Below, one piece after another: positions 1 through 64,000 of a stretch of 64,000 nucleotides of DNA. Under the pieces are notes generated by a model. It saw nothing but the letters and a program-made list of their open reading frames with translations. It did not search any database and was not told where the DNA came from. Position 1 is the stretch's first letter. Each line of letters starts with the position of its first letter. Position numbers and translations under genes: made by a program. Source of the stretch: Urechidicola croceus. Lineage in GTDB: Bacteria; Bacteroidota; Bacteroidia; Flavobacteriales; Flavobacteriaceae. The stretch spans positions 1,246,001-1,310,000 of the forward strand of contig NZ_CP017478.1 of the NCBI RefSeq assembly GCF_001761325.1, read 5' to 3'.

Positions 1-463
1 TGATTTCCATATCAACTAATTCTAATAACTCCTCATCATCAACCATATCCACTTTATTCATGAATACAACCATTCTAGGAATACCTACTTGACGACCTAA
101 TAAGATGTGCTCACGTGTTTGTGGCATTGGTCCATCAGTAGCAGCAACAACTAAAATTGCACCATCCATTTGAGCAGCACCAGTTACCATGTTCTTCACG
201 TAATCCGCGTGACCTGGACAGTCAACGTGTGCGTAGTGACGATTTGCCGTTTGATATTCAACGTGAGAAGTATTAATTGTAATACCTCTTTCTTTTTCTT
301 CAGGAGCATTATCAATTGAAGAAAAGTCTCTTAATTCTGAAAGACCTTTAGATGCTAATACTGTAGTAATTGCAGCTGTTAAAGTTGTTTTACCGTGGTC
401 AACGTGTCCAATAGTACCAATGTTTAAGTGTGGTTTTGAACGGTCAAAGGTTTCTTTTGCCAT
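1..463 (-). CDS. tuf: Elongation factor Tu, N-terminal part (3' end outside window)
   Basis: The minus-strand reading frame begins with ATG at 463 and encodes [19 protein letters not shown], followed by the P-loop GHVDHGKTT, the switch regions with the RGITI motif, DCPGHADYV and the NKVD guanine-specificity motif. These are the G1-G4 motifs of EF-Tu, the GTPase that delivers aminoacyl-tRNA to the ribosome. The frame stays open to base 1, so only about 154 of roughly 395 residues are present. It lies downstream of a Thr-Tyr-Gly-Thr tRNA cluster, the same order as thrU-tyrU-glyT-thrT-tufB in Escherichia coli, so co-transcription with the tRNAs is likely. Confidence 0.97.
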
Positions 464-527
464 GATTATTAAATTTAATTCTTAAGTTATTATATATATA
501 ATTTAGTGTTCTGATTTTTATTATTTG

Positions 528-599
528 AGCCAATGACGGGAATTGAACCCGTGACCTCTTCCTTACCAAGGAAACGCTCTACCCCTGAGCTACACCGGC
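528..599 (-). tRNA. tRNA-Thr (anticodon GGU)
   Basis: A cloverleaf can be drawn by eye on the minus strand. The acceptor arm GCCGGTG pairs with CATTGGC, with two G-T pairs. The D arm contains TAGCTCAGGGGTAGAG, the anticodon loop is TTGGTAA, and the T loop is GGTTCAATTC. CCA is not encoded. It is the last tRNA before tuf. Confidence 0.95.
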
Positions 600-609
600 T
601 TAAAAATTG

Positions 610-682
610 AGCGAGAGACCGGGTTCGAACCGGCGACATTCAGCTTGGAAGGCTGACGCTCTACCAACTGAGCTACTCTCGC
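610..682 (-). tRNA. tRNA-Gly (anticodon UCC)
   Basis: The minus strand folds with acceptor GCGAGAG/CTCTCGC, a five-base-pair anticodon stem TCAGC/GCTGA around the loop CTTCCAA, and the T arm GGTTCGAACC. CCA is not encoded. It is 10 nt from the tRNA-Thr gene, inside the tuf tRNA cluster. Confidence 0.96.
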
Positions 683-725
683 AATTTTTAAATACAATCT
701 AAACTCAGATTGACTAAAATAATAG

Positions 726-806
<81 letters not shown>

Positions 807-883
807 AATTTTTCAATGAACATGAATTGAAATTTCAATTCATTTTAATTTCAATATTAATAATTGAAATTTTTTTATTTTAG

Positions 884-957
884 AGCCGATGGAGGGACTC
901 GAACCCACGACCTGCTGATTACAAATCAGCTGCTCTAGCCAGCTGAGCTACATCGGC
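884..957 (-). tRNA. tRNA-Thr (anticodon UGU), copy 1
   Basis: The minus strand has acceptor GCCGATG/CATCGGC, anticodon loop TTTGTAA in a GCTGA/TCAGC stem, and T arm GGTTCGAGTCC. It is the first gene of the conserved Thr-Tyr-Gly-Thr-tuf cluster. An identical tRNA lies at 1111-1184. It has its own promoter at 997-1029. Confidence 0.96.
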
Positions 958-964
958 ATTCTGT

Positions 965-996
965 TATAAAAAACAGCCCGCTTTTCTAACGGACTG
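965..996 (-). terminator. Intrinsic terminator after tRNA-Thr copy 2, overlapping the promoter of copy 1
   Basis: On the minus strand, CAGTCCG and CGGGCTG pair (seven base pairs, one G-T) around a nine-base loop and are followed by a run of Ts. The hairpin starts directly after the -7 box at 997-1004. It can form fully only in RNA reading through from upstream, not in RNA started at the adjacent promoter. Confidence 0.6.
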
Positions 997-1029
997 CAAA
1001 TGTATAACGTTTATTTTTTCTAAACAAAA
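997..1029 (-). promoter_or_regulatory. Promoter of the tRNA-Thr/Tyr/Gly/Thr-tuf cluster
   Basis: The minus strand carries TTTTG, then 20 bp, then TACATTTG. This fits the Bacteroidetes sigma factor consensus (TTTG or TTG near -33, TAnnTTTG near -7). The predicted start lies near 991, about 34 bp before the tRNA. The same architecture and nearly the same spacer sequence occur in front of copy 2. Confidence 0.65.
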
Positions 1030-1110
1030 CTTTTTGTGAAAATTTTTACTTTTTTTACAAGTATTTTGTTTACTAGTTCTTTTTAAACCAATTAGGTTTA
1101 TTTTAACTTG

Positions 1111-1184
1111 AGCCGATGGAGGGACTCGAACCCACGACCTGCTGATTACAAATCAGCTGCTCTAGCCAGCTGAGCTACATCGGC
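1111..1184 (-). tRNA. tRNA-Thr (anticodon UGU), copy 2
   Basis: Its sequence is identical to the tRNA at 884-957, with the same acceptor, anticodon loop TTTGTAA and T arm. The promoter and hairpin next to it resemble those of copy 1, so the whole transcription unit appears duplicated. In Escherichia coli the homologous cluster has a single Thr(UGU) gene at this end. Confidence 0.96.
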
Positions 1185-1186
1185 TT

Positions 1187-1214
1187 AAAAAAATAGCCCG
1201 TTTTTTAGACGGGC
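1187..1214 (-). terminator. Intrinsic terminator of hpf, overlapping the promoter of tRNA-Thr copy 2
   Basis: On the minus strand, GCCCGT and ACGGGC pair around a short A/T-rich loop and are followed by TATTTTTTT. The hairpin lies 48 bp after the hpf stop codon and immediately after the -7 box TAATTTTG. It is therefore placed to stop hpf transcription just where tRNA transcription restarts. Confidence 0.65.
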
Positions 1215-1247
1215 CAAAATTAATATGTTTATTTTTTGTAAACAAAA
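1215..1247 (-). promoter_or_regulatory. Promoter of tRNA-Thr copy 2
   Basis: The minus strand carries TTTTG, a 20-bp spacer and TAATTTTG, matching the Bacteroidetes -33/-7 consensus. The spacer shares most bases with that of copy 1, which supports duplication of promoter plus tRNA. Confidence 0.6.
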
Positions 1248-1262
1248 CTTTTTTAATATTTT

Positions 1263-1568
1263 TTAAATATGATGAGCACGTAACTTTTCTTTCCTTCTAT
1301 TTAACTGTCTTTTTAAAGATTCAGTAGCTAAAACCGTACCTTCCTCAAAGGTTTTACATACCTTCTTAACTATAAATTCATCTTTAGGAACATTAATTTT
1401 TATTTCTACAACTTTATTTTCCTTATCACTTGTTTGCTGAACTTTTAAAAAAACTTCAGAATCTACAATTTTATCAAAATACTTTTCTAAAGTTGACACT
1501 TTCTTTTCGACAAAATTTACCAAATCTTTGTCTGCATTAAAATTCACTGATTGCACGAATATTTTCAT
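1263..1568 (-). CDS. hpf: Ribosome hibernation promoting factor, short form
   Basis: This 101-residue protein of the S30AE/HPF family starts MKIFVQSVNF and has the typical pattern NADKDLVNFVEKKVSTLEKYF, then alternating strands and a basic C-terminal helix (LKRQLNRRKEKL). Family members bind the decoding centre of idle ribosomes and block translation in stationary phase. It lacks the long-HPF dimerisation domain, so it is the short type. It lies downstream of rpsU and xerC in the same direction and ends before a strong terminator hairpin. The N-terminal fold and length agree well with the family. Confidence 0.92.
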   Translation of the reverse strand: MKIFVQSVNFNADKDLVNFVEKKVSTLEKYFDKIVDSEVFLKVQQTSDKENKVVEIKINVPKDEFIVKKVCKTFEEGTVLATESLKRQLNRRKEKLRAHHI

Positions 1569-1574
1569 CTTTAA

Positions 1575-2462
1575 TCACTTTTTATCGCTCCTGGGATGAG
1601 CTTGGTTATACACTTCTTTTAACTTACCCAAACTACTATGGGTATAAACTTGCGTCGATGCTAAACTAGAATGTCCTAGTAATTCTTTCACTGAATTAAG
1701 GTCTGCTCCTTCATTTAATAAATGAGTAGCGAATGAATGCCTTAAAACATGGGGACTCTTTTTAACTTTTGAAGACACCGTACTAAAGTAGTCATTTATA
1801 ATTCTATAAACAAGAGTAGGATATAATTTATTTTGTTTATCGGTATAAAAAAGAAAGTTAGAATTAGGTACCTGTAAATTTCTTTTGAATAGATACTTTT
1901 CTAATGAAAGTTTAACTGATAATAATAAAGGTATGAATCTTTCTTTATTTCTTTTGCCTAACACCTTTATAGTGTTGTTAGACATATCAATATCTTTAAC
2001 TTTTAAGTTTATTAATTCATTTCTTCTCATTCCTGTGGAATATAAGAGTTCGACAATTAGTTTATTTCTAAACATTGTAAAATTATCTTCAATTTCTATA
2101 TTGTCAATAACTTGAAATATTTCTTTAGTTGAAAAAGGTACTTGTACACGCTTTGCTGTTTTTAGTGCTTGATGGTTTTTCAACGGATTATTTGAAATAG
2201 ATTTTGTCTTTTGAAGAAATTTAAAAAAAGTTTTTAAACTACTAATTTTACGATTTATACTTCTATTAGAAATTCCAGAATCAACTAATAATACAATCCA
2301 GGATCTAATTTGAGAATAATTGACATTAAGAAAATTATCGTCTTGATATTCTTGAATTAAAAATTTTCGAAATGAATTTAAATCATTTTGATAAGCAGTG
2401 ATAGTGTGCTGAGAATATTTTTTTTCAAAAGAAAGGTATTCTATGAATGATTTTGTAAGCAT
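1575..2462 (-). CDS. xerC: Tyrosine recombinase, XerC/XerD type
   Basis: A site-specific recombinase of the lambda integrase family, probably for chromosome dimer resolution. With the start I choose at ATG 2462 it has 295 residues, the usual Xer size. An N-terminal SAM-like core-binding domain (about 1-90) is followed by the catalytic domain with R146 (GMRRNEL), K170, H238 and R241 (HVLRHSFATH), H264 (LGHSS) and nucleophile Y273 (TQVYTH), so all six catalytic residues are present. A frame extension to 2483 would start inside the rpsU terminator hairpin and is unlikely. It lies between rpsU and hpf, the common flavobacterial order. XerC versus XerD cannot be decided from sequence alone. Confidence 0.9.
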   Translation of the reverse strand: MLTKSFIEYLSFEKKYSQHTITAYQNDLNSFRKFLIQEYQDDNFLNVNYSQIRSWIVLLVDSGISNRSINRKISSLKTFFKFLQKTKSISNNPLKNHQALKTAKRVQVPFSTKEIFQVIDNIEIEDNFTMFRNKLIVELLYSTGMRRNELINLKVKDIDMSNNTIKVLGKRNKERFIPLLLSVKLSLEKYLFKRNLQVPNSNFLFYTDKQNKLYPTLVYRIINDYFSTVSSKVKKSPHVLRHSFATHLLNEGADLNSVKELLGHSSLASTQVYTHSSLGKLKEVYNQAHPRSDKK

Positions 2463-2504
2463 AAAAAATCCGTTAGAAAACAAAACTACGAATTCTAACG
2501 GATT
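2463..2504 (-). terminator. rpsU terminator hairpin abutting the xerC start codon
   Basis: A perfect 12-bp inverted repeat (AATCCGTTAGAA at 2467-2478 with TTCTAACGGATT at 2493-2504, 14-nt loop) is followed on the minus strand by six Ts that run straight into the xerC ATG at 2462. Its loop contains TAGTTTTG, a match to the -7 promoter box, at 2481-2488. No -33 element is visible. Confidence 0.75.
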
Positions 2505-2526
2505 AAATTTTTAAATATATTGGATA

Positions 2527-2724
2527 TTATCCTTGTTCTTCTTGAGTTCTTAATCTTTGAACGTAAGAAGCTTTAATATTTTGTGCTCTCTTCTCTACAG
2601 AAGGCTTAGTGAAATGTTTACGGTTACGTAAATTTTTCATCGTCTTAGTACGATCAAATTTTCTTTTAAAACGTTTTAACGCTCTATCAATGTTCTCTCC
2701 GTCTTTAATTGGTATAATTAACAT
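2527..2724 (-). CDS. rpsU: Small ribosomal subunit protein bS21
   Basis: This 65-residue basic protein, starting MLIIPIKDGENIDRALKRFK, has the bS21 pattern with the KRFDR-like core and a basic tail. bS21 sits near the 3' end of 16S rRNA on the 30S platform. In Flavobacteriia it helps hide the anti-Shine-Dalgarno sequence. It has its own promoter at 2771-2800, a strong Shine-Dalgarno sequence at 2734-2740 and a terminator right after the gene. Confidence 0.96.
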   Translation of the reverse strand: MLIIPIKDGENIDRALKRFKRKFDRTKTMKNLRNRKHFTKPSVEKRAQNIKASYVQRLRTQEEQG

Positions 2725-2733
2725 AATCTAGTT

Positions 2734-2740
2734 CCTCCTT
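2734..2740 (-). promoter_or_regulatory. Strong Shine-Dalgarno sequence in front of rpsU
   Basis: The minus strand reads AAAGGAGGAAC nine bases before the ATG, with AAGGAGG at 2740-2734. This is fully complementary to the canonical 16S 3' end. Almost no other gene in this window has such a site, as expected for flavobacteria. Work on Flavobacterium johnsoniae indicates that ribosomes lacking bS21 have a free anti-Shine-Dalgarno and preferentially translate rpsU, so this site is a probable autoregulatory element. Confidence 0.85.
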
Positions 2741-2770
2741 TCTTAGTTCTCCTTATTTTTAAGGGTGGCG

Positions 2771-2800
2771 CAAAGATAAGAACAATATTTATACCAACAA
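2771..2800 (-). promoter_or_regulatory. rpsU promoter
   Basis: The minus strand carries TTG, 19 bp, and TATCTTTG, a full match to the Bacteroidetes TAnnTTTG -7 box. The predicted start is near 2765, about 40 bp before the rpsU start codon. Confidence 0.65.
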
Positions 2801-2818
2801 TGCTTTTTTAAAAAATAT

Positions 2819-3958
2819 TTATTTTAAAATATTTCTTGAAATTACTAATTTTTGAATTTCAGTAGTTCCCTCACCAATAGTACATAATTTAGAGTCTCTG
2901 TAAAATTTTTCGACAGGAAAATCTTTAGTATAACCATAGCCTCCATGAATTTGTACTGCTTCATTTGCTGCTCTTACACACACTTCTGATGCATACATTT
3001 TAGCCATTGCTCCAATCTTGGTAACTTTTTGCTTATTATTTTTTAAGTATGCTGCTTTATGTAATAACAGTTCTGAAGCCTCAATTTCGGTTGCCATATC
3101 TGCAAGTTTAAAAGAAATTCCTTGAAAAGAACTAATTGGCTTCCCGAATTGAATTCTTTCTTTTGAATATTTTAATGCTGCTTCATAAGAGCCTTTAGCA
3201 ATACCAAGTGAAAGCGCTCCTATGGAAATTCTCCCTCCATCTAAAACTTTTAACGATTGAACAAAACCCTCTCCTTCATCACCTAGCATATTATCTTTAT
3301 GAACTTTACAATTATCAAAAATTAATTCCGCAGTTTCTGATGCTCTCATCCCTAATTTATTTTCTTTTTTTCCTGAAGAAAATCCCGAAGTACCCTTTTC
3401 AATCACAAAGGCTGACATCCCATGTGAATCTCCTTTTTTACCTGTTCGTGCAATTACAACAGCAATATCACCACTGATACCATGCGTGATAAAGTTTTTA
3501 GCTCCATTTAAAACGTAATAATCTCCATCTTTACGAGCAGTAGTATTCATTCCTCCCGCATCTGAACCTGTATTGTGTTCTGTTAAGCCCCAAGCTCCAA
3601 TCCATTCGGCAGTTGCTAATTTTGGTAACCATTTTTTCTTTTGTTCTTCATTACCAAATTCTAAGATATGGTTGGTACATAAAGAATTGTGTGCCGCTAC
3701 AGATAGACCAATTGAAGAATCCACTTTTGATATTTCTTCTACTACAGTTATATATGAATGGTAATCAAGGCCTGACCCACCGTATTCTTCTGGAACTAGA
3801 ACACCCATATATCCCATTTCACCTAATTTTTTAAATAAGTCAATTGGAAAAGTTTGTTTTTCATCCCAATCCATCATAAATGGAGAAATATGTTGCTTGG
3901 CAAAATCACGAATTGATTGAGCAATCATTTCTTGAGTTTCTGTAGTATCAAAATTCAT
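2819..3958 (-). CDS. Acyl-CoA dehydrogenase
   Basis: This 379-residue flavoenzyme oxidises an acyl-CoA to the enoyl-CoA with FAD and passes electrons to ETF. The N-terminal helical domain, the middle beta domain ([14 protein letters not shown] around 130) and the C-terminal helical domain ([12 protein letters not shown] and [20 protein letters not shown]) are all present. The catalytic base is probably E363 in GEGTTEIQ. Length and motifs fit the short/medium-chain group, but the substrate cannot be told from this. It lies upstream of the rpsU promoter in the same direction and is probably a separate unit. Confidence 0.93.
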
Positions 3959-3969
3959 TGTTAAGTCTT

Positions 3970-4851
3970 TTATTTTGCCTCCAAATATACAACGATTTTA
4001 TCATATTTTTCTATTGGAAAACCTTCTATATTTTTCAATTCTTCTATTGACTGTAATTCAGCAACTTCATCTCTATATTGAAAAATCTTTAATGTAAGTT
4101 CATAATCTATATAGGGTAAATGAAGAACTTCTTTAAAAGTTGCAGTATTAACATTGACCTTATTAATAATTGGTTTTGAAAGAACGGTAAATTTCTGCTT
4201 AATTCGCTGAATTACTTCAGGCTTTAAACCATAAACTTCATTTAATTGGTCATCTGATAAAAAACCATTTAAGGAACTTCGGAATTTAACAATTCTTTCA
4301 GAAAGTTTTTCTCCTACTCCATTTATTTCCATAAGGCTTATAGCTGTTGCTGTATTCAAATCTTGAAGTACAATTGGATGTGAACTTTTAACTTCTTTAA
4401 TTTTGGAAGTATTGTATTTTACTTTCTTTTTATTTGTAATCCAATCAGGAAATTTAAAATTTGGAGATAAAACTGCCAGTAAACTATCAGAAACTCCAGT
4501 AACTTTTTGAAATTGAGTTGCAGAATTTATATAACCTCCTTTTAACCTATGAGCCAGCAGCTTATCAATCTCTTCAGTAGACATTCCTAATTGATAACCT
4601 TTGTAATCGGTTATAAAACTAGGATTGAAAGGATATATTTTAGGTTTACGTTTTTCGAGTTCTATTAATTTTAACTCATCAACTTTGTTTTGAAAACTTG
4701 TAATTTCATCAGAATTCAAATCTATTTTTTTATCAGAAGAAAAATGAACAAAAGAATAAACAAGTTGAAAAGTAATAATTAAAGTTAATAAAAAGAAAAT
4801 CCCATTTCGTTGGCGTTTATTATACCAGAAATGAGATTTTAAATTTTTCAT
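3970..4851 (-). CDS. Membrane-anchored helix-hairpin-helix protein (ComEA-like repeats)
   Basis: This 293-residue protein has one N-terminal membrane segment (about residues 18-36, FFLLTLIITFQLVYSFV). Three regions of helix-hairpin-helix type follow. The clearest is LNTATAISLMEINGVGEKLSERIVKFR, then VNVNTATFKEVLHLPYID. This repeat resembles the DNA-binding domain of ComEA and is common in Bacteroidetes. A role in non-specific DNA binding at the membrane is an inference. It is 11 bp upstream of the acyl-CoA dehydrogenase and may share its transcript. Confidence 0.8.
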   Translation of the reverse strand: MKNLKSHFWYNKRQRNGIFFLLTLIITFQLVYSFVHFSSDKKIDLNSDEITSFQNKVDELKLIELEKRKPKIYPFNPSFITDYKGYQLGMSTEEIDKLLAHRLKGGYINSATQFQKVTGVSDSLLAVLSPNFKFPDWITNKKKVKYNTSKIKEVKSSHPIVLQDLNTATAISLMEINGVGEKLSERIVKFRSSLNGFLSDDQLNEVYGLKPEVIQRIKQKFTVLSKPIINKVNVNTATFKEVLHLPYIDYELTLKIFQYRDEVAELQSIEELKNIEGFPIEKYDKIVVYLEAK

Positions 4852-4866
4852 TTTATAATTTTATAT

Positions 4867-6453
4867 TTAAGCCTTTTTATTTTTGATAGCTGTCAAATAT
4901 TTGTTTAGTTCATCTTTTACTTTTGGTGCTAAAATCACTAATCCAATCATGTTTGGAACCATCATAGCAAAAATCATTGCATCTGAAAAATCAATTACTG
5001 AGCCTAAACTAGCAGCAGAACCAATTATCACAAATAAACAAAACATTATTTTATAAACATACTCTGTTTTTTTTGTTCTTCCGAATAAATAAGCCCAACC
5101 TTGATAACCATAATAAGACCAAGAAATCATAGTACTGAATGCAAATAATACTACAGCTACTGTTAATACATAAGGAAACCATGAAATAACAGATTCAAAA
5201 GCTCCCGATGTAAGTAAAATTGCCTGTGCACTATTTAATCCAGCATTTTCCGCAGCTACGTTACCAGTTATGATCAATACTAAAGCAGTCATTGTACACA
5301 CTACAACCGTATCAATAAATGGTTCTAGAAGTGCTACCATACCTTCACTTGCTGGATATTTAGTTTTTACTGCTGAATGCGCAATTGATGCTGAACCTAC
5401 ACCTGCCTCATTTGAAAATGCTGCTCTTCTGAATCCTTGAACTAAAACTCCAATTACACCACCTGCAATTCCTTCTGGACTAAAAGCTCCATTAAATATT
5501 TGTACAAATGCTCCTCCTATCATATCATACTTCGCAATCAAAACAAATAAAGAAGCGGCTACATATATAACAACCATAAATGGAACAATTTTATCTGTTA
5601 CTTTAGCAATTTTTTTAATTCCTCCTATAATAACTATACCTACAAGAATTGCCATTATTATTCCAAACAACCACCCTTTTTCATGGAAGAAAGAAGCTTC
5701 ACCACCTGATATTTTTTCAACTAATTGAAATGCTTGATTTACTTGAAACATATTTCCTCCTCCAAAAGAGCCTCCAATAACAAAAATTGCAAATACAACA
5801 GCCAATACTTTTCCTAAACCTTCAAGACCTTTAGTTTTCAATCCTTTAGTTAAATAATACATTGGACCTCCATAAACAGTTCCGTCAGATTCTATATCTC
5901 TATATTTTACACCAAGCGTACATTCAACAAATTTGGATGCCATTCCTAAAAATCCTGCAATAATCATCCAAAAGGTTGCTCCTGCTCCACCAATTGAAAC
6001 CGCTATTGCAACTCCTGCAATATTTCCTAAACCTACGGTGGCAGACAAAGCTGCTGTTAATGCCTGAAAATGTGAAACTTCTCCCACATGACCTTCAACT
6101 GCAATTGTTTCAATAGCATCACCTCCAGGTGTTGAATCTCCAGCAATAGCCATTGATTCGTGATGATCTAAATCATCATATTTACCTCTAACAATATTTA
6201 CTGAAGTGAAAAATCCTCTAAAATTTATTAAATTAAAATAGAAAGTAAAATATAGTGCCCCTAAAATTAAAGGGAATAATACCCAGAAAATTTTGACATT
6301 CTCACCAAACGAAATTTGATAAAAAATAATATCTACAAACCATCCTGTAGCACTTCCAAATGCCTGATCAATTCTTTCATCTAATCCTTTTTCTTGTGCA
6401 AATGTTAAAAACGGTACTACTAAAAATAATAGTGATAGAAGTTTTTTCTTCAT
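4867..6453 (-). CDS. Sodium/alanine symporter family protein (AGCS)
   Basis: This 528-residue inner-membrane protein of the alanine or glycine:cation symporter family couples amino-acid uptake to Na+ flow. It has a signal-like N-terminus (MKKKLLSLLFLVVPFLTFAQ) and about ten membrane segments. Family signatures include GLGNIAGVAIAVSIGGAGATFW and the conserved FSNEAGVGSASIAH loop around 345. The extra N-terminal signal-like segment is common in Bacteroidetes members. The substrate is inferred from the family. It is 15 bp upstream of the helix-hairpin-helix gene. Confidence 0.92.
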   Translation of the reverse strand: MKKKLLSLLFLVVPFLTFAQEKGLDERIDQAFGSATGWFVDIIFYQISFGENVKIFWVLFPLILGALYFTFYFNLINFRGFFTSVNIVRGKYDDLDHHESMAIAGDSTPGGDAIETIAVEGHVGEVSHFQALTAALSATVGLGNIAGVAIAVSIGGAGATFWMIIAGFLGMASKFVECTLGVKYRDIESDGTVYGGPMYYLTKGLKTKGLEGLGKVLAVVFAIFVIGGSFGGGNMFQVNQAFQLVEKISGGEASFFHEKGWLFGIIMAILVGIVIIGGIKKIAKVTDKIVPFMVVIYVAASLFVLIAKYDMIGGAFVQIFNGAFSPEGIAGGVIGVLVQGFRRAAFSNEAGVGSASIAHSAVKTKYPASEGMVALLEPFIDTVVVCTMTALVLIITGNVAAENAGLNSAQAILLTSGAFESVISWFPYVLTVAVVLFAFSTMISWSYYGYQGWAYLFGRTKKTEYVYKIMFCLFVIIGSAASLGSVIDFSDAMIFAMMVPNMIGLVILAPKVKDELNKYLTAIKNKKA

Positions 6454-6534
6454 AATATATATTTGGGTTTTCTTGGTTATAAATGCGCAATATCATAAAA
6501 AAATGATGGTTCATCAAATTTTTAACTAAATTAC

Positions 6535-7530
6535 TTAAAAAAGTGTTTGTAACATTTTTACTTGTTCAGGTCTTCCTAAAATAATTAATTTAGACCCTTC
6601 TACTAATAAAGTATCGGCTTCTGGATTGACAATATAATTATTATCCTTGGTCTTAAACCCAATTACAGAACATCCTGTCTTTCTACGTAAATCTAAATCA
6701 ATTATAGATTTTGAAATATAACTTTTTGGTAAATCATCTACAACAATTTCTTGAAGGTTTGCTGAGTATTCACCATCTAAAGATAACATATCTACAAACT
6801 CAATTATATCTGGTGTAACAACTAATGAAGCCATATGATCTCCACCTAACTTATCAGGCATTATTACATTATCAGCACCAGCAATTTTTAATTTTTTATA
6901 TGAAGATTCATCTGAAGCACGACTAATAATTACCAAATTTTTATTCATTTGTCTAGCAGAAAGGACTACAAATAAATTATCTGCATCTGAAGGTAGTGCA
7001 ACTATTAAATTTTTAGCCTTTTCAATTCTTGCTTGCTCCAAAAAAACATCATCAGTAGCATCACCTTCTACTATCAAAACATCTTCATTTTCTAATATTT
7101 TAATTGAACTTTCATCACGCTCAATCACAACGCATTGTTGATTAAACTTACTCAGTTTGGCAACTGCCTGTTGCCCATTTCGACCATAACCACATACTAT
7201 GGTATGTTCTACCAATGTACTTATTTTTTTTTGCATTTTTTTTCGTTTTAATTCTTCAAAAAAATTGACATTTGCTATATTTTCAGATAAGACTTTTATT
7301 ACAAAACCATACAAAGTAACACTAAGTAAAATTAAAAAAATAGTAAATATTTTTTCTGGTTCGGTAAGTGGATGAATTAAGCCAAAACCTACAGTTGATA
7401 TCGTTATGACCGTCATATAAAGTGCATCTATAAAAGAATCACCTGATATAGTCATATAGCCAAGTGTACCTACCGAAAGCACAACAATAAGAAGTATTAA
7501 TGCTAAATTTAATTTTTTATTTAAACTCAT
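6535..7530 (-). CDS. Potassium channel subunit with RCK (TrkA-N/TrkA-C) domains
   Basis: The 331-residue protein has two membrane segments flanking a pore loop with the filter TVGFG (TISTVGFGLIHPL, about 44-56), then a TrkA-N Rossmann domain starting HTIVCGYGRNGQQAVAKL (about 108) and a TrkA-C domain at the end (about 250-331). This is the MthK/Kch-like layout of a ligand-gated K+ channel. The filter is TVGFG rather than TVGYG, a frequent variant. The next gene upstream, a PspC-domain protein, is 3 bp away, so the two are likely co-transcribed. Confidence 0.9.
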   Translation of the reverse strand: MSLNKKLNLALILLIVVLSVGTLGYMTISGDSFIDALYMTVITISTVGFGLIHPLTEPEKIFTIFLILLSVTLYGFVIKVLSENIANVNFFEELKRKKMQKKISTLVEHTIVCGYGRNGQQAVAKLSKFNQQCVVIERDESSIKILENEDVLIVEGDATDDVFLEQARIEKAKNLIVALPSDADNLFVVLSARQMNKNLVIISRASDESSYKKLKIAGADNVIMPDKLGGDHMASLVVTPDIIEFVDMLSLDGEYSANLQEIVVDDLPKSYISKSIIDLDLRRKTGCSVIGFKTKDNNYIVNPEADTLLVEGSKLIILGRPEQVKMLQTLF

Positions 7531-7533
7531 AGT

Positions 7534-7761
7534 TTACAGGTCAAAAACAGAGCTTCGTTTGGTATAAATCATATCCTTTAATTTTAATAAAAATGCCATT
7601 GTTAGGTATAAACCAAATGATAAACCTACAGTAATAAAAGAAATATAAATGAAGAATAAACGTACGTTTGTTGCTCTCATTCCTAATCTATCTGCTAAGC
7701 GAGAAAAAACACCAAAACCATGTCTTTCAAAATAATGCCTTATCGAATCTACAAATTGCAT
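7534..7761 (-). CDS. Small PspC-domain membrane protein
   Basis: This 75-residue protein contains a PspC-type core: FSRLADRLGMRATNVRLFFIY, then a hydrophobic segment FITVGLSFGLYLTMAFLLKL. PspC proteins are inner-membrane proteins of envelope stress responses. In Bacteroidetes short stand-alone versions are common and their role is unknown. It is the first gene of a likely two-gene unit with the K+ channel and diverges from uvrA. Confidence 0.75.
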   Translation of the reverse strand: MQFVDSIRHYFERHGFGVFSRLADRLGMRATNVRLFFIYISFITVGLSFGLYLTMAFLLKLKDMIYTKRSSVFDL

Positions 7762-7912
7762 TTATTATATAATTTTAATGCAAGGTAATAAAATTTGTTA
7801 TTAAGTATACAACTTGGTTTTATGAAAAAAGCATAATAAATAGGACAATCCAACACTCCTCTATAATTAATATCTTAACCAAACCTATACCTAAATTCTC
7901 ATTTCAATTCTG

Positions 7913-7920
7913 TAACTTTG
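7913..7920 (+). promoter_or_regulatory. uvrA promoter -7 box
   Basis: TAACTTTG matches TAnnTTTG and lies 19 bp before the uvrA start codon. No clear -33 TTG is present at the expected distance. A TTG in the uvrA frame at 7918 is part of this box, which argues against it being the start. Confidence 0.55.
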
Positions 7921-7938
7921 CGTTTTTCACAATTTTAC

Positions 7939-10764
7939 ATGTCAAATCAACAAGAATATATTGAAGTTTTAGGTGCTCGAGTTCACAATTTAAAGAACAT
8001 TGATGTTCGAATTCCGAGAGAAAAATTAGTCGTAATTACTGGTTTAAGTGGAAGTGGAAAATCTTCCTTAGCATTTGATACTATTTATGCTGAAGGACAG
8101 CGGAGATATATTGAGACCTTTTCGGCATATGCACGTCAGTTTCTAGGTGGTTTAGAGCGCCCTGATGTTGACAAAATTGACGGATTATCACCAGTAATAG
8201 CTATTGAACAGAAAACTACCAATAAAAGTCCTCGTTCAACTGTTGGAACAATAACAGAAATCTATGATTTTATGCGATTACTTTATGCTCGCGCTTCTGA
8301 TGCCTATTCCTTTAATACTAATGAGAAAATGGTTAGTTATAGTGATGAGCAAATTTTAAACTTAATATTACAAGATTTCAATAATAAAAAAGTAAGTATT
8401 CTAGCTCCAGTTGTTAAATCAAGAAAAGGACATTATCGAGAGTTATTTGAGCAAATTGCTAAGCAAGGTTTTTTAAGAGTTCGTGTTGATGGCGTAATTA
8501 TAGAAATTGAAAAAGGTATGCGATTAGATCGCTATAAAAATCATGATATTGAAATTGTAATAGATAGAGTTAAAATTGACTCTTCAGTTGAAAAAAGATT
8601 GAAAGAAACAATAATAACTGCACTATACTCGGGAAACAATGTGATGATGGTTTTAGACACAGAAAGTAAAAAACCAAGATATTTCAGTAGAGAATTAATG
8701 TGCCCAACAACAGGAATTGCTTATCAAAGCCCTGAACCAAATACATTTTCATTTAACTCACCTAAAGGCGCTTGCCCAAAATGTAACGGATTAGGAAAAG
8801 TTAATGTTGTAAATACTGAAAAGATTATTCCTGATTTCTCTATTTCTATTAAAAATGGTGGTATCGCACCATTGGGCGAACAAAAGTCAAGTTGGATTTT
8901 TAAGCAACTTCAGTTGATTGCCGATAGATATGATTTCAAATTAAATGACCCAATTTCAACCATATCAGATGAAGCAATAAATATCATTTTAAATGGTGGA
9001 AATGAAAAATTTGAAATCACTTCAAAAGCTATGGGAATCACTCGTGATTACGAAATAGATTTTGAAGGTATAGTCAACTTTATAGAAAATCAATATAAAA
9101 ATTCAGAATCCTCTTCAATTAAACGTTGGGCTAAAGGATATATGGATGAGATAAATTGCCAAACGTGTGAAGGTAAAAGATTAAAAAAAGAATCTCTGCA
9201 TTTTAAAATTGCAAATAAAACTATTTCGGATTTAGCCCAAATGGATGTAACAGAACTATCTAAATGGTTTTTAAACGTCAATAAAAAACTATCTGAAAAG
9301 CAGCAAAAAATTGGTTCTGAAATAATAAAAGAAATTTCTACTAGAATTCAATTTTTATTGGATGTTGGTTTAGATTATTTGACCATTGACAGAACTTCTA
9401 AATCACTATCTGGTGGAGAAGCACAACGAATTAGACTAGCAACGCAAATAGGTTCACAATTAGTCGGGGTACTATATATTTTGGACGAACCAAGTATCGG
9501 TTTACATCAAAGAGACAATCAAAAACTGATTGATTCTTTAGTGAAATTACGTGATGTTGGAAATTCTGTTATTGTAGTTGAACATGATAAAGACATGATT
9601 GAAAATGCTGACTTTGTTTTAGATATAGGGCCAGGTGCTGGTAGACATGGTGGTAAAATTGTAAGTGAAGGAACATATCCAGATTTAAAAAAACACAATA
9701 CACTAACAGCTGATTATTTAAACAATATTAAAAAAATAGAAATTCCTAAAAAACGCAGAAAAGGAAATGGCAAAAAAATTGTTTTAAATGGAGCTTGTGG
9801 AAATAATTTAAAAAATGTTACTGCAGAATTTCCATTAGGGAAAATGATTTGTGTAACTGGTGTATCTGGCAGCGGAAAATCAACTTTAATCAATGAAACT
9901 CTATATCCAATTTTAAATCATCATATATATAGAGGTGTAAAGAAACCAATGCCATTCAAATCAATAAAAGGATTAGAGCATATTGATAAAATTATTGCAA
10001 TTGACCAATCTCCAATTGGTAGAACTCCACGTTCAAACCCAGCAACATACACTAGTGTTTTTAGTGATATACGAAGTATTTTCGCAAAAATACCTGAAGC
10101 ACAAATAAGAGGTTATAAACCAGGAAGATTTTCTTTTAACGTTAAAGGTGGTCGATGTGAAACCTGTCAAGGAGGAGGTGTAAGAGTTATTGAAATGAAT
10201 TTCCTTCCAGATGTAGAAGTTGAATGTGAAACATGCCAAGGTAAACGCTTTAATCGTGAAACTTTAGAAATAAGACATAAAGGGAAATCAATTTCTGATG
10301 TTTTAAATATGACAATAGATGAAGCTGTTGATTTTTTTGAATACTATCCTAAAATATTTAAGAAAGTTAAAACAATTAAAGATGTTGGACTAGGCTATAT
10401 TACACTAGGCCAACAATCAACTACGCTTTCTGGTGGTGAAGCTCAAAGAATAAAATTAGCTTCTGAACTTTCGAAGAGAGATACTGGAAATACTTTTTAC
10501 ATTCTTGACGAACCCACAACTGGACTTCATTTTGAAGACATTAGAGTATTAATGGAAGTATTAAATAAATTAACAGATAAAGGAAATACAGTATTGGTAA
10601 TTGAACATAATATGGATGTTATTAAACTTGCGGACCATATTATAGACATCGGATTGGAAGGTGGTAAAAAAGGTGGAACTATTTTATGTTCTGGAACTCC
10701 AGAACAAATTGTGAATAACAAAGAGAGTTACACTGCGCACTTCTTAAAAAAAGAACTATCTTAG
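7939..10764 (+). CDS. uvrA: Excinuclease ABC subunit A
   Basis: The damage-recognition ATPase of nucleotide excision repair. With ATG at 7939 it has 941 residues, the usual length. Two ABC ATPase modules are visible: Walker A GLSGSGKSS near residue 36 and GVSGSGKST in the second half, with signatures LSGGEAQRIRLA and LSGGEAQRIKLA. Zinc-binding cysteine pairs include CPKCNGLG and CETCQGGG...CETCQGKRF. The frame extends to TTG 7918, but that codon lies in the promoter. The next gene starts 54 bp downstream. Confidence 0.98.
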   Translation: MSNQQEYIEVLGARVHNLKNIDVRIPREKLVVITGLSGSGKSSLAFDTIYAEGQRRYIETFSAYARQFLGGLERPDVDKIDGLSPVIAIEQKTTNKSPRSTVGTITEIYDFMRLLYARASDAYSFNTNEKMVSYSDEQILNLILQDFNNKKVSILAPVVKSRKGHYRELFEQIAKQGFLRVRVDGVIIEIEKGMRLDRYKNHDIEIVIDRVKIDSSVEKRLKETIITALYSGNNVMMVLDTESKKPRYFSRELMCPTTGIAYQSPEPNTFSFNSPKGACPKCNGLGKVNVVNTEKIIPDFSISIKNGGIAPLGEQKSSWIFKQLQLIADRYDFKLNDPISTISDEAINIILNGGNEKFEITSKAMGITRDYEIDFEGIVNFIENQYKNSESSSIKRWAKGYMDEINCQTCEGKRLKKESLHFKIANKTISDLAQMDVTELSKWFLNVNKKLSEKQQKIGSEIIKEISTRIQFLLDVGLDYLTIDRTSKSLSGGEAQRIRLATQIGSQLVGVLYILDEPSIGLHQRDNQKLIDSLVKLRDVGNSVIVVEHDKDMIENADFVLDIGPGAGRHGGKIVSEGTYPDLKKHNTLTADYLNNIKKIEIPKKRRKGNGKKIVLNGACGNNLKNVTAEFPLGKMICVTGVSGSGKSTLINETLYPILNHHIYRGVKKPMPFKSIKGLEHIDKIIAIDQSPIGRTPRSNPATYTSVFSDIRSIFAKIPEAQIRGYKPGRFSFNVKGGRCETCQGGGVRVIEMNFLPDVEVECETCQGKRFNRETLEIRHKGKSISDVLNMTIDEAVDFFEYYPKIFKKVKTIKDVGLGYITLGQQSTTLSGGEAQRIKLASELSKRDTGNTFYILDEPTTGLHFEDIRVLMEVLNKLTDKGNTVLVIEHNMDVIKLADHIIDIGLEGGKKGGTILCSGTPEQIVNNKESYTAHFLKKELS

Positions 10765-10818
10765 CCTGCTGATTTTTTTCAAATTAAATTAAGCATAATA
10801 ATTATTAAATAATTGAAT

Positions 10819-11532
10819 ATGAGTACTAGTGAAGATCGAAAAATTAAAGAAAAATTTAAACATAAAACTTGGAATGAAATTAAGACCAATGATTCTTGGG
10901 CAATATTTAAAATTATGGCCGAATTTGTTGATGGTTATGAAAAATTAAGTAGAATTGGGCCGTGCGTAAGTATTTTTGGTTCTGCAAGAACAAAACCAGA
11001 TCATAAGTATTATAAATTGGCTGAAAGCATAGCCTACAAGTTAACTAAAAATGGATATGGTGTTGTTACAGGTGGTGGACCAGGAATAATGGAAGCTGGT
11101 AATAAAGGTGCACATAAAGGAAAAGGAATATCAGTAGGTTTAAACATAGAATTGCCTTTTGAACAGCACGACAACCCATATATTGATAAAGATAAAAGTT
11201 TAGATTTTGATTACTTTTTCGTAAGAAAAGTTATGTTTGTAAAGTATTCACAAGGATTTGTAGTAATGCCAGGTGGTTTTGGTACTCTTGATGAACTATT
11301 TGAAGCAATCACTTTAATTCAAACAAAAAAGATTGGTGCATTTCCAATTATTTTGGTAGGAACAGAGTTTTGGAGTGGATTAATAGATTGGGTAAAATCT
11401 ACAGTTTTAGAAAAATTCAGTAACATTAGCGAAAGTGATTTAGACCTGTTTTCAATTGTTGATACAGAAGATGAAGTACTTGATGTTGTAAATAGTTTTT
11501 ATAAAAAGTACAGTTTAAGTCCAAATTTCTAA
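10819..11532 (+). CDS. LOG family protein (Rossmann-fold nucleotide phosphoribohydrolase type)
   Basis: This 237-residue protein carries the LOG/lysine-decarboxylase-like signatures GGGPGIMEAGNKGA (about 93) and PGGFGTLDELFE (about 151). Family members cleave nucleoside monophosphates to a base and ribose 5-phosphate, although many bacterial members are untested. The ATG at 10819 is preferred over an in-frame TTG two codons upstream. It is followed after 19 bp by a secreted nuclease gene in the same direction. Confidence 0.88.
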   Translation: MSTSEDRKIKEKFKHKTWNEIKTNDSWAIFKIMAEFVDGYEKLSRIGPCVSIFGSARTKPDHKYYKLAESIAYKLTKNGYGVVTGGGPGIMEAGNKGAHKGKGISVGLNIELPFEQHDNPYIDKDKSLDFDYFFVRKVMFVKYSQGFVVMPGGFGTLDELFEAITLIQTKKIGAFPIILVGTEFWSGLIDWVKSTVLEKFSNISESDLDLFSIVDTEDEVLDVVNSFYKKYSLSPNF

Positions 11533-11551
11533 CAAATAAAAAACCCTGAAG

Positions 11552-12814
11552 ATGAAAAAATCAATACCAATATTGGTTATAATGTTGATGATACTTAATA
11601 CTGGTTATACACAAACCAATATTAAAACAATGTTTTATAACTTACTGTATTATCCTTCAGGGAATCCACAAAATAGAGAACTAATATTAAAGGATATATT
11701 AGATACATATCAACCAGATATTTTTACAGTATGTGAACTTGAAACTCGAGAAGGTGCAGATGAAATATTAACAGAATCAATTCAAGAATCAACTCCAAAT
11801 TTTGCACGAGCAGAATTTATCAGCAATCAATCAGATAATAGTGAAGACAATCAATTACAACAAATGATTTTTTACAATACTGATAAATTCATTCTTGAAA
11901 GACAACAAACTCACACAACTTACATTAGAGATATCAATCAATACACTTTAGTTTTAAACACTGAAAGTCAAGAAACAAACCCAATAAAAATCGAATATTT
12001 TGTTGCTCATTTCAAATCAAGTGATGGTACCGCAAACAAACAGATACGTTTGGATATGGCAAATGTTTATTCGGCAATTTTAGAAACTCTTGACCCTGAA
12101 GCTTATGTGATTTTCTCAGGTGACTTTAATTTGTATACATCTTCAGAGCCAGCATATCATGAGATTCTAGATCCGACCAACAATATTGTTATGGTAGACC
12201 CAATTAATAGTGATATCTCATTTCAAAGTTGGCATAATAATGAATCGTACTCTGATAGACATACACAAGCAACTAGAGTGAATCAATTAAATGGTGTTGG
12301 TGCTTACAGTGGAATGGATGATCGGTTTGATTTTACGTTTATTTCTGAAAATTTAACTACCAGTTCTGATTTACACTATGTAAGTGATACATATAAAGCT
12401 TATGGAAATAACCAAAACTGTTATAACTTAGATATTAATGATTTAAATTGCACAGGAATATTTTCACAATCATTAAGAGATGATTTATATTTAATGAGTG
12501 ATCATTTACCTGTGGTTATGGAATTATTTACACCACACAATACTTTAAGTTTAAATGAATATTCAACTCAAGATAGATTAGAAATTATTGGAACAAATCT
12601 AATAGAGAAAAACTTAACATTAAGAATAAATAATAACCTCTTTAATTCTCAGTTATATATATACAACCAATTAGGACAATTAGTAAAAACTATTTCAACT
12701 AAATCCGAAAGCCAAATCTCTATAGATGTAAGTAATTTAACTAACGGTATTTATGTTATTAAATCATCAAATAATGAATTTGTTAACCCTATAAAATTCT
12801 TCAAAACCCATTGA
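11552..12814 (+). CDS. Secreted endonuclease/exonuclease/phosphatase family protein with T9SS sorting domain
   Basis: The 420-residue protein starts with a signal peptide (MKKSIPILVIMLMILNTGYTQ). The EEP fold follows, with motifs SGDFNLY (about 189) and SDHLPVV (about 314) and a CELE motif that fits the catalytic Glu. The C-terminal 80 residues form a type A sorting domain (YIYNQLGQLVKT and NGIYVIK), which marks cargo of the type IX secretion system. Hydrolysis of extracellular nucleic acid or another phosphodiester is inferred. The stop codon overlaps the next start (TTGA). Confidence 0.87.
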   Translation: MKKSIPILVIMLMILNTGYTQTNIKTMFYNLLYYPSGNPQNRELILKDILDTYQPDIFTVCELETREGADEILTESIQESTPNFARAEFISNQSDNSEDNQLQQMIFYNTDKFILERQQTHTTYIRDINQYTLVLNTESQETNPIKIEYFVAHFKSSDGTANKQIRLDMANVYSAILETLDPEAYVIFSGDFNLYTSSEPAYHEILDPTNNIVMVDPINSDISFQSWHNNESYSDRHTQATRVNQLNGVGAYSGMDDRFDFTFISENLTTSSDLHYVSDTYKAYGNNQNCYNLDINDLNCTGIFSQSLRDDLYLMSDHLPVVMELFTPHNTLSLNEYSTQDRLEIIGTNLIEKNLTLRINNNLFNSQLYIYNQLGQLVKTISTKSESQISIDVSNLTNGIYVIKSSNNEFVNPIKFFKTH

Positions 12815-15630
12815 AAAGGTTTTACTTTTTAACGACATCGATTGTATTATTTTTTACACATGTTTCATTCGGACAAACAAATGAAATTAAAATCAGCGCC
12901 ATACTTGATGTAGAAAATCAAGAGTTAAAAGTACAACAACAAATCAAGTACTATAATAAATCTAACTCAAATTTAGACACGATATACTTACACAATTGGG
13001 CTAATAGTTTTAAAGACAAAAACACACCATTATCTAAACGACTGATTGAAGATTATGATAAAAGTTTGTATTTTTCTAAAGAAAAATTTAGAGGTTCAAC
13101 CATAATTAACAACCTATCTATTAACTATAATTCTGTAAATTGGAATAATAAAAAAAATGCTCCAGATATTATAGAAATTCCACTTAATAACCAATTACAA
13201 CCTAACGATTCATTAATTATAAATTCTACTTATACTGTAAAAATTCCTTCTGATAAATTCACAAAATATGGAAGAAACAGACAAGGGTACAATTTAAGAT
13301 ATTGGTATCTTGTACCTGCTTTTTATGATAATGATTGGCAGTTAATGAGTAACCTCAATATGGATGATTTATTGATGGATTTTAGCAATTACAGTATTAG
13401 TTTAACTATTCCTCAAAATTTTGTTTTAAGTACCGAATTAAATTCCACTTACTCAATAGAAAAAGGGAATAAAACCTATAAACTTGAAGGTGAAAATAGA
13501 ACCGATATTGAATTGAGTATAAATTCGCTTAATGATTTTGAAATTTTTAATACTGATGATATTTCTGTTGAAACAAATCTAAATACTAAAAACTTAGACT
13601 CACGAATTAAAACAGATATTTTAAATAGAGAAATTGCTTTCATTGAAAAACATTTAGGAAAATATCCACATGATAAAATCTTATTAAATAAAATAAGTTA
13701 TTCTAAAAATAAAGTATACGGACTTAGTCAACTACCATCATTTTTAAGACCTTTTTCAGATGTTTTTGAATGGGATATAAAAATGTTCAAGACTCTTTCT
13801 TCAAAATATATAGAAAAAGCTATTTCTGTAAATCATAGAAAGGACTCTTGGTTAATAGATGGACTACAAACATATTTAATGATTGAATATGTTCATGAAT
13901 TTTACCCCGAAGTAAAAGCAATGGGTAGTGTTTCAAAATTTTGGGGAGTCCGTCGATTCAATCTTGCAGATTTAAATTTTAATGATAAATATCCTTTTGT
14001 ATATCAATTTGCATCTAGAAAAAATGTGGATCAGCCTTTAACAATGCGTTCTGACTCTCTATCAAACTTCAATCGAAAAATCGTAAACAAATACAAAGCA
14101 GGTTTAGGAATTAGATATCTAAATGAATTTTTAGGAGACAGTATTATCCCTAATAATATTAAAGAGTTTTACAATAAAAACATTTTAAATTTCACAAATA
14201 GCAATGAATTTAAAAATCTAGTCATTGAAGATACAGATGAAAATTTATCTTGGTTTTTTGGAGATTATGTAACTTCTAAAAAGAAAATAGATTACACAAT
14301 AAAAAAAGTTAAAGTACTTACTGACTCAATAGAAGTGACTATTAAAAATTTGCGTAACATGACTGTTCCAGTTGCGCTATATGGTGTTAAAGACAAAGAA
14401 ATTCATTTTAAAAAATGGTATACTAACATAGATTCTACCAAAACCATTACTATTCCAAAAAATGGTTTTAACCGACTTTCATTAAATTATGAATATTTAT
14501 ATCCTGAATTAAATGTTAGAAATAACTGGAAAAGTACAACAAATAACTTACTCAATAGACCATTACAATTTAGATTTTTTAAGGATATTGAAGATCCTTA
14601 TTACAATCAAATATATTATTCTCCAACTGTAAAATACAATTATTACGATGGACTACAATTAGGGATGTCCTTAACAAATAAAACTATTCAAAAAAAGAAT
14701 TTTGTCTATAAGATAACCCCATACTACAGTACCAAAACCAACAACATAACTGGTTCATTCTCATTTTTATATGAATATTTACCTGAAAATTCAAAGGTTT
14801 ACAAATACCAATTCGGAACTTCTGGAAGTTATTTTCATTATGCTCCAGACTTAATTTACCGAACCTTTTCACCTTTTGCAATAGTAAATTTTAAACGCAA
14901 AAGTTTACGTGATGTTGGTGGAAGTAGATTAATAGCCGATTATGTTACCATCAATAGAGATCTAGATCCAAATGCTACAACTCCAAATCCAGAATCAAAT
15001 AAATACAGTGTCTTTAATTTAGGTTATTCATATTCAAAACCAGAAATAATAGAAGATTTAAGGTACTCAACAAATTTAGAAGTAGCAAGTAAGTTTAGTA
15101 AACTTACTTTTGATTTTAGATATAGAAAACTAACCGAAAGAAATCGCCAATTTGACTTCCGAATATTTGCAGGAGCATTTTTAAAAAACAAAACAGAAAC
15201 TGATTTTTTTAGTTTCGGTTTAACAAGACAATCAGATTATTTATTCAGATTGAATTACTTTGGAAGATCAGAAAACTCAGGTTTTTTTAGCAAACAATAC
15301 ATCACTAATGAAGGTGGATTTAAATCCTATTTACCCCAAAATTACGCCAATCAATGGCTCGCATCCATGAACACTAGTATTGGCTTGTGGAGATGGGTAG
15401 AAGTATACAATGATATTGGTTTTCTAAAAAACAAAAATGAACCAGTTTATTTTGCCTATGAAAATGGTGTTCGCTTAAACTTTGTTCATGAAATACTTGA
15501 AGTATATTTTCCTCTATATTCTAATAATGGTTGGGAAGTAAATCAGTCAAACTATAGTTCAAGAATAAGGTTCGTATTAACAATAAATCCTAAAAAAATT
15601 ATCAATTTTGTTAAAAGAGGCTTCTATTAG
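12811..15630 (+). CDS. Secreted M1-peptidase-like protein without the HExxH motif
   Basis: The 939-residue protein begins with a signal peptide (MKRFYFLTTSIVLFFTHVSFGQ) and a beta-rich N-terminal domain as in M1 aminopeptidases. The region after the zinc site is recognisable: DSWLIDGLQTYLMIEYV (about 348) corresponds to the WLNEGFA helix of M1 enzymes. HExxH is absent and the helix has Asp where the zinc-ligand Glu is expected, so peptidase activity is doubtful. The C-terminal 350 residues are rich in alternating aromatic strands and resemble an outer-membrane barrel. The start is TTG, overlapping the upstream stop. Confidence 0.6.
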   Translation: MKRFYFLTTSIVLFFTHVSFGQTNEIKISAILDVENQELKVQQQIKYYNKSNSNLDTIYLHNWANSFKDKNTPLSKRLIEDYDKSLYFSKEKFRGSTIINNLSINYNSVNWNNKKNAPDIIEIPLNNQLQPNDSLIINSTYTVKIPSDKFTKYGRNRQGYNLRYWYLVPAFYDNDWQLMSNLNMDDLLMDFSNYSISLTIPQNFVLSTELNSTYSIEKGNKTYKLEGENRTDIELSINSLNDFEIFNTDDISVETNLNTKNLDSRIKTDILNREIAFIEKHLGKYPHDKILLNKISYSKNKVYGLSQLPSFLRPFSDVFEWDIKMFKTLSSKYIEKAISVNHRKDSWLIDGLQTYLMIEYVHEFYPEVKAMGSVSKFWGVRRFNLADLNFNDKYPFVYQFASRKNVDQPLTMRSDSLSNFNRKIVNKYKAGLGIRYLNEFLGDSIIPNNIKEFYNKNILNFTNSNEFKNLVIEDTDENLSWFFGDYVTSKKKIDYTIKKVKVLTDSIEVTIKNLRNMTVPVALYGVKDKEIHFKKWYTNIDSTKTITIPKNGFNRLSLNYEYLYPELNVRNNWKSTTNNLLNRPLQFRFFKDIEDPYYNQIYYSPTVKYNYYDGLQLGMSLTNKTIQKKNFVYKITPYYSTKTNNITGSFSFLYEYLPENSKVYKYQFGTSGSYFHYAPDLIYRTFSPFAIVNFKRKSLRDVGGSRLIADYVTINRDLDPNATTPNPESNKYSVFNLGYSYSKPEIIEDLRYSTNLEVASKFSKLTFDFRYRKLTERNRQFDFRIFAGAFLKNKTETDFFSFGLTRQSDYLFRLNYFGRSENSGFFSKQYITNEGGFKSYLPQNYANQWLASMNTSIGLWRWVEVYNDIGFLKNKNEPVYFAYENGVRLNFVHEILEVYFPLYSNNGWEVNQSNYSSRIRFVLTINPKKIINFVKRGFY

Positions 15631-15682
15631 CAATTTAAATTTAATTTTTTTTTATAAATTTTCATTATTCACTAAAAAAACT

Positions 15683-15690
15683 TAAATTTG
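15683..15690 (+). promoter_or_regulatory. Promoter -7 box of the E1 dehydrogenase gene
   Basis: TAAATTTG matches the TAnnTTTG consensus and lies 20 bp before the start codon at 15711. No good -33 element was found. Confidence 0.5.
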
Positions 15691-15710
15691 CTCGACCTTT
15701 AAATTGACCT

Positions 15711-18164
15711 ATGATAACTAAAAAAAAGACTCTAAATACCGCACAACTTTCGTTTGAAGAGTTTAAAAACGAAATTTTAAACGACTACCGAACTGCTGTT
15801 TTAAGTAGAGAATGTAGTTTATTAGGTAGAAAAGAAGTACTTACAGGTAAAGGTAAATTTGGAATTTTTGGTGATGGGAAAGAAATTCCACAAATTGCTA
15901 TGGCCAAAGCCTTCAAAAAAGGAGATTGGCGCTCAGGATATTATCGTGATCAAACTTTTATGATGGCAATTGGAGAATTCACTCCACATCAATTTTTCGC
16001 AGGTCTTTATGCACATCCAGATATTGAAGCAGAACCTTTTTCTGCAGGAAGACAAATGGGTGGCCATTATGCTTCACATAGTTTAAATGATGATGGCTCT
16101 TGGAAAGATTTAACACAACAACACAACGTGTCTGCTGATATGTCTTCAACAGCTTCACAAATGCCAAGATTGGTTGGTCTTGCTCAAGCATCAAAAATAT
16201 ATAGAGAATTAAATTCTTTAAAATCACACAGCAAGAAATTTTCAAATAACGGAAACGAAATTGCTTGGGGAACAATTGGTAATGCTAGTACTAGTGAAGG
16301 ATTATTCTTCGAGACAATAAATGCAGCAGGTGTCTTACAGGTTCCTATTGTTATTAGTGTTTGGGATGATGATTATGGAATATCTGTTCACAATAAACAT
16401 CACACAACCAAAGAAAGCATTTCAGAAGTTTTAAAAGGTTTTCAAAGAGATGAAAATAACAATGGATTTGAAATTATTACAGTAAATGGATGGGATTACG
16501 TACAATTAATGGATGTATATACTCGTGCTGCCAAAATTGCAAGAGAAGAACATGTACCTGTTCTAATTCATGTTACAGAACTAACTCAGCCACAAGGACA
16601 CTCAACTTCTGGATCACATGAGCGCTACAAATCTAAAGAAAGATTACAATGGGAAAAAGATTTTGATTGTAACGTAAAATTTCGAGAATGGATTTTAGAA
16701 TTCGAATTAGAAAGTAATGGTGAAATACTACGATTTGTAGATAGCGAAGATGAATTAATAGCAATTGACAAAGAAGTAAAAAAGGAAGTAAGTAAAGCCA
16801 AAAGAGAAGCATGGAGTGCATATTTAACACCACTTCAAACAGAACAAAAAGAGGCTATATCATTACTAACGAAACTTGCTGAAAATAATAAAAATAAGCA
16901 GTTTTTAAATAAAATTATTAGTGATTTAGGTGAATTTAAAGAAATCCCTAGAAAAGATGTATATACTAATGTTAGAAAAGCATTAATTTATCTCACTGAT
17001 GATAATTCTGAGGCAAAACACAATCTTGTAAATTGGCTTGAAAAAGCAAATGAAAAAACAAGAAAAATGTATAACACCTGGTTATATAATGATTCCAATA
17101 AAGGAGTCACACATATTCCAGAAATTAAACCTACTTATACTGATACTCCAGAAATTGTTGATGGAAGAATTATTATTCGTGATAATTTTGAAGCTATTTT
17201 CAACAAATACCCTGAAGCCTTAGTATTTGGGGAAGATGTTGGTAAAATTGGAGATGTAAATCAAGGTTTGGAAGGCTTACAAGATAAATTTGGCGAAATT
17301 AGAATTGCTGATACAGGTATACGTGAACCTACTATTATGGGACAAGGTGTTGGAATGGCACTTCGTGGTTTACGCCCAATTGCTGAAATCCAATATTTAG
17401 ATTATTTAGTATACGCCTTACAAACACTAACTGATGATTTAGCATCACTACGTTATAGAACTTTTGGAAAGCAAACTGCACCATTAATCATCAGAACTAG
17501 AGGGCATAGACTAGAAGGAATTTGGCATTCAGGTTCACCAATGCAAATGATTTTAGGCTCATTAAGAGGTGTTGTAGTATTAGTCCCTAGAAATATGGAA
17601 AAAGCAGCCGGGTTTTATAATACTTTATTACAAAGTGATGAACCTGCTATTGTTATTGAAAGTTTAAATGGATACCGACTTAAAGAAAAATTACCTACAA
17701 ATTTAGGAGAGTTTACGACCCCAATAGGTGTTGTTGAAACCGTAAAAGAAGGAACTGATATTACGGTCGTTTCTTATGGCTCTACATTAAGAATTGTTCA
17801 AGAAGCGGCAAAAGATTTATTACAAGTAGATATTAATATTGAAGTTATTGATATTCAAAGTTTATTACCATTTGACATTCATAAAGATTTAGTGAAAAGT
17901 CTTCAAAAAACCAATCGTTTATTGATAGTAGATGAGGATGTGCCTGGAGGTGCTTCTGCATATATTTTACAAGAAATTCTTGAAAACCAAAATGGTTATA
18001 AATATTTAGATAGTAAACCAGTTACTTTAACTGCCAAGGCTCATAGACCTGCATATGGCTCTGATGGGGATTATTATTCTAAACCAAATGTGAATGATAT
18101 TTTTGAAACTGCTTATGCTATAATGCACGATTCAAATCCAAAAAAATATTTAAAATTAATTTAG
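15711..18164 (+). CDS. 2-oxoacid dehydrogenase E1, alpha and beta subunits fused
   Basis: This 817-residue thiamine diphosphate enzyme is the E1 component of a 2-oxoacid dehydrogenase complex. Residues about 30-400 are E1-alpha, with WGTIGNASTSEG and the ThDP region VISVWDDDYGISV. Residues about 480-817 are E1-beta, with VFGEDVGKIGDVNQG, RTRGHRLEG and the transketolase C-terminal domain (VVSYGSTL and LLIVDEDVPGG). In many bacteria these are two genes; the fused form is known in Bacteroidetes. Pyruvate versus branched-chain oxoacid as substrate cannot be decided here, and E2 and E3 are not in the window. Confidence 0.9.
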   Translation: MITKKKTLNTAQLSFEEFKNEILNDYRTAVLSRECSLLGRKEVLTGKGKFGIFGDGKEIPQIAMAKAFKKGDWRSGYYRDQTFMMAIGEFTPHQFFAGLYAHPDIEAEPFSAGRQMGGHYASHSLNDDGSWKDLTQQHNVSADMSSTASQMPRLVGLAQASKIYRELNSLKSHSKKFSNNGNEIAWGTIGNASTSEGLFFETINAAGVLQVPIVISVWDDDYGISVHNKHHTTKESISEVLKGFQRDENNNGFEIITVNGWDYVQLMDVYTRAAKIAREEHVPVLIHVTELTQPQGHSTSGSHERYKSKERLQWEKDFDCNVKFREWILEFELESNGEILRFVDSEDELIAIDKEVKKEVSKAKREAWSAYLTPLQTEQKEAISLLTKLAENNKNKQFLNKIISDLGEFKEIPRKDVYTNVRKALIYLTDDNSEAKHNLVNWLEKANEKTRKMYNTWLYNDSNKGVTHIPEIKPTYTDTPEIVDGRIIIRDNFEAIFNKYPEALVFGEDVGKIGDVNQGLEGLQDKFGEIRIADTGIREPTIMGQGVGMALRGLRPIAEIQYLDYLVYALQTLTDDLASLRYRTFGKQTAPLIIRTRGHRLEGIWHSGSPMQMILGSLRGVVVLVPRNMEKAAGFYNTLLQSDEPAIVIESLNGYRLKEKLPTNLGEFTTPIGVVETVKEGTDITVVSYGSTLRIVQEAAKDLLQVDINIEVIDIQSLLPFDIHKDLVKSLQKTNRLLIVDEDVPGGASAYILQEILENQNGYKYLDSKPVTLTAKAHRPAYGSDGDYYSKPNVNDIFETAYAIMHDSNPKKYLKLI

Positions 18165-18241
18165 TTAAAATCTATTTTTTCTAATTTCTACTAAATGAAT
18201 TTCTGTACCTTTAGCAGTCAAATATTATTTAGCCTTATATT

Positions 18242-19733
18242 ATGAAGAAACTTATTTTTTCTATTTTCTTAACAATTCTTTTCATTTTCATTTTCACAAA
18301 ACAGAGTTCTTGAAACAGAATCTGAAGTAGTTACAAAACATCAAACAACTGTAAAAGGTGTTGCTTTTTCATATTCTGCAACTGCTGGAACACAACCTGT
18401 TTGGAATGACGACGGAGAAGTAATCGCTTCATTATTTTACACTTACTACAAAAGAACAGATGTTAAATCTGATGAAAATCGTCCACTTATCATTTCATTC
18501 AATGGTGGTCCTGGTTCAGCATCGGTTTGGATGCATATTGCCTACACAGGTCCACAAATTTTAAAAATTGATGATGAAGGTTATCCTATACAACCTTACG
18601 GAATCAAAACAAATCCGTATTCTGTTTTAGATATTGCTGATATTTTATACGTCAATCCTGTAAATACTGGCTATTCAAGAATGGTTAAAGATGCAGAAGG
18701 AAAATATCCTGATCGTAAAAAATTCTTCGGAATTAATGCAGATATTGAATATTTAGCAGAATGGATAAACACATTTGTCACAAGAAATAACCGTTGGAGA
18801 TCTCCAAAATATTTAATTGGTGAGAGCTATGGTGGAACAAGAGTCGCTGGTTTAGCATTGGAATTGCAAGACAAACAATGGATGTATTTAAATGGTGTTA
18901 TTATGGTTTCGCCTGCAGATTATCAATTTTTATATAAAAACAGTCCTGTTTCTTCAGCAATAAACTTACCTTATTTTACTGCAGCAGCGTGGTATCATAA
19001 AGCATTAAGTAGTGATTTACAACAAAAAGATTTATTAGAAGTACTTCCTGAAGTAGAAAAGTTTGCCATAGATGAATTACTTCCGGCTTTAACTCAAGGA
19101 GGTTTTTTAGATGAAAAAACTAAGGATGAAATTGCAACTAAAATGTCTCGTTACTCTGGCTTGTCAAAAGCATCTATTCTACAACATAATCTTGACGTAC
19201 CAACAAATTTCTTTTGGAAAGAACTAAAAAGGGAGAATGGTTTTAATATTGGAAGGTTAGACTCTCGTTATCTAGGAATTGACCGTAAAGAGGCTGGAAC
19301 TAGCCCAGATTATAGTGCCGAACTAACTTCTTGGCTACATTCATTTACTCCTGCAATAAACTATTATATTAGAGAGCATCTAAATTATAAAACAGATATT
19401 AAATACGAATTATTGTCATCTGCAGTTCACCCTTGGGATAGAACAAATGACAATACTAGAGAAAATCTAAGACAAGCAATGGCACAAAATCCATATTTAA
19501 ATGTGATGTTTCAGTCAGGATATTATGATGGTGCAACTACCTATTTTGGAGCAAAATACACAATGTGGCAAATTGATCCAAGTGGAAAAATGAAAGATCG
19601 TTTTGAATTTCACGGATATAGAAGTGGACATATGATGTATTTAAGAAGTGAAGATCTTGAAACTTCAAATCAAGATATTCGAAATTTTATCAAAAAAACA
19701 ATGCCAAAAGCAGGTGAATCTGCTAAGTATTAA
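18242..19733 (+). CDS. Secreted S10 serine carboxypeptidase-like protein, frameshifted in the signal peptide
   Basis: The frame from about 18273 to 19733 encodes an S10 family peptidase. NGGPGSASVWMH is the oxyanion region, GESYGGTR holds the nucleophile Ser, SGYYDGATTYF the Asp and YRSGHMMYL the His. No usable start exists in that frame upstream of the oxyanion region. Twenty-odd bases further up, ATG 18242 begins a signal peptide (MKKLIFSIFLTIL) in another frame that hits TGA after 24 codons. Removing one base between about 18273 and 18300, around a threefold TTTTCA repeat, joins them into a good secretion signal ending FSFSQ. This is either a sequencing error or a recent inactivation. A weak -7 box TACCTTTA lies upstream. 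Confidence 0.85.
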
Positions 19734-21001
19734 TTTTTCAATAAAACATTACCTATTGCGCATTGCAAACATTTTTGTGGTGCGCAATATTCATTTTTAA
19801 GTTGTAATAAAGATTGTGTTTGAAAAGCATTTATAGACTTAACTTTTAAATCTGCAAAATTTTCAATAATGCTATTTTTCTCAGGTTTTATTTGTTCAAT
19901 CAAACCGATTATTTCAGTTTCATTCAACTTTCCAATATATCTTAAATAGACAAATTTTAGAGGAATAATTGTGTTAATCAATAACAAGTCAACAAATGAC
20001 TTTGTGAGTTTCTTTACTTGCTTTTTTGATTCTTTTTCAAATGTATAATGTGTTTCCCAGAACTCAGAAGTTGAAACAGAAAAAAGTTTATAAAAGTCAT
20101 CCAAATTTTCAATTTGCACTAATTTTGAAAATAAATTTTGATTCAAATTATACAAACATGCCAATTGTGAAATCCTTATGGTTGGAAAATTTGTTGGACG
20201 CAATCTAAAATATTGAACTGAACTTCGATCAACTGTTTTCAATTTATATTTTTTTGACTGATAATTATACTCACTTTTTAACACATTGAAATATTGGGAC
20301 TCCTTCAAATCATTTAACATTCCTAATTGCCCAAAAAGTAAACTTTCTAAATTCTCTTGGCTCCCACTCTCTTTTCTCACAATAGAAAAATCCAACATGT
20401 TTGCCATTTCAAAAAACGATTCAGCGTTTACTTTTAGCCCAAAATTTTTCGCCAATAATCTAAATAAAACTGCTTCCCAATCAAATTTAGAAGCACTCAA
20501 CAATTCATTTATCAAAACTGATTTTCTCTCTAAACGTTCAAAATACAATCGCTCAAACCAATTATTCATCACAAAAGAATCAATAGAACTAATTTGATTT
20601 TCACAATTGATCCATTTCTGAGGTTTAGAGAATAATTTTTGATAAGAATTTAATAATTCTTTAGATACATACTCTTTCAATTCTAATGTCGGAATTGTAA
20701 CATTTTCATTATTGTGAATTTCAACATCATGCTCCCACACCACATGTAATATCACGTTATCATAATTTTTATCTTTTTCGTGATTATGAATATACCAGTC
20801 TGAAGATTTTAGATGAATTTCAACATTTCCAGCCCACAACTGTTCCCCTATTTTAACTTGAGCATTAAAAAAATCAGGTCCTGAATTTTGATTATGAGTA
20901 CCATTTTTTAGCACCAGAATATCATCATTATTTGTAGAAATTAAATCATTTGTAAAAAACAACCTATACTTCCACACATAGTGTAGTAAATCTTCTTTCA
21001 T
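19730..21001 (-). CDS. DUF2851 family protein
   Basis: This 423-residue protein of a Bacteroidetes/Chlorobi family has no known function. The family N-terminus is clear: HYVWKYRLFFTNDL, NSGPDFFNAQVKIG, WAGNVEIHLKSSDW and DNVILHVVWEHD. The C-terminus carries a four-cysteine cluster CAPQKCLQCAIG, which could bind metal. The WAGNVEIH...HxxD region has the look of a nuclease-like fold, but this is inference only. It is convergent with the S10 gene and the two stop codons overlap by 4 bp. Confidence 0.85.
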   Translation of the reverse strand: MKEDLLHYVWKYRLFFTNDLISTNNDDILVLKNGTHNQNSGPDFFNAQVKIGEQLWAGNVEIHLKSSDWYIHNHEKDKNYDNVILHVVWEHDVEIHNNENVTIPTLELKEYVSKELLNSYQKLFSKPQKWINCENQISSIDSFVMNNWFERLYFERLERKSVLINELLSASKFDWEAVLFRLLAKNFGLKVNAESFFEMANMLDFSIVRKESGSQENLESLLFGQLGMLNDLKESQYFNVLKSEYNYQSKKYKLKTVDRSSVQYFRLRPTNFPTIRISQLACLYNLNQNLFSKLVQIENLDDFYKLFSVSTSEFWETHYTFEKESKKQVKKLTKSFVDLLLINTIIPLKFVYLRYIGKLNETEIIGLIEQIKPEKNSIIENFADLKVKSINAFQTQSLLQLKNEYCAPQKCLQCAIGNVLLKN

Positions 21002-21115
21002 AGCATTTTTAAAGTCTAAATATAAATCATTTATAGTTGAATATAAAATTGAGATGCACTAAATTTTTATTGCTATTAATTTTTCCGTTCTTTGTAGTCT
21101 TAAAGAAATTTTTGG

Positions 21116-21751
21116 ATGATGAATAGTATTGAAAAATTAAAATGGAGATATGCTACTAAAAAATTTGATAGTTCAAAAAAATTATCAGAAACACAAATAA
21201 ACACTCTTATAAACACCTTTAACCTTACTGCTACATCCTATGGCTTACAGCCTTTGAAAATGTTAGTAATTAGTAACGAAAATATAAAAAAACAACTTTT
21301 AGAATATTCGTTTAATCAATCACAAGTTGTCGATTGTTCACACTTATTAGTTATTTGTATCAAAACTAAAATAAACGCAGATTATATTGATCAAAAATTT
21401 GATTTAGAAAAGAAAATTAGAGGTACTTCAGAAGAAATTATTGGAGATTTTAGAGCCTTTTTAAAGAATTCTATTGCAAATAAAAGTATTGATGAAATTG
21501 AAAATTCAGCAATTAACCAAGCATATATTGCTTTAGGTAATTTAATGACCGTTTGCGCATATGAAAGTATTGATTCTTGCCCTATGGAAGGCTTTATTCC
21601 TTCGAAATATGATGAGATTTTAAAATTAGAAGAACATTCTTTAAAGTCAGTCTTGTTATTACCAGTAGGATTTAGAGCCGAAGATGATTTTATGAGTGCA
21701 TTAAAAAAAGTAAGAATTCCGATTGAAGAATCAATTATAAATATTGAATAA
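21116..21751 (+). CDS. Nitroreductase family protein (NAD(P)H-dependent, FMN)
   Basis: The 211-residue protein starts MMNSIEKLKWRYATKKFD, where the RYATKKFD motif is the FMN-binding start of NfsB-like nitroreductases. LTATSYGLQPLKMLVI and ALGNLMTVCAYESIDSCPMEGF complete the family pattern. It reduces nitroaromatics or quinones with NAD(P)H; the natural substrate is unknown. It lies 3 bp upstream of pepD, so the two are probably co-transcribed. Confidence 0.9.
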   Translation: MMNSIEKLKWRYATKKFDSSKKLSETQINTLINTFNLTATSYGLQPLKMLVISNENIKKQLLEYSFNQSQVVDCSHLLVICIKTKINADYIDQKFDLEKKIRGTSEEIIGDFRAFLKNSIANKSIDEIENSAINQAYIALGNLMTVCAYESIDSCPMEGFIPSKYDEILKLEEHSLKSVLLLPVGFRAEDDFMSALKKVRIPIEESIINIE

Positions 21752-21754
21752 ACT

Positions 21755-23206
21755 ATGAGTAACGATATAAGAAATATAGAACCAAAAGCAGTTTGGAAAA
21801 ATTTTGCAGATTTAAATGCTGTTCCACGTGCATCCAAAAAAGAAGAACGTGTTATTGCATTTATAGTAAATTTTGGTAAAAAACTAGGATTGGAAACAAT
21901 TATTGATACAGTTCAAAATGTAATTATTAAAAAACCCGCTACTAAAGGCATGGAAAATCGCAAAAAAATTGTGATGCAAAGTCATTTAGATATGGTACAT
22001 CAAAAAAACAATGATACCGTTTTTGACTTTGATAATGAAGGGATCAAAATGTATATTGATGGAGACTGGGTTCGTGCTGAAGGAACAACTTTAGGCGCAG
22101 ATAATGGTCTTGGTGTAGCATCAATTATGGCTATTTTAGAATCAAATGATATACAACATCCAGCAATTGAAGCATTATTTACAATTGATGAAGAAACTGG
22201 AATGACAGGTGCAATGGGATTAGAAGCAGGATATTTAACTGGTGATATCTTATTAAATCTTGATACTGAAGATGATGATGAAATTGGTGTTGGATGTGCT
22301 GGTGGAGTTGATGTAACTGCAACAAAAAAATATGTTATAGAATCGATTTCTAAAAATTCTTCTGCTTTTAAAATTACAGTAAAAGGTTTACAAGGAGGGC
22401 ATTCTGGAATGGATATTATTAAAGGGCTTGGAAATGCTAATAAATTGATGAATAGAATCTTATTTGCTATTTCTGATACTATTCAAATCTCTGAAATTGA
22501 TGGTGGAAGTTTGAGAAATGCCATTCCAAGAGAAAGTAATGCTATTATTGCAACTCAAGATGAAAAAGGTTTAAAAGTTGCTTTTGAAAAGATTTCTAAA
22601 GAAATTCATAATGAGTTTGACTCCATTGAAAAAGAATTGAAAATTTTGATTTCAAAAACTGAAACACCAAATTCAGCACTGTCAAAATCTGACCAAAAGA
22701 CACTAATAAATACAATTTATGGTGCTCATAATGGTGTTTTTAGAATGAGTCCAGATATTGAAGATTTAGTAGAAACTTCAAATAATATTGCTAGAGTAAT
22801 TGTAAAAGATGGAGTAATAAAAATTGGTTGTTTAACACGTTCGTCTGTAGAATCTGGAAAATGGAATATGGCAAATACTCTAAAATCAGTTTTTGAATTA
22901 GGTGGATTTAATGTTGAATTTAGTGGTTCATATCCTGGCTGGAAACCAAATCCAAATTCGGCCATTTTAAAAGTAATGAGTAATTTATATGAAAAAATGT
23001 TTAATGAAAAACCAAATATTTTAGCTTGTCATGCTGGTCTTGAATGTGGATTATTAGGAACACATTATCCTGAAATGGATATGATTTCATTTGGACCAAC
23101 AATTAAAGGAGCACATTCTCCTGATGAACGTGCAAGTATTAGCTCTACTCAAAAATATTGGAAATTTTTATTAGAAACTTTAAAGAATATTCCAGAGAAA
23201 AACTAA
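21755..23206 (+). CDS. pepD: Aminoacyl-histidine dipeptidase (cytosolic non-specific dipeptidase)
   Basis: This 483-residue M20-family zinc dipeptidase has the metal site residues in MQSHLDMV (about 70-77), TLGADNGLG (about 112), and DEETGMTGA with the catalytic Glu pair. The lid-domain motif GLQGGHSGMD and the C-terminal CHAGLECG and GAHSPDE motifs are typical of PepD. It cleaves Xaa-His and other dipeptides in the cytoplasm. All metal ligands appear intact and the length is normal for PepD. Confidence 0.94.
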   Translation: MSNDIRNIEPKAVWKNFADLNAVPRASKKEERVIAFIVNFGKKLGLETIIDTVQNVIIKKPATKGMENRKKIVMQSHLDMVHQKNNDTVFDFDNEGIKMYIDGDWVRAEGTTLGADNGLGVASIMAILESNDIQHPAIEALFTIDEETGMTGAMGLEAGYLTGDILLNLDTEDDDEIGVGCAGGVDVTATKKYVIESISKNSSAFKITVKGLQGGHSGMDIIKGLGNANKLMNRILFAISDTIQISEIDGGSLRNAIPRESNAIIATQDEKGLKVAFEKISKEIHNEFDSIEKELKILISKTETPNSALSKSDQKTLINTIYGAHNGVFRMSPDIEDLVETSNNIARVIVKDGVIKIGCLTRSSVESGKWNMANTLKSVFELGGFNVEFSGSYPGWKPNPNSAILKVMSNLYEKMFNEKPNILACHAGLECGLLGTHYPEMDMISFGPTIKGAHSPDERASISSTQKYWKFLLETLKNIPEKN

Positions 23207-23210
23207 AAAT

Positions 23211-24116
23211 ATGCCAACAGTATTAATCTCAGGAGGAACAGGTTTAATTGGAAAATATCTTTCTAAAAAGTTATTGGAGAAAGGTTACAAAGTTTCAATT
23301 TTGAGTAGGTCGAAAAAGGAAGATTCCAATATGCAATATTTCACATGGAATATTGAAAAACATGAAATTGAAAAAGAAGCCATAATTACTGCAGATTATA
23401 TAATTCATTTGGCTGGGTCAGGAATTGCTGATAAACGTTGGACCGATAATAGAAAAAAAGAAATTATAGATAGTCGAGTTGATTCTACTAATTTAATTTT
23501 TAATAAAGTAAAAGAATATGATTCTATGCTGAAAGCCTTTATTTCAGCATCAGGAATTAATTATTATGGTACCATAACTTCTGATAAAATTTTTACTGAA
23601 AGTGATTCAGTTGGAGATGACTTTTTAGGAAATGTATGTAAACAATGGGAAGAATCCGCAAATCAATTTGAAGGTTTAGGAATTCGAACTGTAAAATTAC
23701 GAACTGGTGTTGTTTTTACAGAAAATGGTGGTGCCTTAGAAAAAATTGTAAAACCTATCAAAATGGGATTAGGCTCACCAATAGGAAGTGGAAAACAATA
23801 CACACCTTGGGTACATATTGAGGATTTATGTAATATGTATATTCAAGCAATTGAAAACAATGAAATGACTGGAAGTTATAATGCAATCGCACCAGAACAT
23901 ATTACCAACAAACAGTTAACTATTGCAATTGGAAAACAATTAAAAAAATCGATTTGGTTACCTAATGTGCCAAGTTTTATCCTTAAATTAATTTTAGGTG
24001 AGATGTCATTTTTAGTTTTAAAAGGTAGTAGAGCATCTAGTAAAAAAATTGAATCAACTGGATTTAAGTTTTTATTTCCAGATATAGAAAATACTTTAAA
24101 CGATTTACTTAACTAA
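23211..24116 (+). CDS. TIGR01777-type SDR epimerase-like protein
   Basis: The 301-residue Rossmann-fold protein starts with the nucleotide motif ISGGTGLIGKYLSKKL. Extended-SDR landmarks follow: HLAGSGIADKRWTDNRKKEI, ISASGINYYG with the catalytic Tyr, and RTGVVFTENGGALEK. The pattern HLAGxxIadkRW is diagnostic of the TIGR01777 (YfcH-like) group, whose substrate is unknown. It follows pepD by 4 bp. Confidence 0.9.
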   Translation: MPTVLISGGTGLIGKYLSKKLLEKGYKVSILSRSKKEDSNMQYFTWNIEKHEIEKEAIITADYIIHLAGSGIADKRWTDNRKKEIIDSRVDSTNLIFNKVKEYDSMLKAFISASGINYYGTITSDKIFTESDSVGDDFLGNVCKQWEESANQFEGLGIRTVKLRTGVVFTENGGALEKIVKPIKMGLGSPIGSGKQYTPWVHIEDLCNMYIQAIENNEMTGSYNAIAPEHITNKQLTIAIGKQLKKSIWLPNVPSFILKLILGEMSFLVLKGSRASSKKIESTGFKFLFPDIENTLNDLLN

Positions 24117-24198
24117 TACTGATTAAATAATTAACTCCAACAATTTTCTAAAACCGTAATTAATTGTATTTTTACGTCTTAGTAACCTCAACATATTT

Positions 24199-24966
24199 AT
24201 GGGAAAAATTATTGCAATTGCTAATCAAAAAGGTGGAGTTGGAAAAACTACCACAACAGTAAATCTAGCAGCATCTTTAGGTGTATTAGAGCAAAAAGTT
24301 TTATTAATTGATGCAGACCCTCAAGCAAATGCCACATCAGGATTAGGTATTGATGTTGAAGGAGTTGAATATGGAACATATCAACTTTTAGAACACACAA
24401 TTTCTGCAAAAGAAGCAGTTATAAAAACAAGTTCACCTAATGTAGATATAATACCAGCTCATATAGATTTAGTTGCAATTGAAATAGAATTGGTTGATAA
24501 AGAAGAGCGAGAATATATGCTTAAAAAAGCATTAAAAGACATTAAAGATAATTATGATTATATTTTAATTGACTGCGCTCCTTCTCTAGGGTTAATTACA
24601 TTAAATTCATTAGTTGCTGCAGATGCAGTAATCATACCTATCCAATGTGAATATTTCGCTTTAGAAGGGCTAGGAAAACTATTAAACACTATCAAAGGTG
24701 TTCAAAAAATACATAATAAAGAATTGGATATTGAAGGATTATTGTTAACCATGTATGATTCTCGTCTTAGACTTTCAAATCAAGTTGTAGAAGAAGTAAA
24801 AAAACATTTTGAAAATATGGTCTTCAAATCAATTATTCAACGAAATGTTCGTTTAAGTGAAGCCCCAAGTTATGGTGAAAGTATCATAAAATATGATGCT
24901 ACAAGCCGTGGAGCAGAAAATTATATTAGTTTAGCGAACGAAATTCTTAAAAAGAATAAAAAATAA
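24199..24966 (+). CDS. parA: Chromosome partitioning ATPase ParA
   Basis: The 255-residue deviant Walker-A ATPase has KGGVGKTTT near residue 11, DADPQANAT and DCAPSLGLITLNSL. With ParB it segregates the chromosomal origin region. The size and the direct overlap with parB (the last base of the parA stop is the first base of the parB ATG) mark it as the chromosomal Soj type. A -7-like TATTTTTA lies about 28 bp upstream. Confidence 0.96.
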   Translation: MGKIIAIANQKGGVGKTTTTVNLAASLGVLEQKVLLIDADPQANATSGLGIDVEGVEYGTYQLLEHTISAKEAVIKTSSPNVDIIPAHIDLVAIEIELVDKEEREYMLKKALKDIKDNYDYILIDCAPSLGLITLNSLVAADAVIIPIQCEYFALEGLGKLLNTIKGVQKIHNKELDIEGLLLTMYDSRLRLSNQVVEEVKKHFENMVFKSIIQRNVRLSEAPSYGESIIKYDATSRGAENYISLANEILKKNKK

Positions 24967-25859
24967 TGGCAAAAGCGACGAAAAAACAAGCATTAGGAAG
25001 AGGATTGTCTGCTTTATTAAGTGATTCTGGTTCTGATATAAATTCTGCAAATGATAAAAATGCAGATAAACTTGTTGGTACTATTATTGAACTTGAGTTA
25101 GACTCTATTGAAGTAAATCCATACCAGCCAAGAACATATTTTAATGAAGAAGCTTTAAGAGAATTAGCAAGTTCTATTAAAGAACTAGGAGTTATTCAAC
25201 CAATTACAGTTAGAAAACTTGATGGAAATAAGTTTCAATTAGTTTCAGGAGAACGTCGTTTTAGAGCTTCTAAATTAATTGGAAACAAAACTATTCCTGC
25301 ATACATAAGAATTGCAAATGATCAAGAAATGCTTGAAATGGCATTGGTTGAAAATATTCAACGAAAAGATCTTGACCCTATTGAAGTTGCATTATCTTAT
25401 CAAAGATTAATTGATGAAATTAATTTGACACAAGAAGAAATGAGTCAACGTGTTGGAAAAAAACGCTCAACTGTTACAAATTATTTAAGGCTATTAAAAT
25501 TAGATCCAATAGTTCAAACGGGGATGCGTGATGGTTTTCTTACAATGGGACACGGACGTGCATTGATTAATGTTGAAAATCAAGACGATCAATTGGCTAT
25601 TTATGAAAAAGTTTTAAAACAAAAATTATCTGTTCGTCAAACTGAACTATTAGTTAAAAATTTAAAAGAAGGAACTCCAGAAACTCTAGCAATAGAAAAA
25701 CCAGAATTACCAAAATACGTTAAAAAAAGTCTAAAAGGTCTAAGTGAATACTTTGGCCATAAAGTTGACGTTAAAGTATCAACAAACAATAAGGGAAAAA
25801 TCGTCATTCCGTTTCATTCTGAAGAAGATTTTAACCGCATCAAAAAGTTATTGCAATAG
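24966..25859 (+). CDS. parB: Chromosome partitioning protein ParB
   Basis: The 297-residue ParB/Spo0J has an N-terminal tail (KKQALGRGLSALLSD), the CTPase/ParB-N domain with VNPYQPRTYF and SGERRFRAS (the GERRxRA box), and the helix-turn-helix with VGKKRSTVTNYLRLL. It binds parS sites near the origin and slides as a CTP clamp. I saw no parS site nearby but did not search exhaustively. Confidence 0.96.
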   Translation: MAKATKKQALGRGLSALLSDSGSDINSANDKNADKLVGTIIELELDSIEVNPYQPRTYFNEEALRELASSIKELGVIQPITVRKLDGNKFQLVSGERRFRASKLIGNKTIPAYIRIANDQEMLEMALVENIQRKDLDPIEVALSYQRLIDEINLTQEEMSQRVGKKRSTVTNYLRLLKLDPIVQTGMRDGFLTMGHGRALINVENQDDQLAIYEKVLKQKLSVRQTELLVKNLKEGTPETLAIEKPELPKYVKKSLKGLSEYFGHKVDVKVSTNNKGKIVIPFHSEEDFNRIKKLLQ

Positions 25860-26437
25860 TGATTAATTCAAAATTTTTATTTATCATTCTGTGTTGTTTT
25901 ATTTTTACTTCTACTTTAGTTCATTCTCAAGAAGATGAATTGATAATTAGTGATTCTATACCAACACTTGATGAAGAAATAAACCCTCTAGCACCTTCTA
26001 CTGCTGCATTCTACTCAGCAATTATACCTGGTCTAGGGCAAGCATATAATAAAAAATACTGGAGAATTCCAATGGTTTACGCAGCACTAGGAACTTCAAC
26101 TTATTTTTATATAGAGAATAACAACAAATACAATACAGTAAGAGAAGCATTCCAATTATATAAAGCTGGAAAACCTAACGATTTTGATGGGGTGAATGGA
26201 CCTGCTTATAGCGAAGCAACATTTGAAAGAGCACAAAAAAGATATAAAGAAGATCGAGATTTATCACTTATCATTACAATTGGTATTTATGCCTTACAAA
26301 TTGTTGAAGCAAGTGTTTCAGCGCATCTAATGCAATTAAACACAGATGATAATATCTCTTTAAATCCAAAAATTATGATTGATCCAGTTACAAATAGAAG
26401 CGTTGCTGGTATTTCACTTACATATAGTTTAGAATGA
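25859..26437 (+). CDS. DUF5683 family exported membrane protein
   Basis: The 192-residue protein starts at GTG, sharing one base with the parB stop. It has a signal peptide (FLFIILCCFIFTSTLVHSQ) and the family core PSTAAFYSAIIPGLGQAYNKKYWRIPMVY, with hydrophobic segments near 80 and 145. The gene order parA-parB-DUF5683-dapB-lepB is common in Flavobacteriia. Its function is unknown. Its stop overlaps the dapB start (ATGA). Confidence 0.85.
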   Translation: MINSKFLFIILCCFIFTSTLVHSQEDELIISDSIPTLDEEINPLAPSTAAFYSAIIPGLGQAYNKKYWRIPMVYAALGTSTYFYIENNNKYNTVREAFQLYKAGKPNDFDGVNGPAYSEATFERAQKRYKEDRDLSLIITIGIYALQIVEASVSAHLMQLNTDDNISLNPKIMIDPVTNRSVAGISLTYSLE

Positions 26438-27135
26438 AAATAGCACTACTAGGATACGGAAGAATGGGAAAAGCAATCGAAAAAATTGCTGTCGAACGAG
26501 GTCATAAAATTGTTTTAAAAATAGATGTAAACACTCAAGAATATGATATTTCTATTGCAGATGTAGCAATAGATTTTAGCATTCCAAATTCTGCCTTTGA
26601 TAATATAACTAATTGTTTTAAAAATAATGTGCCAGTAGTTTCAGGTACAACAGGTTGGCTAGATAAATATGGTGAAGCCGTTGAAATATGTAAAAAAGAA
26701 AATGGTGCTTTTATTTCTGCAACTAATTTTAGTTTAGGTGTAAACATTTTCTTTGAACTCAACGAACAATTAGCAAAAATGATGTCAAACTTAAGTGATT
26801 ATAATATTACTATGGAAGAAATTCATCATACGCAAAAATTAGATGCTCCAAGTGGAACTGCAATTACTCTTGCCGAAGGAGTTATTAAGCACACTTTAAA
26901 AGAAAACTGGGCATTAGATGTAACAAATTCAAATTTAGAAATACCAATAGTAGCAAAAAGGATTCCAGAAGTTCCTGGCACACACTCTGTAAGTTATTCG
27001 TCAAGTATTGATGATATAGAAATTAAACATACTGCACATAACAGAAAAGGCTTTGCCTTAGGTGCTGTTGTTGCAGCAGAATGGTTAATAGGGAAAAATG
27101 GGGTCTTTAGTATGAAAGATGTATTGGGAATTTAA
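26434..27135 (+). CDS. dapB: 4-hydroxy-tetrahydrodipicolinate reductase
   Basis: The 233-residue enzyme of lysine and meso-diaminopimelate synthesis has the NAD(P)H motif GYGRMGKAIE at the N-terminus and the family signature EIHHTQKLDAPSGTA (about 130-144), with the catalytic His and Lys. It is slightly shorter than the proteobacterial enzyme, as usual in Bacteroidetes. It is translationally coupled to DUF5683. Confidence 0.95.
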   Translation: MKIALLGYGRMGKAIEKIAVERGHKIVLKIDVNTQEYDISIADVAIDFSIPNSAFDNITNCFKNNVPVVSGTTGWLDKYGEAVEICKKENGAFISATNFSLGVNIFFELNEQLAKMMSNLSDYNITMEEIHHTQKLDAPSGTAITLAEGVIKHTLKENWALDVTNSNLEIPIVAKRIPEVPGTHSVSYSSSIDDIEIKHTAHNRKGFALGAVVAAEWLIGKNGVFSMKDVLGI

Positions 27136-27156
27136 AATTTATTAAAAGAAACGATT

Positions 27157-28728
27157 ATGACAATAATGCAATGGTTTATATTTTTCTTAATTATACAAGT
27201 AATCCATTTTTTAGGAACGTGGAAATTATATGTTAAAGCAGGAAAAAAGGCTTGGGAAGCAGCAATACCTGTTTACAATGCAGTTGTTTTAATGGATATT
27301 ATCAATCGACCTCGATGGTGGGTAATTTTACTTTTTATTCCAATAGTCAATCTATTAATGTTTCCTATTCTATGGATAGAAACAATAAGAAGTTTTGGTA
27401 AAAACACTAGATTTGATACTACTTTGGTATTGATAACTCTAGGTTTTTATATATACTATGTTAATTATTTTACAGATGTTGAGCATATAAAAAATAGAAG
27501 TTTAAAACCAAGAAGTGTACTTGGTGATTGGGTAAGTTCAATTGCATTTGCAATCATTGCAGCAACATTAGTCCATACGTATGTTATGCGTCCATTTACA
27601 ATACCAACCTCATCTTTAGAAAAATCGTTACTTATTGGAGACTTTTTATTTGTGAGTAAATTTCATTATGGAGCACGAACACCTATGACACCATTGGCAT
27701 TACCTATGGTTCATGATAGTATGCCTTCAATTTCTATTCCTTTTACTGGGCTTAAAACTCCATCTTTTGTTTCGCATTTTAAGAAACCTCAACTACCTTA
27801 TTTTAGGTTACCTGGACTTCAAAAAATCAAGCGAAATGAAATTGTTGTTTTTAACTGGCCTGCAGATTCTCTTAAATGGATGTGGAATGATAATTCTGGA
27901 AAATTCACTTACAAACCTATTGATAAAAAAACAAACTATGTTAAGAGATGTGTAGCGATTGCAGGAGATTCTTTACAAATTATTGATGGAGACATATATA
28001 TCAATGGAAAACTTTCAATTATGCCTGATAGGGCAAAACCACAATACAATTATATAGTAGATACTGATGGAAAACAACTTAATACAAGAAGTCTAAGACA
28101 ACGATATAATGTAAGAGAAGGTTATATTGATAATAATGGTAAATATGTATTAAATTTAACTGATGAAGAAGTTGAATTAGTTAGAAAAAACCCCTTGGTT
28201 AAAAGTGCCACAAAACAAATTGAACCTAGTGGAACTTTTAATAAGAAAATATTCCCTCATAACGAACAATACCCTTGGAGTTCAGATAATTTTGGACCTA
28301 TTTATATTCCTGAAAAAGGCGCTACAGTTGAATTAAACAGTAAATCTATTCCTTTTTATGAGCATCTTATAAGAGAATATGAAAACAATGATTTAACTAT
28401 TGATAATAATAATATTTATATCAATGGAAAGATAGCTACCAACTATACTTTTAAGCAAGACTATTATTGGATGATGGGTGACAATCGACAAAACTCATTG
28501 GATGCACGTAGTTATGGATTTACTCCATTTGACCATGTAATTGGCAAGCCAGTTTTTATTTGGTTTAGTTGGGAAACAAATGGAAAAGGATTAAAAGAAA
28601 AAATACGTTGGGAAAGATTATTTACAACTGTACATGGAAGCGGAAAACCTGTTTCTTATTTCTTTTATTTTATTGGAGCTATTGCTGTATACTTCATATA
28701 TCGATTTATCAAAAAGAGAAGAGCATAA
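27157..28728 (+). CDS. lepB: Signal peptidase I with N-terminal DUF5684-like membrane domain
   Basis: At 523 residues it is much longer than the Escherichia coli enzyme. The first 110 residues are membrane segments around PVYNAVVLMDIINRPRWWVI (DUF5684-like). The S26 peptidase follows: PFTIPTSSLEKSLLIGDF carries the nucleophile Ser, and NYVKRCVAIAGD the general-base Lys. GDNRQNSLDARSYG is the conserved box. A C-terminal membrane segment (about 495-515) is present. The enzyme cleaves secretory signal peptides at the inner membrane. A long insertion separates the Ser and Lys boxes, which is common in Bacteroidetes. Confidence 0.93.
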   Translation: MTIMQWFIFFLIIQVIHFLGTWKLYVKAGKKAWEAAIPVYNAVVLMDIINRPRWWVILLFIPIVNLLMFPILWIETIRSFGKNTRFDTTLVLITLGFYIYYVNYFTDVEHIKNRSLKPRSVLGDWVSSIAFAIIAATLVHTYVMRPFTIPTSSLEKSLLIGDFLFVSKFHYGARTPMTPLALPMVHDSMPSISIPFTGLKTPSFVSHFKKPQLPYFRLPGLQKIKRNEIVVFNWPADSLKWMWNDNSGKFTYKPIDKKTNYVKRCVAIAGDSLQIIDGDIYINGKLSIMPDRAKPQYNYIVDTDGKQLNTRSLRQRYNVREGYIDNNGKYVLNLTDEEVELVRKNPLVKSATKQIEPSGTFNKKIFPHNEQYPWSSDNFGPIYIPEKGATVELNSKSIPFYEHLIREYENNDLTIDNNNIYINGKIATNYTFKQDYYWMMGDNRQNSLDARSYGFTPFDHVIGKPVFIWFSWETNGKGLKEKIRWERLFTTVHGSGKPVSYFFYFIGAIAVYFIYRFIKKRRA

Positions 28729-28730
28729 AA

Positions 28731-29342
28731 TTGTTATTTCTACCCACATATTTTTCACCTATATCACAATATGTAGCAATAATGAATTGTGAAAAGATTG
28801 TTTTTGAAGTTCAAGATAATTTTCAAAAACAAACTTATAGAAATAGGTCTTATATTTATAGTGCTAATGGTAAATTACTTTTAAACATACCTGTTTTACA
28901 TAATAAAAATGGTATAAGGCAAAGCACTAAAGATGTAAGAATTGAAAACAGTTTTCAATGGCAAAAATTACACTTTAAGTCTTTACAATCTGCCTATAGA
29001 TCTTCCCCTTTTTTTGAATTTTATGAAGATGATTTAAGCCCATTATATGAACAAAAACAAAACTTTCTATTAGATTTCAATCTTAAATGCCATGAATTTA
29101 TTATGGATGCTATTCAAGAAGAAATTACAACAGAACAAACAACTCAATACGATATTAATCCTTCAATTAATGACTGCCGCTTTTTAGCTAATGCGAAACA
29201 ACACACTAGAAAATTTGATTTCAAACCATATGTACAAGTATTTGACGACAAACATGGTTTTATATCTAATCTCAGCATTCTCGATTTACTATTTATGAAA
29301 GGACCTAACACTTTTGACTACCTAAAAAGTCAAAACACCTAA
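28731..29342 (+). CDS. WbqC family protein
   Basis: The protein begins LLFLPTYFSPISQYVAIMN, the family N-terminus, and continues with TYRNRSYIYSANGKLLLNIPV, WQKLHFKSLQSAYRSSPFFEFYED and GPNTFDYL near the end. I choose TTG 28731, just after the lepB stop, which gives 203 residues and fits the family. An in-frame ATG at 28569 lies deep inside lepB and would add unrelated residues. WbqC-like proteins are linked to surface-sugar genes in some bacteria, but their activity is not established. It is probably co-transcribed with lepB. Confidence 0.82.
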   Translation: MLFLPTYFSPISQYVAIMNCEKIVFEVQDNFQKQTYRNRSYIYSANGKLLLNIPVLHNKNGIRQSTKDVRIENSFQWQKLHFKSLQSAYRSSPFFEFYEDDLSPLYEQKQNFLLDFNLKCHEFIMDAIQEEITTEQTTQYDINPSINDCRFLANAKQHTRKFDFKPYVQVFDDKHGFISNLSILDLLFMKGPNTFDYLKSQNT

Positions 29343-29361
29343 ACCACTCTTTTTCATCACA

Positions 29362-29391
29362 GTACAAGTTTATTTAATAAATAAATTGTAC
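29362..29391. promoter_or_regulatory. Inverted repeat and -7-like box upstream of the first Crp/Fnr gene
   Basis: GTACAAGTTTATTT and AAATAAATTGTAC form a near-perfect inverted repeat with a single extra G in the left arm. It ends within the -7-like box TACATTTA at 29389-29396, 24 bp before the start codon. It differs from the TTAAC-N4-GTTAA operators downstream, so another regulator may act here. Alternatively it is a hairpin ending the WbqC transcript, although no T-run follows. Confidence 0.4.
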
Positions 29392-29419
29392 ATTTAGAAT
29401 TATATAAACCTAGTTAACT

Positions 29420-29998
29420 ATGGATAAGTTTTTAAACTTTGTTAAAAACACGTCTCCACTATCTGAAAGATCACTGGAAGAATTTAAAAAAATTTTAACT
29501 ACTGTAGAATATTCATCAGGTAGTAAACTGTGCGAAATTGGTGAAATACCTCAAGATATATATTTCTTAGAATCAGGAATTATCAGAGGTTTTTTGATTT
29601 CTCATAAAGGTAATGAATATAACAGAACAATTTTTATTGAAAATAGTATTGTAGGAGCATATTCTTCATTAATTGAAAAGTTACCATCATTATATACTCT
29701 AGAATGTATAACAGATTGTAAATTGATTAAATGCAATTATAATAAATATATTAAATTATTAGAAACTTATAATGATATAGGTACTTTTCATAGAAAAAAT
29801 GTTGAGCAATTCTATGTTTTTCTATCTCACAGACGAAATGAACTTTTAACTTTAGATGCTACTCAACGTTATATCAATTTAAGAGATAGGATTTCTAATA
29901 TTGATAATTTACTAAGTCAAAAAGTTATTGCATCTCACTTAGGTATTACCAATATTCAATTAAGTAGAATTAGAAAAAAACTATTAATTAACCAATAA
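29420..29998 (+). CDS. Crp/Fnr family transcriptional regulator, paralogue 1
   Basis: The 192-residue protein has an N-terminal cyclic-nucleotide-binding-like beta domain (about 25-120, with GSKLCEIGEIPQDIYFLESG) and a C-terminal Crp-type helix-turn-helix (SQKVIASHLGITNIQLSRIRKKL, about 165-188). The phosphate-binding Arg of Crp is not visible, so cAMP binding is doubtful. It shares the motif ECITDC with paralogues 2 and 3. It is followed after 10 bp by paralogue 2. Its likely targets are the TTAAC-N4-GTTAA sites in the next 3 kb (inference). Confidence 0.9.
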   Translation: MDKFLNFVKNTSPLSERSLEEFKKILTTVEYSSGSKLCEIGEIPQDIYFLESGIIRGFLISHKGNEYNRTIFIENSIVGAYSSLIEKLPSLYTLECITDCKLIKCNYNKYIKLLETYNDIGTFHRKNVEQFYVFLSHRRNELLTLDATQRYINLRDRISNIDNLLSQKVIASHLGITNIQLSRIRKKLLINQ

Positions 29999-30008
29999 AG
30001 AATTTCTT

Positions 30009-30581
30009 TTGAATCGCCTTATAGAACATATTAATAAAACACATTCATTATCAGCAACATCATGGGTGGAATTAAATAAAATTATTACTTATAAAAAAGT
30101 AAGACAAGGCTCTAAATTAATAGAAATAGGAAATAAGCCTAAATATTTTTATTTTCTCATAACTGGTATAGTAAGAGTTTATACAATCACTAAAAATGGG
30201 AAGGAATCAAATAGTCTATTAATACCTGAATATAATTACTTTGCCCCTTTCACTTCTTTAATATTAGATTCTCCATCAGCGGTAACTGTTGAGTGTCTTA
30301 CAGATTGTGAATTGGCAGAATGTAACTATAAACTTTTTATAAAACTTGCTGATGAATATACAGACATCAATATATTACATCGTAAAAATTTAGAAAAAAT
30401 ATTTATTAATTCTGAAAAAAGGGATATAGAATTAACCACATTAACTGCAACAGAAAGATATATTGCTTTAAAAAATAGAATACCAAATATTGATAATTTA
30501 ATAACTCAAAAGCACATCGCATCCCACATTGGTATAACTGCAGTTCAACTAAGTCGATTAAAAAAACAACTTTTTACCTAA
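30009..30581 (+). CDS. Crp/Fnr family transcriptional regulator, paralogue 2
   Basis: The 190-residue paralogue has the same domains as its neighbour: a cNMP-like domain with GSKLIEIGNKPKYFYFLITG, ECLTDC near 97, and helix-turn-helix SQKHIASHIGITAVQLSRLKKQL-like at the C-terminus (a T replaces the S at its start). The start is TTG. This choice is supported because the N-terminus then aligns residue for residue with paralogues 1 and 3. It is probably co-transcribed with paralogue 1. A small-RNA promoter starts 23 bp after its stop codon. Confidence 0.88.
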   Translation: MNRLIEHINKTHSLSATSWVELNKIITYKKVRQGSKLIEIGNKPKYFYFLITGIVRVYTITKNGKESNSLLIPEYNYFAPFTSLILDSPSAVTVECLTDCELAECNYKLFIKLADEYTDINILHRKNLEKIFINSEKRDIELTTLTATERYIALKNRIPNIDNLITQKHIASHIGITAVQLSRLKKQLFT

Positions 30582-30603
30582 TAATTAACCACTTACAAAA
30601 ATC

Positions 30604-30648
30604 ATTAACATTTGTTAATCAATAAAATTAATTAATAAATTACATTTG
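30604..30648 (+). promoter_or_regulatory. Operator-promoter A: TTAAC-N4-GTTAA site with -7 box
   Basis: The palindrome ATTAACATTTGTTAAT (30604-30619, centre 30611.5) precedes TACATTTG (30641-30648), a full TAnnTTTG match. From palindrome centre to the first base of the -7 box is 29.5 bp, about -41.5 from the inferred start. The palindrome replaces the -33 element, as in class II Crp/Fnr promoters. Confidence 0.7.
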
Positions 30649-30654
30649 TCTTGT

Positions 30655-30778
30655 ATTTACTTACGGTTATTTTATAATAAATGTACCCCATAGACTTATT
30701 AAATAACAAAGAATACAAACTTACCTTCATAGGTTAATTATAGGAGACGAAAAGCCCAATGAAAATTGGGCTTTTTTA
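30655..30778 (+). ncRNA. Predicted small RNA A (C-rich loop)
   Basis: The unit is about 124 nt from the start inferred after the -7 box to the terminator. The terminator is AAGCCCAAT-GAAA-ATTGGGCTT followed by Ts (30752-30777). A second hairpin pairs GTTATTT (30666-30672) with AAATAAC (30701-30707), continued by AATAA/TTATT, and presents ACCCCATAG in the loop. No open reading frame of note is present. The RNA and its structure are predictions from the DNA. Confidence 0.6.
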
Positions 30779-30813
30779 TTTATATATGGTATATAGATAT
30801 TTAAATAAAATCC

Positions 30814-30858
30814 GTTAACAAATGTTAACAATCACCTAATCATTTATTTATATCTTTC
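30814..30858 (+). promoter_or_regulatory. Operator-promoter B: TTAAC-N4-GTTAA site with -7 box
   Basis: The palindrome GTTAACAAATGTTAAC (30814-30829, centre 30821.5) precedes TATCTTTC (30851-30858), one mismatch from TAnnTTTG. The spacing is again exactly 29.5 bp. Confidence 0.65.
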
Positions 30859-30864
30859 AAAAAA

Positions 30865-30988
30865 AGGTTTTATCAACTTCTTTTCAATTGTTTTGGGGTA
30901 TTGAATGGAATTATAAAATCATTTTCTTCATAAATTTTAAAGGATGAAGACTTAAGAGTTCAATTTAATAAATTGAACTCTTTTTTTA
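30865..30988 (+). ncRNA. Predicted small RNA B (G-rich loop, possible sponge)
   Basis: The unit is about 124 nt and ends in a perfect 13-bp hairpin (AAGAGTTCAATTT at 30954-30966 with 30970-30982) and a T-run. Near its 5' end TTCAAT (30883-30888) pairs with ATTGAA (30900-30905) and presents the loop TGTTTTGGGGT. TTTTGGGG is the reverse complement of the CCCCAAA(A) motifs in units C and F. It may therefore bind sibling RNAs, or have its own targets. Prediction only. Confidence 0.58.
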
Positions 30989-31002
30989 ATATATTTCTAC
31001 TA

Positions 31003-31048
31003 CAACATTAACTTTATTAACAATTTAACCTACTCAAACGTTTACTTA
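31003..31048 (+). repeat. Upstream box shared with unit F, copy 1
   Basis: CAACATTAACT (31003-31013) and ACTCAAACGTTTACTTA (31032-31048) recur upstream of unit F at 32398-32422, there run together. The core AAACGTTT is a palindrome. The longer box ends 24 bp before operator C. It looks like a second regulatory site or a trace of cassette duplication. Confidence 0.55.
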
Positions 31049-31071
31049 ACACAATTAGCCATAATTGTTTC

Positions 31072-31115
31072 TTAACATATGTTAATGCTCATTGTTTAAT
31101 GAGTACTTACATTTA
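31072..31115 (+). promoter_or_regulatory. Operator-promoter C: TTAAC-N4-GTTAA site with -7 box
   Basis: TTAACATATGTTAA (31072-31085, centre 31078.5) is a perfect palindrome. TACATTTA (31108-31115), one mismatch from TAnnTTTG, begins exactly 29.5 bp from its centre. Confidence 0.66.
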
Positions 31116-31121
31116 CATATT

Positions 31122-31286
31122 GTTAGTTCCCACTAAAAGTAATTTTAAGAAAGCACATAGATCATCGGAATTAGTTTATTCCCCACACGAATAGTAGTAT
31201 TGGAAAATCTTCATTTATGAACAACCCCAAAAACTATTGCTAATTCCGGTATACTCGAACCCAACATTTGTTGGGTTCTTTTTTTT
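31122..31286 (+). ncRNA. Predicted small RNA C (two CCCCA motifs)
   Basis: The longest unit, about 165 nt. It ends in GAACCCAACA/TGTTGGGTTC (31257-31278) and eight Ts. A long-range 9-bp stem CGGAATTAG (31166-31174) with CTAATTCCG (31240-31248) closes a domain. Inside it AATAGT (31190-31195) pairs with ACTATT (31233-31238). Both CCCCA motifs, TATTCCCCACAC and AACCCCAAAAAC, fall in unpaired segments of this fold. The paired arms support a structured RNA rather than a spacer. Confidence 0.62.
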
Positions 31287-31370
31287 ACAAAAAAAATAAT
31301 CATAACACACACTATACCAAGCATTTAATCGTTAAAACATCAATAGCATAATATTTTAATGTTTTTTTGT

Positions 31371-31460
31371 TCCCCATAACAAAGTTTCAGATAAAACAAT
31401 TAATCCCAAAGTGAATTTATCTGAAGGTGGGGCTTCATTTGAAGCCCTATTTTGTTTTAA
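31371..31460 (+). ncRNA. Predicted small RNA D (degenerate promoter)
   Basis: The unit begins near GTTCCCCATAAC. It has a perfect 10-bp stem TTCAGATAAA (31386-31395) with TTTATCTGAA (31416-31425) whose loop contains ATCCCAAAG. It ends in GGGCTTCA/TGAAGCCC (31430-31447), but the following tract TATTTTGTTTT is a weak terminator. Upstream only the half-site GTTAA (31331-31335) and a poor AATGTTTT (31358-31365) occur, at the spacing of the other units. It may be a decayed cassette, or a leader of paralogue 3. Confidence 0.42.
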
Positions 31461-31563
31461 AAACCATTTGCAACATGCCAAGATTATATTTATATTGTGA
31501 AACAATTTTGAAATTGCTATTGAAATTTAGCGTTAATTATATTTTAAAACTAATTCCCACAAT

Positions 31564-32148
31564 TTGAAAACATTAATAAATTACCTAAATCAAATCAGTC
31601 CAATTTCAAATACATCTATTAAAAAATTTGATGAGATTTTTCAATATAAAAACTACAATTCAAATGATAAATTATGTGAATTTGGTCAAATACCAGATAA
31701 AGTTCATTACTTAATATCTGGTGTAGTAAGAATATATATGATTACTGATAAAGGAACAGAATATAACCGTACTATATATTCTGATGGAAATATTTTAGGG
31801 GCACTTGGTTCACTTATAAAAAATAAGCCATCTGAATATACAATTGAGTGCTTGACCGATTGTACAATTATTGAAGCAAACTATAATAAAATAATTGAAA
31901 TTTCTGAAAAATATTTAGATGTTGCTATTTTACATAGAAAGTTTTTAGAAAATTTTTATATACACCATACCAATATAAATGTTGAACTTATTACACTCAA
32001 CGCAACTGAAAGATATTATAGATTAAGAGAACGAATTCCTAATATTGACAACTTAATAAGTCAAAAACATATAGCTTCATACTTGGGAATCACAGCTGTA
32101 CAGTTTAGCAGATTGAAAAAAACTTTTTTTCAAAAAGCCGTTAATTAA
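31564..32148 (+). CDS. Crp/Fnr family transcriptional regulator, paralogue 3
   Basis: The 194-residue paralogue has a cNMP-like domain (DKLCEFGQIPDKVHYLISG), ECLTDC near 97 and the helix-turn-helix SQKHIASYLGITAVQFSRLKK. Its start is TTG, supported by end-to-end alignment with the other two paralogues. The recognition helix is nearly the same in all three, so they probably read the same or similar DNA sites. Its last codons overlap operator E. It is embedded among small-RNA units on both sides. Confidence 0.89.
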   Translation: MKTLINYLNQISPISNTSIKKFDEIFQYKNYNSNDKLCEFGQIPDKVHYLISGVVRIYMITDKGTEYNRTIYSDGNILGALGSLIKNKPSEYTIECLTDCTIIEANYNKIIEISEKYLDVAILHRKFLENFYIHHTNINVELITLNATERYYRLRERIPNIDNLISQKHIASYLGITAVQFSRLKKTFFQKAVN

Positions 32149-32188
32149 CATAGGTTAACTTCTATTAGAGAAATCATTTGTAATTTTA
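32145..32188 (+). promoter_or_regulatory. Operator-promoter E: TTAAC-N4-GTTAA site with -7 box
   Basis: TTAACATAGGTTAA (32145-32158, centre 32151.5) overlaps the stop codon of Crp/Fnr paralogue 3. TAATTTTA (32181-32188), one mismatch from TAnnTTTG, again starts 29.5 bp from its centre. Confidence 0.65.
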
Positions 32189-32194
32189 TTTTAT

Positions 32195-32294
32195 ATTAAA
32201 ATTTTACCCAAACACTCTAATATGTAATTATCTCCATGGAGATGGAGTTAACTAAAAGTATAAAAAAAGAGATTCAATATTGAATCTCTTTTTT
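32195..32294 (+). ncRNA. Predicted small RNA E
   Basis: The unit is about 100 nt. ACCCAAACAC lies near its 5' end. A hairpin CTCCAT-GGAG-ATGGAG (32232-32247) follows. It ends in the palindromic terminator AGAGATTCAAT/ATTGAATCTCT with a T-run (to 32294). No coding potential was seen. Prediction only. Confidence 0.57.
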
Positions 32295-32397
32295 ATGCAA
32301 TTAGTATTAAAATTTCATTACAACCAATTTTGATTGAATAATAAAATACTTATTCTACTTATTTTTTTCTCATTCAAGTATTAATTTTTAGACTTAT

Positions 32398-32438
32398 CAA
32401 CATTAACTCAAACGTTTACTTACTAACGAAAACGTTTT
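32398..32438 (+). repeat. Upstream box shared with unit C, copy 2
   Basis: CAACATTAACT directly joined to CAAACGTTTACTTA (32398-32422) repeats the elements upstream of unit C. A further palindrome AAAACGTTTT follows at 32429-32438. The boxes end 12-28 bp before operator F. Confidence 0.5.
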
Positions 32439-32449
32439 AAAAATACAAA

Positions 32450-32493
32450 TTAACATTTGTTAAACATCATACAATCAATAAGTTGTAGTTTTG
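32450..32493 (+). promoter_or_regulatory. Operator-promoter F: TTAAC-N4-GTTAA site with -7 box
   Basis: TTAACATTTGTTAA (32450-32463, centre 32456.5) precedes TAGTTTTG (32486-32493), a full TAnnTTTG match, at the invariant 29.5-bp spacing. Its palindrome core is identical to that of unit A. Confidence 0.7.
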
Positions 32494-32499
32494 TACTGT

Positions 32500-32632
32500 T
32501 AAAAAAGACTAGAATATACTACATAATATTTTCCCTAATTAGGGATCCCCATATCGGAAGTTCAGCATAAATAATCCCCCAAAGATTATTTAACTGAATA
32601 AAAAAGGACTCAGTAATGAGTCCTTTATTTTT
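32500..32632 (+). ncRNA. Predicted small RNA F (CCCCAAA hairpin loop)
   Basis: The unit is about 133 nt. CCCTAATTAGGG is followed by ATCCCCATATCGG. Then an outer stem TTCAG (32561-32565)/CTGAA (32594-32598) encloses an 8-bp stem AAATAATC (32569-32576)/GATTATTT (32584-32591) with the loop CCCCAAA. The RNA ends in the terminator at 32601-32632. The loop is complementary to the UUUUGGGG loop of RNA B. Prediction only. Confidence 0.62.
32601..32632. terminator. Bidirectional terminator between small RNA F and ettA
   Basis: AAAGGACTCA (32603-32612) and TGAGTCCTTT (32617-32626) pair around GTAA. T-rich tracts flank both sides, so it can end RNA F on the plus strand and ettA on the minus strand, whose stop codon is 22 bp away. 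Confidence 0.75.
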
Positions 32633-32653
32633 ATACTTATATGTGAAATTAAA

Positions 32654-34345
32654 TTATCTAATCAACTTTTTATATTTAATTCTCTTTGGCATTAAATCTC
32701 CACCAAGACGTTTCTTTTTATTTTCTTCATAATCAGAAAATGTTCCTTCAAAGAAATAAACTTGTGAATCTCCTTCAAAAGCTAAAATATGCGTGCATAT
32801 TCTATCTAAAAACCATCTATCATGTGAAATAACTACAGCACAACCTGCAAAATTCTCCAAACCTTCTTCTAAGGCTCTTAAAGTATTTACGTCTAAATCA
32901 TTGGTTGGCTCATCTAAAAGCAATACGTTTCCTTCTTCTTTTAAAGTCATTGCAAGGTGTAATCTATTTCGTTCTCCTCCAGAAAGGGTACTTACCTTTT
33001 TATTCTGTTCTGAACCAGCGAAGTTAAAACGACTCAAATATGCTCTTGAATTTACCATTTTTCCTCCCATCATTACTAAATCTTGACCATCAGAAAAGTT
33101 TTCCCAAATTGATTTATCAGGATCTATATTTGAATGTGATTGATCTACATATGCAATCTTAGCTGTTTCACCAACCTTGAATTCTCCTTTGTCTGGTTGT
33201 AATTCATCCATAATCATTTTAAAAATTGTTGTCTTACCAGCACCATTTGGTCCAATAATACCTACAATTCCATTTGGAGGTAATGAGAAATTTAAATCCT
33301 CGTACAATAACTTCTCCCCAAATGCTTTAGACACATGTTCTGCATCTATGACATTAGTCCCTAAACGCGGTCCATTTGGGATATAAATTTCTAATTTTTC
33401 TTCTACTTGTTTTTGATCTTGACTTAATAATTTATCATAATTAGCCAAACGAGCTTTTGATTTAGATTGACGTCCTTTTGCTCCTTGTCTTACCCATTCT
33501 AACTCTCGTTCTAGTGTTTTTTGACGCTTAGAAGCAGTCTTCTCTTCTTGCTTTAATCTATTACCTTTTTGCTCTAACCAAGAAGAATAATTTCCTTTCC
33601 AAGGAATACCCTCTCCTCTATCTAATTCAAGAATCCAACCAGCAACATTATCTAAGAAATATCTATCATGGGTTACAGCAATCACTGTTCCATTATATTG
33701 TGATAAATGATGTTCTAACCAATGTACTGATTCTGCATCTAAATGGTTGGTAGGCTCATCTAATAATAAAACATCTGGTTGCTGTAATAACAAGCGACAT
33801 AACGCAACACGTCTTCTTTCTCCACCTGACAGTACACTTATTGGAGTATCACCATCTGGAGTTCTTAAAGCGTCCATTGCAATTTCTAACTTGGTATCTA
33901 ATTCCCAAGCATCTAATGCGTCAATTTTATCTTGTAAAACGGCTTGTTGATTCATCAACTTTTCCATTTTATCAGCATCAGAATATACTTCTTCCAAACC
34001 AAACATATCGTTGATTTTGTTGTACTCATCAAGAACTGCAACTGTATCTGCTACACCTTCTTTAACAATATCCATCACCGTTTTTGTTTCGTCTAATTTT
34101 GGTTCTTGTGAAAGATAGCCAACTGTATAATCTTGATTGAAAGTAACATCACCTTGATAATTCTTTTCAATTCCTGCAATAATCTTCATTAAAGTAGATT
34201 TTCCAGAACCATTGAGACCTAGAATTCCTATTTTAGCTCCATAAAAGAAACTTAAATGAATATTTTTTAATACGGGTTTATTTGCTCCAGGGTAGGTTTT
34301 ATTTACCCTAGTCATTGAAAAGATAATCTTTTTATCGTCAGACAT
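32654..34345 (-). CDS. ettA: ABC-F ATPase, energy-dependent translational throttle protein
   Basis: The 563-residue soluble protein has two ABC ATPase domains and no membrane segments: Walker A GLNGSGKST (about 43) and GPNGAGKTT (about 350), signatures LSGGERRRVALCRLL and LSGGERNRLHLAMTL, and a charged linker between. The N-terminus IFSMTRVNKTYPGANKPVLKNI and the length match EttA, which binds the ribosomal E site and tunes early elongation to the ATP level. The gene runs convergent to the small-RNA cluster and shares its terminator. Confidence 0.93.
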   Translation of the reverse strand: MSDDKKIIFSMTRVNKTYPGANKPVLKNIHLSFFYGAKIGILGLNGSGKSTLMKIIAGIEKNYQGDVTFNQDYTVGYLSQEPKLDETKTVMDIVKEGVADTVAVLDEYNKINDMFGLEEVYSDADKMEKLMNQQAVLQDKIDALDAWELDTKLEIAMDALRTPDGDTPISVLSGGERRRVALCRLLLQQPDVLLLDEPTNHLDAESVHWLEHHLSQYNGTVIAVTHDRYFLDNVAGWILELDRGEGIPWKGNYSSWLEQKGNRLKQEEKTASKRQKTLERELEWVRQGAKGRQSKSKARLANYDKLLSQDQKQVEEKLEIYIPNGPRLGTNVIDAEHVSKAFGEKLLYEDLNFSLPPNGIVGIIGPNGAGKTTIFKMIMDELQPDKGEFKVGETAKIAYVDQSHSNIDPDKSIWENFSDGQDLVMMGGKMVNSRAYLSRFNFAGSEQNKKVSTLSGGERNRLHLAMTLKEEGNVLLLDEPTNDLDVNTLRALEEGLENFAGCAVVISHDRWFLDRICTHILAFEGDSQVYFFEGTFSDYEENKKKRLGGDLMPKRIKYKKLIR

Positions 34346-34421
34346 AATTGTAATTTAATTTGGACTTCAAATATCGGAATTATATTGATGAAAAAGAAAT
34401 CTAAACTTTAACTATTATTTC

Positions 34422-35150
34422 TTAATTCAACTGAATCATTGGAACCTCTATAAACAAAATTTCTGAAGCTTCATTAGCCACAATTTTGAAATCATTGGTT
34501 TCATAAATACCGATTGCATCTCTAGTGTCAACTTTTATATCTTCAACACTTAGGTTTCCGCTTATAACCATCATATATACTCCATGATTCATCGTTTTTA
34601 ATTTATAATCAAATTCTTTTCCTTTATCTAAATCAATACGTGAAACAACTGCATCTTGATGAATTTTCAAAGACCCTTCATCATTCTCATCAATTGAAGT
34701 TACTAACTTTTGTAACTTATTTTTTCTATCAGATTCTGTGAACTTTTTTTGACCATAACGCGGTTCTACATTTTCTTTATTTGGAATAATCCATAATTGA
34801 AATAAACTCAAATGGTCTTCATTTGACCCATTTATTTCAGAATGTTCTACTCCTGTTCCAGCAGACATCACTTGTACTTCTCCTGGCAATACAGACTGCC
34901 ATTCATTATGCATTGAATCTCGATGTTTTAAAACCCCTCTTAATGGAATTGTAATAATTTCCATATTGTTATGTGGATGCGTTCCAAAACCCATTTTCGG
35001 AGCAATTAAATCATCATTTAATACTCTTATGGCTCCAAAATTTACTTTTTCTGGATCGTAAAAATTTGCAAAACTAAATGAATGTGTTGCTTGTAACCAC
35101 CCGTGATTAGCATAGCCTCTACTACTTGCTTTATGAACTATTGTTTTCAT
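34422..35150 (-). CDS. Pirin family protein
   Basis: The 242-residue bicupin has the pirin signature THPHNNMEIIT (about 57) and EHSEING (about 101), which hold metal ligands. It starts with RGYANHGWLQATHSFSFANFYDPE, typical of YhhW/pirin quercetin-2,3-dioxygenase-like enzymes. The natural substrate is unknown. It is the last gene of a likely operon with MarR and an FMN reductase (1-bp gap to marR), so it is probably induced by the MarR ligand. Confidence 0.9.
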   Translation of the reverse strand: MKTIVHKASSRGYANHGWLQATHSFSFANFYDPEKVNFGAIRVLNDDLIAPKMGFGTHPHNNMEIITIPLRGVLKHRDSMHNEWQSVLPGEVQVMSAGTGVEHSEINGSNEDHLSLFQLWIIPNKENVEPRYGQKKFTESDRKNKLQKLVTSIDENDEGSLKIHQDAVVSRIDLDKGKEFDYKLKTMNHGVYMMVISGNLSVEDIKVDTRDAIGIYETNDFKIVANEASEILFIEVPMIQLN

Positions 35151-35151
35151 T

Positions 35152-35589
35152 TTACCTTATTTTATCCAGCAGAAAATTTAATGTCTCTGCTTCTTTTTCT
35201 GTTATTTTTTCAATCTCGTTTTCCAATACCTCAATTGGTATTTGATTCACTAATTTTAATCCTTTATCAGTGATATTTACATAAACTACACGTCTGTCAT
35301 TCTCGCACCTTTCACGTTCAATAAAATTCTTTTCACATAATTTATCCATCATTCTAGTTGTATTTGGTGAACGCTCAATCATTCTATCTTTTACTGCATT
35401 TACGGTAATTTTCTTTCCTGCACCTTTTAAAATTCTAAGTACATTGTATTGCTGAGATGAGATATTAAAAGGTTTGAAAAAATCACTTTCCAATGATGAT
35501 AACCAATTGGCAGTATATTTTATATTGATAAATACTTTCATCTTTTCAGATGAAAATTTTGAATTAATATCTTTTGATAAATCTCCCAT
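35152..35589 (-). CDS. MarR family transcriptional regulator
   Basis: The 145-residue winged-helix regulator has ISSQQYNVLRILKGAGKKITVNAVKDRM (helix-turn-helix start), SPNTTRMMDKLCEKNFIERE (recognition helix) and the wing NDRRVVYVNITDKG. MarR proteins bind palindromes as dimers and are released by phenolic or oxidative ligands. It lies between the FMN reductase and the pirin, and a 24-bp palindrome precedes the operon at 36177-36200. Autoregulation is inferred. Confidence 0.92.
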   Translation of the reverse strand: MGDLSKDINSKFSSEKMKVFINIKYTANWLSSLESDFFKPFNISSQQYNVLRILKGAGKKITVNAVKDRMIERSPNTTRMMDKLCEKNFIERERCENDRRVVYVNITDKGLKLVNQIPIEVLENEIEKITEKEAETLNFLLDKIR

Positions 35590-35598
35590 ATTTTAATT

Positions 35599-36129
35599 TT
35601 AAATTTCTTTTTGGAAAACTTCAACCATGTTTTTGATTTCAGAATTTAAATCAGAATTAATTACTTTTCCGTCATTAAAGTTATCATAAAAATTAGGGAA
35701 AGCCAAACTTCCCACTATTGTTGCTCCCATATATGGAAACCTTCCTTTTGCTATATCCAACATAGTTGATCCACCTCTCTCTCCTGGAGAAGAAGAAGTT
35801 AAAATCATTGGCTTGTTACGCCAAACTTGATTTTCAATTCTACTTAGCCAATCATACACATTTTTAAACGCAACAGAGTAAGAGCCATTATGCTCAGCAA
35901 GTGTTACAACGAAACCATCTGCTTTGTCAAAAATTTCATTTAATATATGTGCTTCATCTGGAATACCTACTTCACTTTCAATATCTACAGAATATAATGG
36001 CAATTCATAATCATTTAGATCTATATTTATTACTTGAACCTCATCAACTAAACTACCAATATACTCTGCCAATTGCTTTGTTATAGATTTTTTACTATTA
36101 CTTCCTCCTATTGTTAAAACTGTCTTCAT
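35599..36129 (-). CDS. NADPH-dependent FMN reductase family protein
   Basis: The flavodoxin-fold protein (176 residues from ATG 36129) starts MKTVLTIGGSNSKKSITKQLAEY, where GSNSKKS is the FMN phosphate loop. LAEHNGSYSVAFKNVYDWLSR and SSPGERGGSTM complete the family pattern. It reduces FMN or quinones with NAD(P)H. A frame extension to 36159 would start within the promoter -7 box, so I reject it. It is the first gene of the operon with MarR and pirin. Confidence 0.9.
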   Translation of the reverse strand: MKTVLTIGGSNSKKSITKQLAEYIGSLVDEVQVINIDLNDYELPLYSVDIESEVGIPDEAHILNEIFDKADGFVVTLAEHNGSYSVAFKNVYDWLSRIENQVWRNKPMILTSSSPGERGGSTMLDIAKGRFPYMGATIVGSLAFPNFYDNFNDGKVINSDLNSEIKNMVEVFQKEI

Positions 36130-36150
36130 TTCTATAATTCTTAATATTTT

Positions 36151-36200
36151 ATTGTACAAATATACAATTTATTTTTAAATATATTCCTAGGGATATATTT
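36151..36200 (-). promoter_or_regulatory. Promoter and two palindromic operators of the FMN reductase-MarR-pirin operon
   Basis: On the minus strand TATATTTG (36164-36157) is a full -7 box, 27 bp before the start codon. A 24-bp palindrome with one mismatched pair (36177-36200, centre CCTAGG) covers the -33 region. A second inverted repeat, ATTGTA-N6-TACAAT (36151-36168), spans the -7 box. Both placements fit repression, most simply by the MarR protein encoded in the operon. Confidence 0.65.
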
Positions 36201-36270
36201 ACATGGTATATAATTAACAATTATTTAACTGCATTTCGTACTTTAGCAATTTAAAATTGACTTTGTATTA

Positions 36271-37899
36271 ATGGATATTAACTTCAACAAAAACGAGGAT
36301 TTCAACAAACTTCAAGTTTCAGATTTGAAACGAAAATTACTTAAAGTGTATAAAGGTGGTGGTGAAAAAAGGATTGAAAAATTACACGCCAAAGGGAAAT
36401 TAACGGCTAGAGAGCGTATTGAATATTTATTAGATTCTGATGAAAAATCTATAGAAATAGGTGCATTTGCTGGTCATGGAATGTACGAAGAACATGGAGG
36501 ATGCCCATCTGGAGGTGTTATTGTTAAAATTGGATACATCAGAGGTCGACAATGTATTGTCGTTGCAAATGACGCAACTGTTAAGGCTGGCGCATGGTTT
36601 CCAATTACAGGGAAAAAAAATTTAAGAGCTCAAGAAATTTCTATTGAAAATAAATTACCAATCATATACCTAGTTGATAGTGCTGGTGTTTATCTTCCAA
36701 TGCAAGATGAAATTTTTCCTGACAAAGAACATTTTGGGCGTATTTTCAGGAACAATGCGGTTATGAGTAGTATGGGAATTACTCAGATTTCTGCCGTTAT
36801 GGGAAGTTGCGTTGCTGGTGGTGCTTATCTACCAATCATGAGTGATGAAGCAATAATAGTAGATAAAACTGCTAGTATTTTCTTAGCAGGAAGTTATCTA
36901 GTTAAAGCTGCAATTGGAGAAAGTATTGATAATGAAACTCTCGGAGGTGCAACTACACACTCCGAAATAAGTGGAGTTACAGACTATAAAGCTAAAGACG
37001 ATAAAGATGCTCTAGATAAAATAAAAAATATTGTAAGTAAAATAGGTGAATCAAGTAAAACTGGGTTTAATAGAATTGAAGCATCTATTCCAACAGAAAA
37101 ACCAGAAGAAATTTATGGTATTTTACCAAAATTAAGAACTGATCAATATGATATGAAAGAGATTATCAAGCGATTGGTTGATAATTCTGAATTTGAAGAA
37201 TATAAAGAAGGTTATGGTAAAACAATTATTTGTGCATATGCTCGAATAGATGGCTGGGCAGTAGGAATTGTTGCAAATCAGCGAAAAGTAGTAAAAAATG
37301 CTAAAAAGGAAATGCAATTTGGAGGCGTTATTTATTCTGACTCTGCCGACAAAGCCACTAGATTTATTGCTAATTGTAATCAAAAGAAAATTCCATTAGT
37401 TTTTCTACAAGATGTAACTGGCTTTATGGTTGGTAGTAAATCAGAACACGGTGGAATTATTAAGGATGGTGCTAAAATGGTAAATGCAGTGAGTAATTCA
37501 GTGGTACCAAAATTTACTGTGGTTATTGGTAACTCTTATGGTGCTGGTAATTATGCAATGTGTGGTAAAGCATATGACCCAAGACTTATTTTTGCTTGGC
37601 CATCAGCAAGACTTGCAGTTATGGGAGGATCACAAGCAGCAAAAGTTTTATTACAAATTGAAACTGCTACTTTAAAAAAGAAAGGTGAAGAAATTTCTGA
37701 AGAGAAAGAACAAGAAATTTTAAAGACAATTGAAGATCGTTATGATAGTCAAACATCTCCTTATTATGCTGCAGCGCGCATTTGGACAGATGCTATAATA
37801 GATCCGTTAAATACTAGGACTTGGTTGAGCATGGGTATTGAAGCCGCAAATAACGCTCCTATTAAAAAACAATTCAATTTAGGAGTTATTCAAACATAA
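36271..37899 (+). CDS. Acyl-CoA carboxylase, carboxyltransferase (beta) subunit
   Basis: The 542-residue biotin-dependent carboxyltransferase has two crotonase-like halves. GKLTARERIEYLLD at the start, then IIYLVDSAGVYLPMQDEIFP, CVAGGAYLPIMSDEAIIV, and in the second half FLQDVTGFMVGSKSEHGGIIKDGAKM and GNSYGAGNYAMCGKAYDPRLIFAWPSA. The SAGVYLPMQ..FP pattern is closest to methylcrotonyl-CoA carboxylase beta, as in leucine breakdown, but propionyl-CoA cannot be excluded. The partner alpha subunit is not in this window. It diverges from the FMN reductase operon. Confidence 0.9.
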   Translation: MDINFNKNEDFNKLQVSDLKRKLLKVYKGGGEKRIEKLHAKGKLTARERIEYLLDSDEKSIEIGAFAGHGMYEEHGGCPSGGVIVKIGYIRGRQCIVVANDATVKAGAWFPITGKKNLRAQEISIENKLPIIYLVDSAGVYLPMQDEIFPDKEHFGRIFRNNAVMSSMGITQISAVMGSCVAGGAYLPIMSDEAIIVDKTASIFLAGSYLVKAAIGESIDNETLGGATTHSEISGVTDYKAKDDKDALDKIKNIVSKIGESSKTGFNRIEASIPTEKPEEIYGILPKLRTDQYDMKEIIKRLVDNSEFEEYKEGYGKTIICAYARIDGWAVGIVANQRKVVKNAKKEMQFGGVIYSDSADKATRFIANCNQKKIPLVFLQDVTGFMVGSKSEHGGIIKDGAKMVNAVSNSVVPKFTVVIGNSYGAGNYAMCGKAYDPRLIFAWPSARLAVMGGSQAAKVLLQIETATLKKKGEEISEEKEQEILKTIEDRYDSQTSPYYAAARIWTDAIIDPLNTRTWLSMGIEAANNAPIKKQFNLGVIQT

Positions 37900-37936
37900 T
37901 TTTGGTTATTTATCTTGAAGGAATTATCTTGCCTAG

Positions 37937-38818
37937 ATGAAAAAGAAAACTTTTACCTTATTATTCGCTTTTATAGTCAGTTATGGATATTCTCAAAAGC
38001 ATGAACATACAATAGATACTATTGTAAAAAATTATATACCTCTCAAACTTTACAAACGAAGTTTTACTGAAAAATTAACAAAAAAAGATTCTTTAAATTT
38101 TAAGTTTAAAGACAATGACACTTTAGTCTTAGTTGATAATTTCATCCCAAAAGGAGTCTATGTACCTTATGAATTTAAAGATTCAATTTTTTTAAACCAC
38201 TATAAAAAAATCGCTTTTAACCATAAGAAAAATAAATTTTCATATGATACTAAGATGAAATATTGGAAAGATGATATTAAAATTTTCTTTTCAAAAAGTA
38301 TTTCTAAAAATGATAAAAAACAATTAATGAGACTTGCCTCAGAATTAAGTTCAAAAGTTGATTCATTAAATATTTATCAAGTTAGAAAATTAGAAGATTC
38401 AAATTTCACTATTTATAATAAGGGAGATTATGAATATGAAACTAGAATGGGAAATTATAGTAAATCTTATTACTACATACATTGGAATGGTAAAAGTCAA
38501 ATATATAAAGGTAATATTCGATTAGTAAATGAAAATCAATTTAGCGATGACGAATCAATAATGAAATTGAAAAGGCTATTTATTCAGGCTTTAGGACATT
38601 TCAAACTTAATAACGATTTAGAATGTGAAAATTATTTTGCAAATTGTGATACAAATAAAAAGTTTCTTACAGAATTAGATTTAGAAATATTAAAATACCA
38701 CTATTCTTATGGAATATGTAAAGGAACAGATTTAGCAACTTTTGTAGAACAACATATCATTGCAAAAGAAGCATTAAAAGAGCACAATCATCGAATAAAT
38801 TTTGCTCATGTTGAATAA
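37937..38818 (+). CDS. Exported protein of unknown function
   Basis: The 293-residue protein has a signal peptide (MKKKTFTLLFAFIVSYGYSQ). The body is lysine- and aromatic-rich. The region SIMKLKRLFIQALGHFKLNN...TELDLEILKYHYSYGICKGTDLATFVEQH faintly resembles DUF2927 putative secreted peptidases, with an acidic and a YxxGxxxGT-like motif, but without the His motif I would expect. I do not assign a function. It follows the carboxylase gene by 37 bp with no terminator seen. Confidence 0.65.
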   Translation: MKKKTFTLLFAFIVSYGYSQKHEHTIDTIVKNYIPLKLYKRSFTEKLTKKDSLNFKFKDNDTLVLVDNFIPKGVYVPYEFKDSIFLNHYKKIAFNHKKNKFSYDTKMKYWKDDIKIFFSKSISKNDKKQLMRLASELSSKVDSLNIYQVRKLEDSNFTIYNKGDYEYETRMGNYSKSYYYIHWNGKSQIYKGNIRLVNENQFSDDESIMKLKRLFIQALGHFKLNNDLECENYFANCDTNKKFLTELDLEILKYHYSYGICKGTDLATFVEQHIIAKEALKEHNHRINFAHVE

Positions 38819-39040
38819 AAATAATTAAATCAAACAAACTGAAAAAATAAGACCCAATTGAAATCATATAAATTCTACTATAAAACAAAAGCAAACCAAT
38901 AACAAATAATCGTACTTGTTTGAATATAAAAATAATTAATAACTCTCACATCAAAAAACAGTCTATTTTGTGTGTTATTCAAGTATATATTTTTCTATTT
39001 GTATTCAAGAATATATATTAGCTACTAAATATCAAATTAA

Positions 39041-39682
39041 ATGAAAAAAATAGTAATAATCCTTTTTTTATTAATATCAATTTCAAGTTTTGCCCAAAAG
39101 CAAAAAGCAACTTTATACTTTAAAGATGGGACTACCAAAACTGGATTAGCAAAATTTACGACCTTTGAAGAAAAAATAAAATTTAGAAAAAATAGAAACT
39201 CAAAGAAAGTCGTTTATGATTCAAATAAAATAGATAAAATCATAATAAGAGAAAATGATAAAAATATAGAGTATAGATATAAATTTGTTGAAGGAAGAGA
39301 AAGAGCAATCTTACTTGAGCCATTAGTTGAAGGAGAAATCACATTGTATAGAGATTTAAAAGAAGGATATTCACCAGGCGTATCAGTTGGAGGTTATGGT
39401 GGTGGTGGAATGGGAATGGGAATGACTATGGGAGGTGGATATTATTCAATAAGTAATTATTTTGTAGCAAGAGGTAATGAAAAAAAATTACAAAACATGG
39501 GATCTACAGCTTTATTTGGCAAGAACTTCAAAAAAGCCGCAAAAGAATACTTTAAAGATTGTCCATCATTAGTAAAAAAGATAAATGATAAAGAATTTAA
39601 AAAAAGAGATATAGTTGATGTTGTAGAATATTACAACAATAATTGTGCATCAAAAAATGACGAATCAAATAATAACAATTAA
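39041..39682 (+). CDS. Exported protein of unknown function with glycine/methionine-rich segment
   Basis: The 213-residue protein has a signal peptide (MKKIVIILFLLISISSFAQ). A basic beta-rich domain follows (KATLYFKDGTTKTGLAKF), then a Gly/Met-rich loop around 118-135 (GGYGGGGMGMGMTMGGG), then a helical C-terminus with two cysteines and an Asn-rich tail. Family not recognised. The 222 bp upstream hold no gene; they are A/T-rich and carry no promoter I can defend. Confidence 0.7.
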   Translation: MKKIVIILFLLISISSFAQKQKATLYFKDGTTKTGLAKFTTFEEKIKFRKNRNSKKVVYDSNKIDKIIIRENDKNIEYRYKFVEGRERAILLEPLVEGEITLYRDLKEGYSPGVSVGGYGGGGMGMGMTMGGGYYSISNYFVARGNEKKLQNMGSTALFGKNFKKAAKEYFKDCPSLVKKINDKEFKKRDIVDVVEYYNNNCASKNDESNNNN

Positions 39683-39724
39683 TAATTTATAACAAAAAAA
39701 CCAATCGAAAATAAACAGTAAGAA

Positions 39725-40441
39725 ATGGGTAGAGCATTTGAATTTAGGAAAGCAAGAAAGATGAAACGTTGGTCGGCAATGGCAAAAACGTTTACCAGAA
39801 TTGGAAAAGATATTGTAATGGCGGTGAAAGAAGGAGGTCCGAATCCTGATACGAATTCTCGTCTTAGAGCAGTTATCCAAAATGCGAAAGCTGCCAACAT
39901 GCCAAAAGACAATGTTGAACGCGCTATTAAAAAAGCATCAGATAAAGATACTGCAAATTATAAAGAAACACTTTTTGAAGGTTATGCTCCACACGGAATT
40001 GCTATAGTTGTTGAAACAGCTACTGATAACAATAATAGAACAGTAGCTAATGTACGTGCAGCTTTCAACAAATGTGAAGGTAACTTAGGCACATCAGGGT
40101 CAGTAGTTTTTATGTTTGATCACACATGTAATTTTACTGTTAAAAAAGAAGATATTACTGTTGATATGGAAGAATTGGAATTAGAACTAATTGATTTTGA
40201 AGTTGAAGAAATTTTTGATGATGAAGAAGGTGCTATTATCTATGCTCCTTTTGAACAATTTGGTGCTTTACAATCTTATTTTGAAGAAAATAATATTGAA
40301 ATCCTTTCTTCTGGGTTTGAAAGAATTCCAACAACTACAACTAAATTAAACGAAGAACAACAAGCAGATGTTGAAAAACTATTGGAAAAATTAGAAGAGG
40401 ATGATGACGTACAAAATGTTTATCACTCTATGGAAATGTAA
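39725..40441 (+). CDS. YebC/PmpR family protein (TACO1-like)
   Basis: The 238-residue protein begins MGRAFEFRKARKMKRWSAMAKTFTRIGKDI, a Bacteroidetes-type YebC N-terminus. It continues with PNPDTNSRLRAVIQNAKAANMPKDNVERAIKKA and FEGYAPHGIAIVVETATDN. The family was annotated as transcription regulators. Recent work links members to translation of proline-rich stretches on the ribosome. It is followed 16 bp later by a zinc-ribbon gene. Confidence 0.93.
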   Translation: MGRAFEFRKARKMKRWSAMAKTFTRIGKDIVMAVKEGGPNPDTNSRLRAVIQNAKAANMPKDNVERAIKKASDKDTANYKETLFEGYAPHGIAIVVETATDNNNRTVANVRAAFNKCEGNLGTSGSVVFMFDHTCNFTVKKEDITVDMEELELELIDFEVEEIFDDEEGAIIYAPFEQFGALQSYFEENNIEILSSGFERIPTTTTKLNEEQQADVEKLLEKLEEDDDVQNVYHSMEM

Positions 40442-40457
40442 CCAATAACCAACCAAT

Positions 40458-41060
40458 ATGATTTTTTATGGAACTAAAGGCTCTTTAATACACACTGAGC
40501 AAACCCAAAGTGTAAAATGCAATTCTTGCAATCAACAATCGCAACATACTGTAAGTATTTTTGGTAAATATGCTTATATATATTGGATTCCGATTTTCCC
40601 AATTGGTAAAAAAGGAGTCTCAGAATGTAACCATTGTAAAGCAACTTTTGAAAAAAAAGACATGAGCGAGCAGTTAAAACTCGCTTGTCAAAATATAAAT
40701 ACCAATGTTAGAACACCCCTAAAATATTGGAGCGGAATGGCAATTATTGCTGCACTAATAGGATTTGCAATGTATTCTAGTAATCAACATAAAGAAGATG
40801 TTGCTCAATTTATTGAATCTCCATTAGCAGGTGATATAGTTGAATATAAAACAAATGATTTTTTTACTACTTTTAAAATAATGTCAGTTACTTCTGATTC
40901 TATTTTTGTGATTGATAATGACTACGAAATAGAAAGTAAAAGTGCTATTTATAAAATAGATAAAGACGAAAATTATACTACCGAACCGTATTCAATATCA
41001 AGAACTCGTTATAAAGAATTGTTTACAGACAAAACACTCCTAGATATTGATAGAGATTAA
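40458..41060 (+). CDS. Zinc-ribbon membrane protein
   Basis: The 200-residue protein has an N-terminal zinc-ribbon with CNSCNQQS (about 22) and CNHCKATFEKK (about 55), matching the zinc_ribbon_15-like layout with YIYWIPIFPIGKKG between. One membrane segment follows (about 90-107, WSGMAIIAALIGFAMY). The rest faces the other side of the membrane. Function unknown. It ends before a strong bidirectional terminator. Confidence 0.8.
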   Translation: MIFYGTKGSLIHTEQTQSVKCNSCNQQSQHTVSIFGKYAYIYWIPIFPIGKKGVSECNHCKATFEKKDMSEQLKLACQNINTNVRTPLKYWSGMAIIAALIGFAMYSSNQHKEDVAQFIESPLAGDIVEYKTNDFFTTFKIMSVTSDSIFVIDNDYEIESKSAIYKIDKDENYTTEPYSISRTRYKELFTDKTLLDIDRD

Positions 41061-41066
41061 CACCAA

Positions 41067-41098
41067 TAAAAAATCCGCCAATCGGCGGATTTTTTATT
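41067..41098. terminator. Bidirectional terminator between the zinc-ribbon and VWA genes
   Basis: AATCCGCC (41072-41079) and GGCGGATT (41084-41091) pair around AATC, with A-rich and T-rich flanks that give U-tails on both strands. It lies between two convergent genes. Confidence 0.85.
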
Positions 41099-41100
41099 TT

Positions 41101-42912
41101 TTATTTATATGCTTTAACCAACCTTATAAACTCTGCTCTATAGCCTTCCTTATCCTCTCCTCTACCTTTCTCAGCCAATGCTATAACATCATTGAAATCT
41201 GCTTTTTTGATAAATTTTGATTTTCTAATTTTCATTCCAAATAATGATACTGCACTAGCAAAATTAAAATCATCAGATGTTTCATTAATTGCTACTTCAC
41301 TTTCAATCAATGGATATACTATTTCTTTACTTATATTTTCATCTGGATTTTTATAACGAAACTTTACTGTTAACAACTCATTCGAATATGTATCTGCTAC
41401 TTTGGTTTTTGTGTATTTTAATTTGTCAATGTCTTTCAAAAATTTACTTTCAACTCCAACAGGAATTATTTCATACATGGCAGTAACAGTATGTCCACTT
41501 CCCAATTCACCAGCATCTTTGGTGTCATCTTTAAAATCTTCATCATTTAATAATCTATTTTCATAACCAATTAATCGATATGCTTGAACTTTGTTAGGGT
41601 TAAATTCCACTTGAATCTTTACATCTTTGGCAATTGTATATAATGTTCCTCCAAATTCTTTCCCAAGCACTTTATGTGCCTCTTGCATTGTATCAATATA
41701 TGCATGATTACCATTTCCCTTATCTGCCAATGTTTCTGGTTTTGAATCTTTATAATTACCCATTCCAAATCCTAATGCAGTTAAAAATACTCCTGATTTT
41801 CTTTTTTCTTCTATTAATTCTTGCATCGATTTATCACTTGAAGCACCAACATTAAAATCGCCATCAGTTGCTAAAATCACTCTATTATTCCCTCCTTTAA
41901 TAAAATTATCCTCTGCAATTTTATATGCCAATTTAATCCCTTCTCCACCAGCAGTTGAACCTCCTGCACTTAAATTATTTAATGCTTCCATAATTTTTTG
42001 CTTATTGTTTCCACTTGTTGGTTTTAAGACAACTCCTGCAGCACCTGCATAAACGACAATTGATACTTTATCTTTTTCTCTAAGTTGATTTGTCAATAAT
42101 TTAAATGCAGACTTTAATAATGGTAATTTATTTGGAGAATTCATTGAACCCGAAACATCTAATAAAAAAACTAAATTTGATGGTGGAATTTCGTCCATCG
42201 GAATTACTTTTCCTTGTAACCCAATTTTCACTAGTTTGTGCTCTTTATTCCATGCACAAGTTGAATACTCTGTATTAATTGAAAACGGATGCTTATCTTG
42301 TGGCTGTACATAGTCATAATCAAAATAATTAATCATTTCTTCAATTTTAACAGCATCAACTGGAATTTTTTGACTATTATTTATCATCCTTCTTATATTA
42401 CTATACGATGCCTTATCTACATCAATTGAAAAAGTGGATAGTGGTTTTAATTTTGAACTTTTAAATGTATTTTCAGTTATTCCCTTATAAGACTCATTTT
42501 GGGTATAATTATTTGATACTGAAACTCCTGTTGCCATCCCTCTAATTCTTACACTCTTATTTGCAGCTGTATGGCTTCTTCTTTTCCTTTTAGTTCCATA
42601 ACCTACAACAACTACCTCATCTAATTGAGCACTGCTTGATAGGGTAACATTGATAGTGTTTAATTCTCCAATAGTAATTTCTCGATTCTCCATTCCTACA
42701 AATGAATATAAAAGTACATCGCCTAAACTTGCTTTAATTGAATAGTTACCATCAAAATCTGTTGTTGTTCCATTAGTAGTACCTTTAACAATCACATTAA
42801 CACCCGGAAGCGGTCCCGATTCATCTGACACAACGCCTGTTATTATTTTTTCCTGAGCGTTAACTTGCAACATGGTAAATGATACAAATAGAAAAATTTT
42901 AAATAGTTTCAT
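41101..42912 (-). CDS. von Willebrand factor type A protein with SusC-like N-terminal domain
   Basis: The 603-residue exported protein has a signal peptide (to about 20). A carboxypeptidase-regulatory-like domain follows (GVVSDESGPLPGVNVIVKGTTNGTTTDFDGNYSI), ending in DEVVVVGYGTKRKR, the linker seen in SusC/TonB receptors. A YfbK-type N-terminal domain and a VWA domain come next, with the MIDAS motif DVSGSM (about 251) and later TDGDFNVG, then a DUF3520-type C-terminus. No receptor barrel is present. The MIDAS fits metal-dependent protein binding at the cell surface; the ligand is unknown. Confidence 0.87.
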   Translation of the reverse strand: MKLFKIFLFVSFTMLQVNAQEKIITGVVSDESGPLPGVNVIVKGTTNGTTTDFDGNYSIKASLGDVLLYSFVGMENREITIGELNTINVTLSSSAQLDEVVVVGYGTKRKRRSHTAANKSVRIRGMATGVSVSNNYTQNESYKGITENTFKSSKLKPLSTFSIDVDKASYSNIRRMINNSQKIPVDAVKIEEMINYFDYDYVQPQDKHPFSINTEYSTCAWNKEHKLVKIGLQGKVIPMDEIPPSNLVFLLDVSGSMNSPNKLPLLKSAFKLLTNQLREKDKVSIVVYAGAAGVVLKPTSGNNKQKIMEALNNLSAGGSTAGGEGIKLAYKIAEDNFIKGGNNRVILATDGDFNVGASSDKSMQELIEEKRKSGVFLTALGFGMGNYKDSKPETLADKGNGNHAYIDTMQEAHKVLGKEFGGTLYTIAKDVKIQVEFNPNKVQAYRLIGYENRLLNDEDFKDDTKDAGELGSGHTVTAMYEIIPVGVESKFLKDIDKLKYTKTKVADTYSNELLTVKFRYKNPDENISKEIVYPLIESEVAINETSDDFNFASAVSLFGMKIRKSKFIKKADFNDVIALAEKGRGEDKEGYRAEFIRLVKAYK

Positions 42913-43026
42913 AATAATTGATTTATAAGTTTAGTATAAACCTACCTCAATTGGCTATTTTTAAAAATCAAGAATGAGTAAAGTATCCAAAATCAATGGT
43001 GAGAAACACTTTTGAATAAGGAAGAA

Positions 43027-44055
43027 CTAATTAAATATTAATTTCAACGTCTCTTTTCGCTGAATTTTCTTTGTTTCTGTCTCAATAAATGAATCAAGAA
43101 AATAAACTTCTTTTGGCTTTTCATATTTAGAAAGGTTACTAAATGAGTAGTCTTGTTTTTTGCCTTCAACTATTAATATTAATTTTTCACCTAAAGTTTC
43201 ATCAGAAAGTGAAGAAATAAAAAAACGTTCTTTAATAACTGTTGTCAATTTCTCCTCTATTTGCTCTGGAATCAATTTAATTCCACCTGAATTAATAATA
43301 GTATCATAACGTCCCAACCATTTAAACTCTTTGTTAGAAATTATTTTAACCAAATCATTTGTTACTACTTTTTCTGATGAAACTTTTGGGGCATCAATAA
43401 CCAAACAGCCACGCTTATCAGATGAAACTTTGACATTTGGTAGTGTTTGATAGTTTTTAGTTTTTAATTTTTTATTATTAATTGATTTCACAGCAATATG
43501 TGTAACTGTTTCTGTCATACCATAGGTTGCGAAAATTTCTGTAGGTACATCTTGAAGTTTCTCTTGTAAACTTTTTGAAACTTGACCACCACCAACAATT
43601 AATTTTTTGATTTTTTTTAATTCACCTATTGACTTAGCTACTTGCAAAGGTACCATTGCAGCAAAATCATAGATTTTTACGTTGCCCTTTAGTGGGGTTG
43701 AAGTTGGAGAAACAACATCTAGTTTCCATCCTAGAACCAAAGCTCTTACTAACATCATTTTTCCTGCAATATATTCTGGATTCATACACAAAAGTGCTTT
43801 TGTGGTGTTATCTAATTTAAAAAAATATCCAGTTGCTTGAGCAGAATTAATCAAGAATTCCTTTTTAATTTGAATTAATTTTGGAGTACCAGTAGATCCA
43901 GATGTCTTAACAATAACATAGTTTGAATCATTTAACAATTCTTCTAAAAAACTAAAAAGTGAATCTGAAATAGATTTTGAATAAATTAACAATTCTTCTT
44001 TACTTCTAAAAGAAATATCATTCAATTCAAAGTCGCGATGTATCAAAAATTGCAT
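43027..44055 (-). CDS. menE: AMP-forming ligase, probably O-succinylbenzoate-CoA ligase
   Basis: The protein (342 residues from ATG 44055) is an adenylating enzyme with the P-loop KTSGSTGTPK and ATYGMTETVTH, GGGQVSKSLQ, and the hinge region WLGRYDTIINSGGIKLIPEQIE. It is short for the family, as is usual for Bacteroidetes MenE. It activates O-succinylbenzoate with CoA in menaquinone synthesis. An in-frame ATG eight codons upstream (44079) is possible. menC (49083) and menA (55689) on the same strand support the assignment. Confidence 0.85.
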   Translation of the reverse strand: MQFLIHRDFELNDISFRSKEELLIYSKSISDSLFSFLEELLNDSNYVIVKTSGSTGTPKLIQIKKEFLINSAQATGYFFKLDNTTKALLCMNPEYIAGKMMLVRALVLGWKLDVVSPTSTPLKGNVKIYDFAAMVPLQVAKSIGELKKIKKLIVGGGQVSKSLQEKLQDVPTEIFATYGMTETVTHIAVKSINNKKLKTKNYQTLPNVKVSSDKRGCLVIDAPKVSSEKVVTNDLVKIISNKEFKWLGRYDTIINSGGIKLIPEQIEEKLTTVIKERFFISSLSDETLGEKLILIVEGKKQDYSFSNLSKYEKPKEVYFLDSFIETETKKIQRKETLKLIFN

Positions 44056-44197
44056 ATGACAAATTAACAAAATTGGCATAACAATTGTATATTACATTCG
44101 GAAAAAGATAATGAAAACATAAAATTATCTTAATTCAACTACCATTAATTGGTTAACTATGTATTAAACAATATATTTGAAACTTATTTTTTTGAAA

Positions 44198-46084
44198 ATG
44201 AAGAACGTTTTATTACTCCTATTACTTATTAGTCAAATTTCTATTGCTCAAAACACATTAAATTTTGATTCAGAAGATTATTATTTTCTCAAAAGGACTG
44301 AACATTTAAAAGTTTCAATGGATAAAGGTAAACTTGATATTGTAAATAGCGTATTTGAACAAGCAAAATACAATTCGGCAAATAACCTTTTTTTTGCAAA
44401 TGATTTTATACATTTTGATAGTTTTACAGATATTACTGATATTGAAGCATACACACAAACTCCAACTTCTAAAATAAAAGTTGATCATTTTGAAACTAAA
44501 GATCAATTTGGAGGAAGTGTATTTTTTAGTGATCAACAATCAATAAACTTTGTTTTTCCTGCTGTTGGAAAAGATGCAGTGACTACATTACAATATAATG
44601 AAAATATTAAAGACCCTCACTTTTTAGGTACTTTTAGATTTGGAACTTTTGCTCCTACTAAAGAAGCAACTTATACTGTAGAAGTTCCTAATAATGTTGA
44701 ATTGGGCTACAAAACATTTAATTTAGATTCAATTGATATCACTTTTGAAAAAACAGAATCAAAGAAAACTACTACCTATACTTGGAAAGCAAACAATATA
44801 GAGCATTATATAAAAGATGATAAAAGTTTATCAATCCTTAACTATCTTCCACATATTATAGTATATATTAAGAATTATAAAATAAAAAAAGAGACTCAAC
44901 CAGTACTCAATGATGTTGCCGATTTATATTCTTGGTATGTTTCATTAACCAATCAAATTGATAGATCTAACCTTGAAGAAGTGTTTTCAATTGCTGATGG
45001 TCTTGTATCAAATTTAAATACTGAAAGTGAAAAAGCAAAAGCAATATTTAACTGGGTTCAAAGCAATATCACTTATGTCGCTTTTGAAGATGGTTTAGGA
45101 GGTTTTATACCAAGAGGCGCAGCAAGTGTATGTAACAAACGTTATGGAGACTGTAAGGATATGGCCAATATATTATATGAAATGTTAAACCATGTTGGGA
45201 TTAAAGCATATCATACTTGGATTGGTACAAGAGACAGGCCTTATTCATATTATGATGTTCCTACTCCTATGGTTGACAATCATATGATTACTGCAGCAAT
45301 AATCAATAACGAAACCATATTTTTAGATGCAACAGATAGTTATGTACCTTACGGGATGCCTAGTTCATTTACTCAAAGTAAAGAAGCACTGATTGGTATC
45401 TCACCTGATGAATATAAAATTATTAAAGTTCCAATTCAGCCTAAAGAGAAAAATATATCTTCTGTTGAAACTGTAATTTCAATGGAAAATGACATTGTAA
45501 AAGCAACTGGAAAAAGAATTTTAAAAGGCTATGAAATGGTAGATTTTGTATATGATGCAAAATTTAAAAAAGATGATAAAACTGATGAGGAATATTTAAA
45601 TAACAAATTTCAAATTGGTAATAATAAAACCACATATACCAATATTGATTTAGGAGAACTCACTACTAAAAAAGATTCATACATTTTGAGTTACGATTTA
45701 GAAATAAGTAATTATGCAAAAAAAATTGGTTCAAAAGTTTATATCAATTTAAACCTTGAAAAGCCTCTTTCAAAAGATATTATTATAACAGAAAACCAAA
45801 AGTTTGGAAAAAAAATAGATCACAAGTATATTAGAAACTACACAACAATTTTTAATATTCCTGATGGATATAAAGTAAAGTCAATACCTGATAATATGAG
45901 TAATAAAATGGATGATTATGGCTATACATTTGAATTCAAACAGGAAGGAAATCAACTTATTCTCGACAAAAGCATTTATATGAACATTATTGCAATTAAA
46001 AAAGAGCAATATGACGATTATAATACGTTTATCAAGACTTTAATTAAAGCATATAAAAAGAGTATAATTTTAGAGAAGATTTAA
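44198..46084 (+). CDS. DUF3857 and transglutaminase-core exported protein, catalytic triad present
   Basis: From ATG 44198 it has 628 residues and a signal peptide (MKNVLLLLLLISQISIAQ). A TTG seven codons upstream is not needed. A beta-rich DUF3857 domain (about 40-240) is followed by a transglutaminase-like core: AKAIFNWVQSNITYVAF, then RYGDCKDMANILYEML with the Cys, VDNHMITAAI with the His and FLDATDS with the Asp. A beta C-terminal domain ends the protein. It probably acts in the periplasm as a protease or on peptides. The next gene is a paralogue. Confidence 0.86.
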   Translation: MKNVLLLLLLISQISIAQNTLNFDSEDYYFLKRTEHLKVSMDKGKLDIVNSVFEQAKYNSANNLFFANDFIHFDSFTDITDIEAYTQTPTSKIKVDHFETKDQFGGSVFFSDQQSINFVFPAVGKDAVTTLQYNENIKDPHFLGTFRFGTFAPTKEATYTVEVPNNVELGYKTFNLDSIDITFEKTESKKTTTYTWKANNIEHYIKDDKSLSILNYLPHIIVYIKNYKIKKETQPVLNDVADLYSWYVSLTNQIDRSNLEEVFSIADGLVSNLNTESEKAKAIFNWVQSNITYVAFEDGLGGFIPRGAASVCNKRYGDCKDMANILYEMLNHVGIKAYHTWIGTRDRPYSYYDVPTPMVDNHMITAAIINNETIFLDATDSYVPYGMPSSFTQSKEALIGISPDEYKIIKVPIQPKEKNISSVETVISMENDIVKATGKRILKGYEMVDFVYDAKFKKDDKTDEEYLNNKFQIGNNKTTYTNIDLGELTTKKDSYILSYDLEISNYAKKIGSKVYINLNLEKPLSKDIIITENQKFGKKIDHKYIRNYTTIFNIPDGYKVKSIPDNMSNKMDDYGYTFEFKQEGNQLILDKSIYMNIIAIKKEQYDDYNTFIKTLIKAYKKSIILEKI

Positions 46085-46151
46085 TCCTAATTATTTGTAC
46101 GTTTCAACAAAAAGAACTTAAAACCTTGAATACATAAATCAATACACACTA

Positions 46152-48080
46152 ATGAAAAAAATATTAATTTTATCACTCCTTTTCTTAACAACCAATTCTT
46201 TTTCACAATATTACAAGGATTATGATTGGTCTAAAAACCCTAAAACTCACTTATTAAGTGCTGAAGAAAATAAAGAATCTTCAATAGCAATATTGAAAAA
46301 AAATATTGTAGAATACAAGCAATCGGCATTAACAAATGAAATTCGTGTTTTTGAAACTACACACAATATAATTAGAGTAAATGATGATGCTGGCATATCT
46401 CGCCATAATCAAATTTACATTCCTATGTATCGTGTAAAAAACTTAAAAGGAATCAAAGCAAGAACTATAAGTAAAGATGGGAAAATAACCAATCTTGATG
46501 AAAACAATATTAAGCAAATTGAAAATGTTGAAGAGTATGGTGATTTTCAAATATTTGCTATAGAGGGCACAGAAATCGGTTCTGAAGTTGAAGTATTATA
46601 TACTGTAGAAAAAGAATTTTCTCCATTTGGAAACGAAACCTTACAAAGTGATTATCCAATAAAACGTTTTGAAATGGTTTTTATAACCAATGGTTTAGAG
46701 GGCGATATTAAAACGTACAATACAACACAAAAATTTGAACGCACTTATTTAGAAGGAGTATTGGTAAAAGAATTGGTATTAACTGATATATTACCAATTA
46801 TTGAGGAAGATTATGCAACTGCAGGTGCCAATAAAATTTATGCTGCATATCAATGTTTTGGAAACCCAAACATCACTCAAGATTTACTATGGGGAAATAC
46901 TGTTGGTAATGTTGCTCAAGGATTTTTTCCAGAACAAATAGAAGAATCTGTTATCAATGAAATACGTACTAACGTACTACCTGAAGAAAAAGAATATTCA
47001 GATTATGAAAAAGTTGCTAGAGTTGACAACTATATTAAAAGTAATTTTACAGTCGTTGAAAATAGAAATCCTCAATTAGAAGAGATAGACTATATACTAA
47101 AAAATAGAACTTCTAGTGATTTTGGTATTTTAAAAGCTTATGCTCACTTTATTAAAGCAATGGCAATTGATTATGAGATTGTAGTTACTGCCAATAGATT
47201 TGAGCATAGATTTGATCCTGAGTTTTACAACCCAAATGCTTTAAGAGCATTTTTAATTTACATTCCTTCATTAAAACAATACATTTCTCCTGATAGAATA
47301 GATTACCGATTAAGTGAAGCACCATCTAATATCCTTGGAAATAATGGACTTTTTATTAATAAGGATATAGAATACTATTTTGCTAAAATAACTCAAAGTG
47401 ATCCTGATTATAGTCGTATTAAACGAATTATGGATATTAATTTTTCTGAAGATTTTGACCAAGTTACTGTCGATGAAAATCAAGAATATTATGGACATTG
47501 GGGAGTTCAAAATAGAGCTTTCATGGCACTTGCTATTGGTCAACAAAAAGCAGATTTTGAAGACTATTTGACTGGTTCAGGTATAGAAGACAAAAAGGTA
47601 GTGAAGTTAGAACTTGAAAATACTGATATGAACCAAACTGAATACAACTTACCATATATTGTCAAAAGTACTATTGAATCATCAGCATTATTAGAAGAAG
47701 CAGGTGACAGTTATATTTTTCAAGTTGGAAAAGTTATTGGTACTCAAAGTGAATTATATCAAGAACGTGAGCGTATTCACCCAATTGAAATGCAATATCC
47801 TAACAAGTACAACTATACAATTACTGTTGATATTCCTGACGGATATAAGTTAGAAGGACTTGAGTCTCTTCAAATAAATAAAAGACTGGAAATAGAAGGG
47901 AATTTGTTATGTAAGTTTGAATCTGATTATGAGATTAAAAATGATAAAATCGTTATTACCATTGAAGAAGTTTATAGTGTGAATGAATTTCCAAAAGAAA
48001 ACTACGAAGAGTTTAGACAGGTAATTAATGCTGCTTCAGATTTTAATAAAGCTGTAATATTATTTTCTTCTGAAGAATAA
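46152..48080 (+). CDS. DUF3857 transglutaminase-like protein lacking the catalytic Cys
   Basis: The 642-residue exported paralogue of the preceding gene has a signal peptide (MKKILILSLLFLTTNSFSQ). The DUF3857 part is clear (RVNDDAGISRHNQIYIPMYRVKNLKG). Where the active paralogue has RYGDCKDM, this one has RTSSDFGILKAYAHF, so the Cys is missing. HRFDPEFYNPN and LRAFLIYIP replace the His strand. It is probably a pseudo-enzyme, perhaps a partner of its neighbour. It ends before a bidirectional terminator. Confidence 0.8.
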   Translation: MKKILILSLLFLTTNSFSQYYKDYDWSKNPKTHLLSAEENKESSIAILKKNIVEYKQSALTNEIRVFETTHNIIRVNDDAGISRHNQIYIPMYRVKNLKGIKARTISKDGKITNLDENNIKQIENVEEYGDFQIFAIEGTEIGSEVEVLYTVEKEFSPFGNETLQSDYPIKRFEMVFITNGLEGDIKTYNTTQKFERTYLEGVLVKELVLTDILPIIEEDYATAGANKIYAAYQCFGNPNITQDLLWGNTVGNVAQGFFPEQIEESVINEIRTNVLPEEKEYSDYEKVARVDNYIKSNFTVVENRNPQLEEIDYILKNRTSSDFGILKAYAHFIKAMAIDYEIVVTANRFEHRFDPEFYNPNALRAFLIYIPSLKQYISPDRIDYRLSEAPSNILGNNGLFINKDIEYYFAKITQSDPDYSRIKRIMDINFSEDFDQVTVDENQEYYGHWGVQNRAFMALAIGQQKADFEDYLTGSGIEDKKVVKLELENTDMNQTEYNLPYIVKSTIESSALLEEAGDSYIFQVGKVIGTQSELYQERERIHPIEMQYPNKYNYTITVDIPDGYKLEGLESLQINKRLEIEGNLLCKFESDYEIKNDKIVITIEEVYSVNEFPKENYEEFRQVINAASDFNKAVILFSSEE

Positions 48081-48100
48081 AAAGAAATAAACTTTTATAT

Positions 48101-48132
48101 AAAAAGCCATCAGTACTTGCTGATGGCTTTTT
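48101..48132. terminator. Bidirectional terminator between the transglutaminase-like and CPBP genes
   Basis: AAAAGCCATCAG (48101-48112) and CTGATGGCTTTT (48119-48130) form a perfect 12-bp stem with loop TACTTG and U-tails on both strands. Confidence 0.88.
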
Positions 48133-48140
48133 ATTTATTT

Positions 48141-49076
48141 TTATTTAACATTCCCTATTTCAGAAAGTTCGTCAACTGTAATATCTTCAACTTGCCCAAA
48201 CAATCTATCTTTCCAATTACTCCATTTATATTTTTTAGCAAAAATAAATAACAAAATAGGAAAAATTACAAATACAGGAACCAACACATCAAAACCAGCC
48301 GAAGGTTCAGAAACATCTACCAATATTGAATCGGTTTGAAATGCTGTCCAATCGGCAGTTACTAGTAACGCAGTTATTAAATTATTGGCTGCATGAAAGC
48401 CTAAAGCCAACTCTAAGCCATCATCCATCAAGGTCATTATTCCTAAAAATAAACCCGTACCAATGTAATATACCATAATAATTGGGCCCAATTTATCTAC
48501 TTCTGGATTCGCTCCATGCATCAAGCCAAAAACAACTGATGTTACAATTAATGGTAACCACTTATTTTTAGCCAAAACCCCTAAACCTTGCATTAAGTAT
48601 CCTCTAAAAAAATACTCTTCAAAACTAGTTTGAAAAGGAACTAAAAGTATTGCAATAATTGCAAGAACAATAAACTTATCAAAGTTGAAATTCCATACAA
48701 AATCCTCTGGAGTAGAATGATAGGCATAAAATGTCATTGCTACTGTAATGAATCCCCATAAAGTGAATGAGAAAAATATTCGTTTCCAATCAATTTTATG
48801 ACGAGCCGTGGTTAATGAAGTAATTGACTGTTTATGTACAAATTTCACCCAAAGAAATAAACCTATTAAAAAAATTAAAAAGATAATTAAGTTCTGAAAT
48901 AGTACATTATTTGCTCCAGAACTTTCAATCTGTTCTTTCATCATTTCATCAACATCTAAGTCTAGATATTTTATAACAGCGTAATTCAAAGCCATTAAAC
49001 CAAAAAATCCAAGGCAAGGTATTATGTACTTCCAAGTAGCAAATTTTCCTTTAAACGCTTGTTGAATAAAATCCAT
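48141..49076 (-). CDS. CPBP family intramembrane metalloprotease
   Basis: The 311-residue protein has about eight membrane segments and the CPBP/Abi motifs: SFEEYFFRGYLMQ (motif 1, Glu-Glu...Arg, about 157), FGLMHGANPE (motif 2 His) and GFHAANN (motif 3 His/Asn). Family members cleave membrane proteins or prenylated substrates. The substrate here is unknown. It lies 6 bp downstream of menC and shares its strand, so they may be co-transcribed. Confidence 0.88.
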   Translation of the reverse strand: MDFIQQAFKGKFATWKYIIPCLGFFGLMALNYAVIKYLDLDVDEMMKEQIESSGANNVLFQNLIIFLIFLIGLFLWVKFVHKQSITSLTTARHKIDWKRIFFSFTLWGFITVAMTFYAYHSTPEDFVWNFNFDKFIVLAIIAILLVPFQTSFEEYFFRGYLMQGLGVLAKNKWLPLIVTSVVFGLMHGANPEVDKLGPIIMVYYIGTGLFLGIMTLMDDGLELALGFHAANNLITALLVTADWTAFQTDSILVDVSEPSAGFDVLVPVFVIFPILLFIFAKKYKWSNWKDRLFGQVEDITVDELSEIGNVK

Positions 49077-49082
49077 ATTTAT

Positions 49083-50120
49083 TTATTTTAAATTAAAATT
49101 CCAATTTATGTCTTTGTCATAGTGCAAATGACCTTTTCTTACTTTTAACGGACTGTCTATATTATTAGTAAATAAACTTCCAGTACCCAAACCTTGCGGC
49201 ATTTTTACATTCAAATTATGTGTAAACTGAGCAATAGCATTTAAGCCAACATTACTTTCTAATGCCGAAGTAATCCACCAAGATATATTATTTTTTGCAG
49301 CCTCTTCTATCCATTCATTACTTCCAGAAAATCCTCCAACCAAACTCGGTTTTAAAATTATATATTGTGGTTGTATTATTTGTAGTAATTCTTTCTTTTT
49401 TGTTACATCAAATACACCTATTAGTTCCTCATCCAATGCTATTGGTAAGGGTGTTTGAGAGCACAATCTAGCCATTTCAAATGGTTGGCCTTGTTTAATA
49501 GGTTGTTCAATAGAGTGAATATCAAATTCAGAAAGTTCTTTCAATTTTTCTAATGCTTCATCTGGATGAAAGGCACCATTTGCATCAACCCTCAATTCTA
49601 TTTCATTTGTTGAAAAATTTGTTCTGATAGATTTGAGTAATTCAAGTTCTACATCAAAATCAATTGCCCCTATTTTCATTTTTATGGTTGTAAAACCAGC
49701 CTCTAACTTATCTTTAATCTGCTCCTTCATAAACTCCTTACTCCCCATCCATATCAATCCATTGATAGAAATTGATTCTTTACCTCTAGTAAAATTAGAA
49801 GGAAATAACTCAAATATACTTTTACTTTTTAAAGATAATAAAGCTTGTTCTAAACCAAATTGAATCGAGGGAAATTCTCGTAATTCAGACAATAAAAATT
49901 CTTCACTTTGATTTATGTTTTTGCACAACCATTGTAACTTACTCTCATAATCTGATCGGTCATCAATACTTAAGCCACGAAACAACCCACATTCGCCTAT
50001 TCCTTGTTTATTTCCATCAGAAATAATTAGAAAAAAAGTTTCCTTCGTTTTAAGAATTCCACGAGAAGTTCCACTTGCTTGTTTAAAATTGAGAATATAT
50101 TTCTTAAATGTTGCTTTCAT
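49083..50120 (-). CDS. menC: o-Succinylbenzoate synthase
   Basis: The 345-residue enolase-superfamily enzyme has the catalytic Lys in TIKMKIGAIDFD (about 147) and the metal ligands in ELRVDANGAF (Asp), SIEQPIK (Glu) and PIALDEEL (Asp/Glu), with the second Lys in YIILKPSLVGG. It makes O-succinylbenzoate for menaquinone. It diverges from the sterol-desaturase-like gene. Confidence 0.9.
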   Translation of the reverse strand: MKATFKKYILNFKQASGTSRGILKTKETFFLIISDGNKQGIGECGLFRGLSIDDRSDYESKLQWLCKNINQSEEFLLSELREFPSIQFGLEQALLSLKSKSIFELFPSNFTRGKESISINGLIWMGSKEFMKEQIKDKLEAGFTTIKMKIGAIDFDVELELLKSIRTNFSTNEIELRVDANGAFHPDEALEKLKELSEFDIHSIEQPIKQGQPFEMARLCSQTPLPIALDEELIGVFDVTKKKELLQIIQPQYIILKPSLVGGFSGSNEWIEEAAKNNISWWITSALESNVGLNAIAQFTHNLNVKMPQGLGTGSLFTNNIDSPLKVRKGHLHYDKDINWNFNLK

Positions 50121-50162
50121 AAAATTGAAGTTCTAAATCTACTAATAATAAAATATTTATAG

Positions 50163-50170
50163 TAATTTTG
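50163..50170 (+). promoter_or_regulatory. -7 box of the hydroxylase gene
   Basis: TAATTTTG matches TAnnTTTG and lies 18 bp before the ATG at 50189. The in-frame TTG at 50168 is part of this box, so it is not a likely start. Confidence 0.5.
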
Positions 50171-50188
50171 AGAGAAAATAAATTAAAA

Positions 50189-51097
50189 ATGCAAATCCCT
50201 AACTTACCTGACATTATTCATTATGCTATTCCTTTCTTTGTAATTACTGTAATTCTAGAAGGGTTTATCATTGCTAAACACTCTAAAAAAAAGTATAAAA
50301 CTAAAGATGCAATTACGTCTATTACTATGGGCATAGGGAATGTTCTTGTAGGATTAATTAGTAAAGTAATTGTTGTTGGAGCCTTTATGCTAGTTTATGA
50401 AAATTTTAGAGTTGCAACTATACCATTTACTTGGTGGGCATGGTTATTAATTTTCTTCTTAGAAGATTTTGCCTACTATTGGAATCATCGTATTGGACAT
50501 AGAAGTCGTTTTTTTTGGGCATCACATGTAGTTCATCATTCTTCACAAGAATATAATTTAAGTACAGCTTTGCGACAAACTTGGACAGGGAGTTTTTTTT
50601 CATTTATATTTTGGATGTGGATCGCATTTTTAGGATTTCATCCCGTAATGATTTTAATGCAAATGTCAATCAGTCTACTCTATCAATATTGGATTCATAC
50701 AGAACTAATCAATAAAATGCCTCGCTGGTTTGAATTTATATTTAATACTCCTTCACATCATAGAGTTCATCATGGTAGTAACCCTTTATATTTAGATAAA
50801 AATCATGCTGGAATATTGATTATTTGGGATAGAATGTTTGGAACTTTTCAACCTGAACTTGAAGAAGAAAAAGTAATCTATGGATTGACAACAAATATCA
50901 ATACATATAACCCTTTAAAAATTGCTTTTCATGAATGGATTGCAATGCTAAAAGATGCTTTTACAGCAAAAACATCATTAGTAAATAAATTTAAGTATCT
51001 TATAAAACCTCCTGGATGGAGACATGATGGAACTGGAGTTTTATCAGAAGATATGCTTAGAGAATGGAAAGAAAAAAATAAAAAAAGTCAGAATTAA
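50189..51097 (+). CDS. Sterol desaturase/fatty acid hydroxylase family protein
   Basis: The membrane protein (302 residues from ATG 50189) has the histidine boxes of di-iron hydroxylases: NHRIGHRSRFFWASHVVHHSSQ (HxxxH and HxxHH, about 105) and HHRVHHGSNPLYLDKNHAG (about 190). Several membrane segments surround them. It probably hydroxylates or desaturates a lipid; the substrate is unknown. The stop codon lies inside the terminator hairpin that follows. Confidence 0.88.
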   Translation: MQIPNLPDIIHYAIPFFVITVILEGFIIAKHSKKKYKTKDAITSITMGIGNVLVGLISKVIVVGAFMLVYENFRVATIPFTWWAWLLIFFLEDFAYYWNHRIGHRSRFFWASHVVHHSSQEYNLSTALRQTWTGSFFSFIFWMWIAFLGFHPVMILMQMSISLLYQYWIHTELINKMPRWFEFIFNTPSHHRVHHGSNPLYLDKNHAGILIIWDRMFGTFQPELEEEKVIYGLTTNINTYNPLKIAFHEWIAMLKDAFTAKTSLVNKFKYLIKPPGWRHDGTGVLSEDMLREWKEKNKKSQN

Positions 51098-51114
51098 AAT
51101 TCTGACTTTTTTTT
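51083..51114. terminator. Bidirectional terminator overlapping the hydroxylase stop codon
   Basis: AAGTCAGAATT (51085-51095) and AATTCTGACTT (51098-51108) pair around AA and are followed by a T-run. The left arm includes the first base of the TAA stop (51095-51097). The minus-strand VOC gene ends at 51113, so the same hairpin serves it. Confidence 0.85.
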
Positions 51115-51493
51115 ATTTCCTTGAGTGCAATGCTATTCTATTTCCTTCAGAATCTAAAAACATTCCCATGTAGCCTATTTCTTTGGTAATTAAGGTTTTT
51201 GACTTAATAACTCTACCTCCAGCACTTTCAATTCGTGCAAGTTCATTGTCAACATCTTCTGAATTAAAATAAATGACAACTCCTGCAATATTTGAAGGTT
51301 TATACCATTCTTCTAGTTGTATTAAAGATCCTGCTGCTCCAGGTTTATTATCACTGAATGGAAACCAGCCCATTTTAATACCTTCAAAATTATGAATACT
51401 AATTTCAATCTTAAAAACTGATTCATAAAACTTTTGGGCTCTATCCATATCTGTAACAGGAATTTCGAACCATCCGACCATATTTGATTCCAT
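51113..51493 (-). CDS. VOC family protein (glyoxalase-like)
   Basis: The 126-residue protein of the vicinal-oxygen-chelate fold has GWFEIPVTDMDRAQKFYESVF at the start and YMGMFLDSEGNRIALHS at the end. Metal ligands are not certain. Such small VOC proteins occur widely and their reactions vary, so no function is assigned. It follows an SRPBCC gene by 8 bp. Confidence 0.85.
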   Translation of the reverse strand: MESNMVGWFEIPVTDMDRAQKFYESVFKIEISIHNFEGIKMGWFPFSDNKPGAAGSLIQLEEWYKPSNIAGVVIYFNSEDVDNELARIESAGGRVIKSKTLITKEIGYMGMFLDSEGNRIALHSRK

Positions 51494-51501
51494 AACTATT
51501 T

Positions 51502-52032
51502 TTATTTTTCTAAAATGGTTTTCAATTTTGCTAACCCTTGTTCAAAATCTTTTCCAACTGCTTTATCCATATTCATAAAAAGCATCATAATACTCATTGG
51601 AAATTTATTTCTCCCTGAAAAACCCCAAATAACTTCAGTGCTATTATTATCAGATTCACTCACTTTCATATATGCTTCTGAAGTAGATTTAAAAGGTTTT
51701 AAAAATCTCAATTGAGTAGAGATTTCCTCATTTTCTACTACTCCAGTTATTTCTTGTTCCCCAGAACCTACTTGTTTATGATCACTTTCCCATGCTGATA
51801 TAAAACCAACTTTACCATCAGTACCAGTAAATGTTTTTTTCATATTAGGATCTCTTTCACCCCAAGGGCTCCATTGATCTTGGTTTTTTAATAATTTTAA
51901 ATAACCGAAAACTTCAGACTGTGATTTATTTATTATAATACTTCTACTTACAGCATAACTTTTAGGAGCAATTAAACCTAATAGAATAACCAACAAAATT
52001 ATCCCTAATAAAATGTATAAAACTGTGCTCAT
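51502..52032 (-). CDS. SRPBCC family protein
   Basis: The 176-residue protein has one N-terminal membrane segment (about 3-24) and a START/SRPBCC-type hydrophobic-pocket domain: RSIIINKSQSEVFGYLKLLKNQDQWSPWGERDPNMKK, with the typical F-x-W-SPW motif. Members bind or modify hydrophobic ligands. It lies between the VOC gene and a metallo-hydrolase gene in a likely three-gene unit. Confidence 0.85.
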   Translation of the reverse strand: MSTVLYILLGIILLVILLGLIAPKSYAVSRSIIINKSQSEVFGYLKLLKNQDQWSPWGERDPNMKKTFTGTDGKVGFISAWESDHKQVGSGEQEITGVVENEEISTQLRFLKPFKSTSEAYMKVSESDNNSTEVIWGFSGRNKFPMSIMMLFMNMDKAVGKDFEQGLAKLKTILEK

Positions 52033-52043
52033 AATTAATTAAT

Positions 52044-52721
52044 TTAAACTGTTAATGATTCTCCTATATTCAATAAATGCAATTTTTTACCTGCATTGGC
52101 AAATTTCTCTTGCGCCTTTTCCTTATCAATTACTATATAACCAAATGTATCATAATGATATCCCATAACATTGCTACATTCAACAAAATTTGAAGCAATA
52201 ATAGCAGTATCAATTCCCATTGTAAAGTTATCACCAACAGGTAATATTGCTAAATCAATTTTGGCAATCATAGGAATTAACTTCATATCCATTGTCAATG
52301 CTGTATCACCAGCAATGTAAATATTTCCATATTCAGTTTCTATGATAAAACCTCCTGGCTGACCACCATATGAACCATCTGGAAACGAACTTGTATGAAT
52401 TGCATTGGTGTAAGTTACGGTTCCAAAATCAAAATCCCAACTACCTCCGTGATTCATTGGGTGATTATCAAAATCCTTTGAAGCATAATGCATAGCTATT
52501 TCATAATTAGAAACTATTTTTGCTCCTGTATTTTTAGCAATAGTTTCAACATCTAAAATGTGGTCTTGATGTGCGTGAGTGATTAAAATATAATCGGCTT
52601 TTAAAGTCGTAATATCTATCTCTTTAGCCAATTCATTTCCTGAAATGAATGGGTCTACAATTATAAATTTTCCTGCTACTTCTATTTGCAAAGATGCATG
52701 TCCTAAATACTTGATTTTCAT
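52044..52721 (-). CDS. Metal-dependent hydrolase, metallo-beta-lactamase fold (UPF0173-like)
   Basis: The 225-residue protein has the metal motif THAHQDHILD (HxHxDH, about 49), YIAGDTALTMDM (Asp) and GYHYDTFG (His). The N-terminus MKIKYLGHASLQIEVAGKFIIVDPFI is typical of the UPF0173 group. The substrate is unknown. It is upstream of the SRPBCC and VOC genes. Confidence 0.88.
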   Translation of the reverse strand: MKIKYLGHASLQIEVAGKFIIVDPFISGNELAKEIDITTLKADYILITHAHQDHILDVETIAKNTGAKIVSNYEIAMHYASKDFDNHPMNHGGSWDFDFGTVTYTNAIHTSSFPDGSYGGQPGGFIIETEYGNIYIAGDTALTMDMKLIPMIAKIDLAILPVGDNFTMGIDTAIIASNFVECSNVMGYHYDTFGYIVIDKEKAQEKFANAGKKLHLLNIGESLTV

Positions 52722-52760
52722 TTGGTTTGATTTTAACTACTGCAAATTACAAATTATTAC

Positions 52761-52800
52761 AAAAAAAATCACGTAGAAAAGTAATTCCTACGTGATTTTA
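52761..52800 (-). terminator. Terminator of the TonB-dependent receptor gene
   Basis: AAAATCACGTAG (52765-52776) and CTACGTGATTTT (52788-52799) form a perfect 12-bp stem. On the minus strand it is followed by a run of Ts, 27 bp after the receptor stop codon. Confidence 0.87.
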
Positions 52801-52826
52801 ACATTTTATTATTTTACTAACTCTCC

Positions 52827-55097
52827 TTAAAACTTATACTTAATATAAGTAGTGAAATTTCTTCCAGGTTCATATATTCTTCCAGAAAGTGTATTAGAGT
52901 TCTTAAATGAAAAATTCAAATGCTCATAATAAGATGTGTCTAAAAGATTCAATGCTGCAACACCTATAGATAATTTGTCTATTGGCTCGAAACCTACTCT
53001 TAAATCAATAGTGCCATAACTAGGTGTTTCTTGCTCCATATATGTAGTAGATATTCTATCTTGTTTACCTACAATTCTAGTATTCAAAGAAATCCAATAC
53101 CTATCTTCTTCAAATTTAGCACCAATATTTGCCTTAAAAGGTGGAATTTGAGACAATGGTTCATCAAAATCTTTATTTTGACCTCTAGTATAAGATACAT
53201 CAGTCGAAATAGATAATTTATCCGTAGTATTGATATTAAAATTAAATTCAAAACCTGTCTGTGAAGCTTTATCTAAATTAATAAATTGTTTTGCAAAAAC
53301 TGGAGGTGTTGTTGGCATGAATTTTCGAGGAATATCTGTATTTACCTGTGCAAAAATATAATCTTCCAAAAATGAATGAAAAACAGACGCACCTAATTCA
53401 AAAGTTTTAAACTTCTTGATAAATGATAACTCAATTTGATTATTAATTTCTGGTTTTAGATTTGGGTTACCTACATATTCAAATGGGTCTACTCCTACCG
53501 AAAAATGATTAATATAACGCTCTAACATTGAAGCTGTTCTAACTCCTCTACCAATTGCCAATTGAGTTTGAAGTCCATTTTTTTTATATTTTAATGAAGT
53601 TGTTACGCTTATATTTGTTTCTGTTTTTTCTTCTATAACACCTCCATACAATGCTTCAAAATCGGCTGCAGGATCATCTATTGATGTTGAAATGAAATCT
53701 GTTCTTAATCCTGTAGTTAATGTTGTAAAATCTGCAACTTTAAATTTACCCTCAACAAACACACCAATATCATTTAAACTTGCATCTTGCCATATTTTAT
53801 CTACCATAGTCATAGGATTAGAAAGCATATTACCATTCATCATTTTCACAATTCTAGTTCTATCTCCTTCTCTTCCAATAATATTTGCATCTCCTCCAAT
53901 ATAAACTTTTGACTTATCAGAAGGTGTTAAAACCAATTCCAATTTACCACCATAAATTGAAGAACTTACTGGTGACTGAGCATCTACCATCATGAAGTTT
54001 GGACGATTCTCATTAGTCATTAAATGATCTACTTCTGAATAAAAAACCTTTGTGGAAAAACTTTGAATCTTATCTGAGATATTGGTCAATTTATAATCAA
54101 TTCCTGCTAAAGAACTATCATCATAAGGAGAATCCATTGGTAAACCAGCATGATCTATATCTCTTGCAAATGACTGTCTCCATGTAAGTTGTAATCGTTG
54201 TTTTTCAGTAGGATTAATTCCGACTTTTACAGAATAATCAGTTGTTTTAAAAGATGAAGGTACTTCATCTCCTTTTCCATCTTTATAATCTCCGAAATCT
54301 CTATAAGAACCATTTAGGGTAACATCATATTTTTCATCAACATACACCAAAGATGCTCCATTTACAATATTACCACCATTAGTTTCAAATCCGCCTTCAA
54401 TGCTTCCGTGAAAGCCTAACTGATCTTTTGTTGGGTTTTTAGAAACTAAATTAATTATTCCACCAAAGTTTTGTCCAAAACGAACAGTAAATGGTCCTTT
54501 AACAATCTCAATTTTTTCAATTTCTTCTGGAATTACATGAGTTGTAATTGGATCCATCCTATTAGGACAAGCATTCAAAACTTTCATTCCTCCATCATAC
54601 TGTATATTTAATTGCTCATACTTAAATGAACGAAAAACAGGTTCAGATGCGTATGCACCTCTTTTTACAATACCAAATCCTTTTATATCATTGAATAAAT
54701 GCCCAACACTTCTTGGTTGACTTATTCTTTTTTCTGTATCATTAATAACTGTTGATTGCGAAATATCATCCAACGGACTTCCAATAACAATAATTTCATT
54801 TAAATCAATATGAGACAATGTTAATTGTACTATTATATCATTTTGTAATTTAACAATTATAGGTTTATAACTTAAGTGTGAAACTTTTATTTCATCATCT
54901 ACTTCTCCAATTATAGAGAACTCCCCTTTTACATTTGTAATTGAATTCTCTTGATTACCTAAGTTTTCAATTGTTGCAAATTGAATAGGCTCATTTGTTT
55001 TTACATCAATAACTTTTCCTTTTATTATTGATGATTGTGCGTGTATCGATATTCCAAATAAGAATATCGAAACATATACTAAAATATTTTTTTTCAT
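52827..55097 (-). CDS. TonB-dependent outer-membrane receptor, OprC/NosA copper-receptor type
   Basis: The 756-residue protein has a signal peptide (to about 21). A carboxypeptidase-regulatory-like domain follows (about 25-100), then a plug (PRSVGHLFNDIKGFGIVKRG...VKGPFTVRFGQNFGG) and a beta-barrel ending in an aromatic residue (YIKYKF). The plug contains CPNRMDP, with C177 and M181, and the barrel has H358 and M360 in VDHLMT. In Pseudomonas OprC, copper is bound by a CxxxM-HxM site with nearly the same spacing. Copper uptake is therefore my best assignment. A CNGKC protein gene lies just upstream on the same strand. Confidence 0.85.
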   Translation of the reverse strand: MKKNILVYVSIFLFGISIHAQSSIIKGKVIDVKTNEPIQFATIENLGNQENSITNVKGEFSIIGEVDDEIKVSHLSYKPIIVKLQNDIIVQLTLSHIDLNEIIVIGSPLDDISQSTVINDTEKRISQPRSVGHLFNDIKGFGIVKRGAYASEPVFRSFKYEQLNIQYDGGMKVLNACPNRMDPITTHVIPEEIEKIEIVKGPFTVRFGQNFGGIINLVSKNPTKDQLGFHGSIEGGFETNGGNIVNGASLVYVDEKYDVTLNGSYRDFGDYKDGKGDEVPSSFKTTDYSVKVGINPTEKQRLQLTWRQSFARDIDHAGLPMDSPYDDSSLAGIDYKLTNISDKIQSFSTKVFYSEVDHLMTNENRPNFMMVDAQSPVSSSIYGGKLELVLTPSDKSKVYIGGDANIIGREGDRTRIVKMMNGNMLSNPMTMVDKIWQDASLNDIGVFVEGKFKVADFTTLTTGLRTDFISTSIDDPAADFEALYGGVIEEKTETNISVTTSLKYKKNGLQTQLAIGRGVRTASMLERYINHFSVGVDPFEYVGNPNLKPEINNQIELSFIKKFKTFELGASVFHSFLEDYIFAQVNTDIPRKFMPTTPPVFAKQFINLDKASQTGFEFNFNINTTDKLSISTDVSYTRGQNKDFDEPLSQIPPFKANIGAKFEEDRYWISLNTRIVGKQDRISTTYMEQETPSYGTIDLRVGFEPIDKLSIGVAALNLLDTSYYEHLNFSFKNSNTLSGRIYEPGRNFTTYIKYKF

Positions 55098-55210
55098 TTT
55101 ATTTTAATTTAATTTTCAAATAACTAAACGCCTGTTTGCCATACAAATACAGACATACATCAAGACTTAACAGGTAATTTAATTCTGCCAAGATTTGATA
55201 ATATTATTAA

Positions 55211-55229
55211 TTCCGAATCATATTCGGAA
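55211..55229. promoter_or_regulatory. Inverted repeat between the CNGKC gene and the receptor gene
   Basis: TTCCGAAT and ATTCGGAA form a perfect 8-bp repeat around CAT. It lies 12 bp after the stop of the CNGKC gene and 114 bp before the receptor start. There is no clear T-run, so an operator is as likely as a terminator. Confidence 0.45.
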
Positions 55230-55240
55230 AATCATAAAAA

Positions 55241-55624
55241 TTAAATCAAAACTGTTGGTGGTTTAAAAACTGAAGAGTGATACTTAACAGGTTGTTTTTC
55301 ATCCTCAAAAAACATCTCGCTATTAAGTATATTAAATTTAATATTGATTGAAAAATTTAGATTTTCAACCAACGAAACTGGGTATTTAGACATGTCAATC
55401 TGTGGAATAGAGTGGTTATGAGAATCATTTTTATGTGAGTTCTCTATTTTCTTATCTAAATAGCACTTCCCATTACAAGCTAATTCTGGCTTGTTTCTAT
55501 TTTCACAAAGAGCACTCACAATATACTCCTTATTCATATTATATTCAATCAAAGGCATTACAGGCTGCAACATTGCAACTATGTATAACATATAAAAAAA
55601 AGTACCTAAGATTTGATTTTTCAA
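55241..55624 (-). CDS. Small exported protein with CNGKC and His-rich metal-binding motifs
   Basis: The 127-residue protein has a hydrophobic N-terminus (ILGTFFYMLYIVAMLQPVMPLI) and then the motif LCENRNKPELACNGKCYLDKK, with three cysteines, and a His-rich stretch (HKNDSHNHSI). This CNGKCYL protein occurs in Bacteroidetes next to TonB-dependent receptors. Metal binding is likely from composition but not shown. It sits 143 bp upstream of the copper-receptor-like gene on the same strand. Confidence 0.72.
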   Translation of the reverse strand: MKNQILGTFFYMLYIVAMLQPVMPLIEYNMNKEYIVSALCENRNKPELACNGKCYLDKKIENSHKNDSHNHSIPQIDMSKYPVSLVENLNFSINIKFNILNSEMFFEDEKQPVKYHSSVFKPPTVLI

Positions 55625-55688
55625 TATTGAAAATTTTATACAAAGATATTATTATTACAAATAAAAATAATGATAAAAATCAGTTTTA

Positions 55689-56588
55689 TCAGGCTAAAAT
55701 AGTTCCTAAACCTAAGAGAATTGCAAAAAGAAAAGTACTTAATGCCAGTTTTTTTAACTCTGGATCTAATTTTTTTGGATTCATATTTTTTGAAACCACA
55801 TATAGGTGTTTAAATATTGGAATAAATGCAATTAAAAACAAAAACTGGATATATGACTTATAATGAATCATTACATAAAGTAACGCCAATAAAAATGCTG
55901 AAATAATTAAGTAATAATGATAATACTTTGCGAATTCATCTCCAATTTTAACGACTAAAGTATTCTTACCAACTTTGGCGTCTGATTCTCTATCTCGCAT
56001 ATTATTTAAGTTCAATACTCCTGCACTTAGTAAACCAATTGATGCTGCTGGAAGAAAAATAGTGAAATTCAATTGTTTGGTGAATAAAAAATAACTTCCA
56101 CAAACACTTAGTAATCCAAAAAATAAAAATACAAAAACATCTCCTAAACCACTATAACCATAAGCATTTTTACCTACTGTGTATTTAATTGCGGCAACAA
56201 TACTTGAGATACCCAAAAAGAAGAATAAAACTGAATAACCAAAGTTTTCTTTTCCAAATGAGAAATAGATTAATAATAATGCAATTATCAAAGTGATAAC
56301 TCCTGTTATTTTCATTGCATTAAGCATTTGCTTTGGTGAAATTACACCAGATTGTAAAGCTCGTTTTGGACCAATTCTATCTTCATTATCTGTACCTTTA
56401 ACTCCATCACCATAATCATTGGCAAAATTTGATAAAACTTGAAAACCTATTGTTGTAAGGATAGCAAGAAAAAATATTTTCCAATCAAATAATCCTTGAG
56501 AATGGGCTAAAGTACTTCCAACAATAATTCCTGAAATAGATAAGGGTAGTGTACGTAATCTTGCTGCTTGAATGTAATGTTTAATCAT
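55689..56588 (-). CDS. menA: 1,4-dihydroxy-2-naphthoate polyprenyltransferase
   Basis: The 299-residue UbiA-family membrane enzyme has about eight membrane segments, the first Asp motif NFANDYGDGVKGTDNEDR (about 55-72) and a second DxxxD region MRDRESDAKVGKNTL (about 197). It attaches the prenyl tail to DHNA in menaquinone synthesis. menE and menC are elsewhere in the window. A SPOR lipoprotein gene is 4 bp upstream. Confidence 0.92.
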   Translation of the reverse strand: MIKHYIQAARLRTLPLSISGIIVGSTLAHSQGLFDWKIFFLAILTTIGFQVLSNFANDYGDGVKGTDNEDRIGPKRALQSGVISPKQMLNAMKITGVITLIIALLLIYFSFGKENFGYSVLFFFLGISSIVAAIKYTVGKNAYGYSGLGDVFVFLFFGLLSVCGSYFLFTKQLNFTIFLPAASIGLLSAGVLNLNNMRDRESDAKVGKNTLVVKIGDEFAKYYHYYLIISAFLLALLYVMIHYKSYIQFLFLIAFIPIFKHLYVVSKNMNPKKLDPELKKLALSTFLFAILLGLGTILA

Positions 56589-56592
56589 TTAA

Positions 56593-57027
56593 CTAATTAA
56601 CAGTTTCATTACTAATTTTTAAAGCTGTTTGTATATCAATTCTATGTCCTTTATTAATTGCTAAGATAAAAGCATCTGGATAAATTGAAACAACATTTCT
56701 TTTAAAGGATAATGCTTCATGATAACTATCAAACTGCCCATAACGATACTTAATAAGTGAATCTTCTTCTACTGTGGATATCATTTCAGAATTTTCATCT
56801 ATAGTATTATTTTTTTTACTAAAAGCACCTATTTGAAGTGTATAAACTAGTTTATTATCATATTCTGAAGTATGTTTTAGTGAAATATTTTCATACAAAT
56901 GAGTTGAATCAACTTCATTTTCAATTGATTCAACTTTTTGTATCTCTTCCTTTTTATTTGATTTATTTGAACATGAATATATACTTACAGTAATAATAAC
57001 AATTAGAATTTTCAAGCAAATTTTCAT
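56593..57027 (-). CDS. Lipoprotein with SPOR-like domain
   Basis: The 144-residue protein has a lipoprotein signal (MKICLKILIVIITVSIYSCSN, lipobox Cys at about 19), an acidic linker, and a C-terminal SPOR-like domain: YTLQIGAFSKKN, IKYRYGQFDSYHEALSFKR and YPDAFILAINKG. SPOR domains bind denuded peptidoglycan. It lies between menA and an Fe-S protein gene. Confidence 0.78.
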   Translation of the reverse strand: MKICLKILIVIITVSIYSCSNKSNKKEEIQKVESIENEVDSTHLYENISLKHTSEYDNKLVYTLQIGAFSKKNNTIDENSEMISTVEEDSLIKYRYGQFDSYHEALSFKRNVVSIYPDAFILAINKGHRIDIQTALKISNETVN

Positions 57028-57039
57028 AAATAAACAGAG

Positions 57040-57819
57040 TTATATGTCTTCAGCATTAGCGATTAGTTCTACAATATCAAATACTTCCACTTCTTCTTCT
57101 TTCTTGGTTGCTTTTAAACCATCTGTCATCATCGTATTACAATAAGGACAAGCGGTAATAATTATATTTGGATTTGTTTTTAAAGCATCTTTTGTTCGAA
57201 GAACATTAATATCCATTGTTCCTTTTTCAGGTTCTTTAAACATTTGTGCTCCTCCTGCACCGCAACATAAAGCATTTGATTTATTTCTATGCATTTCAAT
57301 AAATTGAGCGTTTAATTGCTTAATTATTTCTCTGGGTGCATCATACTCATCATTGGCTCTACCTAAATAACATGGGTCATGAAAAGTAATTCTTGATTGC
57401 TCATACTTTTTTCCATCAATTTTCAAACGACCATCTTTTATTAATTTCTTTATGAATTGGGTATGATGCCAAACATTGTATTTTCCACCTAAGCTTGGAT
57501 ATTCATTTTTTAAAGTATTAAATGAATGAGGATCACAAGTAACAATATTTTTTACTTCATAAGCGTTCATGACTTCAATATTGGTCATTGCTTGCATTTG
57601 AAATAAAAATTCATTTCCCGATCTTTTTGCCGCATCTCCAGTAGAACTTTCTTCAGTACCAAGAACTGCAAAATCAACTTTTGCAGCATGCATAACTTTC
57701 ACAAACGCTCTTGTAATTTTTTTTGCTCTATCATCAAAACTACCAGCAGAACCAACCCAAAATAAAACTTCTGGTTGCTTCCCTTGCGCCATCATATCTG
57801 CCATTGTAGGTACTATCAT
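57040..57819 (-). CDS. (Fe-S)-binding protein, heterodisulfide reductase subunit-like (CCG domain)
   Basis: The 259-residue soluble protein has cysteine-rich motifs HDPCYLGR, ALCCGAGGAQMF and TACPYCNTMM, the second CCG-type cluster site of HdrB/LutA/GlpC-like proteins. A first CCG motif is replaced by VLGTEESSTGD. It probably works with the membrane Fe-S protein at 58388, from which it is separated by a HAD gene. The electron donor and acceptor are unknown. Confidence 0.85.
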   Translation of the reverse strand: MIVPTMADMMAQGKQPEVLFWVGSAGSFDDRAKKITRAFVKVMHAAKVDFAVLGTEESSTGDAAKRSGNEFLFQMQAMTNIEVMNAYEVKNIVTCDPHSFNTLKNEYPSLGGKYNVWHHTQFIKKLIKDGRLKIDGKKYEQSRITFHDPCYLGRANDEYDAPREIIKQLNAQFIEMHRNKSNALCCGAGGAQMFKEPEKGTMDINVLRTKDALKTNPNIIITACPYCNTMMTDGLKATKKEEEVEVFDIVELIANAEDI

Positions 57820-57904
57820 TCTTAAATAATTTTAATATACTGTGAAGTGGATAAAATACAATTCACTCTAATTTATTTTAATTGCGATACTCTAATTTAT
57901 TTTC

Positions 57905-58348
57905 TTAATGATTTCCATCATCAAAAACCTGAATAGTAACTTCTTTCTCTATTAAATCTGTAAACTTACCTCTGTAACGAGTTGCTTTTACCAAATGATT
58001 ATCTATCCAATGGTAATTCCCACCACGAGGTTTTCCCATTAGTAAACTATGATATTTAAATCCGTTTCTATCCAACCATTCTGTTGTAATCTCTCTATGC
58101 TCTTCTGTACGAGAAGTAAAAAAGCAAATTATATGACCTTCATCATACCAACTGTTTAAAGTTTTTAATGCATCTGGAAATGGTTCACAAGTTGACATTC
58201 TCTCAGGCTCTTCGTTTGGCACATCTTCAGTTATGGTTCCATCTATATCAATTAGATAATTTTTAACTCCTTCTGGTAAAGCTGGACTGATTAAATTACC
58301 GTTTTCATCAAATAACTCGTGTAACTCTTTTTTTTCTTCTGATTTCAT
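57905..58348 (-). CDS. HAD-superfamily phosphatase-like protein
   Basis: The 147-residue protein has HAD motif I YLIDIDGTITED (about 31-42), motif II FFTSRTEEHRE and the end region HWIDNHLVKATRYRG. The motif-I Asp pair DxD is intact. Homologues are sometimes annotated as phosphoheptose isomerase, but no isomerase fold is seen. It lies between two Fe-S protein genes. Confidence 0.78.
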   Translation of the reverse strand: MKSEEKKELHELFDENGNLISPALPEGVKNYLIDIDGTITEDVPNEEPERMSTCEPFPDALKTLNSWYDEGHIICFFTSRTEEHREITTEWLDRNGFKYHSLLMGKPRGGNYHWIDNHLVKATRYRGKFTDLIEKEVTIQVFDDGNH

Positions 58349-58387
58349 TCTTTCTTGTATTATTTATTATTGTGTTGTTGTATATTA

Positions 58388-59698
58388 TTATTCTTCATCC
58401 TTCCAATTCAATCTATCCATTTGATTGTATTGCCAAGGGGCTCCATTGTTTTCTATATTGGTCATCATCATATTTAATTCTTGTGGAGCTGCAGATTGTT
58501 CCATTACTAAATACCTTCGCATATCCATAATAATAGATAATGGATCAATATTTACTGGACATTCTTCCACACATGCATTGCATGTAGTACATGCCCATAA
58601 TTCTTCTGGAGTTATATAGTCATTTAATAATTGCTTGTTATCATCTTTAAATTCACCTCCATTTTTATCAATATTATTTCCTACTTCTTCAAGTCTATCA
58701 CGAGTTTTCATCATTATAGCTCTTGGAGACAATTCTTTACCTGTTTGGTTTGCAGGACAAACAGATGTACATCTTCCGCATTCTGTACAGGTATATGCGT
58801 TCAATAATTGTACCCAATTTAAATCTGTGACATCACTAGCACCAAATTTTTCTGGAACTACATCTTCTTCTCCTTCGACAGGTGCAGCATATGGATCGGC
58901 ATTCGGATCCATCATTAACTGTACTTCTTTAGTTACATTTTTATCATTGGTAAATTGTCCTTTTGGGTTTAAATTTGCAAAAAATGTATTTGGAAAAGCC
59001 AATAGTATATGCAAATGTTTTGAATAATATAAGTAATTCAAGAATACTAAAATTCCTGCAATGTGTAACCACCAAGCAGATTTTTCTATATAATGCAATA
59101 CTACTGGAGGATTATCACTTAATAATGGAAATATATACTGACTAATTGGATTCCCTACATTTTTAATTTGAAAATTTAAATCTGCTGCATTCATTAATAA
59201 AAATAATGACATCAACACCATTTCAAAATATAAAATATATAAAGCATCATTCTTAGGAAAACCTTTCATTTCTTTATTCCAAAAACGAGGAATTCTCATA
59301 ATCACTCTTCGTATCCAAAAAATTATAACTGATACTAATACCAAAAATGCTAAAATTTCAAAACTACCTATTAAGAAACTATAGAAACTCCCCATAAAAC
59401 TCAATGCTCTATGTGTTCCAAATAGTCCATCAATAATTATTTCTAAAACTTCAATATTGATAATAATAAATCCTAAATACACAACAATATGTAAAATTCC
59501 TGCAATAGGTCGACGTACCATTTTACTTTGTCCCATAGCAATCATAGCCATGTTTTTCCACCTTTCAGATTTATTATCTGAGCGATCAATATCTTTACCT
59601 AAATTGATATTACGCTTTAATTTTTTTATATTTTTTACAAAAAAACCAATTCCAATAATGAGTAAAATGGCAAAAAGTATGTTAGGTAAGTATTGCAT
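58388..59698 (-). CDS. Membrane (Fe-S)-binding protein with two [4Fe-4S] ferredoxin sites
   Basis: The 436-residue protein has about five membrane segments (about 4-240, with HIVVYLGFIIINIEVLEII and conserved His for possible haem binding). A cytoplasmic domain follows with two clusters, CTECGRCTSVCPANQTG (about 308) and CTTCNACVEECPVNI (about 371). It resembles the membrane subunit of Hdr/nitrate reductase gamma-like electron carriers. Its soluble partner is the gene at 57040. A quinone role is inferred. Confidence 0.85.
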   Translation of the reverse strand: MQYLPNILFAILLIIGIGFFVKNIKKLKRNINLGKDIDRSDNKSERWKNMAMIAMGQSKMVRRPIAGILHIVVYLGFIIINIEVLEIIIDGLFGTHRALSFMGSFYSFLIGSFEILAFLVLVSVIIFWIRRVIMRIPRFWNKEMKGFPKNDALYILYFEMVLMSLFLLMNAADLNFQIKNVGNPISQYIFPLLSDNPPVVLHYIEKSAWWLHIAGILVFLNYLYYSKHLHILLAFPNTFFANLNPKGQFTNDKNVTKEVQLMMDPNADPYAAPVEGEEDVVPEKFGASDVTDLNWVQLLNAYTCTECGRCTSVCPANQTGKELSPRAIMMKTRDRLEEVGNNIDKNGGEFKDDNKQLLNDYITPEELWACTTCNACVEECPVNIDPLSIIMDMRRYLVMEQSAAPQELNMMMTNIENNGAPWQYNQMDRLNWKDEE

Positions 59699-59703
59699 TC
59701 TTA

Positions 59704-60657
59704 TTAATTTTCTTGTTCTGGGTTATATTCTTTTGCTTTTTTTCCAAATAATGAAAAGTGTACAAATCTTTTGGGATGTAACTTCATTTCACGTAATAAT
59801 TCTTCCATTTCTTTAGAAGCATTTTCTAGATTATTGTATAAACCTTCATCTTTTAACAACTTCCCAATTGAACCTTCTCCTTGATCAACTTCTGCAAGAA
59901 TATTATCAAAATTTGTGATTGTGCTTTGCAGTTTTTTTATAGTAAATCCTAAATTAGCATTTGCTAAAGAGTCTGAAATTTTAGAAAAATTATTGGTAAT
60001 TGTTTCAACATTTTCTAACGAATTGTCTAATTTCATTTTATTTGAAACTAATATTTGATCTAAGGACTCAGATGACTTTTTGAAATTTGAAACCGTAGTA
60101 TTTAAATTTGAAATTGTAGATTTTAAATTGGCTCTTGTGTTTTTATCCAAAACCTGATTTAACCCAAGCATTAATGAATCAGCATTTACAATAACACTCT
60201 CTAGTTTTGATTGTAATGGATTTAATGTTTCTGTAACAGTTGAAAACAAATCAGATTCTATTTGACCTGTCAAAAAATCACCAGAAACTGCATTTTCTCC
60301 TTCATAAGAAGGGACTATTGCTAATGACTTCCCTCCCATTAAACTTGCACTATAAATTTTGGCAATACTTTGTTTAGAAAATTGAAAATCATTTTCAATT
60401 CCAAACTCAACAATTAATTGACCTTGTTTATTTACTGCATTATTGAACTTAATATCTACTACTTTTCCAACCTGTAATCCATTTATTGTAACAGGGCTAG
60501 CAGTATTTAATCCTTGAACATTATTATATTCTGCAAAGTAGGTACGTGGTGATTTATTGAAAAGATTTTGGCCTTTCAAAAAATTATATCCCCAAATAAA
60601 TACTGCAATAATTACTATTGCTATAACACCTGTTTTTAATTCTCTAGATAGTTTCAA
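59704..60657 (-). CDS. MlaD/MCE domain protein
   Basis: The 317-residue protein has one N-terminal membrane anchor (KTGVIAIVIIAVFIWGYNFL) and an MCE domain: AEYNNVQGLNTASPVTINGLQVGKVVDIKF. A long helical region follows (about 130-300). MCE proteins form rings that move phospholipids across the envelope. The start is TTG, the only codon that gives the conserved N-terminus; a stop lies just upstream. It is downstream of the amidase gene. Confidence 0.87.
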   Translation of the reverse strand: MKLSRELKTGVIAIVIIAVFIWGYNFLKGQNLFNKSPRTYFAEYNNVQGLNTASPVTINGLQVGKVVDIKFNNAVNKQGQLIVEFGIENDFQFSKQSIAKIYSASLMGGKSLAIVPSYEGENAVSGDFLTGQIESDLFSTVTETLNPLQSKLESVIVNADSLMLGLNQVLDKNTRANLKSTISNLNTTVSNFKKSSESLDQILVSNKMKLDNSLENVETITNNFSKISDSLANANLGFTIKKLQSTITNFDNILAEVDQGEGSIGKLLKDEGLYNNLENASKEMEELLREMKLHPKRFVHFSLFGKKAKEYNPEQEN

Positions 60658-60716
60658 AATGGCTAATTAATTAAGCAACAATATTACTAATAATTTTTGT
60701 GAGTAAAAATTATTTA

Positions 60717-61829
60717 CTAATGAGTTTTTATAGCTTCTGTCACCGAAATCTTCTCACCATTTTTAAAGGCAACAATAAATGCCGAAGTATAACCTAAGTC
60801 TTTGGCCTGCTTTTGAAGATTTTTGATTTTATTAAAATCTGAAGTTTTACCAATATAATATTTATAAAAGTTTCCTACTTTAACACGTTCAACATCATTT
60901 AAACCTTTAAAATTATATGACTTTGTTTCTAATTTTCTTGAACCTGATGCCAATTGAACTTTAAAGATAACTCCTTCATAAATTTTTGCTTCATCAATAG
61001 TAGTATTAGAAATATCATCAATAACAGTATTTAAACTTACTTCATTCAAATATTTTTTAATTCCACTTGCTATTGTTTTTGCAAACTTATCTTGACCTTG
61101 TTTTGAATTCAAATAAGTTCCTTCAGATTTATTAGTGATAAAACCTGTCTCAATTAAAACACTTGGCATATAGGTTTGATGTAAGACGATAAAACCTGCT
61201 TGCTTTACACCTCTATTTTTTCTTTTTAAATCACTTGTTAAATTATTTTGAATAATACTTGCCAGTTGTAAACTCTGATCTAAATACTCTTCTTGCATTA
61301 ATGTAATTCCTATGACTGACTCTGGCGAATTTGGATCAAAACCTTTATAGTTCTCTTTGTAATTACTTTCCAATAATACTACTTCATTTTCTTTTTTAGC
61401 AACTTCAAAATTCTGTTTATTGGCATGGACTCCAAGCACCCAGGTTTCTGCACCATATGCTTGAGAATTGTGTGCATTACAATGTATCGACACAAACAAA
61501 TCTGCATCAGCCTTATTCGCTATTTGACCACGCACCCATAAGTCTACAAACACATCTTTTTTCCTAGTATAAATTACTTCAATATTATCATTAGCTTCTA
61601 ATATTTTACCTACAGCAAGCGTCACATTTAAGGCAATATCTTTTTCCTTATATTTTTTATATCCTACTTTTCCTGGATCATGACCACCATGACCAGCATC
61701 TAAAACCACCGTAAAAGTTTTATTTTGGGCGAAAGATGTTAAATTTATCAGAATTGAAAAAAAGAAAAATACGAAAAGTCGTATTACGTTCGTTTTGGTA
61801 TTAAATTTGTGGAACATGTGTAAGTTCAT
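60717..61829 (-). CDS. N-acetylmuramoyl-L-alanine amidase
   Basis: The protein (370 residues from ATG 61829) has a signal peptide (FFFFSILINLTSFAQ) and an Amidase_3 domain: VVLDAGHGGHDPG (zinc His), SIHCNAHNSQAYG (zinc His), VLIETGFITNKSEG (catalytic Glu). The C-terminal 80 residues form a SPOR-like repeat (VKVGNFYKYYIGKTSDF). It cuts the peptide from peptidoglycan at septation. ATG 61817 is an alternative start. It diverges from lptD. Confidence 0.9.
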   Translation of the reverse strand: MNLHMFHKFNTKTNVIRLFVFFFFSILINLTSFAQNKTFTVVLDAGHGGHDPGKVGYKKYKEKDIALNVTLAVGKILEANDNIEVIYTRKKDVFVDLWVRGQIANKADADLFVSIHCNAHNSQAYGAETWVLGVHANKQNFEVAKKENEVVLLESNYKENYKGFDPNSPESVIGITLMQEEYLDQSLQLASIIQNNLTSDLKRKNRGVKQAGFIVLHQTYMPSVLIETGFITNKSEGTYLNSKQGQDKFAKTIASGIKKYLNEVSLNTVIDDISNTTIDEAKIYEGVIFKVQLASGSRKLETKSYNFKGLNDVERVKVGNFYKYYIGKTSDFNKIKNLQKQAKDLGYTSAFIVAFKNGEKISVTEAIKTH

Positions 61830-61997
61830 CAATTTATTTTAGTTATTTTTGCCAACTTATTAAGGCAATTCAAATATTAAGCCAGAATATAAAAATGATA
61901 AAATAAGTTATGGATTTCAATAGCAAATTTAACAAAAATATGCGTTTATTGAATATAGAACCATTTTTTTATAAACAACGTTAAAGTATTTAAAGCA

Positions 61998-64000
61998 TTG
62001 CAAAAACATTCACATAAAATACTTTTTATGCTGTTTTTTTTCAGTTTTATAGTGCATTTCTCAAATGCACAAGAAATTAGAACTCGAAATAAAATTGAAA
62101 TTCCAGCAACCGATAGTATAAATTCTGCTCAAGATAGTGTTACAACCAATATTACTGAGTTATTAAAACCTAAGGATTCTACTCAAATTGATAGTATAAA
62201 AAAACCAAAGGGAGCAATAGAAGATATTATAACTCATACTGCAACAGATTACATCAAGCAAAATTTCATTAAAAACTTGATTACGCTGCACAACAATGCC
62301 GAAATTGACTATCAAGATATCAATATAAAGGCAGGACATATTGTTATTAATAATGAAAATGACATAATTACTGCAACAGGAATTAAAGATAGTTTAGGCT
62401 ATACACAAAAACCTATTGTTGTTCAAGGTGGCCAAGAATCAGTACATGATTCAATAAAAATAAATAGAAAAACTGAACGCGCCCTTGCTTGGGGAACTAG
62501 ATCTAAATTAGGCGAATTAGATAGTAGAACTGGAGTTACTAAAAAAGTAAATGATTCTACCATTTATATAAGAGATGTAATTATCACTACTTCAGATAAA
62601 GAAATTCCAGATTATCATATTGCTATTGATAATGGAAAAATGGTACCAGAAAAGAAAATTGTCGCAGGTAAATCTCAATTATATATTGCTGAAGTTCCTA
62701 CTCCTGTAATTTTACCTTTTGCTTACTTTCCTTTAACTAAAGGAAGAACCTCAGGAATTTTAATGCCATCTTATGGTAGTAATAATGACCAAGGTTTTTT
62801 CCTTCAAAATGGTGGATATTATATCGCTGCAAGTGACTACTTTGATGTTGCTATTCTTGGAGATATTTATACAAATGGAAGTTGGGGATTAAATGTACAA
62901 AGTAATTATAAACTTTTATACAAATTTAATGGAACATTCAGTGTACGATATGAAAATTTAATAGACGAAATTAGAGGTTTTGATGGTTATGGCGAACGTA
63001 CAAATTATAATATAAGATGGAGTCATAGTCAAGATAGCAAAGCTAATCCCAATGCTCGATTTTCTGCATCGGTAAATTTAGGGAGTAGTAAGTATTATAG
63101 ACAATCACTTAATGAATTTAATACAAATTCAATTTTAAATAATACTTTAAGTTCATCTATATCTTTTCAAAAAAGATTTGTTGGAACACCTTTTAACATG
63201 AGTTCAACAATAACTCATTCTCAAAACACAAATACTGAAAGTATCATCATGTCACTTCCATCAGTACAAGTTAGTATGGATAGAATTTATCCTTTTGCAC
63301 CGAAAAATGGTCCTAAGAAAAATATGTTGCAAAATTTAGGTGTGACCTATAATTTTAAAGGTGATTATCGTATAAATACTACTGATGAATTTTTCTTTAA
63401 AAGTGAAATGTTTAAAGATGCTAAATCTGGTATGCAACATGATGCAAACCTAAGCACAAGCATGAAAGTAATGAAACATTTCACACTTTCACCTAGTGCA
63501 AAATACAAAGAAGTATGGTATTTTGATAAATTAAATAAATTTTATGACGAATCTAATAATGAAGTTGTAACTGACACTATTAAAGGTTTTAATTCGTTTA
63601 GAGAATATAATATTGGGCTTTCATTATCTACAACTCTTTATGGTGATGTATCATTTAAAAAAGGTAGATTACAAGCAATACGACACACTATGAGACCATC
63701 TATTTCTTATAGTTACAGACCAGACTTTAGTTTTTATTACGACGAAGTTCAACAAAGTGCTGATCCCCTAGATGTTCAAGAGTATTCACAATTTGATTCT
63801 GGAATTTATGGTAGACCTGGGCGTGGATTATCAAATAGTATAGGAATTTCAATTGCTAATACTTTGGAGGCAAAAGTAATGTCTAAAGATTCAACAGAAA
63901 CTGAACCTAAAAAGGTGAGTATCCTTAAAAACTTAAATTTATCAACAGGATATAATATTGCAGCAGATTCATTAAAATGGAGCCCAGTTAGTGTTAATGC
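61998..64000 (+). CDS. lptD: LPS-assembly outer-membrane protein LptD, N-terminal part (3' end outside window)
   Basis: The open frame runs to the window end. The start TTG 61998 gives a basic signal peptide (MQKHSHKILFMLFFFSFIVHFSNAQ); an ATG at 62028 would cut off its basic part. The beta-jellyroll (AGHIVINNENDIITATGIKDSLG) and the start of the barrel (TSGILMPSYGSNNDQGFFLQNGGYYIA, DIYTNGSWGLN) match Bacteroidetes LptD, which inserts LPS or lipooligosaccharide into the outer membrane. The divergent order with amidase-MCE suits an envelope cluster. About 667 residues are in view. Confidence 0.88.
   Translation, partial: MQKHSHKILFMLFFFSFIVHFSNAQEIRTRNKIEIPATDSINSAQDSVTTNITELLKPKDSTQIDSIKKPKGAIEDIITHTATDYIKQNFIKNLITLHNNAEIDYQDINIKAGHIVINNENDIITATGIKDSLGYTQKPIVVQGGQESVHDSIKINRKTERALAWGTRSKLGELDSRTGVTKKVNDSTIYIRDVIITTSDKEIPDYHIAIDNGKMVPEKKIVAGKSQLYIAEVPTPVILPFAYFPLTKGRTSGILMPSYGSNNDQGFFLQNGGYYIAASDYFDVAILGDIYTNGSWGLNVQSNYKLLYKFNGTFSVRYENLIDEIRGFDGYGERTNYNIRWSHSQDSKANPNARFSASVNLGSSKYYRQSLNEFNTNSILNNTLSSSISFQKRFVGTPFNMSSTITHSQNTNTESIIMSLPSVQVSMDRIYPFAPKNGPKKNMLQNLGVTYNFKGDYRINTTDEFFFKSEMFKDAKSGMQHDANLSTSMKVMKHFTLSPSAKYKEVWYFDKLNKFYDESNNEVVTDTIKGFNSFREYNIGLSLSTTLYGDVSFKKGRLQAIRHTMRPSISYSYRPDFSFYYDEVQQSADPLDVQEYSQFDSGIYGRPGRGLSNSIGISIANTLEAKVMSKDSTETEPKKVSILKNLNLSTGYNIAADSLKWSPVSVN

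Follow-up and report, generated by a model that had tools for sequence, protein, structure and literature searches.

Our findings point to a widespread regulatory circuit in which a regulator of one Crp/Fnr subfamily is paired with a probable small-RNA gene in dozens of genera. The array described here from Urechidicola croceus is very probably a tandem expansion of this conserved module, in which we infer that the regulators activate transcription of RNAs that act by pairing. In the proposed module, the stop codon of a Crp/Fnr-subfamily regulator gene would be overlapped or closely followed by a TTAACAWWTGTTAA operator, with a -7 box of the sigma-A type 36 nt further along and then a small-RNA gene that ends in an intrinsic terminator. 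The features of the array are given below with their coordinates in the window, i.e., the whole 64-kb stretch of DNA that was analyzed.

29420..29998, + strand: r1, Crp/Fnr-family regulator, 192 aa (PF00027, 1.6e-8)
30009..30581, + strand: r2, Crp/Fnr-family regulator, 190 aa, TTG start (PF00027, 1e-12)
30605..30618, + strand: operator A, TTAACATTTGTTAA, 23 nt 3' of r2 (pattern search)
30641..30648, + strand: -7 box A, TACATTTG, +36 from operator start
30653..30777, + strand: predicted small RNA A, about 125 nt, CCCC, terminator 30749-30776
30815..30828, + strand: operator B, TTAACAAATGTTAA (pattern search)
30851..30858, + strand: -7 box B, TATCTTTC
30863..30987, + strand: predicted small RNA B, about 125 nt, GGGG hairpin loop, terminator 30954-30982
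31032..31048, + strand: 17-nt element, ACTCAAACGTTTACTTA, upstream of operator C
31072..31085, + strand: operator C, TTAACATATGTTAA (pattern search)
31108..31115, + strand: -7 box C, TACATTTA
31120..31286, + strand: predicted small RNA C, about 167 nt, two CCCC motifs, terminator 31257-31278
31345..31455, + strand: unit D, RNA body with a terminator-like hairpin at about 31430-31447, no recognizable operator
31564..32148, + strand: r3, Crp/Fnr-family regulator, 194 aa, TTG start (PF00027, 1.1e-11)
32145..32158, + strand: operator E, TTAACATAGGTTAA, overlapping the r3 stop codon (pattern search)
32181..32188, + strand: -7 box E, TAATTTTA
32193..32294, + strand: predicted small RNA E, about 102 nt, terminator 32263-32294
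32406..32422, + strand: identical copy of the 17-nt element ACTCAAACGTTTACTTA, upstream of operator F
32450..32463, + strand: operator F, TTAACATTTGTTAA, same letters as operator A (pattern search)
32486..32493, + strand: -7 box F, TAGTTTTG
32498..32632, + strand: predicted small RNA F, about 135 nt, two runs of at least four C, terminator 32603-32626

The preliminary description of this DNA had named the three proteins Crp/Fnr paralogues, and PF00027, the cyclic-nucleotide-binding-like N-terminal domain, indeed scores above its curated cut-off in all of them. No Pfam helix-turn-helix model matches r1-r3. The AF2 model of r3 (pLDDT 93.5) has a Crp/Fnr fold, matching CRP, GlxR and FNR chains at E about 1e-11 with most TMq values at 0.65-0.8, and places a predicted C-terminal winged helix-turn-helix in the Crp/Fnr arrangement. 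The r1 protein is 46% identical to r2 and 47% to r3; it groups in a subclade with first copies from genus relatives, r2 groups in a subclade of second copies, and the operator-adjacent regulators read in other genomes have their best match mostly in r3. Two assignments were rejected. CRP proper, the cAMP receptor, would carry the cAMP-contact residues that we take to be E72, R82 and S83, and these places hold S, S and K in a profile alignment to 4i02 and 6dt4; FNR proper would carry an N-terminal cysteine cluster for [4Fe-4S], and none is present in the r1-r3 sequences.

The operators were likewise recovered as first described. All five TTAAC-N4-GTTAA palindromes are perfect (within 30605-32463, starting at 30605, 30815, 31072, 32145 and 32450) against 0.27 expected in the 64-kb window, and none of 100 shuffles reached five. 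The enrichment is restricted to this region: across the 3.43-Mb genome 18 perfect operators occur, fewer than the 30 of a reversed-pattern control, and at one mismatch the count in the window is nine against 7.5 expected. At two mismatches, genome scans gave 44 and 45 matches, below the control's 75 and 77, and the own-genome analysis was therefore confined to perfect operators. Eight of these have a spacer of 21-23 nt, against none in the control, and perfect operators with a spacer of 22 nt define six promoters in the genome, each ahead of an RNA-like unit. A further unit lies about 19 kb before the window, on the minus strand (G000:C1:1226731). In the array, the operators fit the consensus TTAACAWWTGTTAA, and the -7-like boxes of the preliminary description resolve into TAnnTTT at exactly +36 from the first operator base in 5/5 units (22-nt spacer). 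Placing this box at -12 to -5, as published (PMC9723704), gives predicted starts at 30653, 30863, 31120, 32193 and 32498. The distance of 36 nt from operator start to TAnnTTT would thus put the operator centre at -41.5, the class II CRP position.

The same arrangement recurs across the family. Among the operator matches listed from 299 genomes of the family, which we take to be the Flavobacteriaceae (all counts being outside the own genome), a 22-nt spacer was found in 40/40 that lie directly 3' of a Crp/Fnr-subfamily regulator recognized by the A4 profile and in 33 of the remaining 102. An operator stands behind a regulator of the same subfamily in 40 other genomes, from 34 genera besides the own genus, and an operator or RNA does so in 43 such genera; the operator abuts or overlaps the stop codon of the regulator in 25 of the 40 units read, as it does in unit E. 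An operator and/or RNA lies directly downstream of 47 of the 49 regulators at E<=1.8e-76 and of three of the 46 weaker ones, part of this adjacency being circular because the A4 profile and the RNA model R1 were seeded from operator-adjacent loci. Of the two inner operator positions that the search did not fix, one is A in 50 and the other T in 50 of 52 chosen sites, four of which are near-matches selected by hand; 47 of the sites have a purine at the predicted start. Within the genus, seven of the 13 other genomes have no regulator at E<=1e-30, three of the seven being at least 92% complete, and G001 and G003 have regulators with no unit behind them. That the Crp/Fnr regulators act on adjoining RNA genes, and that such cassettes might recur beside these genes in relatives, had been proposed from the array itself; the same operator, spacing and subfamily in 40 other genomes, mostly followed by a conserved RNA and a terminator, support the former by comparative genomics, and the 34 further genera bear out the latter. 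The common exact spacing, the TTAACAWWTGTTAA fit, the overlap of operator E with the r3 stop codon, the extra unit and the conservation in the family go beyond what the preliminary description had noted.

This geometry bears on the direction of control. Class II activation needs an exact spacing of -41.5, and repression tolerates varied spacing. Binding at -41.5 might also obstruct polymerase, in which case the regulators would repress the promoters and the RNAs would be made in the absence of the signal. We consider this unlikely, as the spacing in 40/40 units is exactly that required for class II activation and 51 of 52 promoters have no TTTG near -33, although this absence shows only that a box is lacking, few being expected by chance. 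Under activation, regulator dimers would bind at -41.5 and switch on the small-RNA promoters, probably in response to a signal other than cAMP. As all three paralogues meet the same operator sequence, cross-regulation of the units is probable.

Downstream of each of the five -7 boxes lie 102-167 nt with no gene-sized frame and then a terminator, in agreement with the 100-165 nt of non-coding sequence and the five intrinsic terminators first reported. Terminator calling listed four of them on the + strand; that of unit E (32263-32294), listed on the - strand, is a perfect 16-nt inverted repeat ending in T6. Unit D, which had been called degenerate, indeed lacks a recognizable operator: within 31287-31390 no site has two mismatches or fewer (the best has three and is misplaced). 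Its body is related to that of F. The units could instead be small mRNAs for short peptides, given that some frames of 20-49 aa occur in the array and that an operator-like site elsewhere in the genome (G000:C1:1762396, minus strand, spacer 21) stands ahead of a frame of some 40 aa. This appears very improbable: a + strand frame of at least 20 aa starting inside the predicted transcript occurs only in C and D and in none of A, B, E and F, and the family-wide RNA described below varies in length and in its A-run and has a core, GATTGATAGCTAACC, with stops in two frames. Hardly credible is a set of terminators and decoy operators that titrates the regulators with no RNA function, for although an operator cluster beside regulator genes could bind the protein, decoys would not retain the conserved RNA body, the terminator and a -7 box at a single exact distance.

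The units are best regarded as candidate small-RNA genes, and the RNAs are only partly related to each other. Similarity exceeded z 3 in five of 55 RNA pairs (D-F, C-G011, F-G011, G009-G011 and A-G009), with C-G011, D-F and G009-G011 well above shuffles; neither B nor E had a partner above z 3 among these pairs. Judged by sequence, C, D and F belong to one genus-level family with CCCC motifs predicted to be exposed, which A weakly resembles, and B and E are unplaced. The single RNA family of the preliminary description is thus supported for C, D and F, weakly for A, and not for B and E. The eight own-genome units contain seven runs of at least four C, where dinucleotide shuffles average 2.5 (P 0.002); no C4 run occurs in B or E, and those in A, C, D and F have predicted unpaired probabilities of 0.51-1.0. 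A model, R2, seeded with the C, D, F, G009 and G011 RNAs found only its own seeds in 14 genus genomes at E<=0.1, with a weak match in the G004 locus (E 0.053). The first intergenic half, compared by BLASTN with 80 relatives, gave only short matches (29-65 bases, in 11); at this reach the unit bodies show no conservation at the DNA level. The RNAs of A, C, D and F may act on other transcripts through their unpaired CCCC segments. A sponge function, in which B and the G000:1018k unit would bind the CCCC loops through their GGGG, was rejected, the duplex energies being not clearly beyond shuffles (z 0.0 for B-C and +2.3 for B-F; the best were U8-A at -2.0 and U8-D at -1.9).

In related genomes the operator is usually followed by a predicted RNA of about 85 nt that is unknown to Rfam. 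The transcript-only model R1 (37 seeds) matched in 60 of the 299 family genomes, and 47 of its 62 matches lie behind a listed regulator, the other 15 not; 20 of the 26 non-seed matches were read, 11 of these lying beside a Crp gene. An order-level scan matched in 4/296 genomes, the two strong matches both being in the same family. The RNA has two hairpins, the first only modestly stable (mean z -1.06; 14/37 below -1), and a C-rich motif, CTAACCAACC, with a mean unpaired probability of 0.84 in 37 RNAs, through which it would pair. A target search with GGTTGGTTAGC in 14 genomes gave 50 matches, of which 13 are the RNA genes and 37 others compare with 25 in a reversed control. In 30 loci, two coding genes recur (in five and three genomes), their sites lying 435 and 309 nt into the frame; a single site falls within 60 nt of a start, and no target recurs at translation starts.

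The array RNAs, to go by their letters, are not this family-wide RNA. R1 with default filters missed the window units; once the filters were removed, the best score in the array was that of unit E, 24.4 bits, and the reverse strand of the same terminator scored 22.4. A sequence homology of unit E to the family RNA was rejected as not separable from this terminator background, and we regard unit E as its positional counterpart, a claim that rests on position. It is conceivable, though somewhat short of an even chance, that small-RNA genes are the main direct targets of this Crp/Fnr subfamily in more than 40 genera, with a target at the regulator's own 3' end, and that the RNA body was swapped for unrelated RNAs in some lineages and has here grown into a multi-RNA, multi-regulator switch.

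To our knowledge, few small RNAs whose upstream switch is known have been described in this phylum, which lacks Hfq. In 43 other genera the module supplies at the same time a regulator with its operator, a predicted start site and an RNA, and the presence of five or six neighbouring units in a single strain makes signal, activation and targets directly testable. Shine-Dalgarno sequences are absent in this bacterial group (PMC9723704), and the exposed C-rich motifs raise the question of what such RNAs bind where these sequences are unused.

Comparison with Rfam gave only tRNAs at the curated threshold in the 64-kb window. At E<=5 the array has 17 listed matches, to a snoRNA, to microRNAs and to other families, that look like chance; Flavo-1, suggested earlier for comparison, is absent from this list. 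No family reached threshold in ten further loci, eight of them with the family RNA. Regulator genes beside a small-RNA gene under their control are known from OxyR-OxyS, SgrR-SgrS and GcvA-GcvB. These pairs are divergent, whereas here the promoter lies at the regulator's 3' end, in the same direction, and is repeated. FnrS and others are small RNAs switched on by a Crp/Fnr protein; here, no Rfam family reaches threshold in the array or the ten further loci, and the strict operator-promoter set of the genome comprises six RNA-like units rather than a broad regulon. In Listeria, LhrC1-5 are several related small-RNA copies with their own promoters under one regulator, LisR, and their loops and single-stranded stretches carry C-rich motifs (UCCC; PMC4132741). 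Here, C-rich runs are confined to A, C, D and F. The LhrC copies are virtually identical and controlled by a two-component system, and the array units are diverse, Crp/Fnr-linked and interleaved with regulator genes. Rfp18 and other Rfp RNAs are conserved small RNAs of Flavobacterium psychrophilum; Rfp18 pairs via a third stem-loop and the family RNA has two hairpins, and the main text makes no mention of Crp or Fnr (PMC9723704), but the family RNA may still be identical to an Rfp RNA. Finally, PrfA of Listeria is a Crp relative whose box, TTAACANNTGTTAA, shares the operator consensus of the array; Listeria belongs to a different phylum, and the sites here precede predicted small RNAs. The inner free positions of TTAACANNTGTTAA are matched by A in 50/52 and T in 50/52 sites, and in the window four of the five operators fit it fully and operator E with one mismatch.

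The array of predicted small-RNA units beside the three Crp/Fnr-like regulator genes of Urechidicola croceus is real and conserved, and constitutes a variant on the known theme of a regulator accompanied by its own small RNAs. The regulator genes, which lie in a 3.43 Mb genome of one contig that includes the window, are as follows.

29420-29998: r1, Crp/Fnr-like gene with PF00027
30009-30581: r2, Crp/Fnr-like gene with PF00027
31564-32148: r3, Crp/Fnr-like gene with PF00027

Their products are 46-47% identical, in keeping with their preliminary description as three paralogues. The shared Crp/Fnr-type operator of that description is borne out by five perfect copies of TTAAC-N4-GTTAA within 30605-32463, against 0.27 expected per window, a count that none of 100 shuffles reached. 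This enrichment is local, not genome-wide, the whole genome containing 18 copies versus 30 of a reversed-pattern control. The proposed organization of each unit into a -7-like box, non-coding body and terminator likewise holds: in the five perfect-operator units (A, B, C, E and F) the distance from the operator's first base to the start of TAnnTTT is exactly 36 nt, terminators lie downstream, and the predicted RNAs are 102-167 nt long. The two intergenic stretches of the array contain no ORF of at least 60 aa, and frames of at least 20 aa starting inside the predicted transcript occur in units C and D only. Unit D, described as degenerate, indeed has no operator at up to two mismatches.

The primary sigma factor of F. 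psychrophilum recognizes a -7 box, TAnnTTTG, at -12 to -5 according to PMC9723704, and because of this placement the operator here would be centred at -41.5. The operator consensus over 52 chosen sites (48 fitting the pattern and four near-matches added by hand) is TTAACAWWTGTTAA, in which the inner A and inner T, left unconstrained by the search, are each present in 50 sites. The -7 box ends in G at 39 sites and in A at 12, and a purine occupies the predicted start in 47. TTTG near -33 occurs in only one of the 52, about the level of chance, and therefore no -33 box is kept, which would fit an activator-dependent promoter. The PrfA box of Listeria is identical to this operator.

Conservation extends well beyond the species. 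At E ≤ 1e-30, a profile built on r1, r2 and r3 recognizes relatives in 30 genomes out of 119, counting the own one, and the operator is just 3' of many of these genes. Among 299 genomes of the family, operator-N21-23-TAnnTTT is present in 103, and a 32-row regulator profile (E ≤ 1e-45) matches 83. In hand-compiled coordinate lists, at least 142 operator matches fall outside the own genome, of which at least 40 are directly 3' of a same-strand regulator. Among the matches listed, the spacer is 22 in all 40 regulator-adjacent operators, and 21, 22 and 23 in 24, 33 and 45, respectively, of the other 102. These 40 span at least 34 genera besides the own, or at least 43 when RNA-only cases are added. 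Outside the own genome, an operator and/or RNA stands behind at least 47 of 49 regulators with E ≤ 1.8e-76 and at least 3 of 46 weaker ones. Of a set of 40 regulator-adjacent units that were read, 25 have the operator overlapping or touching (within 1 nt) the regulator gene end, and 15 have it 3-68 nt farther on; the 4-nt overlap seen in unit E is the commonest value (18 of 40).

Behind most regulator-adjacent promoters is a predicted RNA of about 85 nt. Its 5' hairpin (GATTTCCTTT..AAAGGATT) is followed by unpaired GATAGCTAACCAACC, then by an A-run and a terminator; of the 11 pairs in the terminator stem, 8 have changed on both strands of the stem. Across 37 RNAs the C-rich motif has a mean unpaired probability of 0.84, and hairpin 1 a mean z of -1.06 (below -1 in 14). 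Eight loci carrying this RNA had no match in Rfam. A covariance model, R1, built from the transcript alone with 37 seeds, gave 62 matches (E ≤ 1e-3) in 60 of the 299 genomes, 47 of them behind a regulator among the regulators listed, and matches in 4 of 296 genomes of an order-level sample. Of the 26 non-seed matches, 20 were read: a Crp gene adjoins 11, nine of these with an operator at no more than one mismatch, and does not adjoin the other 9. The upstream neighbour at one locus (L131) resembles an Asp/Glu racemase gene, and the convergent gene resembles one for a class II fumarase; a fumarase-like C-terminal end, counted by eye, lies behind 32 of the 40 regulator-adjacent units read.

R1 does not place the window's own RNAs in this family, and unit E has only its position in common with it. 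Comparison of RNA cores, including those behind the regulators of two genomes of the same genus (G009 and G011), yielded z > 3 in 5 of 55 pairs: G009-G011 (17.5), C-G011 (6.8), D-F (6.6), F-G011 (4.4) and A-G009 (3.3). The earlier idea of one RNA family is supported for C, D and F, weakly for A, and not for B and E, which are in no such pair. In eight units of the own genome, of which two lie outside the window, there are seven C runs of at least four, where dinucleotide shuffles average 2.5 (P 0.002), and three G runs, where they average 1.3 (P 0.07). Unpaired probabilities at the C runs are 0.51-1.0 in A, C, D and F, and a hairpin loop of unit B contains GGGG.

In a midpoint-rooted tree of 54 regulators, 13 proteins of the genus form one group (97/79) with two subclades, one holding r1 and r3 (99/96) and the other r2 (98/98); the five other genus genomes in the tree each have a tandem with one protein per subclade. 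The regulator-operator-RNA architecture also occurs in the neighbouring RNA-paired group, as well as on a branch (L159) that belongs to neither group. Read most simply, an old pair of regulator and RNA was duplicated in the genus and expanded in the species, its RNA bodies diverging or being replaced. Two genomes of the genus (G001 and G003) retain regulators with no unit, and at E ≤ 1e-30 no regulator was found in 7 of the 13 other genus genomes.

The regulators most likely turn on the adjoining RNA genes, as the preliminary description proposed for one or more of them, and would do so by binding at -41.5; comparison across genomes supports this step well. Modelled with AF2, r3 has a Crp/Fnr fold (pLDDT 93.5). 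The cAMP-contact residues of CRP are not retained in the regulator profile, and the r1-r3 sequences have no FNR-type N-terminal cysteine cluster. The RNAs, we infer, most likely act by pairing with other transcripts through exposed C-rich segments; computed tests for targets and for sponging had no clear outcome. Among the records listed by searches of largely open-access literature, none describes a pairing of this type. The nearest of those records concerns the Rfp RNAs of F. psychrophilum, and its main text is without Crp or Fnr (PMC9723704). The pair is highly interesting, being widespread and open to direct testing.

Further sites and features are listed here.

G000:C1:1226731 (L163; about 19 kb before the window), minus strand: additional unit, complete with a perfect operator, TATATTTG, CCCC and a terminator
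31032-31048 and 32406-32422: two identical copies of ACTCAAACGTTTACTTA, the first upstream of unit C and the second upstream of unit F
528-1184, minus strand: cluster of five tRNA genes

The first of these and the array's five are the only six promoters in the genome with a perfect operator and spacer 22; the gene ahead of it looks DoxX-like. CAAACGTTAAC adjoins its operator. CAAACGTTWAC has three of its four genomic copies at units C, F and 1226731, its reversed control being commoner overall; this element, with ACTCAAACGTTTACTTA, is a possible site for a second regulator. At G000:C1:1017997 (L003/L165) a perfect operator precedes a stretch containing GGGG and then a strong terminator, with no TAnnTTT at +36, possibly a unit with different spacing. 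At G000:C1:1762396 (minus strand; L164) a spacer-21 operator precedes a frame some 40 aa long, which may be a small-protein target. In a different family (f11; L084 and L087) the same operator lies downstream of more distant Crp genes and ahead of a protein gene whose product looks secreted; the site may therefore serve mRNAs elsewhere. Crp relatives outside the RNA-paired clade (L075, L076, L077 and L079) are followed by ACATATGTAA-type or similar palindromes and then protein genes; such palindromes may be the site used by a sister subfamily. Within the window, R1 also matches 41012-41095 (plus strand) weakly (26.7 bits, E 0.021); this stretch has AUAG..UUAAC..ACCA, a terminator and no perfect operator.
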